Shown: positions 1 through 64,000 of the stretch, piece by piece
Numbering within the stretch: the stretch's first letter is position 1
Layout of the letters: every line of letters begins with the position of its first letter
NCBI GenBank assembly: GCA_947494565.1
Contig: CANLVG010000008.1
Coordinates: 62,001-126,000 of the forward strand
DNA: 64,000 bases
Direction of reading: 5' to 3'
Source of the DNA: an uncultured Flavobacteriaceae bacterium
GTDB taxonomy: Bacteria; Bacteroidota; Bacteroidia; Flavobacteriales; Flavobacteriaceae
Program-made: the position numbers and the translations under genes
Notes under the pieces: generated by a model
Database searches by the model: none
Told to the model about the DNA's origin: nothing
What the model saw: only the letters and a program-made list of their open reading frames with translations

Positions 1-594
1 ATTAAAGGTTTCAGAGCTGCCATTGTATTTGATTTCGGGGTACTTGTCGCCGATGTAATCTTTATAACCGTTGCGTATTTCAGTAGTTTTCAGCTTTTGG
101 AAAACCTCAGTAATCAACCCGGATTGTACGTCTTCGGTGGAGTGATTCTTCTCGTCTATGGCATAACCACTTTTGTAAAAAAGGATTCAAAAAAGAAGGC
201 TCGGGAAACCGAAGAGAAATCGATTCAGGTCAGTAAAGGCTACCTCGGTCTTTTTGTAAAAGGTTTTCTGCTTAACTTCATTAATATAGGAGTATTGGTT
301 TTTTGGTTGGGGGTGATTATTGTTGTCGGCCCCAGTGTAAACAATGACGCTAATCGAATTAGGGTATTCTTTGGGTCAATGCTATTGGCCTATTTTATTA
401 CCGATGTTTTCAAAATTTTGCTCGCTAAACAACTCAAACGGAAATTGACCTCCGAACGAATTTTGATAATCAAAAAAGGACTTGGTGTTATCTTGGTAAT
501 CTGTGGATTGGTCTTGATTACTAAGGGATTTCTGCCGAAAGACAAATTCAACATAGAAAAAGGACTGGAAGAGATTGAAAGGATTCGAGAGTAA
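1..594 (+). CDS. LysE/RhtB-family amino-acid exporter (5' partial)
   Basis: Frame 1 is open from the first base of the window to the stop at 592-594, giving 197 codons; the start lies upstream, so the TTG at 97 is internal. The protein has at least four hydrophobic segments (residues about 8-28, 36-52, 79-103 and 112-128, plus a last one near 150-170) separated by a lysine-rich loop, and ends in a charged tail. This is the layout of LysE/RhtB translocators, inner-membrane exporters of amino acids or related metabolites. The family call rests on topology and overall look rather than on a catalytic motif. Substrate cannot be told. The gene is followed by a convergent tRNA-Cys behind a shared hairpin. 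Confidence 0.6.
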   Translation: MKGFRAAIVFDFGVLVADVIFITVAYFSSFQLLENLSNQPGLYVFGGVILLVYGITTFVKKDSKKKARETEEKSIQVSKGYLGLFVKGFLLNFINIGVLVFWLGVIIVVGPSVNNDANRIRVFFGSMLLAYFITDVFKILLAKQLKRKLTSERILIIKKGLGVILVICGLVLITKGFLPKDKFNIEKGLEEIERIRE

Positions 595-690
595 GAAGTA
601 CCGAATGGAACTCAGGTAAAACTTCCTAAAACACGCGGTCGATTACCGTAGAATCTTTTTTACAATTTTAAAGCTCAGATCTGAAGAATA

Positions 691-733
691 AAAAACCCTC
701 TATCCCAATACTGGGATCAAAGGGTTGATTTTT
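691..733. terminator. Bidirectional hairpin terminator between lysE-like gene and tRNA-Cys
   Basis: AACCCT (694-699) pairs with AGGGTT (721-726), and an inner stem ATCCCA/TGGGAT closes on a 4-nt loop. A-rich sequence precedes and T-rich sequence follows, so it can terminate in either direction. Confidence 0.7.
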
Positions 734-734
734 G

Positions 735-805
735 AGGCATCGAGCGGATTCGAACCGCTGTACAAGCTTTTGCAGAGCTGTGCCTAGCCACTCGGCCACG
801 ATGCC
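735..805 (-). tRNA. tRNA-Cys (anticodon GCA)
   Basis: On the minus strand the 71-nt sequence has acceptor arms GGCATCG and CGATGCC, a T-arm with GGTTCGAATCC, and an anticodon loop CTGCAAA giving anticodon GCA. The discriminator base is U73, the classic cysteine identity element. CCA is not encoded. The outermost anticodon-stem pair (27-43) appears to be a C-U mismatch; the four inner pairs are Watson-Crick. It lies 45 bp downstream of folB on the same strand. Confidence 0.95.
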
Positions 806-850
806 TTTTAATGATTGCAAAGGTACTATGTTTTTTAACTATCGAAAAAC

Positions 851-1213
851 TTAAACATTCCTTTTTTCTTTTAGGATAACCGTAACTTTTTCGACATCGC
901 CACCGATGGGCGGATTGATTTTTGAAACGGAAACTTCCGCTTTTCCAACAATGGAAATTTCTTTGAAAATACGATCTATGATACGTTTGCCAACATGCTC
1001 TAAGAGCCTTGAAGGCACTTTCATTTCCTCTTTTACGATATGGTTGATATGAACATAATCCACTGTATCCGATAAATCATCTGAATTTGAAGCCTCTTGA
1101 AGATTGGCATTGACAGTTACGTCTACCAAATACTGGCTTCCAACAATTTCCTCTTCCCTCAAACACCCATGATGGGCATAGATTTTAATGTTCTCAACTT
1201 TGATTTTCCCCAA
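851..1213 (-). CDS. folB: Dihydroneopterin aldolase
   Basis: FolB converts 7,8-dihydroneopterin to 6-hydroxymethyl-7,8-dihydropterin and glycolaldehyde in the folate pathway, in the cytoplasm. The 120-residue length is typical. Visible motifs are YAHHGCLREEE (about residues 12-22) with the conserved catalytic-region Glu near 22, LLEHVGKRIID (about 70-80), and the conserved Lys in SKINPP (Lys 98), matching the catalytic Lys of the family. The best start is TTG at 1213, immediately before the conserved N-terminal strand. A promoter-like TAAGTTTG lies 16 bp upstream. No other folate gene is adjacent; the downstream tRNA-Cys may be co-transcribed. Confidence 0.93.
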   Translation of the reverse strand: MGKIKVENIKIYAHHGCLREEEIVGSQYLVDVTVNANLQEASNSDDLSDTVDYVHINHIVKEEMKVPSRLLEHVGKRIIDRIFKEISIVGKAEVSVSKINPPIGGDVEKVTVILKEKRNV

Positions 1214-1229
1214 GGTGAAATGTTTTTTG

Positions 1230-1237
1230 CAAACTTA
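1230..1237 (-). promoter_or_regulatory. Candidate -7 element for folB
   Basis: TAAGTTTG on the minus strand matches the Bacteroidota -7 consensus TAnnTTTG and sits 16 bp before the folB start. No clear -33 box is claimed. Confidence 0.45.
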
Positions 1238-1281
1238 AATCAAACCAATGGAAAAAAGGAAAAGAAATAACGGCCACCGTT

Positions 1282-2226
1282 CTAATAGGTACATCTACAA
1301 TTACTGATTCCTTGAAATAGGTCGACACCGAGTGTAAGTACGTGTGTACCGGTACTATACCCCAGCAGCTCGTTCAGGATGACCTGGTAAGAGTATCCGA
1401 AATAAAAATTGTTCTTCTTCAACCCGATAATGGGTGCCACATAAAGGGGATCTCCGATTTGATCGTTCAAAAAGCGATAGGTAAAACCGGCATAATAATA
1501 GTCCTCAAAATCATACCATCTGAACTTGACGTTTAAATCGGTCACGGACCGACCGTCGCTTTCGAAAAGTTGGAAAAATACAGACGGTTCGATTTCCAAA
1601 TTACTATTTCTGTTCTTTTTATACCGGTAACCCGTATATACATAGTAGTTTCTCAACCGATTTGGCTCAAAAACAGGATTGAACTTCGTCAAATCCTTGT
1701 TGATCAGATTCGAGGCATTCCCACTGAAATAAAACTTGTCCCACCGATATAGAAAACCCACGTCAAAATTATGGTTCGTAGTTGCACGGTCGTCGGTAAC
1801 GCTCGGGTCCAATGCATCGAAGTTTTCAATGTCGATACGAAATTGATTGAAGTTATAAGATAGTCCGAACGAAAGAAATTTATCGTCATAGCGATCAATG
1901 GTCAAGTGATGCGCAAAAGAAATACGTGCACCACGTTGTTTGGTTTCTCCATTACTATCATTGTACAAGAGTGTTCCAAGACCTGATTGTTCCCCTATAC
2001 GCATATCGGCCGCCAATGACTGGGTGTCCGGCGCATCTTTGATTCCCACCCATTGTGTAAGTCCGTTGATTCGAATTTTCACATGATCACCAATACCTGC
2101 ATAAGTCGGAGACATCACAAATGGATTGTCCGCCAAATATTGTGATAGTTGGGGTATGGTCAATTCTTGTCCTTTTGATATAAAGGAGACTAAAATGAGA
2201 AGTAGGACTAATACTTTGTTACGCAT
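1282..2226 (-). CDS. sprF: PorP/SprF-family T9SS outer-membrane protein (SprF-like)
   Basis: A 314-residue protein with a cleavable signal peptide (about residues 1-19) and the alternating, aromatic-rich beta-strand pattern of the PorP/SprF family, which are outer-membrane partners of cell-surface proteins carrying type B T9SS C-terminal domains. The family hallmark is visible early: an N-terminal stretch around residues 22-45 with SQYLADNPFVMSPTYAG, then about a dozen amphipathic strands ending near the C-terminus. The gene begins 20 bp after the stop of the giant adhesin and follows it in the same direction, which is the sprB-sprF order of F. johnsoniae, where SprF is needed to deliver SprB to the surface. 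The specific name is by context and family; many PorP/SprF paralogues exist in these genomes. Confidence 0.82.
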   Translation of the reverse strand: MRNKVLVLLLILVSFISKGQELTIPQLSQYLADNPFVMSPTYAGIGDHVKIRINGLTQWVGIKDAPDTQSLAADMRIGEQSGLGTLLYNDSNGETKQRGARISFAHHLTIDRYDDKFLSFGLSYNFNQFRIDIENFDALDPSVTDDRATTNHNFDVGFLYRWDKFYFSGNASNLINKDLTKFNPVFEPNRLRNYYVYTGYRYKKNRNSNLEIEPSVFFQLFESDGRSVTDLNVKFRWYDFEDYYYAGFTYRFLNDQIGDPLYVAPIIGLKKNNFYFGYSYQVILNELLGYSTGTHVLTLGVDLFQGISNCRCTY

Positions 2227-2246
2227 GGTTCTGTTTCGGTTAAGAT

Positions 2247-5200
2247 TTATCGATAAAGGGTAAAATGTCCAACAAACTCTCGATCATCATTCTCACCTTT
2301 GAGTTTAATCACGTACCAATAATCGCCAGTGGGAAGTTCGCTGTCATTGTAGATACCATCCCATCCCGGATCATTGAGACCAAGTCTGTAAACCTCCCTA
2401 CCATAACGATCAAAAATCAGGGTTAGTATCTCAGGGAAGGCTTCTTGGTTGCGTGGCATCCAAAAGTCATTTTGACCATCACCATCCGGGGTGAAAAAGT
2501 TGGGTATTTCGATATCGATAAATTCCATTTCAATAGACGCCATAGCCTCACAACCATTAGCATCGACTACCCGAACAACATATGTATCCGTTCTATTGAT
2601 TCGGAAGGTGTTGTCGCTACCATTGTTGACATCGTCAAAATAGTAGGTGTACTCTTCCCTTCCTCCTTCGGCTGTAGCGGTAATCACATTTATGTCGAAC
2701 TGTTCAAGCGTTAATGTCAAGGGTTCAAAATCCTCTATTTCAAAAGAAATGTCTTGGAAACAACCGTTGGAATGGGCTACTCTGATGTAATGTGATCCAG
2801 GAGTTGAATTTCTAAAATCAGGATTCAATTGTAGATCACTAGGGTCGGTAGAGTCCAATGCGTAGAGTACATCCCCCATAACACTTGTGTCTTCAAAGGT
2901 CATATTAATATAATTATCCGGACTGTCTCCTGTGCATTCGTATATGACCTCTATTGCGGCATTCAAATTCACTCCAGGGTCAATGGTCACACCCAAGTCA
3001 AATTCACAACCATTGGCATCTCGTACAAACAAGATGTATCCGCCAGAAGCCATATTGACAAAAGAAACACGGTCTTGTACAAAGTCCGATTCTGTGCTCA
3101 AACGCGTACTGTAGGGCGCTGTGCCTCCACCGATTGTCAAATCGATCATGCCATTTTCCTCACCGGCACATATTTCAGGGGTAACCATAGCACTTGCTGT
3201 TATTGGTGTAGGTTCACCAATGGACCTTTCGATTACCTGGAAACATCCGTTTTGATCCTGTGCGATTATGGTATAATCCCCTGGCGCTAGGTCCGTGAAT
3301 GTATTTATGGTGTCGAATTGATTGAGATTCGGGGATATGGCATAGATATAACCTCCTGCACCTCCTGATCCTGCAATTGGAGTAACTGTAATCGTGCCAT
3401 TCTCATCACCGAAACAAAGTACATCCGTTGCCGCCACGTCGAAATCCAAAGGTTCCGGCTCATCAATAACCACTTGCTGAGGATTGGCATGGCAATCACC
3501 GCTGATTACATTCACATAGTACGTACCGGCAACAAGACCACTGAAGGTACCATCCGCTGTTGGCCCTGCAATACGATTGGCAACATTCAACTGGGTGTAG
3601 TCAAGATTGTTCAAATCCGCAAGTGAACCGGCATAGTTATCATATAGTTCGAACATGTAATTACCAACCCCATGATTCGCACTTGCATAGATTATAGCGG
3701 TATTGTCGCCATTACAATTCACGAACGCAGCAGTATCATCAATATGAAGTTCCAAAGGAATAATAGGGTCTTCAGTGATGGCATTTGAGATGGCGGGAGC
3801 ACATAAATGAATCGCATCCCTCACATAATATTGATGAGTTCCAGAACCTAGGGTTCCCGTAGCCGGCAAGGGCATTGGGTTACTTGTCATCGGCAACCAG
3901 GTGATATTATCCAAACTATACTCGTAAGTTCCACTTCTCCCACCGATAGCGGTAAGTTCAAACTCCACCCCATCTTCACAGGTAAGCGGATTGGTTCGTA
4001 TCAGCGAAGCAAAGACTTCGGTCGGTTCATCAATGGTTACCTGATTGGTTTCCACTGGGCAGTTCCAAGCATCTGAAACCGTGACACTATAGATTCCACC
4101 GCCAAGACCGGTAAAAGTGGGTGCGGATTGCCCGCCCGAAACAAAATCAATGGTTGTACCGGCCGCATCATAGTAATTCAATACATATTGATAGGTGCCG
4201 TTTCCACCACCTGTTACGGTCGCAGTGACCGTTCCTGTAGTATCTCCAAAACACGCCAAATCGGTATGTAAAGGTGTGGCGTTCGCTACAATTTGAGTTG
4301 CTGGTGCCAAGACTTCAACATCATTGACCACACAGCCCGGAGCACGCGCACTATCGGTGACCACTACAGTAAAGTTACCAGCAGACAATCCAGTGAACAC
4401 GAAACTTAAAACATCGTTTTCAGTATAGATCTGACCTGTTGTTGTGTTGGTCAACACAATATCATAGGGCGGATAACCACCACTAGGGTCTACCAGTATT
4501 TCACCTAGATCGTTGCTACAGGTCACAGGGGCCAAAGGAGTTACCGCTGTAATTAAAGGCATATCTGGAGATACGATGGTAATTACATTACTATCATCGT
4601 TACAAAGTGTACTGGTCAAATCGGTTTCCGTAACGGTAACATAATAATTACCACCAGACAAACCTGTCGGAATTAGGAATGGATTTGTGCTTGTATTTGC
4701 ATTTCCTGAAACCGGCGTGGGTGTCCCGTCCGCATTAAATACGGCGTAGGAGTATCCTCCGGAATATCCCGAAATTGCTATTTCAAGAGTACCGCTATCA
4801 TCACCGACACAGATGACCGGGTCCACTGCGGTGGCGATTACTTCTATGAGATCGTACGGAGCAATTTCATAAGGTGCGGTATCCACATAACAACCTGTGG
4901 CCGTATCGGTAATTCGGAAAGTATAACTTCCTACCGCGGTCAATTCAAAGGTTGCTGTATTGCCGGTAGTTCCCGTTTGTGTGCCATTGGGGTTTCCTAG
5001 TGGCAGTAGCGTATAGGTATAGGCATGTGGATTTCCGTCATCGGTAACGGTTATCACCACTTCCTCACGGTTGTTGACGCAAGTAATGGCATCTGACAAC
5101 GCTACAGTAGCGGTAAAGGTATTCACAGGATCAATGACCTGAGTAGGCATAACAAATGGACAACCATTCGCATCGCGAATTGCGATATTATAGTTTCCAG

Positions 5201-8200
5201 CCGTATTGACATCATGTGTAAATACCAGTCCACCCGTAGGTTGGAATGCACTTCCATTAACACTATAGAAATAGTCTGGAGTACCTGTTCCTGCCGTAAT
5301 CGTTACTTCTATGGCAGCAGCTTGTTGCGCATTATTGACATCACACGCAAAAGGGATAATATCGGTAATTGCTGCCGCCAATACACTTGGTTCGTTGATT
5401 GTGGTCTGTTGTGTTGCGACGCAGTTCCTGTTCGATGTGACCGTGATGTCCCAGGTTCCGGGTGCGAGTCCTGTGAACAGGTTGGTCGTCTGGGTGAACG
5501 TGGATGTTCCGTCCGTGATCTCGAAGGTATATGGCGGATTGTCGTTGACCCCTGCGGCGGTGGGCTGCAGGTTGACCGTTATCGATCCGTCGTCGGCGCC
5601 GTTACAGGTGACGTCCACGGGCGTTGGTGCCAGTAGGGTGACCGGGGTGGGCTCCTCGAGCGATACGGGCGCGTCTGCGATACATGATCCCGGTGTCAAC
5701 GGGGTATCGGTCACCCTTACGATATAGTCCCCGAAGGCGACCCCGTTGAACCTGTTGCCCGCTGGCACGAGCCCTGTATCGGTCAGGGTGCCCGCGTTCA
5801 ATAGGGTGACGGCGTTACTTGCGTCGCCTCCTGTCAGGGTGAACTCTATGACGCCGTCGCTTGCGGAACATGTGGGCTGTGTGACGACCACCGCGCTGAT
5901 TGACAGTTCGGCGTTGATGGTCATGTTCTCGGTCTCGCCGCAACCGTTGGCGTCGCGTATCTCCACTGAATGTGGTCCCGCGTTGAGTCCGTTATAGGTA
6001 TGTGGGAAGGCCGCGATGCTTTCGAAGGCGTTGCCGTCCAGGCTCATGGTGTATGGTGCGACGCCGAAGTTCACTGCATCGAGTGACACGGTGATTCCGA
6101 AGCTTCCCTCGGCGGCACATTCGTCGTCGAGTGCCAGGGCGATATCGGGAACGGTGTCGGTGTCCACGGTCACGGCCAATGGTGCCGCAATGATACAGTT
6201 GTTGGCATCGCGCACATAGATGTCCCAGTTCAGGTTGACGCTGGGGTCCAGTTCCACGGTCTCGTCGAAGGTGAAGGTGGCGGGTACGCCGGCCCCGCTC
6301 TGCGAAGCGCCGTAGGTATACGGTCCGGTCCCCCCCGAGGCCTGTACGGTGACGATGGCATCGGATGCGTTACAGTTGGCGTTGACATTGCTTATCAATT
6401 GCAGTGCAAGTGGCTCGGGAGCGTCTATGGTGATGTTGTTGGAGGTATCGTTACATTCCGGGAAGGCGGTCTCTATGATCCTGACGGAATAGGTGCCCGC
6501 GCCCAAGGTGGTCGATACGTTGAAGACATAAGGGTCGCTTGTGGCGTTGTCCGAATCGAGGGTCCCCCCTACCACCGCGCCGGTAGCGTCGAGCACCTCG
6601 TAGTCGAAGGTCCCGGTATATCCGGTGATGGTGACCTGTATGACGCCATCGGTACTGTCGCTACAGGTAGCGTCCGTGTCGACGGTGGCGGTAACGTCGA
6701 TGAAGTCGAACGGCGCAATGACGTGCTCGACCACAACGCTACAGTTTGTGGTGGTGTCCAGTACCTCATAGGTATAGGTTCCCGGTGCGGTCAGTACGAT
6801 GTTGGTCGGGTCCGCTACGGGGTTGCCGCTGGGCAGTTCGGTATAGGTATAGGTACCCGATGCGCTTGTGGGCACGATCTCGATGGTCTCCTGTCCGTTG
6901 TTACAGTCTATGGCGGCGGAGGTCCTGTTGATGACCGCCGTGACCTCGTCCCTTACGGGTACGGGCACGACCACGGTGTCGGTACAGCCGTTGTCGTCCT
7001 CTACCGTTACGGTGACATTGGGCGATCCGAAGGGCACGTCGAAGGTATTCCCTGTCTGGAAGTTGGTGCCCCCGTCGAAGCTGTACAGGTATGGGCCGGT
7101 ACCCGATGGGTTGCCGGGCGTGGCGTCCTCCACGGTAACGGTGATCGTACTGGCGGCATCGTCACAACTGAACACCGAGGCGACAGCACTGATGTCCAAT
7201 ACACTTGGTTCGTTGATTGTGGTCTGTTGTGTTGCGACGCAGTTCCTGTTCGATGTGACCGTGATGTCCCAGGTTCCGGGTGCGAGTCCTGTGAACAGGT
7301 TGGTCGTCTGGGTGAACGTGGATGTTCCGTCCGTGATCTCGAAGGTATATGGCGGATTGTCGTTGACCCCTGCGGCGGTGGGCTGCAGGTTGACCGTTAT
7401 CGATCCGTCGTCGGCGCCGTTACAGGTGACGTCCACGGGCGTTGGTGCCAGTAGGGTGACCGGGGTGGGCTCCTCGAGCGATACGGGCGCGTCTGCGATA
7501 CATGATCCCGGTGTCAACGGGGTATCGGTCACCCTTACGATATAGTCCCCGAAGGCGACCCCGTTGAACCTGTTGCCCGCTGGCACGAGCCCTGTATCGG
7601 TCAGGGTGCCCGCGTTCAATAGGGTGACGGCGTTACTTGCGTCGCCTCCTGTCAGGGTGAACTCTATGACGCCGTCGCTTGCGGAACATGTGGGCTGTGT
7701 GACGACCACCGCGCTGATTGACAGTTCGGCGTTGATGGTCATGTTCTCGGTCTCGCCGCAACCGTTGGCGTCGCGTATCTCCACTGAATGTGGTCCCGCG
7801 TTGAGTCCGTTATAGGTATGTGGGAAGGCCGCGATGCTTTCGAAGGCGTTGCCGTCCAGGCTCATGGTGTATGGTGCGACGCCGAAGTTCACTGCATCGA
7901 GTGACACGGTGATTCCGAAGCTTCCCTCGGCGGCACATTCGTCGTCGAGTGCCAGGGCGATATCGGGAACGGTGTCGGTGTCCACGGTCACGGCCAATGG
8001 TGCCGCAATGATACAGTTGTTGGCATCGCGCACATAGATGTCCCAGTTCAGGTTGACGCTGGGGTCCAGTTCCACGGTCTCGTCGAAGGTGAAGGTGGCG
8101 GGTACGCCGGCCCCGCTCTGCGAAGCGCCGTAGGTATACGGTCCGGTCCCCCCCGAGGCCTGTACGGTGACGATGGCATCGGATGCGTTACAGTTGGCGT

Positions 8201-11200
8201 TGACATTGCTTATCAATTGCAGTGCAAGTGGCTCGGGAGCGTCTATGGTGATGTTGTTGGAGGTATCGTTACATTCCGGGAAGGCGGTCTCTATGATCCT
8301 GACGGAATAGGTGCCCGCGCCCAAGGTGGTCGATACGTTGAAGACATAAGGGTCGCTTGTGGCGTTGTCCGAATCGAGGGTCCCCCCTACCACCGCGCCG
8401 GTAGCGTCGAGCACCTCGTAGTCGAAGGTCCCGGTATATCCGGTGATGGTGACCAGTATGACGCCATCGGTACTGTCGCTACAGGTAGCGTCCGTGTCGA
8501 CGGTGGCGGTAACGTCGATGAAGACCAACGGCGCAATGACGTGCTCGACCACAACGCTACAGTTTGTGGTGGTGTCCAGTACCTCATAGGTATAGGTTCC
8601 CGGTGCGGTCAGTACGATGTTGGTCGGGTCCGCTACGGGGTTGCCGCTGGGCAGTTCGGTATAGGTATAGGTACCCGATGCGCTTGTGGGCACGATCTCG
8701 ATGGTCTCCTGTCCGTTGTTACAGTCTATGGCGGCGGAGGTCCTGTTGATGACCGCCGTGACCTCGTCCCTTACGGGTACGGGCACGACCACGGTGTCGG
8801 TACAGCCGTTGTCGTCCTCTACCGTTACGGTGACATTGGGCGATCCGAAGGGCACGTCGAAGGTATTCCCTGTCTGGAAGTTGGTGCCCCCGTCGAAGCT
8901 GTACAGGTATGGGCCGGTACCCGATGGGTTGCCGGGCGTGGCGTCCTCCACGGTAACGGTGATCGTACTGGCGGCATCGTCACAACTGAACACCGAGGCG
9001 ACAGCACTGATGTCCAGTTCCGTGGGTTGGTCAATGGTAATGGCTTGCGTATCCAAGCATCCTTTATCTGAGATTACGGTAACATTATGTAGCCCTTGTG
9101 GTCTACCCAAGAAAATATTCGATGTCTGTGTTGTTGTTCCTCCATCAAGACTGTATAGATAGGGAATGTCAGTATTACCAGGGTTAAGCGTCACGGTAAT
9201 GGAACCATCACTTCCGCCAAAACAACTTACGTCCGATTTGGCGAGGGTAAAGTTCGGTACGTCCGGTGTATCCAATGTAATGGATACGGTCTCCGTACAA
9301 TTTGTCGTGGTATCCTCTACTTCAAAGGTATAGGCCACGGAATGCGTGAGCCCTGCAAAAATACCAGTAGCATTGGTTGGGCCTGCGGGTGTAATCTGGG
9401 TATAGGAATAAGTTCCGGAGCCGCCATTTGCTGTAACGGTTACCTCACCTGCATTTGCAGGAACGCAGCTTTCTTCGGCTGTGATATTTGCGGAAATATT
9501 AACTGGCGGATATAGGGTAATAGGGTCTGTATCGGCACATCCATTTTGGTCAATTAGGGCAATGGAATGTGGGCCTGAGGATAAATTGTTAATAATCATC
9601 GTATCCCCTGCATTGACCAATGCAGGTGCATTTTGCGGTGCAGAACCATCTATGCTAATCATGCTTGGGGAAATTCCAGCAACATCCAATGTGATTTCCA
9701 CACTGAAGCTACCCTCGTCGGCCGTACATTGGTTGGTTGCGATCAAGGTTATTTCTGGTTCCGGGTCTGTAGGTACGGTAATGGGGTCGAAACGGATACA
9801 GTCGTGTGCATCTTTTATGTAAACGATATAATCTCCACCTTCTACATTGAAACTATTGGTAGCAGTACCTGCCCAAGTTGCTGCTGTAGGCGCAGTATCT
9901 GTAGACAAGGTAAGTTGATATTCATAGGGCGCGGTTCCAAATTGACCAATAGCCGATATTTGACCTGCATTGAGGTTACAGTTGTCGTTATTGTCCAAAT
10001 TGGCGGTGACGTCCAGTTCATTGGTTGATTGTGTTATCGTGAATTGTGCCGATGAAACGGTACACCCCGCAAAAGCACCATTGACCTCGCTATACAAAAT
10101 ATAATAGACTCCAGGTGACAAAGGACCTACATTGGTTTCCGACACTCCTGTGCCAACAGCAGGCAAAGGTGTAATGGAACCGGTAATTCCAGTAGTTAGG
10201 TTCGATTGTGAATTGAATATTTCATAGGTGACTTCGGTAGCTCCTGGGTCATAGTTGTCAATGGTGAAATCCACCGTGCCATCATTGCTTCCCGTACAGG
10301 TCACATTGTTTATGGCATCTAAACTCGATGTAAGGCTGGAAGGTGAATTAATTGGAGCAGCAGCAGTTTCAAAATAGTAGCAGTTGGTCGTTAAATCATG
10401 TACAACAAAGGTATAGGTGATGCCTGGGGTTAACCCAGTGAATGTTCTAGTAGGCCCGTTTGCAACATCAGGAGGAAAATATGTAGAGGCATAGGGTACT
10501 GCATAGGTATCTAATATGCCAAACTCATAATTGGTCCCGAGAATGGCTGTGCTTACGGTCACCTCCGCAGTACCACCTGTAGCACAGTTGGCAGTTACGG
10601 CCGAGACGTCAATATCCAGGTCGTCAGGAGGAGAAGCGATGATGTTGGTTGTGAGAACGGAACAGCCATTGTCGTCAACAACGTCTACTTCATAAATACC
10701 GAATTCAAGTATCGTAAACGTATAGTCGGCTCCTAGAGGCTCTATTTGTGAAGCACTATAGCCATTGTTTCCTGTAAGGTGATAGGTAAAACCAGGTGTG
10801 CCTCCTGCGACGTTTTCAACGGAAATGGACCCCGGGTTGGTACCTGTTCCACCACAAGTAATGGGAACAAGGTTGACGTCATAGGTAATCGGATCGGGTT
10901 CTGCGATTACAATGGTTTCCATATCCGTACACATTTTGGCATCCGTAATGGTGACCTCATAGGTTCCGGCGGGAAGACCTGCGGTTTGTGTACCATATGA
11001 TGCGGCTGTGGTTGTATTCAGTACCGAGATGTCGAAGGGGCCTACACCTTGAGAAGTGTCTATATTGACCACAATGGTCGCCCCATTGTCCCCATTACAA
11101 AGAATATCAACGGTTTGTACCAAGGAGGTAATATCTGGACTAACAATAGGGTCTATGACTGCCTGCGTAATCACAGGACAGCCTAGGCTATCCGTAATTC

Positions 11201-14200
11201 GAAAATCATATGTTCCAGCCGTTGAAGCTGAATAGGTGAATGTACTACCGACAATCGCCACTGGCGCCCCCCAAGTTGTGCCTCCATTGGTACTTACTTC
11301 ATAGGTCGCATAGGGCGGATAACCATTTGTAATATTCACATCAATTGTGGCGTCCGGCGTCACGGTGCAGTCCAACGATTTTGTTACTACCGCGGATGCA
11401 TTGAGTTGAATGGCGATAGTTTCGCTTAAAACATTGGAAATACAGCCGTAGGCGTCCATTACTTGAACATCATAACTTCCAGGTATCAGATTGGAAATCG
11501 TAAAAGGATTCCCCACTGCTGCGATCTGACCACCTCCGTTAATGCTATAGGTAAATGGCGCAACACCATCTGTAATTGTGATTGTCAAAGAGGCCTGATT
11601 AGCGGTATCGAAACAATAATCTGACGAGGCATCAACAGCTATACTCGGGGTTTCAGCAGGATCCACCAGTATTGGCTTGCTAACAATACAATTGCCCGCA
11701 TCCCTGATATAGATGGTATAGGAACCGGCAGCAACGTCTGCAAAGTTGTTATCGGTTTGGTAAGGATAGACTATTACCGGACCTACGGTATTTTCCAATT
11801 GGTATTCGTAGCCGCCCCAGCCTCCAATAGGAGTAACGGTAACGGTCGAATTTGCCGCACAGGTCACGTCGGTATTGGTAAATGTAAAGTCCAATGCCGC
11901 TGGTGGCGGTGCTATTGTGATTGTGGTGGTATCGGTACAGTTGGTTGTATCGTCGGTTACGGTTACGGTGTAGGTGTCGGCGGGCAGGGTCGCCACGACC
12001 ACGGGTGTAACGGTGTTTATGTTGTTCTGCGACTGTACGGTAGCAGCGGCCGTATTGGTCACGGTGTAGCTGTATGTTGTGATGAAGTCGCTCACGGTGA
12101 AGGTGAATGCCCCGTCGGCCGTGCCCAGGCAGCTGACGTTGTTGGTCAACTGTGAGATGACCGCTACGCGGTCCACGTCTGTGACGGTATAGTCCCTTTG
12201 TAGGGTACATCCCTTATCGTCCGTGACGAGGAAGGTGTATGTTCCCGGTGCCAGTGCTGAGAACACGTTGTTGTTGCCGTTGTCGGTCGCGTCGGCCAGA
12301 GGGGCGATGATCTCATAGTTGAATGGCGCGGTACCGTCTGTGACGTTAAGTGTGACGTCGGCGGTCACGGCCGGGCATGTGGGCGATGTCTGTGCGAAGG
12401 CGATGTCCGTGGGCGGGTCGAGCGCATCGATGACGATGGGCGGTGTCTGTTCGCTACATCCGTTGGCGTCCCTTACGGTGATGGTATAGGTACCTTCGGT
12501 TATTCCGGTATTGAAGGTATCGGAAGGCTGGAAGTTCACCCCGTCGATACTGAAGGTATACCCGGGGGTCCCCCCTGAGTAGTTAATGGCCTGAATGGTG
12601 GCCGATGCGTTATCGCAACGGTAGCCCGTGACCAGGTCTATGGTACCGGGAAGTACGGGCGATGGTGCGGTCAGGGTGACGCTGTCGCTGAGTACGCATC
12701 CCTTGGCATCGGTCACGGTATAGTCGTATGCCGTTCCGGCGGTCAGTCCTGCATATGTTGTCTGTGGCGATGGCGCACTTCCGTCGAATACGATCTGGTA
12801 TGGTGCCAGTCCCCCCGTGATCTGCAGTTCCACTGCCCCGTCGGCGCTTGTGGCACATAGGGGCGCGGTGAGCACCTCCACTGCGGTCGGTGGGGTATTC
12901 GGGCTGACGGTCACCTGGTTGGTGGTCACGGTACAGCTCTCGGCATCGGTGATGACGAATTCGTAGACGCCCGCTGTTGTGGTGAAGAACGAGAACGGGA
13001 TACCGGGCACGGCCGTACTGGCCTGTACGGATACGGTGTTCCTGAACACCTCATAGGTGAAGTTCGGGTTGCCCCCTGTGATGTTTATACTGATTTCGGC
13101 ATCGGGCGTTGCGCTACAGTCCAGGTCCTTGACCAGGCTTGCGGTAGCGGTCAATGTCGGGAAGACGTCGATGCTCGCCGTTGCGGTACAGTTCCTGTTG
13201 TCGATGACCTCTACGGTATGGCTTCCCGGCACGAGTCCGGTGAAATCGGCACTGGACTGGTATGCCCCGCCGTTGAGCCTGTATTGGAATGGCGCTTCGC
13301 CCCCCGAGGTTACGCTGGCGGTCAGGATGAGTCCCGTAGCGCTGTCGTAGCAAAGGCTGTTGGCGGTCACATCGAGTACGGGCGCCACGGTGGGCGACAG
13401 GGAGAAGGTCTGTGTGACCTCGCACCCGCCCGCGTCCCTTACGGTGACGGTATAGGCCCCCGACGTATCGGTAAGTCCTGTGAACGATGCCGTGGGCTGT
13501 GGCCCAACGGTCGCCCCGAGGGGATCCTCGAGTTCGTACTCATAGCTTCCCCAGCCATCGGACGCGGTCACGGTGACCGAACCGGGAACGGTACCAAGGG
13601 CGGAACAGCTCAGGTCGGTAACGTCCAGAGCGGTGATCGCCAATGCCGCTGGTGGCGGTGCTATTGTGATTGTGGTGGTATCGGTACAGTTGGTTGTATC
13701 GTCGGTTACGGTTACGGTGTAGGTGTCGGCGGGCAGGGTCGCCACGACCACGGGTGTAACGGTGTTTATGTTGTTCTGCGACTGTACGGTAGCAGCGGCC
13801 GTATTGGTCACGGTGTAGCTGTATGTTGTGATGAAGTCGCTCACGGTGAAGGTGAATGCCCCGTCGGCCGTGCCCAGGCAGCTGACGTTGTTGGTCAACT
13901 GTGAGATGACCGCTACGCGGTCCACGTCTGTGACGGTATAGTCCCTTTGTAGGGTACATCCCTTATCGTCCGTGACGAGGAAGGTGTATGTTCCCGGTGC
14001 CAGTGCTGAGAACACGTTGTTGTTGCCGTTGTCGGTCGCGTCGGCCAGAGGGGCGATGATCTCATAGTTGAATGGCGCGGTACCGTCTGTGACGTTAAGT
14101 GTGACGTCGGCGGTCACGGCCGGGCATGTGGGCGATGTCTGTGCGAAGGCGATGTCCGTGGGCGGGTCGAGCGCATCGATGACGATGGGCGGTGTCTGTT

Positions 14201-17200
14201 CGCTACATCCGTTGGCGTCCCTTACGGTGATGGTATAGGTACCTTCGGTTATTCCGGTATTGAAGGTATCGGAAGGCTGGAAGTTCACCCCGTCGATACT
14301 GAAGGTATACCCGGGGGTCCCCCCTGAGTAGTTAATGGCCTGAATGGTGGCCGATGCGTTATCGCAACGGTAGCCCGTGACCAGGTCTATGGTACCGGGA
14401 AGTACGGGCGATGGTGCGGTCAGGGTGACGCTGTCGCTGAGTACGCATCCCTTGGCATCGGTCACGGTATAGTCGTATGCCGTTCCGGCGGTCAGTCCTG
14501 CATATGTTGTCTGTGGCGATGGCGCACTTCCGTCGAATACGATCTGGTATGGTGCCAGTCCCCCCGTGATCTGCAGTTCCACTGCCCCGTCGGCGCTTGT
14601 GGCACATAGGGGCGCGGTGAGCACCTCCACTGCGGTCGGTGGGGTATTCGGGCTGACGGTCACCTGGTTGGTGGTCACGGTACAGCTCTCGGCATCGGTG
14701 ATGACGAATTCGTAGACGCCCGCTGTTGTGGTGAAGAACGAGAACGGGATACCGGGCACGGCCGTACTGGCCTGTACGGATACGGTGTTCCTGAACACCT
14801 CATAGGTGAAGTTCGGGTTGCCCCCTGTGATGTTTATACTGATTTCGGCATCGGGCGTTGCGCTACAGTCCAGGTCCTTGACCAGGCTTGCGGTAGCGGT
14901 CAATGTCGGGAAGACGTCGATGCTCGCCGTTGCGGTACAGTTCCTGTTGTCGATGACCTCTACGGTATGGCTTCCCGGCACGAGTCCGGTGAAATCGGCA
15001 CTGGACTGGTATGCCCCGCCGTTGAGCCTGTATTGGAATGGCGCTTCGCCCCCCGAGGTTACGCTGGCGGTCAGGATGAGTCCCGTAGCGCTGTCGTAGC
15101 AAAGGCTGTTGGCGGTCACATCGAGTACGGGCGCCACGGTGGGCGACAGGGAGAAGGTCTGTGTGACCTCGCACCCGCCCGCGTCCCTTACGGTGACGGT
15201 ATAGGCCCCCGACGTATCGGTAAGTCCTGTGAACGATGCCGTGGGCTGTGGCCCAACGGTCGCCCCGAGGGGATCCTCGAGTTCGTACTCATAGCTTCCC
15301 CAGCCATCGGACGCGGTCACGGTGACCGAACCGGGAACGGTACCAAGGGCGGAACAGCTCAGGTCGGTAACGTCCAGAGCGGTGATCGCCAATGCCGCTG
15401 GTGGCGCCGCGATGGTTACATCGGCGGTTGCCGTACAATTTGTTTCATTATCCGTTACGGTAATGGTATAGGTTCCTGCGGCCAAACCGGTCAATGGAAC
15501 GGTTGCATTGGTTTCTACGGTTCCTGAAAAAGTTGCGGGCCCCGCAATACTATAATCATAAGTGGTATTGAAATCACCCACATAGAAAGTAGCTGCTCCG
15601 TCTGTCAGATTAAAACAACTAATGTTATTGTCTAGTTGGCTCGAAACCGAAATCTGATTAACAGGCGCTATGGTGAAATCTTCGGTATAGAAACACCCTT
15701 TATCATCGGTAACCCTAAAGGTATAGGTTCCGGGCGCTAGGGCATCAAAATCTGCCGTATTACCAGAGCTGTTGGTTGCTGGAACGGGTGTAGGAGCAAT
15801 AATATCAAATACATAAGGCGTGTTGCCGTCTACCACCGTGACCACTACATCTGAGGTCTGTGCTGGACAGCCGGGTATGGTCGAGACAAAGGTTAGGTCG
15901 GTGGGCTCGTTTAAAGGGTCAATGGTAATCGAATTCGTCGGGAGCAGGCAATTATTGGCATCGCGAATGGTAATGGTGTAAGTGCCATCCGTGAGGTTGG
16001 TAAAGGTATCTGCGCCGGGGGTAGTATCAGGAACAAAGTTAACTCCGTCGATGCTATAGGCATAGGGGGGGGTTCCACCCGTTACATTTTGAGCTTGTAT
16101 ACTACCGTTTAGAAGGCAAGTGTAATCTTGCAGCAATGCGGAGGTAGCTGAGAGCGCAGCTGAAGGGGTGTCAATAGTATGATATTCAAAATAATCACAA
16201 CTGGCACTTCCTTTCGCTTGATTTATAACTACTGCGTAATCACCTGCTAAAAGTCCTGGAAAAAGGCCAGTGGTGTTGGTTGCTATCGCATTGTTTAAGT
16301 CGTAGTTGTTTTCATCAAACCCAGTCCCGTTGAAGAGGAAATAGGTGAGCTGATACCCATTGGCATTGACCAGATTGAACTGAATTTCCCCGGTAGCTTC
16401 CCCAAAGCAGGTCACATCTGTTGTAGAGGTTGCATTGAAGTCCGCTGCAGGCTGAAATTCAATCGTTACCGTATTCGAAAATGAATAACAATTGTCCCGA
16501 TCAACCACAACGAAGGTGTAATCTCCGGGATTAAGAATATCGAAAATTTGACTGCTTTGATATTCGGAGGGAGGTATGCTCATTACATCTGGGTAGGAAG
16601 TAACTGTGGTACCACCTTCATCTACGTAGGACCAGATGGCGTAGGTATGTGGGGTTTTCCCTCCACCAGAGTCCATTTGAATATTGCCTTCCCTACATGA
16701 GATGTGCTGGGAAACCCTTGCCTCTAACTCCAGGTCGGCATCGTCAACAATCGTAACGGATTCTACGTGAATACATCCATCACTGGTTTTTGCTATGGCG
16801 AAATAATTGCCTGGGTTCAATCCATTAAAGGTGAAATTATTATCGGGTTGCGCAGTTTCGCTATCGACCAATGTTCCTCCAGGGTGTTGCCCAAAATAGG
16901 GGTCATTGGCTGGCGGCGGTGGAGCTGGGTTACCATCATCAAGTCGTATTTCGTATTCGTAGTTGGGGTCGGCATCGGTCACCTGAAAACCTATGGTTCC
17001 TCCCGCAGCACAGGTTGCTGGGGTCGCACTAACATCATAGGTCACGGATCGTTCCAGTATTCCAATAGCAGCAGTGCTAAAAATACATGCGTTTGGTATG
17101 GGTTGCCCGGTAGCATCTACTTGGGTCATTTCAACACGATATCCACCATTTTCGCCAGGGCCGAAATCAAAGCTCTGAACCGTGCTAAAACCACCTCGTA

Positions 17201-19643
17201 ACTCAGCACCTGTAACATCATCTACTAACCGGTATACATAACCACTTACGGGATTGGTAACCGTAATATTTCCCGGGGTGTTACAAAGAATATCATTGTG
17301 GGTCTCTTGAACGTTTAAGGTGTTCTGAAAGACATTGAAATAGAAACGGCTGGTACACCCATTTTGATACGTGACCTGAAGGCGATATTTTCCTGCATTG
17401 GCCACCGTATAATTATTACCCGTACCCACTTGATTCCAAGTACAGGAAAGGTTTCTATTGGCACAGTCGTCACCTGCCGATGAGCAGCTTGCTTCATCAA
17501 GTTGTTCCCATAGAATGGTCTGTGCATCTATGATATTGACCTGTATAAGACGTGTGTCCGCGATACCGCAAAGAAATAACTTGGGTAACTCCGCATTATC
17601 GATACTACATTGCACGATTTCCCCTGCCAAATCATTGGTCAGGTCGGCGTCGGCATTTACGGTGTTGAAATATTCAATTACCGGATTTGGAATAAGACCG
17701 GCACCATAAGGCACTACATTAATAATCTCTTTGAAACCCTTGCAAGGATCCGCTACGATTTTGTCTACGATATAGGTGCCGACCGTAGTTACCGAAATGG
17801 TGCTCGGGTCATTATCAGGGTCCCCATCATCTGGGACCAAAGGATCCGAGGCATCAAAAATACCGTTTCCGTTGGCATCCAATTTCCAGACGTACTCGTC
17901 AAAATTATCCCCGGCATCTAGAAGAACACTGCTCCCACAAAGTTCTACCGTTCGTTCAAAGTTACAATCCGCTAGGTCATCCAATAAGAAATTCGTTGCA
18001 CCTGGGATAACAAAACCACAAGCATCAAAATCGGTAACGCTAGGGTCATCCGTCACAATTGCGGAGTTTTCTACACCTTGATAGGTGGAATAGGCCAAGT
18101 TTTGAATAAGGTCGGAACAAGCATTAATGAAATCAAAGCAGTTTTCGGCTACTTGAACCCTCATTCGAATGGTATATACCGGATCATCTTCATTGACCAG
18201 ATCATCAGGAACGGTAAAGACCAAGGTTTTTGTAGCTGCGTTGTACACGGGCTGAGCCATACCCGGGGGCAGAACGAAGTCTGAAGGAATGAAGTCGGTT
18301 CTTCCATCAGGGGGAGACGTGTTTAGGGGCAATACATCCCTGATGGTATAATTTGTAGCATCGTCATTACCGATGTTTTGAAAAGACAGTACATAATCAA
18401 GTTCTTGAGCAAGATTTACACCCATGCCCGTGATGTCATTGCCACCGATATCTTCTACACGCTTTTCCAATACAATGTTGGGGGCTATGATCTCTACGTC
18501 AAAAGAAGTAAAGAAAATGTCGTATTTGTCTTGCGAAGAACTGGCCCGAAGCACAGCACTTGTGGCGTCATTCGGGATAACGTTGTTGAACTGATTTGGA
18601 ACGGGAAAAAGGTCTACATCCCAGCCTAGGGTATTGATGCTATTCGGATTCCGCGTCGTTACAATATTGGGGTCAATAGTAATGTTCGAGTTGAAGAAAT
18701 TCGTGCTAAGGTTTTGGGTGCTGCTTAGCGGTGTAAAAGATCCATTGGCGTTGATGGCCAGACCATCTCCCGAAATCCTGTTGTCTCCCTCCAATGTAGC
18801 CACCGCGATGTTTGCATTTACGTCAAAAGGAGCAGGAAGTGTGGTAAAACCACTGATGGGGATATCTGTGGTTTCCCCTGATTTGATACCGGCATAACCA
18901 TCGAAAGTGGTGATGTATTTACTGCCCGGAAGGTTGGGGTTTTCATAAACAATGACCAAGGTCCATCCACCGGAGATACCTCCGGAAATACTACTGCCTG
19001 AACTTGCCCGTACATTGGCTACGGTATACTCACCATCAGGATTCGTTAGCCCGGTGAGAATAGCGGTGACATCTTTGTAACAGGCATAGGGGCTGTAATA
19101 TCCAAAATCGGCATCGCCGTCTCCATCAAAGAGAATTTCATCGGCGGTAAGGTCTTGATAAGCCCCGCCCGGCACCTGAAATTTGATGTCATCGATGGTG
19201 CTTCTATCCGGATTTACATATACGGCCGACCAGTATAATCCAGCGTAGCGTATTAAGGCACAGCCTTCATCCGGAACGTCCAGTAGGGCGCTACTTGAGC
19301 TGAACGTATTGGTATCACTATCAACATCAATATACTGCATATTGAGGTCGTCATTATAGTCCGAGGCACTTCCTGTAAGGTCATAAGGGTCTTCCGGTTC
19401 GGCGGCAGGGTAATTGGTGGTTACTTCCTCCCACCTTCTTCTACGCCTGTTCCAGACCCAGACGGTTTCTGTATAGGCATCTTGTTGTCTATTGACAATA
19501 TTGTTGGCGATAAACGTAAGTTCACCACGAATATCGGCTTCATAACGAACTTCAAAGTCATTTTTTACTTGTGAAAAGAGGGTATTTCCACATAGCAGTG
19601 CCAGAAACACAAGCAAGAGGACTTTCGGCAGGTTAATTTTCAT
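2247..19643 (-). CDS. sprB: Giant SprB-like gliding adhesin, T9SS type B sorting domain
   Basis: A 5798-residue secreted protein, one of the largest kinds of bacterial adhesin. In F. johnsoniae, SprB moves along the cell surface to drive gliding. Seen here: signal peptide (1-25); an N-terminal portion (about 26-540) that includes a DUF11-like segment near 390-520; a Cys-rich linker region; then from about residue 880 to 5600 a long array of about 85-residue SprB-type repeats with the pattern C...GGxxPYxYSxDG...GxYTxxVxDxxGC; and a C-terminal gliding-motility-associated sorting domain (about 5710-5798) with NFFTPDGDGQNDFW near its start. Two pairs of nearly identical long repeats lie inside (nt 5378-9016 and 11891-15406). 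Order with sprC-, sprD- and sprF-like genes supports the sprB name. It has its own candidate promoter and operator at 19749-19816. Confidence 0.85.
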   Translation of the reverse strand: MKINLPKVLLLVFLALLCGNTLFSQVKNDFEVRYEADIRGELTFIANNIVNRQQDAYTETVWVWNRRRRRWEEVTTNYPAAEPEDPYDLTGSASDYNDDLNMQYIDVDSDTNTFSSSSALLDVPDEGCALIRYAGLYWSAVYVNPDRSTIDDIKFQVPGGAYQDLTADEILFDGDGDADFGYYSPYACYKDVTAILTGLTNPDGEYTVANVRASSGSSISGGISGGWTLVIVYENPNLPGSKYITTFDGYAGIKSGETTDIPISGFTTLPAPFDVNANIAVATLEGDNRISGDGLAINANGSFTPLSSTQNLSTNFFNSNITIDPNIVTTRNPNSINTLGWDVDLFPVPNQFNNVIPNDATSAVLRASSSQDKYDIFFTSFDVEIIAPNIVLEKRVEDIGGNDITGMGVNLAQELDYVLSFQNIGNDDATNYTIRDVLPLNTSPPDGRTDFIPSDFVLPPGMAQPVYNAATKTLVFTVPDDLVNEDDPVYTIRMRVQVAENCFDFINACSDLIQNLAYSTYQGVENSAIVTDDPSVTDFDACGFVIPGATNFLLDDLADCNFERTVELCGSSVLLDAGDNFDEYVWKLDANGNGIFDASDPLVPDDGDPDNDPSTISVTTVGTYIVDKIVADPCKGFKEIINVVPYGAGLIPNPVIEYFNTVNADADLTNDLAGEIVQCSIDNAELPKLFLCGIADTRLIQVNIIDAQTILWEQLDEASCSSAGDDCANRNLSCTWNQVGTGNNYTVANAGKYRLQVTYQNGCTSRFYFNVFQNTLNVQETHNDILCNTPGNITVTNPVSGYVYRLVDDVTGAELRGGFSTVQSFDFGPGENGGYRVEMTQVDATGQPIPNACIFSTAAIGILERSVTYDVSATPATCAAGGTIGFQVTDADPNYEYEIRLDDGNPAPPPPANDPYFGQHPGGTLVDSETAQPDNNFTFNGLNPGNYFAIAKTSDGCIHVESVTIVDDADLELEARVSQHISCREGNIQMDSGGGKTPHTYAIWSYVDEGGTTVTSYPDVMSIPPSEYQSSQIFDILNPGDYTFVVVDRDNCYSFSNTVTIEFQPAADFNATSTTDVTCFGEATGEIQFNLVNANGYQLTYFLFNGTGFDENNYDLNNAIATNTTGLFPGLLAGDYAVVINQAKGSASCDYFEYHTIDTPSAALSATSALLQDYTCLLNGSIQAQNVTGGTPPYAYSIDGVNFVPDTTPGADTFTNLTDGTYTITIRDANNCLLPTNSITIDPLNEPTDLTFVSTIPGCPAQTSDVVVTVVDGNTPYVFDIIAPTPVPATNSSGNTADFDALAPGTYTFRVTDDKGCFYTEDFTIAPVNQISVSSQLDNNISCFNLTDGAATFYVGDFNTTYDYSIAGPATFSGTVETNATVPLTGLAAGTYTITVTDNETNCTATADVTIAAPPAALAITALDVTDLSCSALGTVPGSVTVTASDGWGSYEYELEDPLGATVGPQPTASFTGLTDTSGAYTVTVRDAGGCEVTQTFSLSPTVAPVLDVTANSLCYDSATGLILTASVTSGGEAPFQYRLNGGAYQSSADFTGLVPGSHTVEVIDNRNCTATASIDVFPTLTATASLVKDLDCSATPDAEISINITGGNPNFTYEVFRNTVSVQASTAVPGIPFSFFTTTAGVYEFVITDAESCTVTTNQVTVSPNTPPTAVEVLTAPLCATSADGAVELQITGGLAPYQIVFDGSAPSPQTTYAGLTAGTAYDYTVTDAKGCVLSDSVTLTAPSPVLPGTIDLVTGYRCDNASATIQAINYSGGTPGYTFSIDGVNFQPSDTFNTGITEGTYTITVRDANGCSEQTPPIVIDALDPPTDIAFAQTSPTCPAVTADVTLNVTDGTAPFNYEIIAPLADATDNGNNNVFSALAPGTYTFLVTDDKGCTLQRDYTVTDVDRVAVISQLTNNVSCLGTADGAFTFTVSDFITTYSYTVTNTAAATVQSQNNINTVTPVVVATLPADTYTVTVTDDTTNCTDTTTITIAPPPAALAITALDVTDLSCSALGTVPGSVTVTASDGWGSYEYELEDPLGATVGPQPTASFTGLTDTSGAYTVTVRDAGGCEVTQTFSLSPTVAPVLDVTANSLCYDSATGLILTASVTSGGEAPFQYRLNGGAYQSSADFTGLVPGSHTVEVIDNRNCTATASIDVFPTLTATASLVKDLDCSATPDAEISINITGGNPNFTYEVFRNTVSVQASTAVPGIPFSFFTTTAGVYEFVITDAESCTVTTNQVTVSPNTPPTAVEVLTAPLCATSADGAVELQITGGLAPYQIVFDGSAPSPQTTYAGLTAGTAYDYTVTDAKGCVLSDSVTLTAPSPVLPGTIDLVTGYRCDNASATIQAINYSGGTPGYTFSIDGVNFQPSDTFNTGITEGTYTITVRDANGCSEQTPPIVIDALDPPTDIAFAQTSPTCPAVTADVTLNVTDGTAPFNYEIIAPLADATDNGNNNVFSALAPGTYTFLVTDDKGCTLQRDYTVTDVDRVAVISQLTNNVSCLGTADGAFTFTVSDFITTYSYTVTNTAAATVQSQNNINTVTPVVVATLPADTYTVTVTDDTTNCTDTTTITIAPPPAALDFTFTNTDVTCAANSTVTVTPIGGWGGYEYQLENTVGPVIVYPYQTDNNFADVAAGSYTIYIRDAGNCIVSKPILVDPAETPSIAVDASSDYCFDTANQASLTITITDGVAPFTYSINGGGQIAAVGNPFTISNLIPGSYDVQVMDAYGCISNVLSETIAIQLNASAVVTKSLDCTVTPDATIDVNITNGYPPYATYEVSTNGGTTWGAPVAIVGSTFTYSASTAGTYDFRITDSLGCPVITQAVIDPIVSPDITSLVQTVDILCNGDNGATIVVNIDTSQGVGPFDISVLNTTTAASYGTQTAGLPAGTYEVTITDAKMCTDMETIVIAEPDPITYDVNLVPITCGGTGTNPGSISVENVAGGTPGFTYHLTGNNGYSASQIEPLGADYTFTILEFGIYEVDVVDDNGCSVLTTNIIASPPDDLDIDVSAVTANCATGGTAEVTVSTAILGTNYEFGILDTYAVPYASTYFPPDVANGPTRTFTGLTPGITYTFVVHDLTTNCYYFETAAAPINSPSSLTSSLDAINNVTCTGSNDGTVDFTIDNYDPGATEVTYEIFNSQSNLTTGITGSITPLPAVGTGVSETNVGPLSPGVYYILYSEVNGAFAGCTVSSAQFTITQSTNELDVTANLDNNDNCNLNAGQISAIGQFGTAPYEYQLTLSTDTAPTAATWAGTATNSFNVEGGDYIVYIKDAHDCIRFDPITVPTDPEPEITLIATNQCTADEGSFSVEITLDVAGISPSMISIDGSAPQNAPALVNAGDTMIINNLSSGPHSIALIDQNGCADTDPITLYPPVNISANITAEESCVPANAGEVTVTANGGSGTYSYTQITPAGPTNATGIFAGLTHSVAYTFEVEDTTTNCTETVSITLDTPDVPNFTLAKSDVSCFGGSDGSITVTLNPGNTDIPYLYSLDGGTTTQTSNIFLGRPQGLHNVTVISDKGCLDTQAITIDQPTELDISAVASVFSCDDAASTITVTVEDATPGNPSGTGPYLYSFDGGTNFQTGNTFDVPFGSPNVTVTVEDDNGCTDTVVVPVPVRDEVTAVINRTSAAIDCNNGQETIEIVPTSASGTYTYTELPSGNPVADPTNIVLTAPGTYTYEVLDTTTNCSVVVEHVIAPLVFIDVTATVDTDATCSDSTDGVILVTITGYTGTFDYEVLDATGAVVGGTLDSDNATSDPYVFNVSTTLGAGTYSVRIIETAFPECNDTSNNITIDAPEPLALQLISNVNANCNASDAIVTVQASGGTGPYTYGASQSGAGVPATFTFDETVELDPSVNLNWDIYVRDANNCIIAAPLAVTVDTDTVPDIALALDDECAAEGSFGITVSLDAVNFGVAPYTMSLDGNAFESIAAFPHTYNGLNAGPHSVEIRDANGCGETENMTINAELSISAVVVTQPTCSASDGVIEFTLTGGDASNAVTLLNAGTLTDTGLVPAGNRFNGVAFGDYIVRVTDTPLTPGSCIADAPVSLEEPTPVTLLAPTPVDVTCNGADDGSITVNLQPTAAGVNDNPPYTFEITDGTSTFTQTTNLFTGLAPGTWDITVTSNRNCVATQQTTINEPSVLDISAVASVFSCDDAASTITVTVEDATPGNPSGTGPYLYSFDGGTNFQTGNTFDVPFGSPNVTVTVEDDNGCTDTVVVPVPVRDEVTAVINRTSAAIDCNNGQETIEIVPTSASGTYTYTELPSGNPVADPTNIVLTAPGTYTYEVLDTTTNCSVVVEHVIAPFDFIDVTATVDTDATCSDSTDGVIQVTITGYTGTFDYEVLDATGAVVGGTLDSDNATSDPYVFNVSTTLGAGTYSVRIIETAFPECNDTSNNITIDAPEPLALQLISNVNANCNASDAIVTVQASGGTGPYTYGASQSGAGVPATFTFDETVELDPSVNLNWDIYVRDANNCIIAAPLAVTVDTDTVPDIALALDDECAAEGSFGITVSLDAVNFGVAPYTMSLDGNAFESIAAFPHTYNGLNAGPHSVEIRDANGCGETENMTINAELSISAVVVTQPTCSASDGVIEFTLTGGDASNAVTLLNAGTLTDTGLVPAGNRFNGVAFGDYIVRVTDTPLTPGSCIADAPVSLEEPTPVTLLAPTPVDVTCNGADDGSITVNLQPTAAGVNDNPPYTFEITDGTSTFTQTTNLFTGLAPGTWDITVTSNRNCVATQQTTINEPSVLAAAITDIIPFACDVNNAQQAAAIEVTITAGTGTPDYFYSVNGSAFQPTGGLVFTHDVNTAGNYNIAIRDANGCPFVMPTQVIDPVNTFTATVALSDAITCVNNREEVVITVTDDGNPHAYTYTLLPLGNPNGTQTGTTGNTATFELTAVGSYTFRITDTATGCYVDTAPYEIAPYDLIEVIATAVDPVICVGDDSGTLEIAISGYSGGYSYAVFNADGTPTPVSGNANTSTNPFLIPTGLSGGNYYVTVTETDLTSTLCNDDSNVITIVSPDMPLITAVTPLAPVTCSNDLGEILVDPSGGYPPYDIVLTNTTTGQIYTENDVLSFVFTGLSAGNFTVVVTDSARAPGCVVNDVEVLAPATQIVANATPLHTDLACFGDTTGTVTATVTGGGNGTYQYVLNYYDAAGTTIDFVSGGQSAPTFTGLGGGIYSVTVSDAWNCPVETNQVTIDEPTEVFASLIRTNPLTCEDGVEFELTAIGGRSGTYEYSLDNITWLPMTSNPMPLPATGTLGSGTHQYYVRDAIHLCAPAISNAITEDPIIPLELHIDDTAAFVNCNGDNTAIIYASANHGVGNYMFELYDNYAGSLADLNNLDYTQLNVANRIAGPTADGTFSGLVAGTYYVNVISGDCHANPQQVVIDEPEPLDFDVAATDVLCFGDENGTITVTPIAGSGGAGGYIYAISPNLNQFDTINTFTDLAPGDYTIIAQDQNGCFQVIERSIGEPTPITASAMVTPEICAGEENGMIDLTIGGGTAPYSTRLSTESDFVQDRVSFVNMASGGYILFVRDANGCEFDLGVTIDPGVNLNAAIEVIYECTGDSPDNYINMTFEDTSVMGDVLYALDSTDPSDLQLNPDFRNSTPGSHYIRVAHSNGCFQDISFEIEDFEPLTLTLEQFDINVITATAEGGREEYTYYFDDVNNGSDNTFRINRTDTYVVRVVDANGCEAMASIEMEFIDIEIPNFFTPDGDGQNDFWMPRNQEAFPEILTLIFDRYGREVYRLGLNDPGWDGIYNDSELPTGDYWYVIKLKGENDDREFVGHFTLYR
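5378..7198 (-). repeat. Tandem repeat A, second copy in the protein (1818-bp period)
   Basis: This block and 7196-9016 are direct repeats with a period of 1818 bp (606 codons). I can find only three substitutions between them: 6637 versus 8455, 6706 versus 8524, and 6708 versus 8526. They change the protein in two spots (IQVT/ILVT and DFID/LVFID). The copy edge is sharp at 5378. It encodes seven SprB-type units. Confidence 0.95.
7196..9016 (-). repeat. Tandem repeat A, first copy in the protein (1818-bp period)
   Basis: First copy in reading direction, residues about 3543-4149 of the adhesin, with the second copy following to about 4755. Similarity stops abruptly after position 9016, where base composition also changes. 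Both copies are far richer in G+C than the flanking parts of the same gene. Confidence 0.95.
11891..13657 (-). repeat. Tandem repeat B, second copy in the protein (1749-bp period)
   Basis: Direct repeat of 13640-15406 with a period of 1749 bp (583 codons). The translated copies are identical wherever I compared them. The 18-bp segment CCAATGCCGCTGGTGGCG occurs a third time at the far end (15389-15406), so the junction sequence encoding PPAALA brackets both copies and is the likely recombination point. Confidence 0.95.
13640..15406 (-). repeat. Tandem repeat B, first copy in the protein (1749-bp period)
   Basis: First copy in reading direction, residues about 1413-1995. It encodes seven SprB-type units, each with one Cys near its start and a GC/NC/SC motif at its end. 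Composition is GC-rich compared with the flanking diverged repeats at about 15410-16150 and 10880-11890. Confidence 0.95.
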
Positions 19644-19748
19644 TTGGTCGGCAAGTTTGATTAAGTCAAGTCCTCAGTGTTCCACTTGGAATTTTATACA
19701 CTATGTGGTATGGCATAGCGTACGCTAAAAACGAGACGGTATTACTAA

Positions 19749-19754
19749 CAAATA
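19749..19754 (-). promoter_or_regulatory. Candidate -7 element for sprB-like gene
   Basis: TATTTG on the minus strand (context AATATTTGTT, 7 of 8 to TAnnTTTG), about 105 bp before the ATG, exactly 30 bp downstream of the proximal TGTTGT repeat. The same hexamer and spacing recur before the sprC-like gene. Confidence 0.5.
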
Positions 19755-19784
19755 TTGTCCTTTAAGACGAAGGCCGGAATTTAT

Positions 19785-19816
19785 TGTTGTATCATGGTGG
19801 GATAATGTTGTGAAAG
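19785..19816 (-). promoter_or_regulatory. Paired 21-bp-spaced TGTTGT element upstream of sprB-like gene
   Basis: TGTTGTATC at 19785 and TGTTGTGAA at 19806 (plus-strand reading) form a direct repeat with start-to-start spacing of 21 bp, two helical turns. This is the geometry of LytTR-family operators (9-bp direct repeats, about 12-bp spacer, central GTT). The element is also found at 25525 and 45463. Binding protein is inferred, not shown. Confidence 0.55.
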
Positions 19817-20798
19817 CCTAAATTCTTAGGGTTTGACAAATTCTGGACGAGCTTATTTCATAGTGAACTCTATATGTAGAACAAGCTGAGAACCAGAGGT
19901 TTTTAAAGGTTGAAGAGGAATTTCATGAGATGAAAATGTGCTGTGGAGACCCAAGATTGACCTTGATAGGACGATGCTAAAAAGTATTTATAGGCCTCAA
20001 TTTTAGCAATCAAAATGGCAATTGCCTAACTGAAAAAGTTCATGCTGAATTGAATGGAAAAAGTGGTTTGGCAGCCGGGTGAAATACTTTGATTTCATTA
20101 TCAAAATGGATAACGGTCAGGTCTGACGGCCTCAGGCAAATTGTTAGAACGCCTGCTGCCTTTGTCCGGGTTGTCCTCGATTTGACAAATTTAATTTCTT
20201 TTGAAAGCCTAGTGAAGTAGTTTCGAGTTTGTTTGGTTCAAGAGAGAGACCGTTTTAGTAGGCTCGATGAACGGATGTTAGTTTTGGTAAGCATTGTGAA
20301 AAGGAAAAACGAAATAATCAAAAAGTGAGATTAATGGAAAGTAGTTAACGAAGACCAAAGACAGGTGTTGCAGTAGCGAAAAATTGAGAAGAAGGTTCAA
20401 GAAGGGAAGGACTAAAACAGTGTTGAAACTATCAAAGGAATCCAAAATTACAAGTAAAGGCCAAGAAGAAAGTTGGAAAACTTTGGATACTTGAGTACCA
20501 CAAAAAGAGCATTGCTCATCAAAACTCAATTTTGGAAAATAGCACCTCCTACTTGCATATCCTTTTGGGGATATTTTGTCATTGGAATAACTGACTCAGG
20601 AACCGAGATTTAAGCCTGGCTTACGGCAGTCGGGCATCGCGATTTGGTAAATTTGGTTTCCTACGAATATCTTTTGACCTTGCCTTTAATAGCGGACAGG
20701 TTTGCCAAAGCTTGTTTACTGCAGCGGAAGTTCTACATCCTATGGGTCGGTAGTTAACAATGCTGATTTATAGAGATGGTAAAAGTTCTAATCCGCAG

Positions 20799-23093
20799 TT
20801 AAGCAATCGCCTCTGACCTCACTCTCATTATCCACATCTTATCATCGTAGGCATCGTTCAATTTCGAGTAATAGGATATCAACGCATTGTTCCAAGATTC
20901 ATGTCGTTTCAGATAGACATACCTCCAGTTATTTTCGGGGTTGATGAAGTAACTCGCGCTAAGCCCGTATGAGTTTAATAATTTTACAAACCGATTGGCA
21001 TTATTGGGATTGGCGAAAACATTCGCAATAATATAGTATCCTTGGCCAATACCGTCTATTTTGTAAACACGTGATTTTAGATCACTCCTAGTGATTTTAT
21101 CGCGTTCAACAACTTTCGGCTCCAAGACATCGGTACTGTATTTCGATGATTTCTGCTGAAGCTTATCGACATTGCTCGCATAACGTTCATTGGTATAGCG
21201 GTTGTCAACGTTCATGATCCATAAATCATCGGTATAGGACCCGTTCATATTGCTTTTGTAGGCTGTTGCTGCTTCGCTCCAGGTATCATAGCGCTCTAGG
21301 TATACGTATTTTAGGCCGTTGTTCGGGTTGTCGATAAAGTCTGAATTAAACCCTTTTCGGTTTAGGGAAGTCATGAACTTATCCATGTACTTGCCCCCTT
21401 TATAGACGTTGGCGACTACATAATATCCATCAGTAACCCCTTCGAGGTTTTTGAATTTTCTACTTTTGATGACATCCCTGTTGGCTGCATTTATATAATC
21501 AGAAGACTGCGTATTGTCTTGAGCTGCGATGGCAGTTGTTGTATTGGAAGGGTCGGAAGATTGAATGGCACTTCTCCTTTGGGTCGGAAGTACCTTCTTC
21601 TCACGGGCACTTGCCACACTGTTAGGAACATCTTTGGTGTTTGTTTTATCTTGGACTACTGCGGTAGCGGTTCTTGTCGGGCGTGAATTCACTGTGTTGA
21701 CCGCGTCTTGTTGCACCGTGGATTTTTGATTTTCACGAGCCGTAGTGGCGGCAACGCTATTTTCCTGGTTTTCGGAGGTATAGTCGCTCGCGTTCGTTCT
21801 ATCGGTAGCGCGGGTGTTGCTTACAACATTGTTTTGTGTATTTTTCCCGGTTTTGAATAGGTCCTCCGCTCTTTTTTCCAAATCGGGTCGTGTTCCTTTT
21901 GTTTCGTTCCGGACCATACGCATGACCATTTCAAATCGGCGCTCAAGGTCATTTTGTCGATTGGCTTCCAAAGAATCTTGACGGAACATCAATTCGGCCA
22001 ATACCTCTTCGTTTTCGGCAAGTTTTCTTTTCAGTTCTTCCAACTCTTCATTGGCGGCCAATGCATCCACTTGCAATTCATTGTTTTCTGCAAGCTCATC
22101 TTCTGCTTCGAGCATCACACGATCTTCGGTCAAGTTCGGCGTAAACGAGTACGCAAAGGAAATCTCATGGGTAAGACCAAGATTGTTGAAATCCGTGCCG
22201 AAACCTTTTTCCATTGTATAACCTAATGACATTCTACGGTTGATGTTGAATCCGGCACCCGCGGATGCACCATAGAAGGTATCATAACCGCCTTGAAGCC
22301 ATCCCAGTTTTGGCAGGTCAAGAATCAAACTGCCTCCTAAGGAATAGTCGTTACTTTCATCTGTAATGGATTGATTCAAGGTGTTCAGCCGTACTCTGGC
22401 AAGCGGCATCAATCGTGCGCTTTCAAGCACACCATCCGCATTTTTAAACTGATGGGTATATTGTAAGTGAGCCGAATAGGTCTTATCTGAAAATTCAGTA
22501 AGTGTCTCACTGGTCTTTAAATTGTAATCAAAAAGGTTTTCGGCAAATACACCAAAATCAAATTGCCCATACGATAAATTGAATCCAGGTTGAAACGATA
22601 GAATATTGCTGTCTTCCGTACCGTTCAATCTAAAATCGTTCGGGTCGATAACGTCGACATCATTCCTATTCAGCCCGGTACTGTAGTAGGCAAGATTTCC
22701 ACCAAAAGTAAAGTTACTTTTATCACTTAGCTTGATGCCGTATGCGTAGTTGGCCAAGACCCCGATGTTCTGTACGGGTCCTAAACGTTGCGTATATAAG
22801 CTAAGACCAAGGCCACTTCGATCACCCATTCGACCACTATAACTCAAAAAGTAGGTTTGGTCGTTATCTTGAAATTGTACCGATTGGTTTCTGTGTAGAA
22901 GGTTAATGTATGATTTATCTTCACGAACAGTCGTAAAGGTTGGGTTTATCAAAAATCGATTAAACTTCAACAGGTTTTGTGGAGCAACCCGATATGGCAA
23001 AATAGGATCATCTTCTTGCGCATTGAGCACGCTGACCATGGTCAATGAAGAGAAGGCTATTAGGGACAATGCGAAGAGGTTTCTTAGTTTCAT
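20799..23093 (-). CDS. sprD: SprD-like protein: PorP/SprF barrel plus coiled coil and two SPOR-like domains
   Basis: A 764-residue envelope protein. It starts with a signal peptide (about 1-25, ending LNAQ), followed by a PorP/SprF-type beta-barrel domain (about 30-310). Then come a charged coiled coil (about 320-395, runs such as LEELKRKLAENEEVLAEL), a Thr/Asn/Ser-rich linker (about 400-540), and two related SPOR-like modules (about 545-625 and 670-760), each with GYYxxANVxxxxx and a Y(V)YLxRxxxWxxA pattern ending in D(D/K)xWIMxV. The same module opens the OmpA-family protein at 45617-48142. It lies 12 bp after the sprC-like gene and so is probably co-transcribed. Position between sprC- and sprB-like genes matches sprD; the exact role of the fused SPOR-like modules (possibly peptidoglycan or partner binding) is inference. 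Confidence 0.7.
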   Translation of the reverse strand: MKLRNLFALSLIAFSSLTMVSVLNAQEDDPILPYRVAPQNLLKFNRFLINPTFTTVREDKSYINLLHRNQSVQFQDNDQTYFLSYSGRMGDRSGLGLSLYTQRLGPVQNIGVLANYAYGIKLSDKSNFTFGGNLAYYSTGLNRNDVDVIDPNDFRLNGTEDSNILSFQPGFNLSYGQFDFGVFAENLFDYNLKTSETLTEFSDKTYSAHLQYTHQFKNADGVLESARLMPLARVRLNTLNQSITDESNDYSLGGSLILDLPKLGWLQGGYDTFYGASAGAGFNINRRMSLGYTMEKGFGTDFNNLGLTHEISFAYSFTPNLTEDRVMLEAEDELAENNELQVDALAANEELEELKRKLAENEEVLAELMFRQDSLEANRQNDLERRFEMVMRMVRNETKGTRPDLEKRAEDLFKTGKNTQNNVVSNTRATDRTNASDYTSENQENSVAATTARENQKSTVQQDAVNTVNSRPTRTATAVVQDKTNTKDVPNSVASAREKKVLPTQRRSAIQSSDPSNTTTAIAAQDNTQSSDYINAANRDVIKSRKFKNLEGVTDGYYVVANVYKGGKYMDKFMTSLNRKGFNSDFIDNPNNGLKYVYLERYDTWSEAATAYKSNMNGSYTDDLWIMNVDNRYTNERYASNVDKLQQKSSKYSTDVLEPKVVERDKITRSDLKSRVYKIDGIGQGYYIIANVFANPNNANRFVKLLNSYGLSASYFINPENNWRYVYLKRHESWNNALISYYSKLNDAYDDKMWIMRVRSEAIA

Positions 23094-23105
23094 TTAAGTT
23101 GGTTG

Positions 23106-25358
23106 TTATCGAATAACGGTAATAGTTCCTTGTTTTAGGGTTTCGTTGGCATCTTTAATGACGTAATAAAACACCATATTTTGTTTTATGAAGGTCATTG
23201 TTGAACCGGGCCAATTGTTCTGATAATTCGTTTGATTATATAGCTCTTCACCGTTGGTATTGTAAATAGTAACGGTGACATCGTTCTTGTTGGAGTAGGA
23301 ATTAGGAATCACCCATTGATCGTTAGCACCATCTCCATTGGGAGTGATTACATTAGGAACATTGAACAAATCCAAATAGCTTGCCCGAATGGTTCGTGAT
23401 ACCTCACAATTGTCTACGGTGGCTATGAGTAGAAAATCACCTTCTTCCGTAAAGGTCATTGTCTCGTCACTACTGACCAATGTATTTGCGCTATCGAACC
23501 ATTGATATGAGGTTCCACCACTTGCCCGTACGGTTTGTGAACTACCCTCAGGGAAAATGACATCGCCATCCACATCAAAGGAGATGAGATCTGAATCCAA
23601 TGGGGTAATCGCAATCTCGTTTGAAACGAGGTCACAGCCATTTCTGTCTAGTACCAAACGGTATGTTCCTGATTCTGTAACGGTGAGACCTGTATCCGAA
23701 GTATTCACGGTGGTTGCATCGCGTTCCCATCTGAACGTTTCAGCACTCAGGTCAGTAGTGGTACTAATCGTAATTGCATCGGAAGAATTACAATAGACGG
23801 TACTCGTACTGCTGATGGTCAGGGTTTCATTGGTTAACAGTTGAACGGCTAACGCGTTCGAAGTTTCATTATAGGTGTTGATGGAAGCGTTGACTTGGTA
23901 ATCCCCATTTTCCGAGGTATCGGTCAAACTGATATTTTGAGAGGTAGCTCCGGTAACATCCGCACCATCTTTTTGCCATTGGTACGTAAATGAAGATTCT
24001 AATTGACTAGTTACATCAATGGTACTCCCATCGTTCGTTACGGCATTTATGGTCACCACCTGTAGCACTACATCCGTGTTTACACAAGAGTTATAGGTTC
24101 CATTATAATCTGCAATAATTTCAAAGGAAGCAGGAACGACTGCCACTGTATTCTCCGAGTTTCGAACTGTACCCGGGCAAGTACCTCCTGATTGGGTCAC
24201 TTCTACGAAGTAGGTGCCTGCTTGGGTAATATCAAGTGTACTTCCGGTAGCACCTCCAATAGCACCTCCATTTCTAAACCATTGATAGGTTGGGGATACC
24301 GCATTGGTCGTGACACGCAATGTTTCTGGACTAGAAGGCAAAATGACAATGTTCGACGGGTTGTCGCGGGTAACTGTAAAGTTGTCCGCATTGGTGATCG
24401 TTACCGGGTTCGAGCGTTGGGTACAAATACCAGGAGCAGAAATTTCGACTTGGTAATCCCCTTCAAAACCGACGATACTGGCATCGACGATATAGCTTGT
24501 GGTGATGGCGCCTGTGATGGCGTTGTTGTCTTTATACCATTGGTAACTCCAAGTAGGATCTGTGGTATCTATAGTCAATGTTTCAGTATCTCCTGCACAC
24601 AAGGCCGTATTGCTTGGCGGGCTGATGCCTACACCTGGACCAGTTGATCCGATGGTCGCGGTGACAATATTTGAATCGGTATTACCAGAACCCGTACAGA
24701 GGTCGCCGTAATAAATGACCGCTTGATACATACCCGACTGGGTCACGTTCAAGGTGTGCCCTGTTTCCGACGTCAGTTCCGTACCGCTTCGGTACCAGAT
24801 GTATTGGTAGGTTTCAGGGTTTGGAATATTATCGACTTGCAGTGTAATCGATGTTGCGCTACAAACACTACCTGGGGGATTTCCATCGCCCAATTCGCTA
24901 ATGTTAAGGTTTGTGGTAACATCCATGTAATACATCGGATAAGAGTTGTCGGATTCTCTCTCCATTGCCGGACTTGTACTTCGAGCCCGTATCTTGTAGC
25001 CGTCACCCCTAGCGTTAGTAGGGATGGAGAATTCCATATCGAACTCTTTGGGGTTGTTGGTATTCTGGTCATCTGCCCGGCCCAGTTCAACGGCATTGGT
25101 AAAATCGCCATTGGCATCTGAAAGCTCTAAGATGAATTCGTTGTCGGCATTTGCCGTACCCGCCCAACTGATTCTGGCGTAGTATTGGTTGAACCCTCCA
25201 ACACCTGCGCAAATACCGGCATTCCATGGCGAATTACCTGCCAAATTGGGGTTATCCGCTGGTTCAGGGGGTTGAACCAAAAGCTGTGAAAAGGCTTGTG
25301 TAACAATCAAAAAGAAAGCCGTCGTGATGAAAAAGCGAGTTAGTGATGTGTGTCTCAT
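23106..25358 (-). CDS. sprC: SprC-like secreted protein with type B T9SS C-terminal domain
   Basis: The open frame extends to 25430, but the ATG at 25358 begins the recognisable signal peptide (MRHTSLTRFFITTAFF...AFSQ), so I choose it; the product is then 750 residues. After the signal come several Ig-like/PKD-like modules, each containing a tryptophan core such as YQWYKDN, YQWFRNG, YQWQKDG or YQWFDSA, preceded by a Cys-containing strand. The last about 90 residues form a gliding-motility-associated sorting domain with NVITPNGDGANDQW. This indicates export by T9SS to the cell surface. First gene of the apparent sprC-sprD-sprB-sprF locus, with its own paired-repeat element upstream. In F. johnsoniae, SprC and SprD support SprB function. 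The gene name rests on architecture and order. Confidence 0.72.
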   Translation of the reverse strand: MRHTSLTRFFITTAFFLIVTQAFSQLLVQPPEPADNPNLAGNSPWNAGICAGVGGFNQYYARISWAGTANADNEFILELSDANGDFTNAVELGRADDQNTNNPKEFDMEFSIPTNARGDGYKIRARSTSPAMERESDNSYPMYYMDVTTNLNISELGDGNPPGSVCSATSITLQVDNIPNPETYQYIWYRSGTELTSETGHTLNVTQSGMYQAVIYYGDLCTGSGNTDSNIVTATIGSTGPGVGISPPSNTALCAGDTETLTIDTTDPTWSYQWYKDNNAITGAITTSYIVDASIVGFEGDYQVEISAPGICTQRSNPVTITNADNFTVTRDNPSNIVILPSSPETLRVTTNAVSPTYQWFRNGGAIGGATGSTLDITQAGTYFVEVTQSGGTCPGTVRNSENTVAVVPASFEIIADYNGTYNSCVNTDVVLQVVTINAVTNDGSTIDVTSQLESSFTYQWQKDGADVTGATSQNISLTDTSENGDYQVNASINTYNETSNALAVQLLTNETLTISSTSTVYCNSSDAITISTTTDLSAETFRWERDATTVNTSDTGLTVTESGTYRLVLDRNGCDLVSNEIAITPLDSDLISFDVDGDVIFPEGSSQTVRASGGTSYQWFDSANTLVSSDETMTFTEEGDFLLIATVDNCEVSRTIRASYLDLFNVPNVITPNGDGANDQWVIPNSYSNKNDVTVTIYNTNGEELYNQTNYQNNWPGSTMTFIKQNMVFYYVIKDANETLKQGTITVIR

Positions 25359-25488
25359 AAGTAGTTGTAGTTTTTGGGTCACTACAGTTCTATTTTGGAT
25401 TTGGGTCCTGATAAAACAATAGGCGTTCATATTAATTTGCGGGTATCGCCCATTTCCGCTCTCGTCTTACTTTAATCTATATTCAAAA

Positions 25489-25494
25489 CAAATA
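25489..25494 (-). promoter_or_regulatory. Candidate -7 element for sprC-like gene
   Basis: TATTTG on the minus strand (context CATATTTGTT, 7 of 8 to TAnnTTTG), about 130 bp upstream of the chosen ATG and exactly 30 bp from the proximal TGTTGT repeat, as at the sprB-like gene. Confidence 0.5.
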
Positions 25495-25524
25495 TGTCTT
25501 TTTAATGCCGGACGGGGAATTTAA

Positions 25525-25556
25525 TGTTGTATCGGGAAGGGATTTTGTTGTGAAAC
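25525..25556 (-). promoter_or_regulatory. Paired 21-bp-spaced TGTTGT element upstream of sprC-like gene
   Basis: TGTTGTATC at 25525 and TGTTGTGAAAC at 25546 (plus-strand reading), start-to-start 21 bp. Similarity to the sprB upstream element extends beyond the repeats: both carry GGAATTTA just before the first repeat, a GCCGGA a little further away, and AACAAATAT around the -7 hexamer. Confidence 0.55.
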
Positions 25557-25611
25557 GCCCATATTTGTATGGCGACCTTTATTTTGTAGTCCGTATTCAG
25601 GGCTTTTTTGC

Positions 25612-25619
25612 TACTTTTG
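25612..25619 (+). promoter_or_regulatory. Candidate -7 element for glnS
   Basis: TACTTTTG matches TAnnTTTG and lies 20 bp before the glnS ATG. Confidence 0.45.
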
Positions 25620-25639
25620 TAGCTTCTTAAAATCACCCT

Positions 25640-27325
25640 ATGAGCGAGTCTGAACGATCGTTGAATTTTTTGGAACACATCATCGAGGAAGACCTAAAAA
25701 ACGGATTTCCGAAAGACCAGTTGCGCTTTCGTTTTCCGCCAGAACCCAATGGGTACCTCCATGTTGGCCATGCTAGTTCGATTTGCCTCAATTTTGGGTT
25801 AGGACTGCGCTATAATGCCCCGGTGAACCTCAGATTTGACGATACCAATCCCGCTAAGGAAGAACAGGAGTACGTCGATGCGATAAAGCGAGACGTAGAA
25901 TGGTTGGGATACGAATGGAGTACCGAACGGTATGCGTCCGATTACTTCCAGCAGCTCTATGATTGGGCCGTTTTCTTGATCAAGGAGGGGAAGGCCTATG
26001 TGGATAGCCAAACTTCTGAGGAAATGGCAACTCAAAAAGGGAGCCCTACCGAACCTGGAGTCGAAAGTCCATTTCGGGATCGATCTGTGGCGGAAAATTT
26101 GGCCTTGTTCGAGGGCATGAAATCGGGAGATTTCGAAGAAGGGAAACACGTGCTTCGCGCTAAAATTGATATGAGCTCTTCGAACATGCTCATGCGCGAC
26201 CCGATTATGTACCGCGTGCTGCACAAGGAGCACCATAGGACAAATACCGATTGGTGTATTTATCCGATGTATGATTGGACACACGGGGAGAGCGACTATA
26301 TAGAACAAGTATCCCATTCACTTTGTACATTGGAGTTCGCCATGCATCGTGAACTCTATGATTGGTTTTTGGACCAGGTGGTCAAAGATGAAAAGGTGCG
26401 TCCGAAGCAACGCGAGTTCGCACGGAGAAACTTGAGCCATACTGTGGTAAGTAAGCGAAAACTATTGCGGTTGGTAGAAGAAGGAGTAGTCAATGGATGG
26501 GACGATCCACGTATGCCGACCATATCAGGTTTGCGAAGGCGAGGGTTTACACCGGAGTCTATTCGAAATTTTGCTGACACCATAGGTATTGCCAAGAGGG
26601 AAAACCTGATTGATGTCTCACTATTGGAGTTTCAGGTTCGGGACCATCTGAACAAAGTGGCTCCGAGGGTAATGGGGGTTTTGAACCCGTTGAAAGTGGT
26701 GATAACAAACTACCCTGAGGGAGAAGAAGAATGGTTGGATGCCGAGAACAATCCTGAAGATGATTCAGCAGGTTCGAGACAGGTGCCCTTTTCAAGAGAG
26801 ATTTACATTGAGAAAGAGGACTTTAGAGAAGAGGCCAATAAGAAGTTTTTTCGGTTGAAATTGGGAAAAGAGGTGCGATTGAAGAACGCCTATATCATAA
26901 AGGCCGAAAGCTGTACCAAAGACGAGAACGGAAACATCATCGAAGTGCAGTGCACATATGACCCAAAAAGTAAAAGTGGTAGCGGTACTGAAGAAAGTCT
27001 TCGTAAGGTAAAAGGAACACTGCATTGGGTTTCGATCGAACATGCGATCGAGGCGGAAGTGCGTTTGTACGATCGTCTATTTACGGATGAAAGTCCGGAT
27101 ACCCATAAGGATAAAGATTTTATGGAGTTTATTAACCCTGATTCGTTACAGGTCGTTACAGGCTACCTAGAGCCTAGTTTAAAAAATGCCCAGATTGAAG
27201 ATCGGGTACAATTTCAACGTTTGGGTTATTTCTGTGTAGACCCGGATACCAGTCCAGAAAAATTGGTGTTCAATCGTACCGTAGGGTTACGCGATTCCTG
27301 GGCAAAAATTCAACAAAAAAGTTGA
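25640..27325 (+). CDS. glnS: Glutamine--tRNA ligase
   Basis: GlnRS charges tRNA-Gln with glutamine using ATP, in the cytoplasm. The 561-residue length is close to the usual about 555. Class I motifs are clear: a HIGH-type signature in GYLHVGHASS (about residues 33-42) after RFPPEPNG, and the KMSKS-type loop as VVSKRKLL (about 268-275). The downstream beta-barrel anticodon-binding region includes DFREEANKKFFRL and RKVKGTLHWVS, and the end VFNRTVGLRDSWAKI is typical. Start ATG at 25640 is directly preceded by a good -7 element. Monocistronic, divergent from the sprC-like gene, and terminated by the hairpin at 27483. Presence of GlnRS means glutamine can be attached directly rather than only through transamidation. 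Confidence 0.97.
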   Translation: MSESERSLNFLEHIIEEDLKNGFPKDQLRFRFPPEPNGYLHVGHASSICLNFGLGLRYNAPVNLRFDDTNPAKEEQEYVDAIKRDVEWLGYEWSTERYASDYFQQLYDWAVFLIKEGKAYVDSQTSEEMATQKGSPTEPGVESPFRDRSVAENLALFEGMKSGDFEEGKHVLRAKIDMSSSNMLMRDPIMYRVLHKEHHRTNTDWCIYPMYDWTHGESDYIEQVSHSLCTLEFAMHRELYDWFLDQVVKDEKVRPKQREFARRNLSHTVVSKRKLLRLVEEGVVNGWDDPRMPTISGLRRRGFTPESIRNFADTIGIAKRENLIDVSLLEFQVRDHLNKVAPRVMGVLNPLKVVITNYPEGEEEWLDAENNPEDDSAGSRQVPFSREIYIEKEDFREEANKKFFRLKLGKEVRLKNAYIIKAESCTKDENGNIIEVQCTYDPKSKSGSGTEESLRKVKGTLHWVSIEHAIEAEVRLYDRLFTDESPDTHKDKDFMEFINPDSLQVVTGYLEPSLKNAQIEDRVQFQRLGYFCVDPDTSPEKLVFNRTVGLRDSWAKIQQKS

Positions 27326-27482
27326 CATAGAATCTCTCTATACCAAAAATTATATCAATCGGTATTTTCTATCCGAAAGCGCTTTGTTTCATAGGGTTTA
27401 AGTGCGTTTTAAAACTACAGCATGTATATAGCTGCGCTTGCTTGCGAAGCGTTGAAAAAACGCCTCTAAAAGGCCCAAAACT

Positions 27483-27519
27483 AAAAATCCCGCTTTGTAA
27501 CACACAAAGCGGGATTTTT
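27483..27519. terminator. Strong bidirectional terminator between glnS and SPFH gene
   Basis: A perfect 16-bp stem (27483-27498 with 27504-27519) closes on a 5-nt loop, with A5 at the left and T5 at the right. It serves the convergent glnS and band-7 genes. Confidence 0.93.
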
Positions 27520-27533
27520 AACTTGAATTTCTG

Positions 27534-28460
27534 TTATTCCAGTTTTTTGGGTTTTGCTTTTTTCATGGCCTCACCGATTTGATTGCTCGCCGTAAAGCTC
27601 GCGACCATGTCGTTTAACATTTGGCTACCGGCCTGAGGGGAATTTGGCAATAGGATCAAATTGCTATTGGTTTCCTGTCCGATGGATTGTAGCGTGTCAT
27701 AATGTTGGGTGACCACGATTAAGGCAGAGGCTTCCTGAGAATTGATGCCCACCTTATTTAAGACCTCGACCGATTCTTCCAAGCCTCGCGCAATTTCACG
27801 GCGTTGATCTGCAATACCCTGTCCTTGTAATCTCTTGCTTTCCGCCTCGGCCTTTGCTTTTTCGACGATAAGAATTCGTGCAGCATCTCCCTCGAACTGT
27901 GCGGCGATTTTTTCACGCTCCGAGGCATTGATACGGTTCATCGCCTCTTTGACCTGCGCATCAGGGTCAATGTCGGTCACTAGGGTTTTGATGATGTCAT
28001 ACCCATATTCCATCATGGCATCATTGAGTTCGGATTTGACCGCGATGGCGATATCGTCTTTTCGAACAAAGACATCATCCAATTTCATTTTAGGGACCTC
28101 TGCGCGTACTACGTCAAAAACGTATGAGGTAATTTGATCATGTGGGTAATCTAGCTTATAGAAGGCATCATATACCTTGTCTCTGATGACTTTGTACTGA
28201 ACGGAAACTTTTAAGCGTACGAATACATCGTCAAGGGTCTTGGTCTCTATGATGACATCGAGCTGTTGAATTTTTAGACTAAGCCTTCCTGCAATTCGAT
28301 CGACCATGGGAATCTTAAGATGAAGCCCTGAATGCCGAATGCTATGGAATTTACCAAAGCGTTCGATAATGACCGCGGTCTGTTGCTTGACAATAAAAAA
28401 TGCCGAAATCAAAATAATGACTGCGAAAAAAATAATAGGTATAAAGAAGAAACTGCCCAT
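27534..28460 (-). CDS. SPFH/band 7 (stomatin-like) membrane protein
   Basis: A 308-residue membrane-anchored protein. One N-terminal transmembrane helix (about residues 3-24) is followed by a band-7 domain with VKQQTAVIIERFGKF (about 24-38) and GLHLKIPMVDRIA, both typical of stomatin/prohibitin-like proteins. Next come a long Ala/Glu/Lys-rich coiled-coil flotillin-like stretch (about 175-240, including EREKIAAQFEGDAARI and EAESKRLQGQGIA) and a short basic tail. Such proteins oligomerise on the inner membrane and organise membrane microdomains or modulate proteases. No NfeD partner or protease gene is adjacent. The gene points toward glnS and shares its terminator. Confidence 0.88.
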   Translation of the reverse strand: MGSFFFIPIIFFAVIILISAFFIVKQQTAVIIERFGKFHSIRHSGLHLKIPMVDRIAGRLSLKIQQLDVIIETKTLDDVFVRLKVSVQYKVIRDKVYDAFYKLDYPHDQITSYVFDVVRAEVPKMKLDDVFVRKDDIAIAVKSELNDAMMEYGYDIIKTLVTDIDPDAQVKEAMNRINASEREKIAAQFEGDAARILIVEKAKAEAESKRLQGQGIADQRREIARGLEESVEVLNKVGINSQEASALIVVTQHYDTLQSIGQETNSNLILLPNSPQAGSQMLNDMVASFTASNQIGEAMKKAKPKKLE

Positions 28461-28586
28461 GATAGTGTTTTTTAGATTTATAATTGAAGATAATAAGACT
28501 TTAGCTTATCTGTAGGATTTTACCAGCTTTTGTTACAAATGTGGCCGCGGCACCGAATAAGATGGCCAATCCAATCAAGCGCCGTA

Positions 28587-30095
28587 CTACCCCAATTCTA
28601 CAATGCCTTTTTCGATCCTTTTGATACTTTCTTCTTTCCCGATAAGTTCCAGAATGTCAAAAACATGTGGGCCTTGCAATGCACCGACCAGAAGCAAGCG
28701 AAGTGGAGCCATGACTTTGCCAAAAGATAGTTCGTTGTCGGTAATCCACTGTTTTACTCGATTTTCAAGGTTTTGACTGGAGAAATCGGAGATCTCCTTT
28801 AAAATCGATACCAATTGGTTCATAATCGAACCAGTGTCCGGTTTCCACTGTTTTCTTACCGCTTTTTCGTCATAGTGTTCAGGTGTAGTGAAGAAGTAAT
28901 GCGACAGTTGCCAAAAGTCGGAAACAAAGGTTGCCCGTTCTTTGATTAGGGAAACGACCCGTTCAACAAAAGCATTATCGAAGGAAAGCGCCGAGATATC
29001 TTTTTCGAGCAGTATCGGTCTGAACAAATCGGCTAGTTCATCGTTGGCCTTTTCTTTTATATAATGCTGGTTATACCATTTCGTCTTATCGGGATCAAAA
29101 CGAGCGCCCGACTTATTTACCCGGTCAAGGCTAAAGTTCGAAATCAATTCTGTTAGACTGAAGATTTCTTGTTCCGTGCCCGGATTCCAACCCAATAGTG
29201 CCAAAAAGTTAACAACGGTTTCTGAAAAATAACCTGCTTCCCTATAGCCCAGTGACTCGTTCCAGGATAAGGGAAATACCGGAAAACCCATTTTTTGCCC
29301 ATCTCGCTTACTCAATTTCCCTTTTCCCACAGGCTTCATAATCAATGGCAAATGCGCGAATTCGGGTGCATTCCACTCAAATGCATTATAAAGCAACTGG
29401 TGAAGGGCCAAAGAAGGCAACCATTCCTCCCCACGAATGACATGACTGATGTTCATTAAATGATCATCCACTACATTGGCCAAGTGATAGGTAGGCATGC
29501 CATCGGCCTTGAAAAGAACCTTATCATCAAGAATATTGGTGTCGATTCGAATCGTTCCGCGAATCGTATCTTGAAGTAGTAGCGTTTCGTCTTTCGGGGA
29601 TTTAAAACGTATCACATAATCTTTACCAGCATCTATTTTCTGTTGCGTCTCTTCGGCTGAAAGGGAAAGAGAGTTCACAAGCTTTAGTCTATTGTGCCAG
29701 TTATAGATGAAGGTTTTGCCCTTGGCCTCGTGATCTTTTCTATGAAAGTCGAGCCGCTCCGAAGTGTCAAAGGCATAATAGGCCTTTCCTTTTTCGACAA
29801 GAGCGTCTGCATATTGTCTATAAAGTGATTTACGCTCACTTTGGCGATAGGGGCCGACCGATCCTTCTTTTCCGGGCCCTTCATCAAAAGGGATACCGCA
29901 CCAATTCAAAGCGTCAATAATATACTGTTCCGCACCTTCAACATAGCGGTTTTGATCGGTATCTTCAATCCGAAGCACAAAAACACCATCGTGCTGTTTT
30001 GCAAAAAGGTAATTGAATAAAGCGGTACGTACGCCGCCGATATGTAAAGGTCCAGTAGGACTAGGTGCAAACCGAACACGGACTTTCTGATTCAT
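28587..30095 (-). CDS. gltX: Glutamate--tRNA ligase
   Basis: GluRS attaches glutamate to tRNA-Glu. The open frame reaches back to a TTG at 30116, but ATG at 30095 sits right before the conserved N-terminus (MNQKVRVRFAPSPTG) and is chosen, giving 502 residues, normal for bacterial GluRS. The HIGH motif is PSPTGPLHIGG (about residues 11-21) and the KMSKS motif is KLSKRDG (about 255-261). A C-terminal helical anticodon-binding domain runs from about 330. A perfect TAnnTTTG element lies 18 bp upstream. Having both gltX and glnS about 2 kb apart indicates distinct Glu and Gln charging enzymes. Confidence 0.97.
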   Translation of the reverse strand: MNQKVRVRFAPSPTGPLHIGGVRTALFNYLFAKQHDGVFVLRIEDTDQNRYVEGAEQYIIDALNWCGIPFDEGPGKEGSVGPYRQSERKSLYRQYADALVEKGKAYYAFDTSERLDFHRKDHEAKGKTFIYNWHNRLKLVNSLSLSAEETQQKIDAGKDYVIRFKSPKDETLLLQDTIRGTIRIDTNILDDKVLFKADGMPTYHLANVVDDHLMNISHVIRGEEWLPSLALHQLLYNAFEWNAPEFAHLPLIMKPVGKGKLSKRDGQKMGFPVFPLSWNESLGYREAGYFSETVVNFLALLGWNPGTEQEIFSLTELISNFSLDRVNKSGARFDPDKTKWYNQHYIKEKANDELADLFRPILLEKDISALSFDNAFVERVVSLIKERATFVSDFWQLSHYFFTTPEHYDEKAVRKQWKPDTGSIMNQLVSILKEISDFSSQNLENRVKQWITDNELSFGKVMAPLRLLLVGALQGPHVFDILELIGKEESIKRIEKGIVELG

Positions 30096-30113
30096 GGGTG
30101 AGATTTTAAGGTG

Positions 30114-30121
30114 CAAAGATA
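30114..30121 (-). promoter_or_regulatory. Candidate -7 element for gltX
   Basis: TATCTTTG on the minus strand, an exact TAnnTTTG match, 18 bp before the chosen gltX ATG; this supports the downstream start over the TTG at 30116. Confidence 0.5.
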
Positions 30122-30348
30122 GGAAATACGTCTAGCCCAGAGGGGGCATTCTTTTTCGATTTTAACCGGACTTCTTTCTATTGTAGTTGGAAGGCCTTTT
30201 TTTGAATCGGAAGGCGTTCGAACCAGAAAAACCTCGTGATAAAATATCAGGAGGCTGAAAACGAGACCGGATTAGGGTCCTAAATCTTTCAAAATCGGCA
30301 GCTTGTCTAAAAACGGCCAAGGAAAGGGTTTAACACGAATTTGATAAT

Positions 30349-30356
30349 TAAATTTG
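30349..30356 (+). promoter_or_regulatory. Candidate -7 element for DUF4175 gene
   Basis: TAAATTTG matches TAnnTTTG, 35 bp before the TTG start at 30392. Confidence 0.4.
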
Positions 30357-30391
30357 TAAGAACCAGTATCTTGCTAATAAAATAGCGGAAT

Positions 30392-33300
30392 TTGAATGCG
30401 TACGAAAATATAATAGCCAAGCTAGGTCAGTTTACGAAGCGGTACTATACCAAGTTATTGATTAAGGGTGTTTTGTTGTTTGTGGCATTTGGACTACTCT
30501 TTTTTATAGTGACCTTGAGCTTCGAGTACTTTCTTTGGTTGAGTTCAAGTGGAAGATTGATGCTACTTTTAAGTTTAGTGGTCATTGAACTCGTATTGGT
30601 ATTTCGATATATTTTGACCCCGTTGTTCTATCTCTTCAAGCTAAAGCGGGGCATTACCAATAAGGAGGCCTCTTTGCTCATCGGGAAACATTTTCAAGAT
30701 GTCGACGATAAATTGTACAATCTTTTGGATTTGGCGGAAGATAGCAATCGTTCCGAACTTTTGGCGGCTAGTATAGAACAGCGTTCCGAGTCATTGAAAC
30801 CCGTTCCTTTTGGTAAAGCGATAGATTTTAAGGAGAATTTGAAGTACCTGAAGTATAGTTCGATTCCCCTATTGATTTTTGGATTGATTTGGATTAGCGG
30901 AAATTTAAGTGATTTCTTTGGTTCTACGAAACGCATCGTCAACTATGACTTGGCCTACGAAAAGCCGGCCCCATTTCAGTTTCGTTTACTTTCGAATGAT
31001 TTGGATGTATTGAACGATAAACCGCACACTATTGATGTTGCCGTTGAGGGCGAAGTGCAGCCAGAAGTGGTTTATATTGAGGTGGATGGAAAACAACTAC
31101 AGCTTCAACGGCAAAATGGTACTTATCGGTATACTTTCTCTCCTCCATTTCGATCCACCGAATTTTTTTTCCTGGCAAACGAGGTGAGGTCACAGACCTA
31201 CCGCTTGACTGCGCTAGAAACACCGGCAATCGAAAATTTTGAGCTGCTGTTGGAGTATCCTGCCTATACCGAACTGAAACGTGAAGTGTTGAAAAGCACG
31301 GGAAACGCCAGTTTCCCTGAAGGAACGAAAGTCACCTGGAAAATTGATGGCAAGAACGTGAAGCGGGTCGATTTGGTGACTTCAGATACCGCACGTGCCT
31401 TTGATATGGAAATGGATGCATTTCAGTTATCAAAACGAATTTATGATGATTTGTCCTATGAAATTGCTACTTCAAATGAGAACATAAAAGATTACGAACG
31501 GTTGGCGTACAATTTTGAAGTAGTCAAAGATGCATATCCCTCTATAAAGGTGAAACAAGTATTTGATTCCCTTAACCCTAACATTTCCTTTTATGCAGGG
31601 GAAACTTCAGATGATTATCTGGTGCGCTCGATTCGATTAGTCTGTTATGCCGATGAGGACCCTCAAGAGCAACAGCGCATAACCCTAGAAGAACCGAATA
31701 CCAACTACAATCAATTTTATTACACTTTTCCTTCAGGACTTGACCTTGAAACGGGTAAGGCGTATAGCTTCTATTTCGAGGCCACCGACAATGACGGTAT
31801 TCGCAACGGAAAATCCGCTAAGAGTCAGGTATTTAGTACTGCACTGCTCAATACAGATGAACTGAAAAACAAAGCCTTGGAGTCGCAGCAGTCCATTATC
31901 AACAATATGGACAGGTCATTGGAGAGGTTCAAAGAGCAAAAAGAAACCCTCAAAGAAATCAATCAAGGTCAAAAGGAAAAGAACCAACTCAATTTCAATG
32001 ATCAGAACCAGATCAAGGATTTTCTTCGCAAACAACAGCAGCAAGAAAATATGATGCAGAAGTTTAGTAAACAGCTTAAGGAAAACCTTGAAAAGGACAA
32101 CAAGAATGATGAGCTTAATGAGTTGTTGCAAGAACGCTTAGAGCGACAGGAAATTGAGGCGAAAAAGAATGAGAAGTTATTGGACGAGCTGAATAAGATC
32201 GCGGATAAGATCGATAAAGAGGAATTGACAAAACGCCTTGAGGAGCTAGCAAAAAAACAACAGAATAGTGAGCGTAATCTAGAACAGTTGTTGGAGCTCA
32301 CTAAGAGATACTATGTAACCGAAAAGGCGGCGCAGTTGGCCAAGGATTTAGAAAAGATGGCGGAGAAGCAACAAGAACTCTCCGAAAAGAACGTGGGTGA
32401 GGAGTACGAAAAGGAGGAGCAAGAGAAATTGAACGATGCTTTCAAGGAACTGTCCAAAGCGTTGGAAGAGCTGCGTAAGGATAATGAAGATTTGAAGAAG
32501 CCTATGGATTTGGATACGGACTCTTCGAAGGAAGATGCCGTAAAGGAAGATCAGCAGGATGCATTGGAAGATCTCAACAAGAGTCAGGAGGCTGAGCCTG
32601 CTGAGAGCGAAAAGAAGCAACAAAGCCAAAAGAGCGCAAAGAGCAAACAGAAGTCTGCCGCGGAAAAAATGAAGGAAATGAGCGAGAAGCTGCAACAGTC
32701 ATCTGCAGGCGGGGGCGGAGGATCCTCCATTACCGAGGATGCGGAGATGTTGCGACAAATACTAGATAATTTGGTTACATTTTCATTTAAGCAGGAGAAT
32801 CTGTTCGATAACTTGGAAAGTGCAGAGTTGGATATGCCACAATTTTCAGGGAGTATTAAAAAGCAACAAGAGTTACGAGAGTTGTTTGAACATGTTGATG
32901 ATAGTTTGTTTTCGCTATCGTTGCGTCGAGCCGAGCTTTCAGAATTCGTCAATGAACAGATTACGGAGGTTTATTACAATACCGATAAGGCCCTTGAGAG
33001 TATTGCAGAAAGTCAAATCTACCAAGGAGTTTCCTATCAGAAGTATGTTTTAAATGCTGCCAATGAGCTATCTGATTTTCTAGCTAATATTTTGGATAAT
33101 ATGCAAGAAAGTATGCAATCTGGTGAGGGCGAAGGAGAAGGTCAAGGGTTTCAACTTCCTGATATCATTAAAAGCCAAGGGGAATTGAAGGAGAAGATGG
33201 AAGGACAGGGGCAATCCGGTCAAGGTCAACCACAACAAGGGCAAGGTAGTGAGGGCAAGTCTGGAGAAGGTGGTGAAGGAAAGGAAGGCGGAAAAGAAGG

Positions 33301-33892
33301 AGAAAGTGGTGAAGAGGGTAAGCAAGGGAATAATAGTGAAGGTGAAAGAGGGAAGAACGGCGACAAGGGTGAAGGAGAAGGCGGGAAAAAGGGTAGCGGA
33401 AAAGGTAATGGAAAAGGGCAAGGTCAAGGTGAAGGAGACGGTGGTGATGGTGAGCAGGTAGGCCCTAGCGAGCAGGAACTTAAAGAGATTTACGAAATAT
33501 ATAAGGAACAACAGTTGATTCGACAGAAGTTGGAGGAGCAACTAGAAGATATGATCAATTCAAGTGACCGTAAATTGGGTGAAAAACTGGCACGACAAAT
33601 GGAGGAATTTGAAAACGATTTACTGGAAAATGGAATTACGCAGAGGGGCTTGAATAAGATGAGTACTATTCAATATGAGCTTTTGAAGTTAAAGGACGCT
33701 GCGATGAAGCAGGGTAAAAAGCCTGATCGGGAGAGTAACACCAATAAAGGAGAGTTTAAAAATCCGATTACAACTAAACCAGTGCAGTTACAGAATTATA
33801 GGAATGAAACCGAGGTTTTGAATCGGCAGGCCTTACCTTTGCGGCAAAATTACAAAACGAAGGTAAAAGAGTACTTCAAAAAGAATGATTGA
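30392..33892 (+). CDS. DUF4175-family large membrane protein
   Basis: A 1166-residue protein of the kind annotated as DUF4175 in Bacteroidota; biochemical function unknown. Two hydrophobic segments near the N-terminus (about residues 22-45 and 50-75) and a third near 155-175 anchor it. A beta-rich, probably periplasmic region follows (about 190-490), then a very long charged coiled coil (about 495-790, rich in Glu, Lys and Gln). A Gly/Glu/Lys/Gln low-complexity stretch (nt 33120-33460) precedes the C-terminal helical part. Start is TTG at 30392, because an in-frame stop lies just upstream and no ATG precedes the first helix. It overlaps ybeY by 8 bp, so translation is likely coupled. Role may be structural in the envelope; that is inference only. 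Confidence 0.8.
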   Translation: MNAYENIIAKLGQFTKRYYTKLLIKGVLLFVAFGLLFFIVTLSFEYFLWLSSSGRLMLLLSLVVIELVLVFRYILTPLFYLFKLKRGITNKEASLLIGKHFQDVDDKLYNLLDLAEDSNRSELLAASIEQRSESLKPVPFGKAIDFKENLKYLKYSSIPLLIFGLIWISGNLSDFFGSTKRIVNYDLAYEKPAPFQFRLLSNDLDVLNDKPHTIDVAVEGEVQPEVVYIEVDGKQLQLQRQNGTYRYTFSPPFRSTEFFFLANEVRSQTYRLTALETPAIENFELLLEYPAYTELKREVLKSTGNASFPEGTKVTWKIDGKNVKRVDLVTSDTARAFDMEMDAFQLSKRIYDDLSYEIATSNENIKDYERLAYNFEVVKDAYPSIKVKQVFDSLNPNISFYAGETSDDYLVRSIRLVCYADEDPQEQQRITLEEPNTNYNQFYYTFPSGLDLETGKAYSFYFEATDNDGIRNGKSAKSQVFSTALLNTDELKNKALESQQSIINNMDRSLERFKEQKETLKEINQGQKEKNQLNFNDQNQIKDFLRKQQQQENMMQKFSKQLKENLEKDNKNDELNELLQERLERQEIEAKKNEKLLDELNKIADKIDKEELTKRLEELAKKQQNSERNLEQLLELTKRYYVTEKAAQLAKDLEKMAEKQQELSEKNVGEEYEKEEQEKLNDAFKELSKALEELRKDNEDLKKPMDLDTDSSKEDAVKEDQQDALEDLNKSQEAEPAESEKKQQSQKSAKSKQKSAAEKMKEMSEKLQQSSAGGGGGSSITEDAEMLRQILDNLVTFSFKQENLFDNLESAELDMPQFSGSIKKQQELRELFEHVDDSLFSLSLRRAELSEFVNEQITEVYYNTDKALESIAESQIYQGVSYQKYVLNAANELSDFLANILDNMQESMQSGEGEGEGQGFQLPDIIKSQGELKEKMEGQGQSGQGQPQQGQGSEGKSGEGGEGKEGGKEGESGEEGKQGNNSEGERGKNGDKGEGEGGKKGSGKGNGKGQGQGEGDGGDGEQVGPSEQELKEIYEIYKEQQLIRQKLEEQLEDMINSSDRKLGEKLARQMEEFENDLLENGITQRGLNKMSTIQYELLKLKDAAMKQGKKPDRESNTNKGEFKNPITTKPVQLQNYRNETEVLNRQALPLRQNYKTKVKEYFKKND

Positions 33893-34304
33893 ATATCATT
33901 ATACAGCGGGTTTTAGACTTGATGATGAATCCTTGTATTCCGATTGGATAAATAGGGTAATAGTCTCTGAGAATTTCAAGCCGGGCAGTATCAGCTATAT
34001 TTTTTGTGATGACGCCTACCTCTTGGATTTAAATATGAGGCATTTAAATCACGACACCCTAACTGATATTATTACCTTCGATTATTCTGAGAATGGCTGC
34101 ATAGCAGGCGACATATTTATTTCCTTTGAGCGTGTTATGGACAATGCAAAGGAATACAAGGTAAGCGGGGATGAGGAGCTACACAGGGTGATGGCACACG
34201 GATTACTGCACATGATGGATTATAATGATAAGACAAAAGAGGATATTGAAGTCATGCGCCAAAAAGAATTTGAAAAAATGAAAATGTTCCACGTGGAACA
34301 ATAG
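33885..34304 (+). CDS. ybeY: Endoribonuclease YbeY / rRNA maturation factor
   Basis: YbeY is a metal-dependent endonuclease involved in 16S rRNA 3' processing and ribosome quality control. At 139 residues the length fits. The metal motif region is MAHGLLHMMDYNDKTKED (about residues 103-120): two histidines are present, while the third ligand position, His in the canonical HGxLHLxGYDH, reads Asp here. The upstream DxxLLDLNMRHLNHDTLTDIITF block matches the family. The last six codons (MFHVEQ) are encoded by a parS-like palindrome. It overlaps the DUF4175 gene by 8 bp and ends 12 bp before mnmG, forming an apparent three-gene transcription unit. Confidence 0.92.
   Translation: MIEYHYTAGFRLDDESLYSDWINRVIVSENFKPGSISYIFCDDAYLLDLNMRHLNHDTLTDIITFDYSENGCIAGDIFISFERVMDNAKEYKVSGDEELHRVMAHGLLHMMDYNDKTKEDIEVMRQKEFEKMKMFHVEQ
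34285..34300. promoter_or_regulatory. parS-like palindrome, site 1 (inside ybeY)
   Basis: TGTTCCACGTGGAACA is a perfect 16-bp palindrome, a two-base variant of the ParB-binding parS consensus TGTTTCACGTGAAACA. It overlaps the last codons of ybeY. Confidence 0.75.
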
Positions 34305-34316
34305 AGCTAAGGAATA

Positions 34317-36185
34317 ATGTTTGAAAAAGAATATGATGTTATAGTTGTAGGTGGGGGTCATGCAGGTGCAGAGGCTGCCGCTGCCGCTGCCAATATGGGC
34401 TCAAAGACACTATTGGTGACCATGAACTTGCAGACTATTGGCCAAATGTCCTGTAACCCGGCGATGGGAGGTATCGCCAAAGGACAAATTGTTCGAGAGA
34501 TCGATGCTCTTGGAGGATATAGTGGAATCGTAACTGATAAATCAGCGATTCAGTTTAAGATGTTGAACAAGTCCAAAGGACCGGCAATGTGGAGTCCGAG
34601 GGCGCAGAATGACCGTATGCGTTTTGCCGAGGAATGGAGAACGGCATTGGAGGGCACCCCAAATTGTGACTTTTATCAAGAGATGGTCAAAGGTTTGTTG
34701 GTCGAGAAAGATGCTGTTGTAGGGGTCCGGACTTCTTTGGGTATCGATATAAAGGCAAGGGCGGTGGTATTGACCAACGGAACTTTTTTAAATGGATTGA
34801 TTCATATCGGGGAAAAGCAGTTCGGGGGCGGAAGGGCAGGCGAGAAGGCTGCAACCGGAATTACCGAACAGTTGACGTCTTTTGGTTTCGATAGCGGTAG
34901 AATGAAAACAGGAACGCCTCCTAGAGTTGATGGGCGATCCTTGGATTATTCCAAAATGATTCCGCAACCAGGGGATGAGCGGCCTGAGAAGTTTTCTTAT
35001 TCGGAGACCTCTGTTTTGACACATCAGCGTGATTGCCATATGACCCATACGAGCGCTATTGTACATGAGTTGCTGAAGGAAGGTTTTGATCGTTCCCCTA
35101 TGTTCAATGGACGTATTAAGAGTATTGGGCCTAGGTATTGTCCTTCTATTGAGGACAAAATAAATCGTTTTGCCGACAAGGATAGTCATCAGTTGTTCGT
35201 TGAGCCCGAGGGATGGAACACGGTTGAAGTATATGTAAATGGTTTTTCGACTTCGTTACCCGAAGATGTTCAGTTTAAAGCATTACGTTCAGTTGTCGGT
35301 TTTGAAAAAGTAAAGTTTTTTAGGCCTGGATACGCTATAGAGTATGACTACTTTCCACCTACCCAGTTGAGGCATACATTGGAAACCAAGCTAGTGAATA
35401 ACCTTTATTTTGCAGGGCAGATAAATGGCACTACGGGTTATGAGGAGGCAGCATCTCAAGGGTTGATGGCTGGTATTAATGCCCATTTAAAAATTAATGA
35501 GGAGGAGCCTTTTATATTGAAGAGAGATGAGGCGTATATCGGAGTACTTATCGATGACCTGATTACAAAAGGAACGGAAGAGCCTTATCGTATGTTTACT
35601 TCCAGAGCCGAGTACAGAACCTTGTTGCGACAAGATAATGCCGACTTGAGACTGACGCCCAAGGGATATGCAATTGGTTTGGCCAACGAAGAGCGGTTGA
35701 AGCGTATGGAAGATAAGCAGAAGAAATCGGAGGCCTTTGTGAAATTTTTTAAGGATACTAGTGTCTTGCCTGAAGATATTAATCCGATTTTAGAGAGCGT
35801 TAATTCTTCTTTAGTCAAGCAATCCGATAAGATGTATAAGGCCTTTTCCAGACCGAAGGTAACTATGGAACATATGCTGAAATTGGAATCTGTCTCTGAT
35901 TTCGTGCAAAAAAACGGACTGAATAGAGAGGTGTTAGAACAGACGGAGGTGCAGGTAAAGTACTCAGGGTACATCGCAAAAGAAAAAGTCAATGCCGACA
36001 AATTACACCGCTTGGAGAACATTAAAATCCCGGATAACTTTGATTATTCAAAGTTGAAATCCTTATCGTTTGAGGCGCGCGAAAAATTAGAAACCATCCG
36101 ACCCGTTACCATTTCGCAGGCCTCAAGAATCAGTGGGGTTTCACCTTCCGATATAAGTGTGCTTTTGGTTTTTATGGGACGATGA
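34317..36185 (+). CDS. mnmG: tRNA 5-carboxymethylaminomethyluridine synthesis protein MnmG (GidA)
   Basis: MnmG works with MnmE to install the carboxymethylaminomethyl group at U34 of several tRNAs, using FAD and a folate donor. The 622-residue length is standard. The FAD dinucleotide-binding motif GGGHAGAEAA is at residues 12-21; SCNPAMGGIAKG (about 45-56) and GTPPRVDGRS (about 200-210) are family signatures, and the C-terminal helical MnmE-interaction domain is present to ASRISGVSPSDISVLLVF. Start ATG at 34317. The gene is bracketed by two parS-like palindromes. MnmG genes often lie near replication origins, but no origin genes (dnaA, parAB) are in this window. Confidence 0.97.
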   Translation: MFEKEYDVIVVGGGHAGAEAAAAAANMGSKTLLVTMNLQTIGQMSCNPAMGGIAKGQIVREIDALGGYSGIVTDKSAIQFKMLNKSKGPAMWSPRAQNDRMRFAEEWRTALEGTPNCDFYQEMVKGLLVEKDAVVGVRTSLGIDIKARAVVLTNGTFLNGLIHIGEKQFGGGRAGEKAATGITEQLTSFGFDSGRMKTGTPPRVDGRSLDYSKMIPQPGDERPEKFSYSETSVLTHQRDCHMTHTSAIVHELLKEGFDRSPMFNGRIKSIGPRYCPSIEDKINRFADKDSHQLFVEPEGWNTVEVYVNGFSTSLPEDVQFKALRSVVGFEKVKFFRPGYAIEYDYFPPTQLRHTLETKLVNNLYFAGQINGTTGYEEAASQGLMAGINAHLKINEEEPFILKRDEAYIGVLIDDLITKGTEEPYRMFTSRAEYRTLLRQDNADLRLTPKGYAIGLANEERLKRMEDKQKKSEAFVKFFKDTSVLPEDINPILESVNSSLVKQSDKMYKAFSRPKVTMEHMLKLESVSDFVQKNGLNREVLEQTEVQVKYSGYIAKEKVNADKLHRLENIKIPDNFDYSKLKSLSFEAREKLETIRPVTISQASRISGVSPSDISVLLVFMGR

Positions 36186-36190
36186 GGCAC

Positions 36191-36208
36191 ATGTTCCACG
36201 TGGAACAT
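36191..36208. promoter_or_regulatory. parS-like palindrome, site 2 (downstream of mnmG)
   Basis: ATGTTCCACGTGGAACAT is a perfect 18-bp palindrome with the same 16-bp core as site 1, located 5 bp after the mnmG stop and 1907 bp from site 1. Confidence 0.78.
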
Positions 36209-36426
36209 AGTAGAACTTCAGTAAACAATAGACAAGTTCGCGGCAACTTGTCTGACTATCTTCAGGCCTGACCGCGGTCGGGCAAGCAAGCATATAGCTC
36301 GATTCTCAGGTTATAAGAGCGAAACTTTTTGCCGCTTCGTTTTACATATAGTATGACTATTACACGGTCAGTCTGGCCTTAAAAAAGGAACGATTCTTGA
36401 TATGTTAGTTCAGTTATCCGACCTTT

Positions 36427-36986
36427 ATGAAAAGAACCATACTCTATATAGGTTTTGTTTTTCTAATTCAATCTTGTATACCACTTCGTATTGCTCCGAC
36501 GATTGAAGATTACAAGCTGACCAGAGGCAAGAAATTCAAACGTAGTCTCTCGAAGCGACAGATGTTCATTTTCGAAGACCCAAAAGAAGCGGGTCACTTT
36601 TATGATTATGTCAATACCAAGTTTGATCTGAATCATGAAGATGTCTATGACGATGTGCCTTTCAAAATTGACTCCTCAACGTTTTTTTTGCGTTTTATGA
36701 GGTGGAGATTCCTGACAAAACGCTTAGTCTCGGTCCTCTAATGCTCGACTTGGTTTTAAATGCGGCACTCGATAACGAAGATCCTGAACGCTATGTTTCG
36801 AATGAGTCAAGTGATATGATACGAAGGGATAATTGGTATATCGCCATGGAGGTGTATAGTGATGCCGAAAAAGATTGTCTGCAGGAAGAATCGCTTTCAA
36901 GAGAGCTCGTTTTAAAGTATCTTCGTGCCTTGAAAAACGAATACCTGTCGACGCATAACTACAATGAAACTGTTTTTAAAAACTAA
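36427..36986 (+). pseudogene. Frameshifted lipoprotein of unknown function
   Basis: Two overlapping frames look like one gene. The first (from ATG 36427) encodes a lipoprotein signal with lipobox-type LIQSC (Cys 17) and continues to about 36690. The second picks up at 36691 with AFYEVEIPDKTLSLGPL and runs to 36986, overlapping the methyltransferase start by 23 bp. The break is at a run of eight T (36682-36689); a ninth T would join the frames as STFFFAFYEVEIP. As read, the first frame ends at 36741 after out-of-frame residues and the second has only a GTG at 36702. It may be a true pseudogene, a sequencing error or a phase-variable tract. I do not recognise a function; it would be a 187-residue outer-membrane-type lipoprotein. 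Confidence 0.7.
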
Positions 36987-37800
36987 GGATTTTTCAATTT
37001 CAGGAGAGGAGTTTGAACTACACTATGACGAGCTTCTTGATATGTTGGTTACTTCACCACAACCAGAGAAACTTGATGCGTATTACAAGAGTGAGGCTTA
37101 TATTTCGCATACCGATGCAGATACCACCCTTACCGATAAATTGTACCAACGGGTCAAAAAGTATAGTTTGCGCAAAAAGGTGGCTTTGATCGGTCGATAT
37201 CTTAAAAAGGATAACAGTCTTTTGGATATCGGAGCCGGGACGGGAGATTTTTTGGTCGCTGCAAAAGAAGCGGGGTGGGGCATAAAAGGAGTTGAACCAA
37301 GTGTAGCGGCTAGAAAGCGTGCAGAGGACAAGGGAATTGAACTCAAGGCTGACTTAGAACTTCTGAAGCACGAGAAGTTCGGGGTCATTACCTTATGGCA
37401 TGTATTGGAACATCTGCCGGATTTAGAGCTTCAGATTTCGAAAATTGTCACACACTTAGAAGAAGAGGCCACCCTGATAATAGCTGTACCCAATTTCAAA
37501 TCAAAAGATGCCGAACATTACGAACATCATTGGGCCGCCTATGATGTTCCGAGACATTTGTGGCATTTTTCAAGAAATAGTATAGTGGAATTGTTTGCCA
37601 AGCACGAACTCAAATTGATAGAGACCAGACCTATGATTTTCGATGCTTTTTACGTAGCCTTGCTTTCCGAGAAATACAAAAATGGGAATACAGGTTTTTT
37701 CACATTGTGCAAAGCGTTTGGTGTTGGGCTGTGGTCAAACTTAAGTGCCTGGCGAACCAAAGAGTATTCTTCCCTGATTTACATCTTAAAAAAGGACTGA
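36964..37800 (+). CDS. Class I SAM-dependent methyltransferase
   Basis: A 278-residue cytoplasmic protein with a Rossmann-like methyltransferase fold: SAM-binding motif I LLDIGAGTGDF (about residues 85-95), an acidic end of strand 2 in GIKGVEPS (about 107-114), and motif LWHVLEHLPD (about 142-151), typical of the Methyltransf_23/11-like group that often acts on lipid, quinone or cell-envelope precursors. Substrate cannot be inferred. It overlaps the 3' end of the frameshifted lipoprotein gene by 23 bp, suggesting translational coupling. The last about 60 residues are aromatic-rich and not assigned. Confidence 0.88.
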   Translation: MKLFLKTKDFSISGEEFELHYDELLDMLVTSPQPEKLDAYYKSEAYISHTDADTTLTDKLYQRVKKYSLRKKVALIGRYLKKDNSLLDIGAGTGDFLVAAKEAGWGIKGVEPSVAARKRAEDKGIELKADLELLKHEKFGVITLWHVLEHLPDLELQISKIVTHLEEEATLIIAVPNFKSKDAEHYEHHWAAYDVPRHLWHFSRNSIVELFAKHELKLIETRPMIFDAFYVALLSEKYKNGNTGFFTLCKAFGVGLWSNLSAWRTKEYSSLIYILKKD

Positions 37801-38118
37801 TTTTCGTTTTAAGGACATTTACGGGCATTTTTAGGACATAAAGAGGTCTTGGCCCTCGGAATTCGAATTTTCAGTCCAGAGCGAGCCTTGGAAGGTCATT
37901 TTAGCATAAGATGTCTCGATTTGGATTTTCATAACCATTGATTTTTCTTATGACTCAGATATGCAACAAGAACCGTCTACGGTATGCGTACTTTTTGCGG
38001 AAAGTACTAATTCGAGGAAAATCGAAGAATAGATTGAAAAAGCTTTCCTATTTTTGCGCAACCGAAAATTTCCGCTATAAAATTGTACATCGCAATTCGG
38101 AAAAAAAATAGAACGATT
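37801..38118. other. 318-bp intergenic region before ompH-like gene
   Basis: Contains no convincing gene. It holds a short inverted repeat, GTACTTT/AAAGTAC, around 37988-38007 and the TATTTTTG element at 38049. Otherwise AT-rich with nothing recognisable. Confidence 0.5.
38049..38056 (+). promoter_or_regulatory. Candidate -7 element for ompH-like gene
   Basis: TATTTTTG matches TAnnTTTG, 62 bp before the chosen start. Confidence 0.4.
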
Positions 38119-38625
38119 ATGAAAAAAATAGTATTGGCACTAGTGACATTGATTGTGTTTTCATGCCAGCAACAAAAAATTGGATATGTCGACAATGTGA
38201 AGTTGATGGATGCTTACCAAGAGAAAATCGATATCGAGGCCAAGTTCAAATCGAAAGCTGAAGTCTTGGGCAAAAAGAGGGACAGCATTACCCAAGCTTA
38301 CCAAATAGAGGCACAGGCCTTTCAGTTAAAAGCTCAAAAAATGTCACAACAGAAGGCTCAGGAAGAATATGGGGTGATGCAACAACGCGCTCAGTTCATC
38401 GGGCAACAACTACAGCAAGAAGATCAAGCTTTACAAGCATCGGGCCAAGTGGAGATGGATAGCATGGTGAGCAAAGTGAAGAAAGAGATAGAAGCTTATG
38501 GAAAGGCGAATGGATATGTCTACGTCTTAGGGGGTGGAGAAGGTGGAGCCGTTCTATACGGTACCCAGGCCAACGATCTTACAGATGAAATCGTGAAGAT
38601 CTTAAATGACAAATACAAGAAATAA
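38119..38625 (+). CDS. OmpH/Skp-family lipoprotein
   Basis: From ATG 38119 the protein is 168 residues; the open frame begins at 38083, but the start at 38119 gives a clean lipoprotein signal (MKKIVLALVTLIVFSC). After the lipidated Cys (about residue 16) it continues with QQQKIGYVDNVKLMDAYQ, the typical OmpH start, then a long Gln/Lys/Glu-rich coiled coil (about 35-125) and the C-terminal GYVYVLGGGEGGAVLYG segment, where family members carry a YVL-type strand followed by the NDLTDEIVKILN ending. Skp/OmpH proteins are periplasmic trimeric chaperones for outer-membrane proteins; the lipid anchor is a variation seen in Bacteroidota. Monocistronic, ending in the hairpin at 38659. Confidence 0.88.
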   Translation: MKKIVLALVTLIVFSCQQQKIGYVDNVKLMDAYQEKIDIEAKFKSKAEVLGKKRDSITQAYQIEAQAFQLKAQKMSQQKAQEEYGVMQQRAQFIGQQLQQEDQALQASGQVEMDSMVSKVKKEIEAYGKANGYVYVLGGGEGGAVLYGTQANDLTDEIVKILNDKYKK

Positions 38626-38658
38626 AGTTCCTTCGAATAGAACGTATTTCCAAGTAGC

Positions 38659-38689
38659 AATGCCGCAATTTCGATTGCGGCATTTTTTT
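38659..38689 (+). terminator. Rho-independent terminator after ompH-like gene
   Basis: AATGCCGCAA pairs with TTGCGGCATT (38675-38684) across a 6-nt loop, followed by a T-run. Confidence 0.9.
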
Positions 38690-38698
38690 ATTTATAAG

Positions 38699-39094
38699 CT
38701 ACTGAAGTAGAAAAACCAAAAATACGGCAGGGATAAAATACACTGCTATGGTGCGAGCTCCTTCATAATCCTTTGCAACCCGCTGACCGAATAGCAACAT
38801 TAAAAGAGCGATACAAGACGCGATAGCACCATAAAAGGCCAATTCTTTTGTGCCAGAGGTGAGCAACTGAAAAATACCAGCTACGGAAAGTAGGCCGGCT
38901 ACCATTTCTATCAAGAGCACCGTGCCCAATAACAGCGGTACCATGGTTCGTAATGGTGTCTTTTCAAAATGGCCTTTTAGCCATCCCAGATTACCTTTCC
39001 AATCGACGATTTTGTCAATTCCACTCTGCAAAAAGGTAATTGCCATAAATGCAAGGAGCAAAACTTCGGCCGGGTGTTCCAAAAGGATATTCAT
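38699..39094 (-). CDS. DoxX-like small membrane protein
   Basis: A 131-residue integral membrane protein with four hydrophobic segments (about residues 9-27, 52-74, 83-104 and 111-130), the DoxX-like layout. A polar segment with GIDKIVDWKGNLGWLKGHF lies between helix 1 and helix 2, resembling the SGxxKLxdw motif region of DoxX proteins. Function in this branch is unknown; some relatives are linked to quinone or redox stress. It sits 37 bp downstream of holB in the same direction and may be co-transcribed. Call is by topology and motif. Confidence 0.7.
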   Translation of the reverse strand: MNILLEHPAEVLLLAFMAITFLQSGIDKIVDWKGNLGWLKGHFEKTPLRTMVPLLLGTVLLIEMVAGLLSVAGIFQLLTSGTKELAFYGAIASCIALLMLLFGQRVAKDYEGARTIAVYFIPAVFLVFLLQ

Positions 39095-39131
39095 ATGGTG
39101 AATTTAGATATTATTTGATGATCACAAATCC

Positions 39132-40283
39132 CTAAGCCGCCTTTCGGTGCAAAAGGCGAGTCAATTTAATGGATAGGTCGGTCAAAACGATTTTTGAGTT
39201 TCCATTGCGTTCGATATGATACATGGCTTCTTCAAGCTCTGCAACAATGTCCAAAATGTTGCTTTCATGAATAAAAGGCGCAAATTTTTCGAGTTTAAAG
39301 TTATCCACATGAATTTGCATATAGGCCAATTCATCAGCTCCAAAGTTGATCAATAGTGCCTGCCGCATCACGGAAAGACAATACTTCAAGAACTTTTTCT
39401 GTGTTTCCCGTCCCGTTTTGGCCACTTCCTCGCTCCACATAATCAAATCGTGTATGGCGGCTTTGTTACCTTTGGCCTTAAAAGCACTGCGGACCCATTG
39501 TACAAACCATTTTTCAAAAACCAAATCCTCCGAATCACGGTTCATTAGATCGATGGCCTTATTGAAGTTACCGTTGGCCCCATGTGCCAGACGTAGGGCT
39601 TCTTCACGAACCAGACCTTTTTCTACCAAAGCATTCGCAATGGTTTCCTCCGCCAACGGGGGAAAATGAAGTATCTGACATCTTGAACGAATCGTTTGCA
39701 GGATTTGTTCTTCATCTTCCGTAATCAATAAAAAGATGGTCTTTTGTGGCGGCTCTTCAATTAACTTGAGCAGTTTATTGGCTGCCGCGGTATTCATTTT
39801 TTCGGCCATCCAGATAATCATGACCTTATATCCGCCTTCATAGGATTTCAACGCTAATTTTTTGACCACGTCCATTGCCTCGTCAACGCCTATTTGACCC
39901 TGCTTTTTCTCTATGCCGATCAATCGGTACCAATCGAACAGATTTCCGTAAGGCTGTTCCTTTACAAATTGGCGCCATTCATCCATGTAATGATTACTGA
40001 CCGCATGACTTCTCACCTTATCTGAATTTGAGGTGGGAAAAGCAAAATGTACATCAGGGTGTGCAAGGGAATCAAACTTCAAATTACAAGCTTGGTTGCC
40101 TCCTAGGTTTTCTCCCTTGGTATTTTCGCAAACCAAATATTGAACATAGGCGAGTGCCATTGCAAGGGTGCCCGAACCTTCTGGGCCAACAAAAAGTTGT
40201 GCGTGCGCAATACGGCCCCGATCCGCACTGAGGGCCAGATGGTTTTTAATGTGGTCAAGCCCCAAAACATCCTTAAAAAGCAT
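39132..40283 (-). CDS. holB: DNA polymerase III subunit delta'
   Basis: The delta' subunit is part of the clamp loader that places the beta clamp on primed DNA. The 383-residue protein starts MLFKDVLGLDHIKNHL, typical for HolB, with a P-loop-like region VGPEGSGTLAMA (about 33-44) and a sensor/lid region including KMNTAAANKLLKLIEEPP (about 160-177), where delta' and gamma/tau proteins are highly conserved, followed by the SRC motif in TIRSRCQILHF (about 200-210). A C-terminal helical collar domain follows. An exact TAnnTTTG element lies only 4 bp upstream of the ATG, so the mRNA may be leaderless. It is divergent from pgk. Confidence 0.93.
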   Translation of the reverse strand: MLFKDVLGLDHIKNHLALSADRGRIAHAQLFVGPEGSGTLAMALAYVQYLVCENTKGENLGGNQACNLKFDSLAHPDVHFAFPTSNSDKVRSHAVSNHYMDEWRQFVKEQPYGNLFDWYRLIGIEKKQGQIGVDEAMDVVKKLALKSYEGGYKVMIIWMAEKMNTAAANKLLKLIEEPPQKTIFLLITEDEEQILQTIRSRCQILHFPPLAEETIANALVEKGLVREEALRLAHGANGNFNKAIDLMNRDSEDLVFEKWFVQWVRSAFKAKGNKAAIHDLIMWSEEVAKTGRETQKKFLKYCLSVMRQALLINFGADELAYMQIHVDNFKLEKFAPFIHESNILDIVAELEEAMYHIERNGNSKIVLTDLSIKLTRLLHRKAA

Positions 40284-40287
40284 GCCT

Positions 40288-40295
40288 CAAATATA
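40288..40295 (-). promoter_or_regulatory. Candidate -7 element for holB (leaderless arrangement)
   Basis: TATATTTG on the minus strand matches TAnnTTTG and ends 4 bp before the ATG at 40283, so transcription would start at or beside the start codon. Confidence 0.45.
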
Positions 40296-40559
40296 AGGTA
40301 TTCCCAACTTAAAAAACGAAGCGCCCGAATGGAGTAGCGTATGTACCCGAACCCAAGGCCGACTACAGACCAAGCGGTCTGTAAAAACAGGGTTTCTACG
40401 GCAAATTACTGTAAGCATTGGGCTAAGCGAGGTGTTTGGAAGCAATGAACGTGTCGTTTCCGGCATCCCAAAATCGATAAACCGACTATTGGGTCGGAAA
40501 ATGAGGTAGGCTTTTTCATAATATGGAGGGCCACACTTCACCTGAACCCCAGAAATCTT

Positions 40560-40567
40560 TACATTTG
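40560..40567 (+). promoter_or_regulatory. Candidate -7 element for pgk
   Basis: TACATTTG matches TAnnTTTG, 24 bp before the pgk ATG at 40592, which argues that the longer open frame from 40523 is not the real start. Confidence 0.5.
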
Positions 40568-40591
40568 CGATTCCTAATAAAAAGCATCGCT

Positions 40592-41785
40592 ATGAAGACT
40601 CTTGAAGATTTCAATTTTGAAAATAAAAAAGCGCTGATCCGTGTAGATTTCAACGTTCCTTTGGATGGTGATTTTAATGTGACGGACACGAATCGGATTG
40701 AAGCAGCGAAACCTACGATCATCAAGGTTTTGGAAGATGGAGGAAGCGCCGTCTTGATGAGTCATCTTGGAAGACCCAAAGGAGAAATAAATCCCGATTT
40801 GTCATTGGCACACATTTGCAAAACGGTTTCGGAAGTACTCGGGGTACAAGTAAAGTTCGTTTCTGATTGTACAGGTGCGGAGGCTGAAGCCGCTGTTGAA
40901 AAGATGGCTATGGGAGAGGTTTTGCTTTTGGAGAACTTACGTTTTCACTCTGAAGAGACTAGCGGAGATAAAAATTTCGCGGAAGAATTGTCAAAATTGG
41001 GCGATATTTATGTGAACGATGCTTTTGGAACGGCACATAGGGCACATGCTTCTACCACCGTGGTCGCGCAGTTTTTTCCCGGAAATAAATGTTTTGGGTA
41101 TTTGTTGGCCAAGGAAATCGATGCGATCGAGAAAGTGATGCAAACGGGTGAAAAACCGGTTCTTGCTATTTTAGGTGGTGCGAAAGTCTCCTCGAAAATT
41201 ACGATTATCGAAAATATTCTTGACAAGGTTGACCATTTGATTATCGGTGGGGGCATGACCTATACCTTTGTCAAGGCCAAAGGCGGAAAGGTAGGCGATT
41301 CTATTTGCGAAGACGATAAAATGGACTTGGCCTTGGAAATATTGAAAAAGGCGGACGATAAGGGAGTAACTGTTCATATCCCCGTAGACGTTATTGCGGC
41401 AGATGACTTTTCAAATGATGCGCAGACCCAAATTACAGGTTCCGATGCTATTCCGGAGGGATGGCAAGGTCTGGATGCCGGCCCTGAAACGCTAGAAAAC
41501 TTTAAGAGCGTTATACTTCAGTGCAAGACCATTCTTTGGAATGGCCCTGTTGGTGTATTTGAAATGGAAAACTTCGCCAAAGGCACCATTGCCGTAGGTG
41601 ACGCCATAGACGAAGCTACTCAAAATGGAGCCTTTTCCTTGGTTGGAGGAGGTGATTCGGTAGCTGCGGTCAAGCAATTCGGTTTCGAAAATAAGGTAAG
41701 TTATGTGTCAACTGGTGGTGGCGCTATGTTGGAGAGCCTTGAAGGAAAAACGTTACCAGGAATCGCTGCAATAATAGACGGGTAA
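40592..41785 (+). CDS. pgk: Phosphoglycerate kinase
   Basis: PGK transfers phosphate between 1,3-bisphosphoglycerate and ADP in glycolysis. From ATG 40592 the protein is 397 residues, the usual length. Diagnostic parts are [14 protein letters not shown] (about 12-25), the substrate-binding Arg in SHLGRPKG (about 58-65), [13 protein letters not shown] (about 111-123), the GGAKVSSKI block (about 194-202), and the C-terminal nucleotide-binding GGGDSVAAV (about 352-360). The open frame from 40523 adds 23 residues lacking homology and overlaps the promoter-like element, so the inner ATG is preferred. Monocistronic. Confidence 0.97.
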
Positions 41786-41890
41786 GGGCGTTATCGATAA
41801 AAGGACGTTTGTGTTTTATGGCACGAAAATTTTATCCTTTCGGGAAAAAGTGCGATTTTAGTTCCCCTTCTCCTTAATTGTACACTTCTT

Positions 41891-43549
41891 ATGAACGCAA
41901 AAATGAAGCACTACCTATCTTTTCTTTCCTTCCTAATTGTTGCAATCCCTCTATTTGCACAAGAAAAAGACAGCGTGCAGCTTCAAAAAGACAGTCTGAA
42001 AATAATTCAGGCCAAAGATGTTTTGCCAGACACCACTGCCATGGACATGAAGGGGGTAGAACAAATGGAGCTTATGGAAGCGGCCCCCGGATTAAAGGAT
42101 AATCCTCTAATGCTTGTAAAAAAAGGAGATAAAGGGGCGTATAATCTAAAAGACCACGAGCTCGCCGCCACTTATGACAGTCTTTGGATGAAAGAGCTCT
42201 ATGAGATTGCTTCGCACTCCGATGAGATGTATCAAGAGGTTTCGGAACTCGATATCGAAAAGACTTACGAATATGATTTACCTACCGACACTTTAAAGGC
42301 ACGTTTGGCCCGAATCAATGAACGAACGCCGTTCAATGTGGTGTATAACCCATCTCTAGAGAATGTGATTAAATCGTTTTTGACTCGAAAACGCGATTTA
42401 ATGAATCGCATGTTGACCGTAAGTCAATTTTATTTTCCGCTATTCGAACAGGAATTGGACAATCACGATATTCCATTGGAGATGAAGTATCTGGCCATTG
42501 TAGAATCCGCTTTGAACCCAAAGGCCAGATCTCGAGTAGGCGCTACAGGCCTTTGGCAATTTATGTACGGCACAGGAAGAGAACACGGCCTTAAAGTAAG
42601 TAGTTATGTCGATGATCGGAGTGACCCTATCAAATCTACAAGGGCTGCATGTGAATACCTCAACCGAATGTACAAGGTTTTCAATGATTGGGATCTGGCC
42701 TTGGCGGCCTACAACTCTGGCCCTGGTAATGTGAACAAAGCAATTCGAAGATCTGGTGGATACAAGAACTATTGGAACTTGCGCCGTAATTTACCGCGGG
42801 AAACCGCAGGCTATGTACCCGCCTTTTTAGCTACGATGTATATTTTCGAATATGCAGAAGAGCACGGCCTTAAAGGAAAAAAAGTGGAACGCCCCTATTT
42901 TGAGACCGATACGGTGCACATCAAAAGCCTAATCACCTTTGACCAAATCTCGGAATTGATCGGTATCAGCACTGAAGACCTAGAGGTATTGAACCCCTCG
43001 TACAAGCTAAAGGTCATTCCTCATATCAAAGGAAAGAAATATTACCTGCGACTTCCTAAAAAAGCAATGGGTAAATTCGTGGCGAACGAAGCCGCTATTT
43101 ACGCGCATGTAGAAAAGGAATTGAAAAGCAAGGAAAGCCCTTTACCAGCTCTGGTCAAAGCGGCAGAGGCCAATCGAATCAGGTATCGTGTGCGGAGCGG
43201 GGATTATCTGGGAAAAATCGCCGAGCGATACGGAGTTCGTGTCAGTCAGATCAAAAATTGGAATGGCCTGCGAAGTAACAATCTGAGGGTTGGCCAACGT
43301 TTGACCATATACCCTCGAGGCTCTCGCGGTATTTCGAATGTTGCCAAGAAGAGCAGCACAAAAAGTGCGGCAAGCCCAACGGTAGCAAGCAATGGAAAGG
43401 TACATACGGTGCGTAGCGGCGATTCACTTTGGACCATCTCCAGAAAATATCCGGGAATTACCATAGAAAATTTACGAAAATGGAACGGTATTAGTGGTAA
43501 CAGTTTAAAACCGGGTATGAAATTGAAACTATGTGATTGCCCATCCTAA
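41891..43549 (+). CDS. Lytic transglycosylase with LysM domains (MltD-like)
   Basis: A 552-residue exported murein hydrolase, cleaving the MurNAc-GlcNAc bond with formation of anhydromuramic ends. Signal peptide about 1-24 (LFAQ end); helical linker to about 170; SLT catalytic domain about 185-330 with the catalytic Glu in AIVESALNPKA (about Glu 204), GLWQFM (about 220) and the AAYNSGPGNV motif (about 277). Three LysM or LysM-like modules follow: a diverged one near 345-390, then clear ones at about 430-478 (RYRVRSGDYLGKIAERYGV) and 503-548 (HTVRSGDSLWTISRKYPG). Start at 41891 (MNAKMKHYLS) or the second Met 12 bp later. The DUF4837 lipoprotein follows 14 bp downstream. Confidence 0.93.
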   Translation: MNAKMKHYLSFLSFLIVAIPLFAQEKDSVQLQKDSLKIIQAKDVLPDTTAMDMKGVEQMELMEAAPGLKDNPLMLVKKGDKGAYNLKDHELAATYDSLWMKELYEIASHSDEMYQEVSELDIEKTYEYDLPTDTLKARLARINERTPFNVVYNPSLENVIKSFLTRKRDLMNRMLTVSQFYFPLFEQELDNHDIPLEMKYLAIVESALNPKARSRVGATGLWQFMYGTGREHGLKVSSYVDDRSDPIKSTRAACEYLNRMYKVFNDWDLALAAYNSGPGNVNKAIRRSGGYKNYWNLRRNLPRETAGYVPAFLATMYIFEYAEEHGLKGKKVERPYFETDTVHIKSLITFDQISELIGISTEDLEVLNPSYKLKVIPHIKGKKYYLRLPKKAMGKFVANEAAIYAHVEKELKSKESPLPALVKAAEANRIRYRVRSGDYLGKIAERYGVRVSQIKNWNGLRSNNLRVGQRLTIYPRGSRGISNVAKKSSTKSAASPTVASNGKVHTVRSGDSLWTISRKYPGITIENLRKWNGISGNSLKPGMKLKLCDCPS

Positions 43550-43563
43550 ACCACAGTATACAT

Positions 43564-44547
43564 ATGAAACATTTTAAAGTATTGGCCGTGTTGGTGCTCT
43601 TTTTGGTCGTTTCCTGCAATGATGGGAAGCAACAAAAGTATCTACCTGGATCTATAGGTGCTATTAACTCGGTAACGGTCGTCATCGATAATGAGCTTTG
43701 GAAAGGAGCGGTAGGAGATAAGATAAGGGAACACTACGCATCTCCTGCAATCGGCCTCACCTGGGACGAACCGATTTTCACCTTAAATCATGTGCCTAAA
43801 CAATCATTTACAGGGGCCTTGAGAAAAACCCGCTCTGTCATTTATGTGGAATTGGACACCCTCAATGAAGCCGGAATTAAAACGGACTTGTACGCCACAC
43901 CCCAACGGGTCGCTGTGATTAAAGGGAAAACAGAAGAAGAACTGATTCAGAACATTGCGGAAAAGGCGCCAGGGGTTATTTCTACTTTTCAAGGGCTTGA
44001 ATTAAAAGAAGCCCAAACGAGATTTTTGAAATCTCTGAATAAAGAAAAGGCCCTAACGGAAAAATTCAACGTAAAATTGAATGTTCCGTCGATTTATAAG
44101 GTTGGAAAGCAAGAAAATAATTTTGTTTGGATCGACCGTCAAATTCCGAAAGGGCATGCGAACATTATTGCGTATGCCATGCCCGCGAATAGCCTATCTA
44201 ACGACTCGACGCTGGTCAGGGATATTGTTAGAATGCGTGATTCCATAGGCGCCAGATATTTGCCCGGCGAGGATGTTCCCGGCAAAGTGACCCATATGCG
44301 TACCGAACCGGCATTCTCACCTTCCGTTTTTGAAACTGAAATAGCAGGTAGAAAGGCTTACGAAGTTCGCGGTATTTGGGATGTTAAAAATGATTTTATG
44401 GCAGGCCCTTTTCTCACGTATATTATTGATGATGCCGTAAATAATAGGAAATTGGTACTTGAAGGCTTTACCTATGCTCCGGCCACCAATAAGCGTGATG
44501 ACATGTTTCAATTGGAAGCGATATTAAAGACCGTTCGTTTCTTGTAA
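43564..44547 (+). CDS. DUF4837-family lipoprotein
   Basis: From ATG 43564 the protein is 327 residues with a lipoprotein signal, MKHFKVLAVLVLFLVVSC, and a Cys at residue 18. The frame begins at 43537, but those nine extra residues would precede the signal, so they are excluded. The rest fits the DUF4837 family as I know it: an early SVTVVIDNELWKG-type strand (about 40-53), a central region, and a C-terminal YEVRGIWDVKNDFMAGPF stretch (about 268-285). Function unknown; it is commonly found beside the LysM transglycosylase, and the 14-bp spacing here suggests they act together at the cell wall. Ends at a strong hairpin. Confidence 0.8.
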   Translation: MKHFKVLAVLVLFLVVSCNDGKQQKYLPGSIGAINSVTVVIDNELWKGAVGDKIREHYASPAIGLTWDEPIFTLNHVPKQSFTGALRKTRSVIYVELDTLNEAGIKTDLYATPQRVAVIKGKTEEELIQNIAEKAPGVISTFQGLELKEAQTRFLKSLNKEKALTEKFNVKLNVPSIYKVGKQENNFVWIDRQIPKGHANIIAYAMPANSLSNDSTLVRDIVRMRDSIGARYLPGEDVPGKVTHMRTEPAFSPSVFETEIAGRKAYEVRGIWDVKNDFMAGPFLTYIIDDAVNNRKLVLEGFTYAPATNKRDDMFQLEAILKTVRFL

Positions 44548-44569
44548 GGAAAAGGACATATTGAAACCA

Positions 44570-44593
44570 AAAACGCCCTCTAAAGGGCGTTTT
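44570..44593 (+). terminator. Terminator after DUF4837 gene
   Basis: AAAACGCCCT (44570-44579) pairs with AGGGCGTTTT (44584-44593) around a 4-nt loop. Confidence 0.85.
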
Positions 44594-44759
44594 GGCGTTT
44601 GTAACCTATACGTAGAGCTACTAAATAGCCTCGAAGCTAGCTTAATTGCCAACAAAGGCAGGATCAATAGAGATTCGAAGGAAACCAACTAGTTATCGAA
44701 TCAACGCCCCCTGCCGTGTGGGCAGGCACGTTAGCTAGGTATAAATCTCGATTATAGAG

Positions 44760-44927
44760 TTAAAATGCAAATCCGGTAGACAATCTGAAGACGAATGCAT
44801 AGAGCACTACGATCAACAGAAAAGCACAAAAGACAGAGAACACCTTAAAATACTTATTGAGTAGTTTTTGAGTCCAATCTCTAAACGCCTCCAAATAGAT
44901 TTCTTGTAATAGTACTAATTTCCTCAT
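44760..44927 (-). CDS. Small single-span membrane protein, copy 1 (DUF6747-like)
   Basis: A 55-residue open frame on the minus strand, too short for ordinary ORF lists. Its sequence includes LQEIYLEAFRDW near the N-terminus, YFKVFSVFCAFLLIV in the middle and LYAFVFRLSTGFAF at the end; the hydrophobic stretch about 28-48 spans the membrane once. It is clearly a paralogue of the gene at 45205-45375, sharing about two thirds of positions. I recall small flavobacterial proteins of this type annotated as DUF6747, but that name is from memory and unverified. Function unknown. Amino-terminal helix is amphipathic and charged, so it could bind a partner at the membrane face. Confidence 0.75.
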   Translation of the reverse strand: MRKLVLLQEIYLEAFRDWTQKLLNKYFKVFSVFCAFLLIVVLYAFVFRLSTGFAF

Positions 44928-45151
44928 ACCTCATTATTTTAAGTTAGACAGGTACAAAGGTTTGAAATAAGTAATGGAGTCTTCAATAATTTTGGCGTAA
45001 GGCCCAGAAAACTCGCCGATAAGGTGAAATAGTGTTATTGCTCGACGAACAACATATCTTTTGAATTTAAGGCAATCTGAGGCAAGATACGGGACTTTAA
45101 TACCGATTTTATTCGATATGCAAAAATGTCTAACATAGATAGGCCCAAAAT

Positions 45152-45180
45152 AAAAAAAGCACCTTATTAAGGTGCTTTAA
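45152..45180 (-). terminator. Terminator after small membrane-protein gene copy 2
   Basis: AAAGCACCTT pairs with AAGGTGCTTT around a short AT loop; on the minus strand it is followed by a T-run. Confidence 0.85.
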
Positions 45181-45204
45181 TTGGTTAGATTGGTTATAGT
45201 TCCG

Positions 45205-45375
45205 TTAATCAAAGGCAAAGCCAGTGATAAGTCTAAAAACGAATGCGTAAAGTACAATCAAGAAACTGGCGAAGCAGAACCATGAGAATATTTTAAAATA
45301 TGACTTTACGAATTTGTGGCCTAGGTTTCTAAAGGCCTCTAGATAGATTTCTTTGATAAGTAGTACGTTTTTCAT
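45205..45375 (-). CDS. Small single-span membrane protein, copy 2 (DUF6747-like)
   Basis: A 56-residue minus-strand protein starting at ATG 45375, with IKEIYLEAFRNLGHK at the N-terminus, YFKIFSWFCFASFLIV across the membrane and LYAFVFRLITGFAF at the end. It is the sister of 44760-44927, 277 bp away in the same direction. Each gene is a separate unit: this one has its own terminator downstream and a paired TGTTGT element (45463-45494) about 90 bp upstream, the same element found before the sprC- and sprB-like genes. Conservation of the two copies at nearly every hydrophobic and charged position supports real coding. Function unknown. Confidence 0.8.
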   Translation of the reverse strand: MKNVLLIKEIYLEAFRNLGHKFVKSYFKIFSWFCFASFLIVLYAFVFRLITGFAFD

Positions 45376-45462
45376 AGTATTTGAGATTTGGGATTAAACA
45401 GTCTAACGAACGTTTCTATAATAACTGAAAATCGAGGAAATCCGTATTTCACCGACCCTTTT

Positions 45463-45494
45463 TGTTGTCAAGTGGTGACGTAGTGTTGTGAAAC
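45463..45494 (-). promoter_or_regulatory. Paired 21-bp-spaced TGTTGT element upstream of small membrane gene
   Basis: TGTTGTCAA at 45463 and TGTTGTGAAAC at 45484 (plus-strand reading), start-to-start 21 bp, same orientation relative to the downstream gene as at sprC- and sprB-like genes. At the equivalent 30-bp distance the sequence is ATTTTC rather than TATTTG. Confidence 0.5.
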
Positions 45495-45616
45495 CGTGTT
45501 ATTTACTTTTGTTACTAAGACAAAAGCCTGAGAAGAAAAGTCAATGAAGGCAAAAAGCCGCATTCTTTAACGAAACACGGCTTTTTCTATGAATATATGA
45601 TTAATGATGAGTGTAC

Positions 45617-48142
45617 TTACATGCCTACGATAATAAATTCGGAACGACGATTTTTGAAGTGCTCTTGTTCTGTACATCGTACAGTACCGTTGCAGCGGTT
45701 GAGCAACCGTTCTTCACCGTAACCGATGGCGCTTTGAATTCTTTCAGGGGATATCCCTTTGGAGATAATATAATCCCTAGTCGATTTGGCTCGCTTGTCA
45801 GAGAGGTATTTGTTGTATTCCGGCGCTCCTCTCGAATCGGTATGCGACTCGATTTTGATGACCATATTTTGATATTCGTTCATGACCTCGACCAATTTGT
45901 CAAGCTCATTAGAGGCATCTTTTCGGATGTATGATTTGTCAAAGTCAAAGAAAATCATTTCGGTCTTCAACTTTTTAATACCATCTTCGATAGCGATCAT
46001 TTCTTGGAGCCTTTTCATTTTGAGATCAACATTCACGGTATCGTTTTCTACGGTAGTAACATTCTGAATATTTTCGAAATAGTCATCTTTCTTAACCTGC
46101 ACAGTATACTTGGTATCCGCTTCAAGATCTTCGAATATAAAATTGCCTTCGTCGTCCGAAACCATTTCTTTTAACTTGATTCCATTTTCGTCTAGCAATT
46201 CGATCATGGCTTGTGGCATGATATCACCTGTGATCATTTCAGTTACGACCCCGGCGATAGCGTTTGAAATCTCAGGCACTTCTTCAACAATCAATCGCTT
46301 GAATGAATAGATATCGTCATCGCCCTTGCCTTCTGCCCTATTCGATGCAAAATACCCCTGTTGATTTTCTTCATTGACGATATAAGAGAAATCATCTAGA
46401 TTGCTATTTACCGGTTGACCTACATTTTTAACTTCTTGAAATCCCTCTTCTTCAGAGTACGAGGCCTCATAAATATCAAGTCCACCAAGACCTATATGGC
46501 CATCCGAAGAAAAATAGAGTTTGGTCTCATTGATAAATGGAAACATTTCTTTGCGCTCCGTGTTGATTTCCGGACCGAGGTTTCTTGGTTCGGAGAATGT
46601 ATTTCCCTCTAGGACATCTACAACGAAAATATCAGTTTGGCCTATGGTACCTGGCATATCGGATACAAAATAAAGTTTTTTGCCATCAGGACTAAGTGCT
46701 GGGTGGCCCGTAGAATACTCATCGCTATTAAAAGGTACTTCTACAGCATCCCTCCACTCATCGCCAATTTTTTGAGAAACATATATTTTAAGGTGGTTGA
46801 CCCCGTTCTTGTCTCTCTTTAACTTTTTGCCATAATTGTTTCGTGTGAAGTACATGGTCGTATTATCGGGCGAAAAGGTGACAGAGGCCTCATGGTATTT
46901 GGTATTGATGTTTTTTGAAAATTTGATGGCGTCTTTTAAATCTTGTGACTCTTCATTGATTTTGGCGACATACAAATCGAGATAAGGTTGGTCATTCCAT
47001 TTATACCGTCTGGTATTAAAAAATGAGGAATCTTTTGCGGAGGCGTACACCACTTGGTTTGAATCCAAAAACATTGGGGAGAACTCTGAGTATTCAGAAT
47101 TGATGGCCAAATTTTTGAGTTCGTAGTTCTTTTTCGAGCTCAATATGCCGTCGAGCGTCTTTTCATTCGCCGTTAGCGCTTCGGTAGTATCAAGTGAACC
47201 TATATCACCCTTCTTCATTTTTTTATTGTATAGGCGCATAAGGCGTTTTGAGCGCGCGTATTTTCCCGTACCCTTTAAAGAATGTGCATATTTAAAAATG
47301 TTATCTGCAGACATGTCTTCGCCATAGTTTGTATACAATATGCTATACCATTCATAGGCTTTTTCCATATTGGTATTGAAGTAATGCGAGTCCGCTGCTC
47401 TTTGTATGACGTCATACGAATAGTACTTATCACCTTTTGCCAATGCTTGCTCATATAACTGAGCGGCCTCGGCGTACCACATTTTATCAAAGAAGAAATC
47501 GGCTTTTTCAATCAACTTGCTCTTTTTGGGGGTATCCTTGATTTGAATTCCCTCAGTGCGCGTTTCTTCCGATTCGTTTAGAACATCATAATTTACATCG
47601 GCCACATCGAATGAAGTGGTCTCTCTTTCAGAGGCGGAGCTGTCAGTCGACTCTGCAATCGCCAAGCCGTTATCCATGGGGTCGCTATCCACGACCTCTA
47701 GAATCCATACATCATCAGTATATCTTCCATCGAATTCCGATAAGTAGGCATCGATAGCTTCAAGGCCAAAAGGAAAATATTGAATATAGACATAGTTTAA
47801 ACCGTTCTCTGAATTAGTAATTGAATTTGCCTCAAATCCTTTACGCTTCAATTTTTTAATGACCTTCTTAAGATTCTTGCCTTCGCTATATACCCCGACA
47901 ATCGCGTAGTATCCGTCAGAAACACCATCTAAGTTGTTCATCGTTCTGAAAGCAACATCGTTTTTGTTCGCGGCTTCCAAAAAGGTTTCGGTGACAGGTA
48001 TGATTTCTGTAAGACCACTATTTTCATTTGTGGTATTAAAAGTGATGTCTCCGCTTGTCCCGGAAATAGAATTCCCAGGAGCGGTCTGAGCTCCCATCAA
48101 GAGAGAGGCCAGCAAAATGTAGGTTGATATTAGTCTTTTCAT
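45617..48142 (-). CDS. OmpA-family protein with SPOR-like, TPR, PD40 propeller and regulatory domains (PorE-like)
   Basis: An 841-residue exported protein. Signal peptide about 1-20; SPOR-like module about 70-150 (VSDGYYAIVGVYSEGKNLKK) of the same type as in the SprD-like protein; TPR-like helices about 210-300; PD40 beta-propeller about 345-590 with repeated SPDG/SPDN and LYFxSD motifs; carboxypeptidase-regulatory-like beta-sandwich about 630-700; and a C-terminal OmpA peptidoglycan-binding domain about 725-841 with IFFDFDKSYIRKDA, ESHTDSRG and SDKRAKSTRDYI. TPR-propeller-CRD-OmpA order is that of PorE, which tethers the T9SS to peptidoglycan, but several paralogues of this architecture accompany PorP/SprF genes, so the exact role is inferred. 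It stands alone, with a weak TGTTGTGAAAC match at 48513. Confidence 0.85.
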   Translation of the reverse strand: MKRLISTYILLASLLMGAQTAPGNSISGTSGDITFNTTNENSGLTEIIPVTETFLEAANKNDVAFRTMNNLDGVSDGYYAIVGVYSEGKNLKKVIKKLKRKGFEANSITNSENGLNYVYIQYFPFGLEAIDAYLSEFDGRYTDDVWILEVVDSDPMDNGLAIAESTDSSASERETTSFDVADVNYDVLNESEETRTEGIQIKDTPKKSKLIEKADFFFDKMWYAEAAQLYEQALAKGDKYYSYDVIQRAADSHYFNTNMEKAYEWYSILYTNYGEDMSADNIFKYAHSLKGTGKYARSKRLMRLYNKKMKKGDIGSLDTTEALTANEKTLDGILSSKKNYELKNLAINSEYSEFSPMFLDSNQVVYASAKDSSFFNTRRYKWNDQPYLDLYVAKINEESQDLKDAIKFSKNINTKYHEASVTFSPDNTTMYFTRNNYGKKLKRDKNGVNHLKIYVSQKIGDEWRDAVEVPFNSDEYSTGHPALSPDGKKLYFVSDMPGTIGQTDIFVVDVLEGNTFSEPRNLGPEINTERKEMFPFINETKLYFSSDGHIGLGGLDIYEASYSEEEGFQEVKNVGQPVNSNLDDFSYIVNEENQQGYFASNRAEGKGDDDIYSFKRLIVEEVPEISNAIAGVVTEMITGDIMPQAMIELLDENGIKLKEMVSDDEGNFIFEDLEADTKYTVQVKKDDYFENIQNVTTVENDTVNVDLKMKRLQEMIAIEDGIKKLKTEMIFFDFDKSYIRKDASNELDKLVEVMNEYQNMVIKIESHTDSRGAPEYNKYLSDKRAKSTRDYIISKGISPERIQSAIGYGEERLLNRCNGTVRCTEQEHFKNRRSEFIIVGM

Positions 48143-48174
48143 GTTTAGGTAATTAGAAAAACCTTTGGGGGATT

Positions 48175-48510
48175 TTAAAGTCTTGTTTTTTTACGAACGA
48201 TCAAATAATATGAAATACTTGTTTTACACTTCTCATGCAACCTATTGTGTAGTTCATTCAAACTATAATTATTGGAGTTGCGAGCCGTATTGGGCACTTG
48301 ATGAAATTTTGATAGTGGCTTAACGTTGTAATCGCCCTGTTCGTAACCAAAGCCTACATACGGTATTTTGCGCATCAAAAGTTTCGAGGATCTCTGAGTA
48401 GCATATACAGAGCCTGAAGCTTGCGGGACAGAATGATATGCAGTTGCCATACCTAATATTAGTAATGTGTTAACGCAAAGAAAGATCTTTACGATGCATC
48501 GCATACCCAC
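48175..48510 (-). CDS. Possible small secreted protein, unrecognised
   Basis: A 111-codon minus-strand frame with GTG at 48510 or ATG at 48504. The first about 25 residues are hydrophobic (IVKIFLCVNTLLILGMATA), like a signal peptide, followed by a polar, basic remainder ending KKTRL. I do not recognise it and it has no paralogue here. The GTG directly abuts a TGTTGTGAAAC sequence, so if that is an operator the reading frame may lie upstream of the transcription start and be spurious. It ends 32 bp before the OmpA-family gene. Confidence 0.3.
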   Translation of the reverse strand: MGMRCIVKIFLCVNTLLILGMATAYHSVPQASGSVYATQRSSKLLMRKIPYVGFGYEQGDYNVKPLSKFHQVPNTARNSNNYSLNELHNRLHEKCKTSISYYLIVRKKTRL

Positions 48511-48663
48511 TTTGTTGTGAAACGTTCAATATATGAGGTATGCGCGGAGAATACTGTAGGCTAGGATAATTAAAGAGAAGAAATGTTAAGAAAATCGTCG
48601 GTCTTATGCTGAAGCAACATAATAAACCAATAGGTATATAGTGATGGGCAATATTTGAAACGA

Positions 48664-48697
48664 AAAAAAGCCTTCGTCGATTAGAGAAGGCTTTTTT
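48664..48697 (-). terminator. Terminator after tatA
   Basis: AAAAAAGCCTTC (48664-48675) pairs with GAAGGCTTTTTT (48686-48697) across a 10-nt loop, with T-runs on the outgoing side in either direction. Confidence 0.88.
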
Positions 48698-48718
48698 AGA
48701 CAAAATTTTTTGATTTTT

Positions 48719-48901
48719 CTATTCTTTGTTTTCCTCTAGCTTTTCATCGTCCTTAGAGGCGTCTTTAAACTCTTTGATTCCACTTCCCAATCCGCGCATG
48801 AGCTCAGGAATTTTTTTACCTCCAAAAAGAAGAAGTACAACAACGACCACCAAAATTATCTGGGGTGCTCCTATGGCCAAGAAAGTATGTAGTGCAATCA
48901 T
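48719..48901 (-). CDS. tatA: Sec-independent protein translocase TatA/E
   Basis: TatA forms the oligomeric pore or membrane-thinning patch of the twin-arginine pathway for folded proteins. From ATG 48901 it is 60 residues; the frame's earlier start at 48925 adds eight residues without support, and a TACATTTG element lies between the two regions. The single N-terminal helix contains [22 protein letters not shown] (helix and hinge, FGGKK at about 24-28), followed by the amphipathic helix [15 protein letters not shown] (about 33-47) and an acidic tail. A cognate tatC is not in the window. Confidence 0.93.
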
Positions 48902-48922
48902 AATAACGTATTTAATGGATAA

Positions 48923-48930
48923 CAAATGTA
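48923..48930 (-). promoter_or_regulatory. Candidate -7 element for tatA
   Basis: TACATTTG on the minus strand, exact TAnnTTTG, 21 bp before the ATG at 48901. Confidence 0.5.
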
Positions 48931-49089
48931 CTAAAAAAGTTGTTAGTCTTATCCGATTGAAACTATAACGACCATATTTTAATTTTATTCGACCAGAAGT
49001 GTATTTGTTTCGTATATCTTAAGGTTTAGCATTACAATTCAAAAATCCATTAAATTTAAGGGAACCGTTACAAAATTGATCGCTTACAT

Positions 49090-49097
49090 TATCTTTG
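49090..49097 (+). promoter_or_regulatory. Candidate -7 element for M23 peptidase gene (leaderless arrangement)
   Basis: TATCTTTG matches TAnnTTTG and ends 6 bp before the ATG at 49104; the frame's earlier TTG at 49095 lies within the element. Confidence 0.45.
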
Positions 49098-49103
49098 CAC
49101 TCT

Positions 49104-49964
49104 ATGGCCAAAAAGAGAAGGGAAATAAAGAAAAAGTTACTTCATAAGTACCGCTTGGTCATTCTTAATGAAAGTACGTTCGAAGAGAAAATTTCCTTTA
49201 AGTTGAGCAGACTGAACGTTTTTGTCACCGGATCGCTCTGTATCATCGGATTGATTGGGTTAACAACCCTTTTGATCGCCTTCACCCCCTTGCGAGAGTA
49301 CATTCCGGGATATTCGTCTACGAGACTTAAAAAGCAGGCCACGGAGCTCACCTATCAAACAGACTCCTTGGTTAGGGTCTTGAACAATTCAAATCGCTAT
49401 TTGGACAATATCAGAATGGTGCTCAAAGGAGACATCGAAAATAATGTTATCAATCGCGATTCGCTTCGTGAACAATTCAAGTTAGATCCGAATAGTGTCA
49501 ACCTTACACCTATCAAACAAGATTCACTTTTACGTGCCGAGGTAGCGTTGGAAGATAAATACAACCTTTTTGAAAGAAGCGGCGTAAAGACCGATTTGGT
49601 TCTTTTCCCTCCTGTGAGCGGTACGTTGACGCAGAAATTCGATTTAAAGAAACGCCATTACGCGGTTGACGTGGTAGCGCCTCGAGAAACACCGGTCAAA
49701 GCGACAGCCAACGGAATGGTCATTTTTGCCGAATGGACGGCCGATACAGGCCATGTAATTATTCTGGAACACGAAAATGGTCTGATCAGCGTGTACAAAC
49801 ACAACGGTTCGTTAAATAAATCTCAGGGTGATATTGTGCGTACCGGCGAAGTGATAGCTGCCGTGGGCAATACAGGTGAACTTACCACCGGTCCACATCT
49901 TCATTTCGAGATTTGGCAAAACGGGACACCGATCAATCCACTGGATTTTATCGATTTCAAATAG
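49104..49964 (+). CDS. M23-family metallopeptidase
   Basis: A 286-residue membrane-anchored protein with a cytoplasmic basic N-terminus (MAKKRREIKKK), one transmembrane helix about 42-66, a coiled-coil periplasmic segment about 70-150 and a LytM/M23 domain about 170-286. Zinc motifs are complete: HYAVD (His about 184, Asp about 188) and the second HLHFE (about 264-268). Such proteins cut peptidoglycan peptides or act in divisome control. Start at ATG 49104 rather than the TTG at 49095, which lies in the promoter-like element. The GH3-like gene follows after 5 bp, so the two are likely one operon. Confidence 0.92.
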   Translation: MAKKRREIKKKLLHKYRLVILNESTFEEKISFKLSRLNVFVTGSLCIIGLIGLTTLLIAFTPLREYIPGYSSTRLKKQATELTYQTDSLVRVLNNSNRYLDNIRMVLKGDIENNVINRDSLREQFKLDPNSVNLTPIKQDSLLRAEVALEDKYNLFERSGVKTDLVLFPPVSGTLTQKFDLKKRHYAVDVVAPRETPVKATANGMVIFAEWTADTGHVIILEHENGLISVYKHNGSLNKSQGDIVRTGEVIAAVGNTGELTTGPHLHFEIWQNGTPINPLDFIDFK

Positions 49965-49969
49965 AAAAC

Positions 49970-51466
49970 ATGTCATTAAAAGCCTTTGCTGCACGAATCT
50001 TTGCCAAGAGAGTGGCCAGAAAAACGGCGAAGTGGGTTGCTAACCCCATCAATACCCAGAAACAGGTTTTCAAGGAAATAGTGGAGCGGGCGGCGCAGAC
50101 CAAATTCGGGAGGGACCATGAATTTTCCGAGATAACCACCCATACCGACTTTGTTCAAAGGGTGCCGATTCGCGATTATGAAGCGTTAAAGCGCTATGTG
50201 GATGAGGTAGTCGAGGGAAAGAACGATATTCTATGGCCGGGCAAACCTTTATACTTTGCTAAAACCTCGGGTACCACCTCAGGGGCAAAGTACATTCCGA
50301 TTACCAAAGAATCGATTACACATCAGGTTGAAGCTTCGCGAAACGCCATTCTCAACTATATTCATGAAACCGGCCACGCTGATTTCGTAGACGGTAAAAT
50401 GATTTTCCTTCAAGGCAGCCCTGAAATGCAGGAAAAGAATGGTATTCAACTAGGCAGACTTTCAGGTATCTCGGCCCATTATGTGCCCAACTACCTACAG
50501 AAGAACAGACTGCCAAGTTGGGAAACCAACTGCATCGAAGACTGGGAAACCAAGGTCAATGCCATAGTGGATGAGACCAAAGATGAGAATATGACGGTCA
50601 TCGCCGGTATTCCGTCATGGGTACAGATGTATTTTGAAAAGTTGAATGCGGCAAGTGGCAGAAAAGTGGGAGACCTGTTCCAAAACTTTCAGCTATTTAT
50701 TTATGGGGGAGTAAATTATGAACCATATCGCGCAACATTCGAAAGTCTTATAGGCAGAAAGGTCGATAGTATTGAGCTATTTCCGGCAAGTGAGGGATTC
50801 TTTGCCTACCAAGATTCCCAGAAGGAAAAAGGAATGCTGTTGTTGTTGAATTCGGGTATTTTCTATGAGTTTGTCAAAACCGATGAATTCTTTGAGCCAG
50901 ATGCCAGACGGATTACCATTGAGGCAGTCGAACTGCACGTCAACTATGTAATGATCATCTCTACGAATGCAGGTTTATGGGCCTATAACTTAGGAGATAC
51001 CGTTCAGTTTATTTCTTTGAACCCCTTTAAAATTGTGGTTTCAGGTCGTATCAAACACTTCATTTCGGCTTTCGGAGAGCATGTCATTGCAAAAGAGGTC
51101 GAAGAAGCCATGCGAGATGCTATTGCCCAGACTGATGCCCAAGTGAACGAATTTACCGTAGCGCCACAAATTGTGCCTCCAGCTAATGAATTGCCTTATC
51201 ATGAATGGTTGATCGAATTTGAAAAAGCGCCAACCGATATGCAGACCTTTGTACGGATATTGGACACTACGCTGCAAAAACAGAACAGCTATTACTTTGA
51301 TTTGATAGAAGGTAACGTGCTTCAGCATCTAAAAGTCACTCCTATTCGAAAAGACGGTTTTAAGGGGTATATGCAATCCATAGGAAAGCTCGGAGGTCAA
51401 AACAAGATTCAACGCTTGTCCAACGACCGAAAGCTCGCGGATGGTTTGTTGGCATTCAAAGCGTAA
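49970..51466 (+). CDS. GH3-family (auxin-responsive promoter-like) adenylate-forming protein
   Basis: A 498-residue cytoplasmic protein of the GH3 family, which in plants conjugates amino acids to hormones through an acyl-adenylate; bacterial substrates are unknown. The nucleotide-binding signature is AKTSGTTSGAKYIPIT (about residues 99-114), with further conserved blocks IYGGVNYEPY (about 244-253), FPASEGFF (about 270-277) and NTAGLWAYNLGDTVQF-type sequence (about 338-350, here beginning STNAGLW). Start is ATG 49970, since the longer frame from 49913 lies inside the peptidase gene. Separated from the M23 peptidase by only 5 bp. Confidence 0.87.
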   Translation: MSLKAFAARIFAKRVARKTAKWVANPINTQKQVFKEIVERAAQTKFGRDHEFSEITTHTDFVQRVPIRDYEALKRYVDEVVEGKNDILWPGKPLYFAKTSGTTSGAKYIPITKESITHQVEASRNAILNYIHETGHADFVDGKMIFLQGSPEMQEKNGIQLGRLSGISAHYVPNYLQKNRLPSWETNCIEDWETKVNAIVDETKDENMTVIAGIPSWVQMYFEKLNAASGRKVGDLFQNFQLFIYGGVNYEPYRATFESLIGRKVDSIELFPASEGFFAYQDSQKEKGMLLLLNSGIFYEFVKTDEFFEPDARRITIEAVELHVNYVMIISTNAGLWAYNLGDTVQFISLNPFKIVVSGRIKHFISAFGEHVIAKEVEEAMRDAIAQTDAQVNEFTVAPQIVPPANELPYHEWLIEFEKAPTDMQTFVRILDTTLQKQNSYYFDLIEGNVLQHLKVTPIRKDGFKGYMQSIGKLGGQNKIQRLSNDRKLADGLLAFKA

Positions 51467-51472
51467 TGGGAA

Positions 51473-52768
51473 TTATTTGGCCAAAGTACTCTTTTTGGTA
51501 TCGAAAACCCACTTATCGGCATACATGCCATATACCAATCCGATTTCGTTTTCTTGAACGTACTTTTCGTCCTTTCCCGGGTCGAAATTCACATTGTAGA
51601 CGTATACACGAATTCCTTGTTTCTTTAGTTCCAGCATGAACTCTACATGATTTTTGATGATTCTTCGCGACAAAGCGACATGCTTCACATTGTTGATTTG
51701 GAGATAATCTATTTTATCACCTTTAAGGCCCATAAGGGGTTCTTGTGATATCATTACACCGATTCCGTTTTTAGAGGCCTCCTCTATGGCCATAAGGCTA
51801 AATAGTTCCATTAGAAGGCGATCTTTATCTACAAAAGCATTGGCAAAGGCCACTGGATCGTTGAGTTTGTCGGTCACCAAAATCGCGTCAGGGTGATTGG
51901 CAAACCAATCGTTAATTCCCTTCATGTCCAGTGTCGTGTAATCCCCATAGATTTTGTGTTTCTTGAATTCGGAGAGACTGGGTGGTAACGTGCCCTGATA
52001 GTCTGTAAATCGTGCCCACATTTTCCAGTCGTGAGCTGCAACCAGATGCCCATCGGAGGTAGTGATGATGTCAAGCTCGAAGAGGCGAAACCCCTTGTTA
52101 TAGTTCGCATCCAAAGCTTGTTTTGAATTGGTCGATTTCACTCCATCTATTTCGCCGCCTGCATGGGCGATATAGCGATCATTATTTGGGGTAAATTCAT
52201 ATTTGATTCTGGGAAAATAGATGTGGTTATCTGAAATGGTATCGGGAATATCTATGTTCATCGATAGCCGTAAATCGTCTATACTTTCTAGTAGGGCTCC
52301 CTGAAGGTTGTGGGCAATGTACGCTTGCCGGCTCTTGATTTCGCTTAGCTGATCAAATCCCATTTTTTGCAATTCCCCTAGCTCGGAGACTAAGCTTTTG
52401 GCAGCGGAATCATGGGCGAGTAGGGCATAGCGAGCGTTGTTTTTTTGCATTTTCCATAAGACTTCGACCATTGCTTTCGACTGCTTGGGGTCGGCATGGG
52501 TGTCAAAGGTTTTGAACTCGTATTTCGTCGCGCTTAAGAAGTGTATTAGGGTAAGACCGCGTTCCAAATGCTCTGTTTGGTCGCCGACAGCGAACAGACT
52601 TCTCTTTTTGGCATTAAAGCCATTGCTTTCTAGCAACAGGGCCGTGTTGGGAGCTTCCCCTTTCACTGTTGAATCCGAATAGATGCTAGCGCGGGCGTTA
52701 AAACCCACGACCAATAGGAACAGACCTATTGAAAATCGGGTCGGGAATTGGAACTTTTTCTTCATCAT
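51473..52768 (-). CDS. Exported protein with GDPD-like (PLC-like phosphodiesterase) domain
   Basis: A 431-residue protein with signal peptide (about 1-28), an uncharacterised N-terminal half (about 30-185) and a C-terminal TIM-barrel-like phosphodiesterase domain (about 190-420). Recognisable are YIAHAGGEIDG (about 195-205, the first active-site His), LFELDIITTSDGHLVAAHDW (about 228-247; Glu/Asp metal ligands and second catalytic His) and ILVTDKLND (about 295-303). The usual HR at the first site reads HA, and the rest follows a GDPD_like subfamily rather than the standard enzyme. A phosphodiester lipid head group is a guess for the substrate. Convergent with the GH3-like gene, 6 bp apart. Confidence 0.75.
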   Translation of the reverse strand: MMKKKFQFPTRFSIGLFLLVVGFNARASIYSDSTVKGEAPNTALLLESNGFNAKKRSLFAVGDQTEHLERGLTLIHFLSATKYEFKTFDTHADPKQSKAMVEVLWKMQKNNARYALLAHDSAAKSLVSELGELQKMGFDQLSEIKSRQAYIAHNLQGALLESIDDLRLSMNIDIPDTISDNHIYFPRIKYEFTPNNDRYIAHAGGEIDGVKSTNSKQALDANYNKGFRLFELDIITTSDGHLVAAHDWKMWARFTDYQGTLPPSLSEFKKHKIYGDYTTLDMKGINDWFANHPDAILVTDKLNDPVAFANAFVDKDRLLMELFSLMAIEEASKNGIGVMISQEPLMGLKGDKIDYLQINNVKHVALSRRIIKNHVEFMLELKKQGIRVYVYNVNFDPGKDEKYVQENEIGLVYGMYADKWVFDTKKSTLAK

Positions 52769-52970
52769 TTTTATTCTTGAATCAAGATGTTACCTTGAGG
52801 TAAGGCAAACTCTAGCTGTTGATACACAACGTCTTTGCTTTCGTGATATTGTGGTAAAGGGCCCTATACGTGGGTTTGTTTTAAAATTATGTGCCTGGTA
52901 GGAGAGCTGAACATGATTTCGGGAAATGACAAGCAAACCCTTTCGAACCGCCAAAGCTGATTTTTATTTG

Positions 52971-52978
52971 TAATTTTG
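52971..52978 (+). promoter_or_regulatory. Candidate -7 element for the polysaccharide-region operon
   Basis: TAATTTTG matches TAnnTTTG, 14 bp before the ATG at 52993, and is the only such element I see ahead of the long plus-strand run of genes. Confidence 0.45.
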
Positions 52979-52992
52979 CTCGAAATTCTTCA

Positions 52993-54678
52993 ATGAGCAA
53001 AAACACGACAACCACCCGAGCTCAAGAATCGACCAACGCTATCGAGCGTTTGTATATTACGATGCGGCATTTGTTTAACCGGGGGTTCTACAAACCTACG
53101 GGCGTATCTGGCGAATCGTTGAAAAATGCGCTGTTACAACTTAGGCCTGAGATCTATGGAACCATTGCGGAAGAAAAAACAGAACTAAACGGACTTGTTT
53201 ATGTTCTCGAGCGTTTGCCACAAGGTATTGAACAATGCAAGTACATCAACCTCACTTCCGACGAAGGGTATGGCAAATCACACATCGATCCGATCGTACC
53301 GCCTAAGCGGCGAAGAAACTGTTATCGAATCGATGAGGAACAAATGAATATTGAGATTACCCGTGGACGCTCCGATATTTATGACATCCTGACCCATTTG
53401 ACCTTTCTTTTTATAGAATCGCAAAAAATCTGCGAGCGTGTGCTGATAGAAGAAACCCAAAAAACGATTCGAGACTGGCAGAAGTTGGAGGCCGCCGTGA
53501 ACGCTAAAGAGCTTTCTCAGGCAAATCGTGAAACCACTTTGATCCATACAGCGAATATTCTGGGCCGTAGTTTCGAGGAAACCATGGTTTATTATGAGAA
53601 ATTTGCGACCGCTGAGAATCCCGAACGTTTTCTGGAAATCATCTATTGGTTGGGGAAACTGGCCATCGAAGAAGAATTGACCGATGAAAAAAGAGTCATC
53701 ACCTTTAGCACATTGCTAAGAGAACGCTTAGGGCATCATATTCATGGAGACCGTTGGGCCAATACGATCAAGAAGGTTTTTAAGGATCGGGGCTTGCTAA
53801 ATAGGCCGATTCATATCGTAAGTGCGAATATGCACAGTGTGATGAATTCCCTCTTTGCCAGAAAGGCACTGAAAAAGCAGTTTCCAAAGGGCGAAGCGCT
53901 CAAGATTTATGAGGCTTTGAGTGCATCCGGCAGTTCCGATTTGCGCAATAAGGTGGAGACCATGGCCAAAAAGAACGGGATGATTTCCATCGACGATGTC
54001 TCGGGTACGAATATCGATGTTCAAATATTCGATTTAGCGAAGTTGGGCGACGATGCCTGTTGCTATGAATTTTCGAAGGAGATAACCGAAGTACAAAAAC
54101 CTGTTATCTTTGTGATGGACTATGCTTTTGGCGAGCAGGCCTACGAAAGTATCGATGAATTATTGAAACCCTATGATGACCAGAAAAATGGAGCGATCTA
54201 TTTGAACATTGCTTCTATTTCGATTATGGGAAAGGCAGGTATTTTAGAAGGTGGAAAGGGAGATTTGATGATACCCTCGGCGCATATTTTTGAAGGTACG
54301 GCAGACAACTACCCTTTTCAGAACGAATTATGTGCGGCTGATTTTGAAGGGCATGGGCTAAAGGTCTTCGAAGGAACCATGGTTACCGTATTGGGGACGT
54401 CTTTGCAGAACAAGGACATTTTGAAATTCTTTCATCAGTCTACTTGGAATGTAATCGGCCTCGAAATGGAAGGCGTACATTATCAGAAGGCGATTCAATC
54501 GGCTTCTAAAATTAGAAAAAGTATCGGTGAAGATGTAAAAGTCAGATATGCCTACTACGCTTCGGACAACCCCCTGGAAACGGGGAGCACGCTAGCTTCG
54601 GGAGGCCTTGGCACTACAGGTGTTAAACCGACTTACTTGATAACCGATAAAATTCTAACCCAAATATTCAATTCATAA
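52993..54678 (+). CDS. DUF6909-like conserved protein with phosphorylase-like C-terminal half
   Basis: A 561-residue cytoplasmic protein that I recall as a conserved flavobacterial family (DUF6909; name from memory). The N-terminal half (about 1-275) is helical and includes YINLTSDEGYGKSHI (about 82-96) and RRNCYRIDEEQMNIEITRGR (about 107-126). The C-terminal half (about 275-561) resembles the nucleoside phosphorylase/AMP nucleosidase fold in places: VIFVMDYAFGEQA (about 373-385), GKAGILEGGKGDLMIP (about 414-429), an IGLEMEGVHYQKA segment (about 492-504) like the EME/DME nucleoside-binding motif, and YYASDNPLETGS (about 517-528). Function inferred only. It ends 3 bp before the Wzz-like gene, so it probably belongs to the same transcript. 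Confidence 0.7.
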   Translation: MSKNTTTTRAQESTNAIERLYITMRHLFNRGFYKPTGVSGESLKNALLQLRPEIYGTIAEEKTELNGLVYVLERLPQGIEQCKYINLTSDEGYGKSHIDPIVPPKRRRNCYRIDEEQMNIEITRGRSDIYDILTHLTFLFIESQKICERVLIEETQKTIRDWQKLEAAVNAKELSQANRETTLIHTANILGRSFEETMVYYEKFATAENPERFLEIIYWLGKLAIEEELTDEKRVITFSTLLRERLGHHIHGDRWANTIKKVFKDRGLLNRPIHIVSANMHSVMNSLFARKALKKQFPKGEALKIYEALSASGSSDLRNKVETMAKKNGMISIDDVSGTNIDVQIFDLAKLGDDACCYEFSKEITEVQKPVIFVMDYAFGEQAYESIDELLKPYDDQKNGAIYLNIASISIMGKAGILEGGKGDLMIPSAHIFEGTADNYPFQNELCAADFEGHGLKVFEGTMVTVLGTSLQNKDILKFFHQSTWNVIGLEMEGVHYQKAIQSASKIRKSIGEDVKVRYAYYASDNPLETGSTLASGGLGTTGVKPTYLITDKILTQIFNS

Positions 54679-54681
54679 CAA

Positions 54682-55692
54682 ATGGCTGATCAGACACCAC
54701 AAAAAAGTCCAACCGCTTCAGACGAAATAGACTTGGGGCAACTCTTGGAACTGATTAACAAAGGAATCAAAAGCTTCGGCAATTTCTTTTTGAGGATCTT
54801 CATTTATCTGCGAAGAAATGCACTGAAATTATTAGGTCTGATACTTCTTGGTGTCGGCATTAGCTTTGGGTTAAATCAGATTATCTCCAAAAAATTGAAG
54901 ACCGATGTCATTGTCCGCCCCAATTTTGAGAGTAAGAACTATCTGTACGATGTAGTCGAGGAATTGGCTTCCAACATCAAGTCGAGGAATCAGGTCTTTT
55001 TCCAAGAATTCGATATAGCAACAGAGGATCTCGAAGGTTTCACGATAGAAGCGGCCGCTATTGAAGAAGAAGATGTGAAAACAGAGGAGGTCGTACTCAA
55101 CGAGATGAAGTACTTGGAAGTACTCGAAAATTTTAAAGATGAGAGTTTTGTAATCGATATTTTGCGATCTGAACTCTCTGAAAAGAGTGTAGTAAATCAC
55201 AAAATCACATTTACGTATAAGGACCCCACAAAAGGGCCTGCTATTGTAAAAAAACTCATGAACTATATCAACACCAATGAGTACTTCGATGAGTTAAAAA
55301 CCGTATATGCCGATAATGCCAAATCAAGAATCGAGAAAAACACGCTTTTGATCGATCAGATTGACGAATTGGTCGACAACTACTCAAAAGCCTTATTGAC
55401 CGAGAAACAGAAATCGGGTACGGGAGTGGTATATATGGAAAAGGAGAATACCTTGAACGTGCCCTCCCTCTTAACCCTAAAAGATAAGCTCTTAAAGGAG
55501 ATTGAAGACAAGCGCCTAGAAGTAGCACAACAGACAGGCGTACTGAGCATACTGAATTTTGGAAAGACACAAGAAGTGACCAAATCCTTTTTCAATCAGA
55601 CTTATTTTCTGATCCCAACAATACTAGTGGTTGGCTTTGTACTGCTTTCATTTTTTAAATATTTGGAGCGCAAAGCAAAAGAGATAGAGTAG
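54682..55692 (+). CDS. Wzz-like polysaccharide chain-length/co-polymerase protein
   Basis: A 336-residue inner-membrane protein with the two-helix topology of Wzz co-polymerases: helix 1 about 48-70 (LKLLGLILLGVGISFGLN), a large periplasmic coiled-coil region about 75-305, and helix 2 about 308-328 ending in a basic tail. The sequence just after helix 1 (SKKLKTDVIVRPNF) resembles the post-TM strand of the family. It probably controls length of the surface polysaccharide made by the downstream genes. Start ATG 54682 is 3 bp after the preceding stop, and its own stop is directly followed by the rfbB start. Confidence 0.77.
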   Translation: MADQTPQKSPTASDEIDLGQLLELINKGIKSFGNFFLRIFIYLRRNALKLLGLILLGVGISFGLNQIISKKLKTDVIVRPNFESKNYLYDVVEELASNIKSRNQVFFQEFDIATEDLEGFTIEAAAIEEEDVKTEEVVLNEMKYLEVLENFKDESFVIDILRSELSEKSVVNHKITFTYKDPTKGPAIVKKLMNYINTNEYFDELKTVYADNAKSRIEKNTLLIDQIDELVDNYSKALLTEKQKSGTGVVYMEKENTLNVPSLLTLKDKLLKEIEDKRLEVAQQTGVLSILNFGKTQEVTKSFFNQTYFLIPTILVVGFVLLSFFKYLERKAKEIE

Positions 55693-56727
55693 ATGAGTAT
55701 AAAAGCAAAGCAAAAAACGCTTTTGGTGACCGGTGGCGCAGGCTTTATCGGCAGTAATTTCATACCCTATTTTTTACAGAACAACCCGTACGATGTGATT
55801 GTAAACCTCGATAAGCTTACCTATGCTGGTAATCTTAATAATTTAGCGGAGGTTGCTGATGATGAACGCTACCATTTTGTCGAAGGTGATATTTGCGATG
55901 CTCACCTTGTAAATCGACTGTTCAGGGAACATAAGATAGACGGGGTTGTTCATTTTGCCGCTGAATCGCATGTAGATAATTCCATTGAAAGTCCGGATAG
56001 TTTTATCAAAACGAACATCGAAGGTACGTTTACCTTACTTGAAGCTGCTAGAATGCACTGGTTGGAAAGTCCAAATCACGTAAAAGCTGGGTTTGAGCAC
56101 GCTCGATTTCATCACATTTCGACGGATGAGGTCTATGGCAGCCTAGGATCTGAAGGGTTTTTTACCGAAAACACTGCCTACGCACCCAACAGCCCCTATA
56201 GTGCTTCAAAAGCCTCCTCAGACTTTCTGGTACGGAGCTATTTTCATACCTATGGTCTGAACGTGGTGACCAGCAATTGCTCTAATAATTATGGCCCAAA
56301 GCAACATAATGAAAAATTGATCCCGACGATCATACGAAAGGCGTTGGAGGGTGAGTCTATTCCAATTTATGGCGACGGTACCAATGTTCGTGATTGGCTT
56401 TTTGTGTTGGATCATTGCCAAGGGATTGAACTGGTTTTCAAATCAGGACAGGCCGGTGAAACCTATGTCATTGGTGGCAATAATGAACACAACAATCTCT
56501 ATATAGCTGAACGTATTTGCGACCTGCTAGATAAAGAGTATCCAAAGAGCGCGGGAAGCTACCGCGACCAGATCAGTTTTGTGAAAGACAGGCCTGGCCA
56601 CGACTATCGTTACGCCATAGATGCCACCAAGATAAAAACGGATTTAAGCTGGACGCCTCAAGAAAATTTTGATTCTGGGCTTCGGAAGACCATCACCTGG
56701 TATTCAAAAAAATACCAAAAAGTATAA
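55693..56727 (+). CDS. rfbB: dTDP-glucose 4,6-dehydratase
   Basis: RfbB (RmlB) converts dTDP-D-glucose to dTDP-4-keto-6-deoxy-D-glucose, the second step of dTDP-L-rhamnose synthesis. The 344-residue SDR enzyme has the NAD-binding [10 protein letters not shown] (about 13-22), the catalytic THR/Asp-Glu region [11 protein letters not shown] (about 136-146), and the YSASKAS motif (about 164-170) with the catalytic Tyr and Lys. The substrate-binding segment [15 protein letters not shown] (about 193-207) is typical. Starts immediately after the Wzz-like stop and is followed after 2 bp by rfbA. Confidence 0.96.
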
Positions 56728-56729
56728 AA

Positions 56730-57587
56730 ATGAAGGGAATCATATTGGCAGGAGGGTCGGGAACACGCTTGCACCCCATAACATTGGCGGTCAGCAAACA
56801 ATTGATGCCAGTCTACGACAAACCGATGATCTACTATCCACTGGCCACATTGATGTCGGCTGGTATCCGTGAAATTCTGCTGATTACTACACCACAAGAC
56901 GGGCCCTTATTTCAAAAATTATTAGGTGATGGTTCCCAACTCGGGTGTCAGTTTCAATATGCGGTTCAAGAGCATCCGAACGGATTAGCTGAGGCTTTCA
57001 TCATTGGCGAAGACTTTATTGGCCAAGATAAGGTGGCTTTAATCTTAGGGGATAATATTTTCTATGGCTCGGGACTTGCCAAATTACTACAGACCAATAA
57101 CGACCCCCATGGAGGGATTATCTATGGCTATCATGTTCAGGATCCTGAACGCTACGGCGTTGTAGAATTCGACTCATCAGGAAAAGCCATTTCCATTGAA
57201 GAAAAACCCGAGCAGCCGAAATCGAACTATGCAGTACCCGGAATTTACTTTTACGATAATGAGGTAGTCGACATTGCCAAAAACATACAGCCCAGCAAAA
57301 GGGGCGAACTGGAGATTACCGATGTGAACAGGGCATATCTGGAAAGAGGCAGGCTACAGGTCAGTATTTTGGATCGGGGAACTGCTTGGTTAGACACGGG
57401 TACTTTTGGATCGTTGATGCAGGCGTCGCAATTGGTAGAGGTAATTCAAGAACGTCAGGGCCTTAAGGTTGGTGCGATTGAAGAGGTTGCCTATACCATG
57501 GGTTATATTGATAAGGAACAGCTGCATGCGCTGGCCAAGCCACTTTTGAAAAGTGGGTATGGCAACTATTTAATGTTATTAAAGTAA
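56730..57587 (+). CDS. rfbA: Glucose-1-phosphate thymidylyltransferase
   Basis: RfbA (RmlA) makes dTDP-glucose from dTTP and glucose-1-phosphate. At 285 residues it is of standard length. The N-terminal signature [19 protein letters not shown] (about 8-26) is intact, as are the GDNIFYG (about 109-115) and [20 protein letters not shown] (about 157-176) blocks. The C-terminal part supports the homotetrameric short form. 2 bp after rfbB and 8 bp before rfbC, so transcribed together. Confidence 0.97.
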
Positions 57588-57595
57588 ATACGTCC

Positions 57596-58141
57596 GTGAT
57601 TGTAACCGAAACACGTTTAAAGGGATGCTTTACCATAGAACCTAAACTATTCAAAGACGAAAGAGGAGTGTTCTTCGAGTCTTTTCAAAAGGAAAAGTTG
57701 GAAAAGAAATTGGGGCAGCTCTTGCACTTTGTGCAAGACAATCAGTCCATTTCAAAAAAAGGAGTCTTACGAGGGTTACATTTTCAAAAGGCCCCCTACG
57801 CCCAGGCAAAATTGGTACAGGTAATCCAGGGAACCATCTTGGATGTTATTGTCGATTTACGTGAGGATAGCGACACTTTTGGGCAGCACATTAAGATTAA
57901 ACTTTCCGATAGTCACAAGAAATCCATATTTATACCGAAGGGTATGGCACATGGTTTTGTTGTGTTGAGTGAAGAGGCTATTTTTGCGTACAAGTGCGAT
58001 AATTACTACCACCAGCCTTCCGAAAGGGGTATCGCTTTTAATGACACCACGTTGAATATCGACTGGGAATATCCGACGGAACACCTCATTCTCTCCGAAA
58101 AGGATGCAGAGCTACCTTCGTTTAATGCACTTTATCGATGA
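57596..58141 (+). CDS. rfbC: dTDP-4-dehydrorhamnose 3,5-epimerase
   Basis: RfbC (RmlC) epimerises dTDP-4-keto-6-deoxyglucose at C3 and C5. The 181-residue cupin has the catalytic His in GVLRGLHFQ (about 55-63), DVIVDLREDS (about 83-92), the IPKGMAHGFVVLSEEA strand (about 111-126) and YYHQPSERGI (about 138-147). Start is GTG at 57596, supported by alignment of the following IVTETRLKGC to the family N-terminus. Its TGA overlaps the ATG of rfbD by 4 bp (ATGA), a sign of coupled translation. Confidence 0.95.
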   Translation: MIVTETRLKGCFTIEPKLFKDERGVFFESFQKEKLEKKLGQLLHFVQDNQSISKKGVLRGLHFQKAPYAQAKLVQVIQGTILDVIVDLREDSDTFGQHIKIKLSDSHKKSIFIPKGMAHGFVVLSEEAIFAYKCDNYYHQPSERGIAFNDTTLNIDWEYPTEHLILSEKDAELPSFNALYR

Positions 58142-58914
58142 AGCGCATATTAGTTACAGGAGGAGATGGCCAACTCGGCCAATGTCTGCGAAAAATTTCG
58201 AGTGACTACGGTGATCTGCAATTTGAATTTTACAATTCCAAAACACTTGATATTACCAGTTCAGAAAATGTCTCGTCGATTTTTTCAAAAGGGAACTTTA
58301 CGTATTGCATCAATTGTGCTGCCTATACCAACGTGGAACAAGCAGAAAAAACACCGGAGCCTGCTTTTGCAATAAACGCCGAAGGTGTCCGGATTTTGGC
58401 GGAACAATGTCGCGACCATCAGGTCACTCTACTCCATGTTTCTACCGATTATGTTTTTGATGGCACCAAAGAATCCGGCTATGTTCCCGATGATTTGACC
58501 AATCCGATTAATGCCTATGGAAAATCAAAACTACAAGGCGAACTCTATATCCGAGACCTTCTAAGGCGTTATTTTATCGTTCGCACCTCATGGTTGTATT
58601 CCGAATTCGGCACTAATTTTTATAAAACCATCTTGCGCAAAGCAAGGGCAGGAGAAGATTTGCAAATCACCGAAGAGCAAATAGGTTGTCCCACCAATGC
58701 GAATAATTTGGCCAAATACCTATTGGAGTTGATAGCGAAAGAGGATCCGGGCTATGGCATTTATCATTTCACAGATGGAGAGGCCATGACCTGGTACGGT
58801 TTTGCCGAACGGATTTTAAGGGAAAATAATTTAGAACAACAGGTAAGACTTGACAGGGCTAGGAATTATCGTACTTTTGCGAAGCGGCCGAAGAATAGCG
58901 TTTTATTATTCTGA
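58138..58914 (+). CDS. rfbD: dTDP-4-dehydrorhamnose reductase, C-terminally short
   Basis: RfbD (RmlD) reduces dTDP-4-keto-L-rhamnose to dTDP-L-rhamnose with NAD(P)H, completing the pathway of the three preceding genes. Motifs seen: GGDGQLGQCL (about 8-17), STDYVFDGTKESGY (about 102-115) and catalytic YGKSKLQGE (about 128-136). Length is 258 residues, while most family members are about 280-300. The protein stops at RPKNSVLLF, just where members continue with a further about 25-30 residues. Neither other frame downstream resembles the missing end. The rest is intact, so activity is possible but uncertain. Confidence 0.9.
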   Translation: MKRILVTGGDGQLGQCLRKISSDYGDLQFEFYNSKTLDITSSENVSSIFSKGNFTYCINCAAYTNVEQAEKTPEPAFAINAEGVRILAEQCRDHQVTLLHVSTDYVFDGTKESGYVPDDLTNPINAYGKSKLQGELYIRDLLRRYFIVRTSWLYSEFGTNFYKTILRKARAGEDLQITEEQIGCPTNANNLAKYLLELIAKEDPGYGIYHFTDGEAMTWYGFAERILRENNLEQQVRLDRARNYRTFAKRPKNSVLLF

Positions 58915-59045
58915 AAACACGGACCATTTCTGGTTTAAGCACGTAATTTTTTAAGAACAATAAATAATTCGAGATTAAGCTACTACAAAAAATCTGGCAT
59001 AAATTTTCAAAATCCGAATTTTCAAGAAATGTCTCATCCCAAATA

Positions 59046-60245
59046 TTGGGTACGGGTGTGGCCCAGGCCTTGCCTTTTTTGGCCACCCCCCTATTGACGC
59101 GTTTGTTTGCCGAGGAGGATTTCGCATTGTATACGTCCTTCTTCGCAGTGGCTAGTATTTTTGCTGTCGCAGTGGGAGGAAAGTATCATTTAGCCATAGT
59201 TCTTCCCAAGGTTGAACAGGATGCCCAAAAAGTCTTTACATTAAGTATATACCTGACGCTCGCGTATGCTTTGGCCATAGCTCTATTCCTTCCTTTTTTC
59301 CATCGATTCTTTCCTGACAATTTGAAAGACGTTCTGTATTATGTTCCCTTGTATGTGCTATTTTTTGGTATCTGGAGTGCCTATATCAACGCATCCATAC
59401 GACACAAGACATTTACCACCAACGCCAAAGCCAAAGTACTTCAGGCGATAGGTTATATTATCGCTGCAATTGGCCTAGGGTATTCCAAGGTATTGGCCTT
59501 TGGCCTTGTAATTGCCAAAATCATGGGAACAGTGGCGTCATGGCTTTTTCTTTCCAAGAAATCACCTATACCCTTCAAATTACACCCATTTCGAGATCTG
59601 AAGGAAATGGCCAAAACCTACATCGATTATCCTAAATACGGAATTTGGCCCTCCTTTTTGAATACGATTTCATTACAGGCGCTAGTCTTGATTTTGACTA
59701 AATTCTACACCATTGATGATTTGGGATATTTTGGGCTTACTTTTATGGTCTTAAGTGCGCCTTTAACCCTTATAGGCAACTCGTATAAGGACGTTTTTTA
59801 TCAAAAAATGGCTTCTCTGATGAATGATCAACGGCATAAGGAGGCCCTTGTGTTTTTTAAAAAATCGGCCTTGGCATTATTGGTGATGGGGATTCCCATT
59901 TGTCTGATTTTGTACTTTTTCGGAGAGTCGCTATTTGGTTTTGTTTTCGGTAAAAAATGGAGTAGATCTGGTGTTTTTGCCTCAATTTTGGCCTTTAGTT
60001 TTGCCGCCAAATTAGTAGTCAGTCCCTTATCTTCTATTTTCAATGCCACCAATACCCTGCGTATTGCATCGAAATGGCAGGTCTTGTATTTTATTAGCAC
60101 CTTTGTGACCCTGGGGTACTGTGCAGCTTTCCTTGAGCTTCCGATAGAACAACTACTGGTTGTATATGTAATTCATGAGATAGTTCTATATGGAGTTTAT
60201 TTCGTGATGCAGTACCGAACCGTAAGAGCGTACAGAACAGATTAG
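59046..60245 (+). CDS. Wzx-like polysaccharide flippase (start unclear)
   Basis: A multi-span membrane protein with 10-12 hydrophobic segments, of the polysaccharide biosynthesis/MOP-type flippase family (Wzx-like), likely flipping lipid-linked repeat units of the rhamnose-containing polysaccharide. The only standard in-frame start is TTG 59046 (399 residues), but conserved-looking family N-terminal sequence continues upstream: KIWHKFSKSEFSRN reads in frame back to the stop at 58965, with no ATG, GTG or TTG there. Translation may begin at a rare codon such as ATT 58974, or the true start was lost. The segment GTGVAQALPFLATPLLTRLF is typical of the first helix of such flippases. Confidence 0.72.
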   Translation: MGTGVAQALPFLATPLLTRLFAEEDFALYTSFFAVASIFAVAVGGKYHLAIVLPKVEQDAQKVFTLSIYLTLAYALAIALFLPFFHRFFPDNLKDVLYYVPLYVLFFGIWSAYINASIRHKTFTTNAKAKVLQAIGYIIAAIGLGYSKVLAFGLVIAKIMGTVASWLFLSKKSPIPFKLHPFRDLKEMAKTYIDYPKYGIWPSFLNTISLQALVLILTKFYTIDDLGYFGLTFMVLSAPLTLIGNSYKDVFYQKMASLMNDQRHKEALVFFKKSALALLVMGIPICLILYFFGESLFGFVFGKKWSRSGVFASILAFSFAAKLVVSPLSSIFNATNTLRIASKWQVLYFISTFVTLGYCAAFLELPIEQLLVVYVIHEIVLYGVYFVMQYRTVRAYRTD

Positions 60246-60266
60246 CTACGATAAAACCAAAGAGCA

Positions 60267-61502
60267 TTGGATAAACTGAGACAACAAGGGTTTTTTTATG
60301 GTGCGTTGCTGTATGCATTTTTGATTCCTTTTCCCCAAAAAGGCATCACCATAGCTCTGATGGTTTGGGTACTACTTTCCTTGATAAGTTACCGCAAGTC
60401 TACTTTGGTGAAACAAAGGTATCTATTGCTCTTACCTGCATTTTATATATCCTATTCCATTGGATTTTTCACATCGGAATTCTTGTCACTTAAATTTTTG
60501 GAATACAAGTTATCCTTTTTGATTTTCCCACTACTCTTCTTTTTGCAATATTATAGTGAAGGGCAACGAACGGCGGTATTAAAAGCGCTTGTTTGGGGCG
60601 TGGGCTTGGCTGGATGCGCGTGTTTGACGTTGGCGTTGTACAATTCTCTGGGTATCCAAAATGGAAGTCTATACTTCCAGCCCAATGTTTTGGAGGGTAG
60701 AGGTTTTATGGAATCGATACTCTATGGGGGGAACTACTTTTTCGGAAGACATTTCTCCGTTTTTCACCAAACAGTGTACTTTGCCTTGTACCTTACCGTT
60801 GCAATTGCCGTTTTACTCTTTAAGCCGAATTTGGTTACTCGAAAGCTGCGATTGATTTTTTTGGTTTTTTTGGTAGGATTGATTTTTTTGGTCTCGAATA
60901 AAGCAAGTTTTATCGCTTTGATGGTCGTTTTCGGACTTAAACTATGGACATGGCAGGTCAAATCCCGCAAAAAATGGATTGGCATTTCATTTTTTGTAGC
61001 TGTGCTGGCCGCATTCGCCTTTTTAAACCCACGAATCAAGGGAAGCATCATGGATATCACTCAAGGAAAAATGGCCCTGAATAAAGAAGCACGTTTCGGA
61101 TTTGAAACCCGACTCTTGAGTTGGGACGCCGCCTTATCATTGATAAAGGAAAAACCGTTTTTTGGGTATGGCCACTCGGAAACACAAAAATCGCTAAATG
61201 ATCGATACAGAGAAAAGGCCTATACCGTTCCCTTAAAGGAAAATCATAACGCCCACAACCTTTGGTTGCAGTCTTGGTTGGAGAATGGTGTATTGGCAAT
61301 CTTCATACTTTTCGGTATATTTTTTATTTTGTTCAAAATATGCCAAAACAGGCCCTTATTCATCGCCTTCGCATTGATTTTATTGATCAATTCGATGTTT
61401 GAAGGGATGTTTAACCGCTTTTCCGGTATTTCATTTTTTTCTTTTTTGGTATGTTTTCTTTTTTCCGCTCAGGTGAATGAAAGGAGGGGAAATGAAACTT
61501 AA
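60267..61502 (+). CDS. O-antigen ligase/polymerase-like membrane protein
   Basis: A 411-residue integral membrane protein with about 10-12 hydrophobic segments and one large loop (about residues 240-345) containing the pattern GYGHSETQKSLNDRY and, after it, ENHNAHNLWLQSWLENG, which resembles the conserved H-N-x-W/L...E-x-G loop of the O-antigen ligase (WaaL/Wzy_C) family. Start is TTG 60267. It probably joins or polymerises repeat units in the periplasmic leaflet. It overlaps the next gene's upstream Met (61477) but ends just after the better start at 61492. Confidence 0.78.
   Translation: MDKLRQQGFFYGALLYAFLIPFPQKGITIALMVWVLLSLISYRKSTLVKQRYLLLLPAFYISYSIGFFTSEFLSLKFLEYKLSFLIFPLLFFLQYYSEGQRTAVLKALVWGVGLAGCACLTLALYNSLGIQNGSLYFQPNVLEGRGFMESILYGGNYFFGRHFSVFHQTVYFALYLTVAIAVLLFKPNLVTRKLRLIFLVFLVGLIFLVSNKASFIALMVVFGLKLWTWQVKSRKKWIGISFFVAVLAAFAFLNPRIKGSIMDITQGKMALNKEARFGFETRLLSWDAALSLIKEKPFFGYGHSETQKSLNDRYREKAYTVPLKENHNAHNLWLQSWLENGVLAIFILFGIFFILFKICQNRPLFIAFALILLINSMFEGMFNRFSGISFFSFLVCFLFSAQVNERRGNET
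61481..61489 (+). promoter_or_regulatory. Unusually strong Shine-Dalgarno before the second polymerase-like gene
   Basis: AAGGAGGGG just before the ATG at 61492 is a near-perfect SD. Such sequences are uncommon ahead of genes in this phylum and none of the neighbouring genes shows one, so it helps choose 61492 over the ATG at 61477. Confidence 0.5.
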
Positions 61503-62745
61503 ACTGACTATACCCCATTACTTTACGCTGTACTATTTTCTGATGCTGGTCTTGTACCACTACAAAGTTAAATCTTATTTCTACTGGGATAACATTGCGC
61601 TACTATTGGAACAAGATTTTGGTTTTTCCCCATTGCGATTTGGGCTTGCTACCCTCATCTTTTTTGTTGACATAATCATCTTAAAAAGTATAAACAAGTC
61701 AAGGTTTGTTTTTATTGTAATTTCTATATTTTTTGCAATTCTGACAGTACCCTCGTTAGTTGCATTTACTTCTGGTAGCATCTATCCGATTAAATTGCTT
61801 TGTTACCATCAAGCATTGTATTTAAGCATATTTCTTTTTTCTAAGATTAAACTAAACTTTAGTAAGGTTCCCGTAATAAATAAGAGGCAAGCGTTGTATT
61901 TGCTTTTGGCCATAACAACAATCGGCGTAATTCCCTATCTATTGATTTATGGCCCTCACATTAATTTAAAAAACCTTTTCCTGATCGATGTGTACAAGAC
62001 AAGGAGCATAATGGGCAGCCTTACAAACCCCTATTTTGGGTATACCTATTCGGTGTTCACTAAAATCATAATTCCACTTATCATAGTCTTTGCCCTAGAA
62101 TTAAAAAAGAAGCTTTGGGTTGTTGTAGGTGTTCTTTATCTTATTCTATTCTATCTTTTTGGAGCCCATAAAACCGTTTATGCTGGTCTTTTGGTGGTTT
62201 TGGTATTTTATCGATTTAGTTTTGAGCAATCCGTAAAATATATTGTAAAGTACTCAGGCATATTGATTGTACCATTTATACTCTTGGCAATTGTCGGTTT
62301 CGATTACCCGTGGATTTTAAGCTTCCGAAGAATTCATTTTCTACCGACTCTTCTAGATATCTCTTATTTGGATTTCTTCGGAGACAGACCTTTGATGTGG
62401 TCTGAATCAGTTTTGAAGCGTTTTATTGAGTATCCTTACGATGTAAAGCATACAAACCTTATTGGACAAGTGTATTTTAATAGGGATGATGTTTCTGCAA
62501 ACAACGGCCTCATTTCCGATGGGTTTATGAATTTCGGGACTATAGGGGTCTTCATAAACATCGTTCTTGTTTCGGCTTATTTTATGATCTTGAACAGCTT
62601 AAAGATTCCGTCGAGATACTTTGGCCTATTTGTTCTGGTCATATTCTCATTCATTAGCTCCTCACTTTTCACAGTATTCTTAACACATGGGGCATTAGCA
62701 ATGCTATTGACTTCTATTTTTCTCCTGAACAATAAATCGGAATAA
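61492..62745 (+). CDS. Oligosaccharide repeat-unit polymerase-like membrane protein
   Basis: From ATG 61492 the protein has 417 residues with about 11-12 hydrophobic segments, typical of Wzy-type polymerases, which have very low sequence conservation. A polar periplasmic loop lies at about residues 270-345 (SFRRIHFLPTLLDISYLDFFG and VSANNGLISDGFMNFGTIGV), where such enzymes often carry catalytic Arg residues. Base composition is lower in G+C than the rfb genes, as is common for polymerase and transferase genes of surface-polysaccharide clusters. Overlaps the previous gene by about 10 bp. Assignment as polymerase versus ligase relative to 60267-61502 cannot be settled. Confidence 0.68.
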   Translation: MKLKLTIPHYFTLYYFLMLVLYHYKVKSYFYWDNIALLLEQDFGFSPLRFGLATLIFFVDIIILKSINKSRFVFIVISIFFAILTVPSLVAFTSGSIYPIKLLCYHQALYLSIFLFSKIKLNFSKVPVINKRQALYLLLAITTIGVIPYLLIYGPHINLKNLFLIDVYKTRSIMGSLTNPYFGYTYSVFTKIIIPLIIVFALELKKKLWVVVGVLYLILFYLFGAHKTVYAGLLVVLVFYRFSFEQSVKYIVKYSGILIVPFILLAIVGFDYPWILSFRRIHFLPTLLDISYLDFFGDRPLMWSESVLKRFIEYPYDVKHTNLIGQVYFNRDDVSANNGLISDGFMNFGTIGVFINIVLVSAYFMILNSLKIPSRYFGLFVLVIFSFISSSLFTVFLTHGALAMLLTSIFLLNNKSE

Positions 62746-62808
62746 CGTAAAAAAGAGTCTCTATTGATTACGGGAAAAATTAAATCTTCAAATTTTATAG
62801 ACTATTTG

Positions 62809-62816
62809 TATTTTTG
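62809..62816 (+). promoter_or_regulatory. Candidate -7 element for the glycosyltransferase gene
   Basis: TATTTTTG matches TAnnTTTG, 71 bp before the ATG at 62888, in a 142-bp gap that separates this gene from the preceding cluster. Confidence 0.35.
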
Positions 62817-62887
62817 ATTTGCCATGAAGATTGGTGATTTTAAATGAATTGATGCGATATGCATAATGACATATTTTATTTAACGAA

Positions 62888-64000
62888 ATGATAAGAAAAA
62901 TTTGTCATTTGACATCTGTGCATGGTAGATACGACAATCGTATTTTTTTCAAAGAGTGTTCTTCCTTAGCGCAAAATAATTGGGATGTTCATCTTATCGT
63001 AGCTGACGGAAAGGGAGATGAAAAAATAAATGGAGTCAGCATATGGGATGTCGGAAAAGGAAAAGGCAGGTTTGAGCGATTCTTTAAAACTACTAGTGCC
63101 GTTTATGAAAAAGCCTTGGAAATAGATGCGGAAGTCTATCATTTCCACGACCCCGAACTAATCCCTAAAGGATTAAAACTTAAAAAAAGAAACAAAAAGG
63201 TAATCTATGATATACATGAAGTATATCGACTACAGATTAAAATTAGGCCATGGATAAACCCTTTATTAAAGAACATGGTGGCTTACTTCTTCGGAAAGTA
63301 CGAAGACTATGCCGTTAAAAAGTTTGACGGGCTTTTAGTTCCTCAAATGGGAATGATTGGTCATTTCGACCACATGAATCAAAACACGAAATATGTCGCC
63401 AATAGCATGATGATTGACGATGAGTTCGACTTGGAGGAAAAAGATTATTCAAACAAAATTTGCTTTCATCCAGGATCCTTATCCAAGCCAAGAGGGGTCT
63501 TAAATATGGTAAGAGCCTTCAAACACTTAGACGAGGAAAAATTGGTTCTGGTTGGCCCCTTCGTTACCGAAAGTTTATTTGAAAAAGCCAAAAACACTGA
63601 AGGGTGGGAAAGAATTGACTATAAAGGAAAACTACCGTTTCAGGAAGTTAAGGAATTTCACAAAAAGGCTTCCATAGGGTTGATTTTATTTGAGGATGTC
63701 GCGCAGTGCTACTTTGCTTATACGGTGAAACTTTTTGAGTTCATGTATTTCGGAGAGCCGGTTCTTATGCCCAATTTTGGAGACTGGGTGGAATTCAATA
63801 AGACCTACAATTGTGGCATAAATGTTAATACGGATGACCCTTTGGAGGTTGCGGAAAAAATAAAATACCTCAATGAAAACCCAGATATAAAAAAGAAACT
63901 GGGCGCGAACGGAAGAAAAGCGGTTTTGGAGGAATTGAATTGGAATGTAGACGAGAAAAGGCTGTTAAATTTCTATAAAGCGCTCTTTACAATTGATAAT
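62888..64000 (+). CDS. GT4-type glycosyltransferase (3' partial)
   Basis: The frame from ATG 62888 stays open to the last base of the window (371 codons, no stop), so the 3' end is cut, though probably only slightly. N-terminal half: ICHLTSVHGRYDNR (about 4-17), HFHDPELIPKGL (about 83-94), YDIHEVY (about 105-111), the acceptor-side Rossmann domain. C-terminal half: CFHPGSLSKPRGV (about 195-207), a nucleotide-sugar-binding region and a FLEFMYFGEPV-like motif reading KLFEFMYFGEPVLMP (about 281-295), where GT4 enzymes have the EX7E region. Likely adds a sugar to the surface polysaccharide built by the neighbouring genes. Donor and acceptor are unknown. Confidence 0.88.
   Translation, partial: MIRKICHLTSVHGRYDNRIFFKECSSLAQNNWDVHLIVADGKGDEKINGVSIWDVGKGKGRFERFFKTTSAVYEKALEIDAEVYHFHDPELIPKGLKLKKRNKKVIYDIHEVYRLQIKIRPWINPLLKNMVAYFFGKYEDYAVKKFDGLLVPQMGMIGHFDHMNQNTKYVANSMMIDDEFDLEEKDYSNKICFHPGSLSKPRGVLNMVRAFKHLDEEKLVLVGPFVTESLFEKAKNTEGWERIDYKGKLPFQEVKEFHKKASIGLILFEDVAQCYFAYTVKLFEFMYFGEPVLMPNFGDWVEFNKTYNCGINVNTDDPLEVAEKIKYLNENPDIKKKLGANGRKAVLEELNWNVDEKRLLNFYKALFTIDN

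Follow-up and report, generated by a model that had tools for sequence, protein, structure and literature searches.

To our knowledge, how the gliding adhesins of marine Flavobacteriaceae are switched on is largely unknown. Among LytTR regulators, for which the classical binding consensus reads [TA][AC][CA]GTTN[AG][TG], VirR of Clostridium perfringens has a regulatory RNA, VR-RNA, as a target. LytTR sites are described in the available part of PMC4847170 as repeats of 9-11 nt separated by spacers of 11-13 nt, with no common consensus, and the VirR direct repeats are named there in the title of a reference. In Staphylococcus aureus, both RNAIII and the operon encoding AgrA itself are driven by AgrA, which binds direct repeats near -60 (PMC4227749, partial text). 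On the RNA side, Bacteroides possess FopS, a 14-member sRNA family that is bound by RbpB and acts on SusC-like mRNAs (PMC11697453, partial text). For the gliding genes themselves, the remFG-sprCDBF operon of Flavobacterium psychrophilum has two promoters, SM4 (sigma-54) and SM5, which were predicted and tested by mutation (PMC9723704, partial text); the word LytTR is absent from the main text of that paper. Among the best-ranked matches of our open-access literature search, in which subscription papers are mostly absent, we found no description of the regulon reported below.

Here, we analysed a stretch of 64,000 nucleotides (the window, meaning this whole stretch) from the genome of an uncultured Flavobacteriaceae bacterium, hereafter the host. 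Its gliding-adhesin genes are arranged as sprC-sprD and sprB-sprF, all on the minus strand, their names being given by operon order and domains with no equivalog model behind them. We consider it very probable that the sites preceding these genes are operator-promoter modules of an activating LytTR two-component regulon. The genes and sites are the following:

1282-2226, minus strand: sprF-like gene, PorP/SprF family, 314 aa
2247-19643, minus strand: sprB-like giant adhesin ORF, 5,798 aa
19749-19756, minus strand: -7 element AATATTTG, at +58 to +65 from box 2
19785-19814, minus strand: regulator box 2, TTCACAACA-N12-GATACAACA, 5' of the sprB-like gene, read directly
20799-23093, minus strand: sprD-like gene, PorP/SprF domain plus a C-terminal part, 764 aa
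23106-25358, minus strand: sprC-like gene, T9SS type-B (CHU_C) surface protein, 750 aa from the likely start at 25358
25489-25496, minus strand: -7 promoter element CATATTTG, at +58 to +65 from the start of box 1
25525-25554, minus strand: regulator box 1, TTCACAACA-N12-GATACAACA, 5' of the sprC-like gene, read directly

The longest ORF call for sprC begins at 25430, 24 codons further upstream. This start is probably wrong and 25358 right, since a length of 750 aa fits the 748-786 aa of 20 orthologous ORFs and a similar leader ends before the ATG in many orthologues.

A preliminary description of this DNA had proposed a common operator-promoter module before the sprC-like and sprB-like genes, and direct reading of the sequence confirms it. 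On the plus strand both boxes read TGTTGTATC-N12-TGTTGTGAA, the two 9-mers starting 21 bp apart. The TATTTG hexamer said to lie exactly 30 bp from the box is indeed found at that distance in both copies, as CAAATA on the plus strand (25489-25494 and 19749-19754). Of the further conserved bits claimed to line up at matching distances, GGAATTTA (25516-25523 and 19776-19783) and AACAAATAT (25487-25495 and 19747-19755) keep the same distance to the box in both copies, but GCCGGA is out of register: the copy starting at 25507 is 18 bp from the box, the one starting at 19773 only 12 bp. The genome-wide pattern search that the same description had called for, run as exact TGTTGTATC-N10..30-TGTTGTGAA, returned two matches in the 5.39-Mb genome and none for the reversed control. 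With up to two mismatches, TTCACAACA-N14-YACAACA matched four times in the window against a mean of 0.05 and a maximum of 1 in 100 dinucleotide shuffles. A window match at 54672-54701 was set aside, as it has no -7 element and falls at a junction between genes. An inverted-repeat (CRP-like) reading was rejected because the half-sites are direct repeats. Counting against our model, the second half-site of the sprC and sprB boxes, GATACAACA, differs from TTCACAACA in its first three letters.

The box is not confined to the window. Three perfect TTCACAACA-N12-TTCACAACA sites occur in the host genome, together with nine boxes at no more than one mismatch (reversed control, 0) and 34 at no more than three (12 for the reversed pattern), and none of the 15 sites with at most two mismatches falls inside an open frame of more than 100 codons. 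Five of the three-mismatch matches (L067, L070, L074, L076 and L079) overlap long reading frames and could be chance matches. A scan of one genome per species recovered at least 118 stretches with the box, and the matches listed include Zobellia, Maribacter, Arenibacter, Muricauda/Allomuricauda, Eudoraea, Robiginitalea and Pricia, as well as the unrelated Nostoc and Lachnospiraceae. In the Nostoc locus (L236), TTCACAACA stands in 21-bp tandem repeats and is apparently unrelated; in five other cyanobacterial loci (L133, L137, L147, L181 and L195) the matches are 42 bp apart, which suggests tandem repeats of the same kind.

Boxes gathered without regard to what follows them reveal a fixed promoter register. 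For this analysis, 158 distinct Flavobacteriaceae sites were collected by the box alone (at most one mismatch), leaving out non-Flavobacteriaceae loci and five loci from genomes negative for the candidate regulator described below. At least four of the five TA..TTT letters stand at +58 in 117 of these sites, compared with a mean of 7.5 and a highest count of 32 (at +31) for the other offsets from +31 to +109. All five letters are present at +58 in 89/158, and at other offsets within 54-62 in at most 6. In the comparison set filed as non-Flavobacteriaceae, part of which consists of Flavobacteriaceae MAGs, the counts were 10/108 at +58 and 11 at +34, with a mean of 2.5. The element conforms to the TAnnTTTG -7 element of Sigma-A (Bacteroidota) promoters, the sprC and sprB sites sharing five of its six letters. 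The box and the -7 element are thus a promoter module. Taking the -7 element as -12 to -5, as placed in the available part of PMC9723704, the box spans about -70 to -41, and transcription is predicted to start near 25484 on the sprC side and near 19744 on the sprB side.

This geometry also bears on the direction of control, which cannot be read from sequence alone. The regulator might repress from the box, or the box might be constitutively bound by another protein, and we regard either as very unlikely: the box ends 28 bp 5' of the -7 element without overlapping it, its centre near -55 is close to the position of about -60 reported for activation by AgrA (PMC4227749, partial text), and by eye no TTG is seen near -33 in the two window promoters.

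The preliminary description had recommended looking for LytTR genes; the host contains 44 LytTR matches, and among the 30 loci checked for boxes only that of one candidate regulator has a box nearby (at most two mismatches, within about 1.5 kb). This gene, whose host copy lies at G000:C1:571639-572391, encodes a receiver and a LytTR domain (Pfam Response_reg, 8.4e-21; LytTR, 4.8e-18). The next gene encodes a kinase with TPR, HisKA_2 and HATPase domains (Pfam), and the host box sits between the two genes. The order regulator-box-kinase was seen by eye in two more genera, in one of them ending at a contig end, and an ORF of at least 120 aa follows the regulator in 29/30 loci, the kinase identity having been read in three genomes.

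Regulator orthologues with at least 56 percent identity are present in 58/299 genomes of the family; three further matches, at 39-44 percent identity, were left uncounted. The box, with at most one mismatch, is found in 58/58 regulator-positive genomes versus 10/241 others, and the reversed pattern in 14/299 genomes. Owing to the kinship among the 299 genomes these counts are not independent events, the Fisher value takes no account of that kinship, and a single ancestral gain may explain the co-occurrence. When 30 regulator loci were inspected, the gap or the 600 bp 3' of the gene held a box with at most two mismatches in 25/30 and with at most three in 29/30, compared with a best match of six mismatches in the matched stretch 5' of the gene. 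The single locus without a box (L249) counts against the model.

The earlier reading of the site as a LytTR-bound direct repeat in front of a -7 promoter is therefore supported by five results: 9-nt direct repeats with a 12-nt spacer, which match the published LytTR architecture (PMC4847170, partial text); a -7 element at one fixed offset; the co-occurrence of one LytTR regulator with the box; a box within 600 bp after that regulator in all but one locus; and the absence of a box with up to two mismatches near the other host LytTR loci examined. On the other hand, the half-site does not fit the classical LytTR consensus, which again counts against the model. Half-sites of AraC-family proteins can also be 21 bp apart. 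The 21-bp direct repeat is not unique to LytTR proteins, and co-occurrence in a single clade would fit other clade-specific regulators as well, so that the box might serve an activator of another type with the same distribution, for instance one of the AraC family. We consider this unlikely, given that the box directly follows the LytTR gene at nearly every locus and that, among the LytTR loci examined in the host, it lies near only this regulator. From its gene neighbourhood and distribution, this LytTR response regulator is the best candidate for binding the box.

Conservation in front of the adhesin genes follows the same division. A sprD-like match was found in 54/58 regulator-positive genomes, and 20 of these, from 18 genera, were examined with their upstream DNA. 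In each of the 20, a box starts 74-205 bp ahead of the called sprC-like start and is accompanied by a -7 element at +58 (CATATTTG or a near variant), and TTCACAACA-N14-YACAACA plus the -7 element adds up to one or two mismatches at these loci. Among regulator-negative genomes, 35/50 had a match and 20 were examined; the best totals were 6-8 mismatches, and none of the 20 loci, which belong to more distant operons that may not all include sprC, had a sprC-type promoter. Two of them showed a box-like match with two mismatches, without a -7 element.

At sprB, for which a match was found in 49 genomes, a box precedes 12 of the 30 loci examined. With a cut-off of 300 nt, chosen after seeing the data, a box is present in 12 of the 14 loci where no same-strand gene ends within that distance upstream of sprB and in 0 of the 16 where one does. 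Eleven of the 12 boxes are in register; the one in genome G160 is farther off and has a poorer -7 element. Our reading is that sprB carries its own copy of the box where it is detached from the preceding gene.

Since the two window sites lie only 5.7 kb apart in neighbouring operon parts and are alike beyond the box, they might also have arisen simply by recent duplication of a single adhesin promoter and say nothing about a regulator. This we reject as almost certainly wrong: the same box and register precede unrelated host genes and RNA-like units, and the box before sprC is conserved in 20 genomes of 18 genera.

A third box in the window precedes a small gene:

45205-45375, minus strand: DUF6747 protein, 56 aa, starting 117 nt after the start of box 3
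45463-45492, minus strand: regulator box 3, TTCACAACA-N12-TTGACAACA, 5' of the DUF6747 gene

The -7 element of box 3 is poor (CGATTTTC at +58 to +65, with fewer consensus letters than the sprC and sprB sites), and this counts against the model. An intrinsic-terminator-like hairpin lies 3' of the gene and ends near 45152. Nine of ten distinct DUF6747 copies stand behind boxes with zero or one mismatch, the tenth having none, and a 35-aa family (seven distinct loci) stands behind boxes without mismatches; these associations are not an independent test, because nearly all the loci were fetched by the box. DUF6747, an uncharacterised family, was named in no paper among the best-ranked matches, drawn from a longer list, of our open-access literature search. 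Other host targets are a leucine-rich-repeat protein (L058; a similar one at L065, by eye) and a malectin-domain protein, and sites with two or three mismatches precede an ECF sigma factor and surface-protein candidates. We considered the ECF factor (at L063) as SigP, an identity that is unsupported. A protein beginning with the pattern MENS.L.GRI is found behind the box in L139, L164 and L068, and its host copy (124 aa) has no Pfam match.

Short, terminated RNA-like units of at least three families likewise stand behind the box, and an intrinsic-terminator-like hairpin lies within 400 nt of 125/215 sites (at most two mismatches; the set includes some foreign loci, such as L236 and L247). Class I units measure 138-181 nt (21 sequences) and in some genomes follow one another in tandem at intervals of 215-430 bp; three to four box-plus-unit repeats are arrayed at G184:C3:620234-621194, G096:C1:265169-265861 and G129:C17:167757-168531 (L110, L111 and L117). 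Class II units, of 77-100 nt in 18/20 sequences with two called longer, carry a TTTTCATTTTCATATAGTGTTCTCG element that hardly varies, and 10/13 predicted pairs of their terminator show a change on both sides that keeps the pair. Class III units, of 66-78 nt (13 sequences), contain a CCCAAATCTTA-like element, and several come from the gap after the regulator gene. A fourth sRNA-like family of 122-125 nt (TTTTAAGTCATTTTAGTGTC...) was noticed behind perfect boxes in L196, L212, L226 and L241. None of the 20 loci searched reached an Rfam gathering score, and the Rfam search of the window returned only a tRNA.

The class II model gave matches in 55/299 genomes, namely 49/58 regulator-positive ones and 6/241 others, the latter six being weak (E-values 3.9e-6 to 5.6e-4). 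The class I model, based on sequence only, matched 38/58 regulator-positive genomes and 0/241 others. A box with at most three mismatches lies 40-170 nt upstream of 28/30 class I and 21/30 class II loci, and all 30 class II loci are within six mismatches, compared with five or more in matched control stretches. This test is only partly independent because the sequences used to train the models came from downstream of boxes.

The transcripts predicted from many of these boxes have an element in common with the sprC leader, a hairpin with a CCCAAA loop:

25367-25385, minus strand: leader hairpin GUAGU-GACCCAAAA-ACUAC, directly 5' of the likely sprC start codon
25398-25405, minus strand: CCCAAATC element in the sprC leader

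By eye, a GTAGT..CCCAAA..ACTAC-like pattern precedes the ATG in many orthologue leaders. The CCCAAATC element is the commonest 8-mer downstream of boxes (69/178 in sense, 0 antisense, 4 upstream) and occurs in 10/21 sprC leaders in sense and 0/21 antisense. In leaders (n=168), CCC-AAA is flanked by a stem of at least five pairs in 29.8 percent of cases. Shuffling the partners lowers this to 12.5 percent (19.6 at most in 200 shuffles), and 12 percent of the 1,585 copies found elsewhere have such a stem. There is moderate evidence, kept at that level because related copies were counted apart, that the CCCAAA element would form a hairpin whose loop is fixed while its stem varies.

These elements suggest a possible role for the RNAs. 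In class I and III units, at least one hairpin has (C)CCCAAA as its apical loop, class I also having CCTACTT near its end, and the sprC mRNA leader presents a CCCAAA hairpin followed by CTACTTATG. In a CsrB-like decoy a protein-binding loop is repeated and also found in target leaders, and CCCAAA hairpin loops are enriched here. The invariant element of class II is antisense to a start region reading AUGAAAAUGAAAA. We therefore put forward, as a tentative proposal that may well prove incorrect, that class I and III RNAs are decoys titrating a putative RNA-binding factor from leaders, and that class II RNAs act by pairing. Class I and III would then mimic the leaders of the sprC mRNA and other regulon mRNAs. 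If the CCCAAA hairpin is a recognition element, it would offer a route to its RNA-binding factor. Among the loci already collected, the complement of class II with at most three mismatches was found at six places outside the sRNA itself, versus two for the reversed pattern; no convincing antisense target emerged there because the closest match (L105) is from a genome without the regulator.

Considering all the above results, the original observation correctly caught part of a larger LytTR regulon, the earlier reading having missed that sRNA-like units, small proteins and the kinase gene also stand behind the same box. The computation established the box, its fixed register, its conservation, its co-occurrence and linkage with the regulator gene and the RNA-like anatomy of the downstream units; from these we infer binding, phosphorylation, activation as opposed to repression, and RNA function. 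The phosphorylated LytTR regulator would bind the two 9-nt direct repeats, 21 bp apart, as a head-to-tail dimer and recruit sigma-A RNA polymerase to the -7 promoter. Its partner would be the neighbouring TPR/HisKA_2 kinase, whose gene would be driven by the intergenic box, creating a feedback. The same box would turn on the sprC-D and sprB-F gliding-adhesin genes, further surface proteins, DUF6747 and the 35-aa family, as well as several families of short terminated RNAs with a probable post-transcriptional role in adjusting expression. For Zobellia, Maribacter, Arenibacter, Muricauda and their relatives, the analysis names a regulator gene and a testable list of targets and proposes an exact binding site, and it ties three or more sRNA-like families that lack an Rfam match (20 loci searched) to one proposed transcriptional controller.

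The proposed system resembles AgrA/RNAIII of S. aureus, where a LytTR regulator likewise acts through two direct repeats upstream of promoters and drives a regulatory RNA and small peptides together with the operon to which it belongs (PMC4227749, partial text). It differs in phylum, in having a TPR/HisKA_2 kinase gene as neighbour, with no AgrB-like gene seen by eye among the ORFs of at least 100 aa in the host locus, in its several multi-copy sRNA-like families, and in targets that include gliding adhesins. Similarly, VirR/VR-RNA of C. perfringens involves a LytTR regulator, imperfect direct repeats and a regulatory RNA target, whereas the host group, the repeat sequence and the target set are different. 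The decoy proposal would make class I and III a Bacteroidota counterpart of CsrB/CsrA, but under LytTR control. Compared by description, FopS are likewise paralogous Bacteroidota sRNAs with a single-stranded 5' part and an intrinsic terminator, for which the available part of PMC11697453 describes a promoter motif and no shared regulator box. Finally, the F. psychrophilum locus represents control of the same kind of gliding-adhesin operon, there through SM4 and SM5 (PMC9723704, partial text) and here through a LytTR-type box with a sigma-A-like -7 element.
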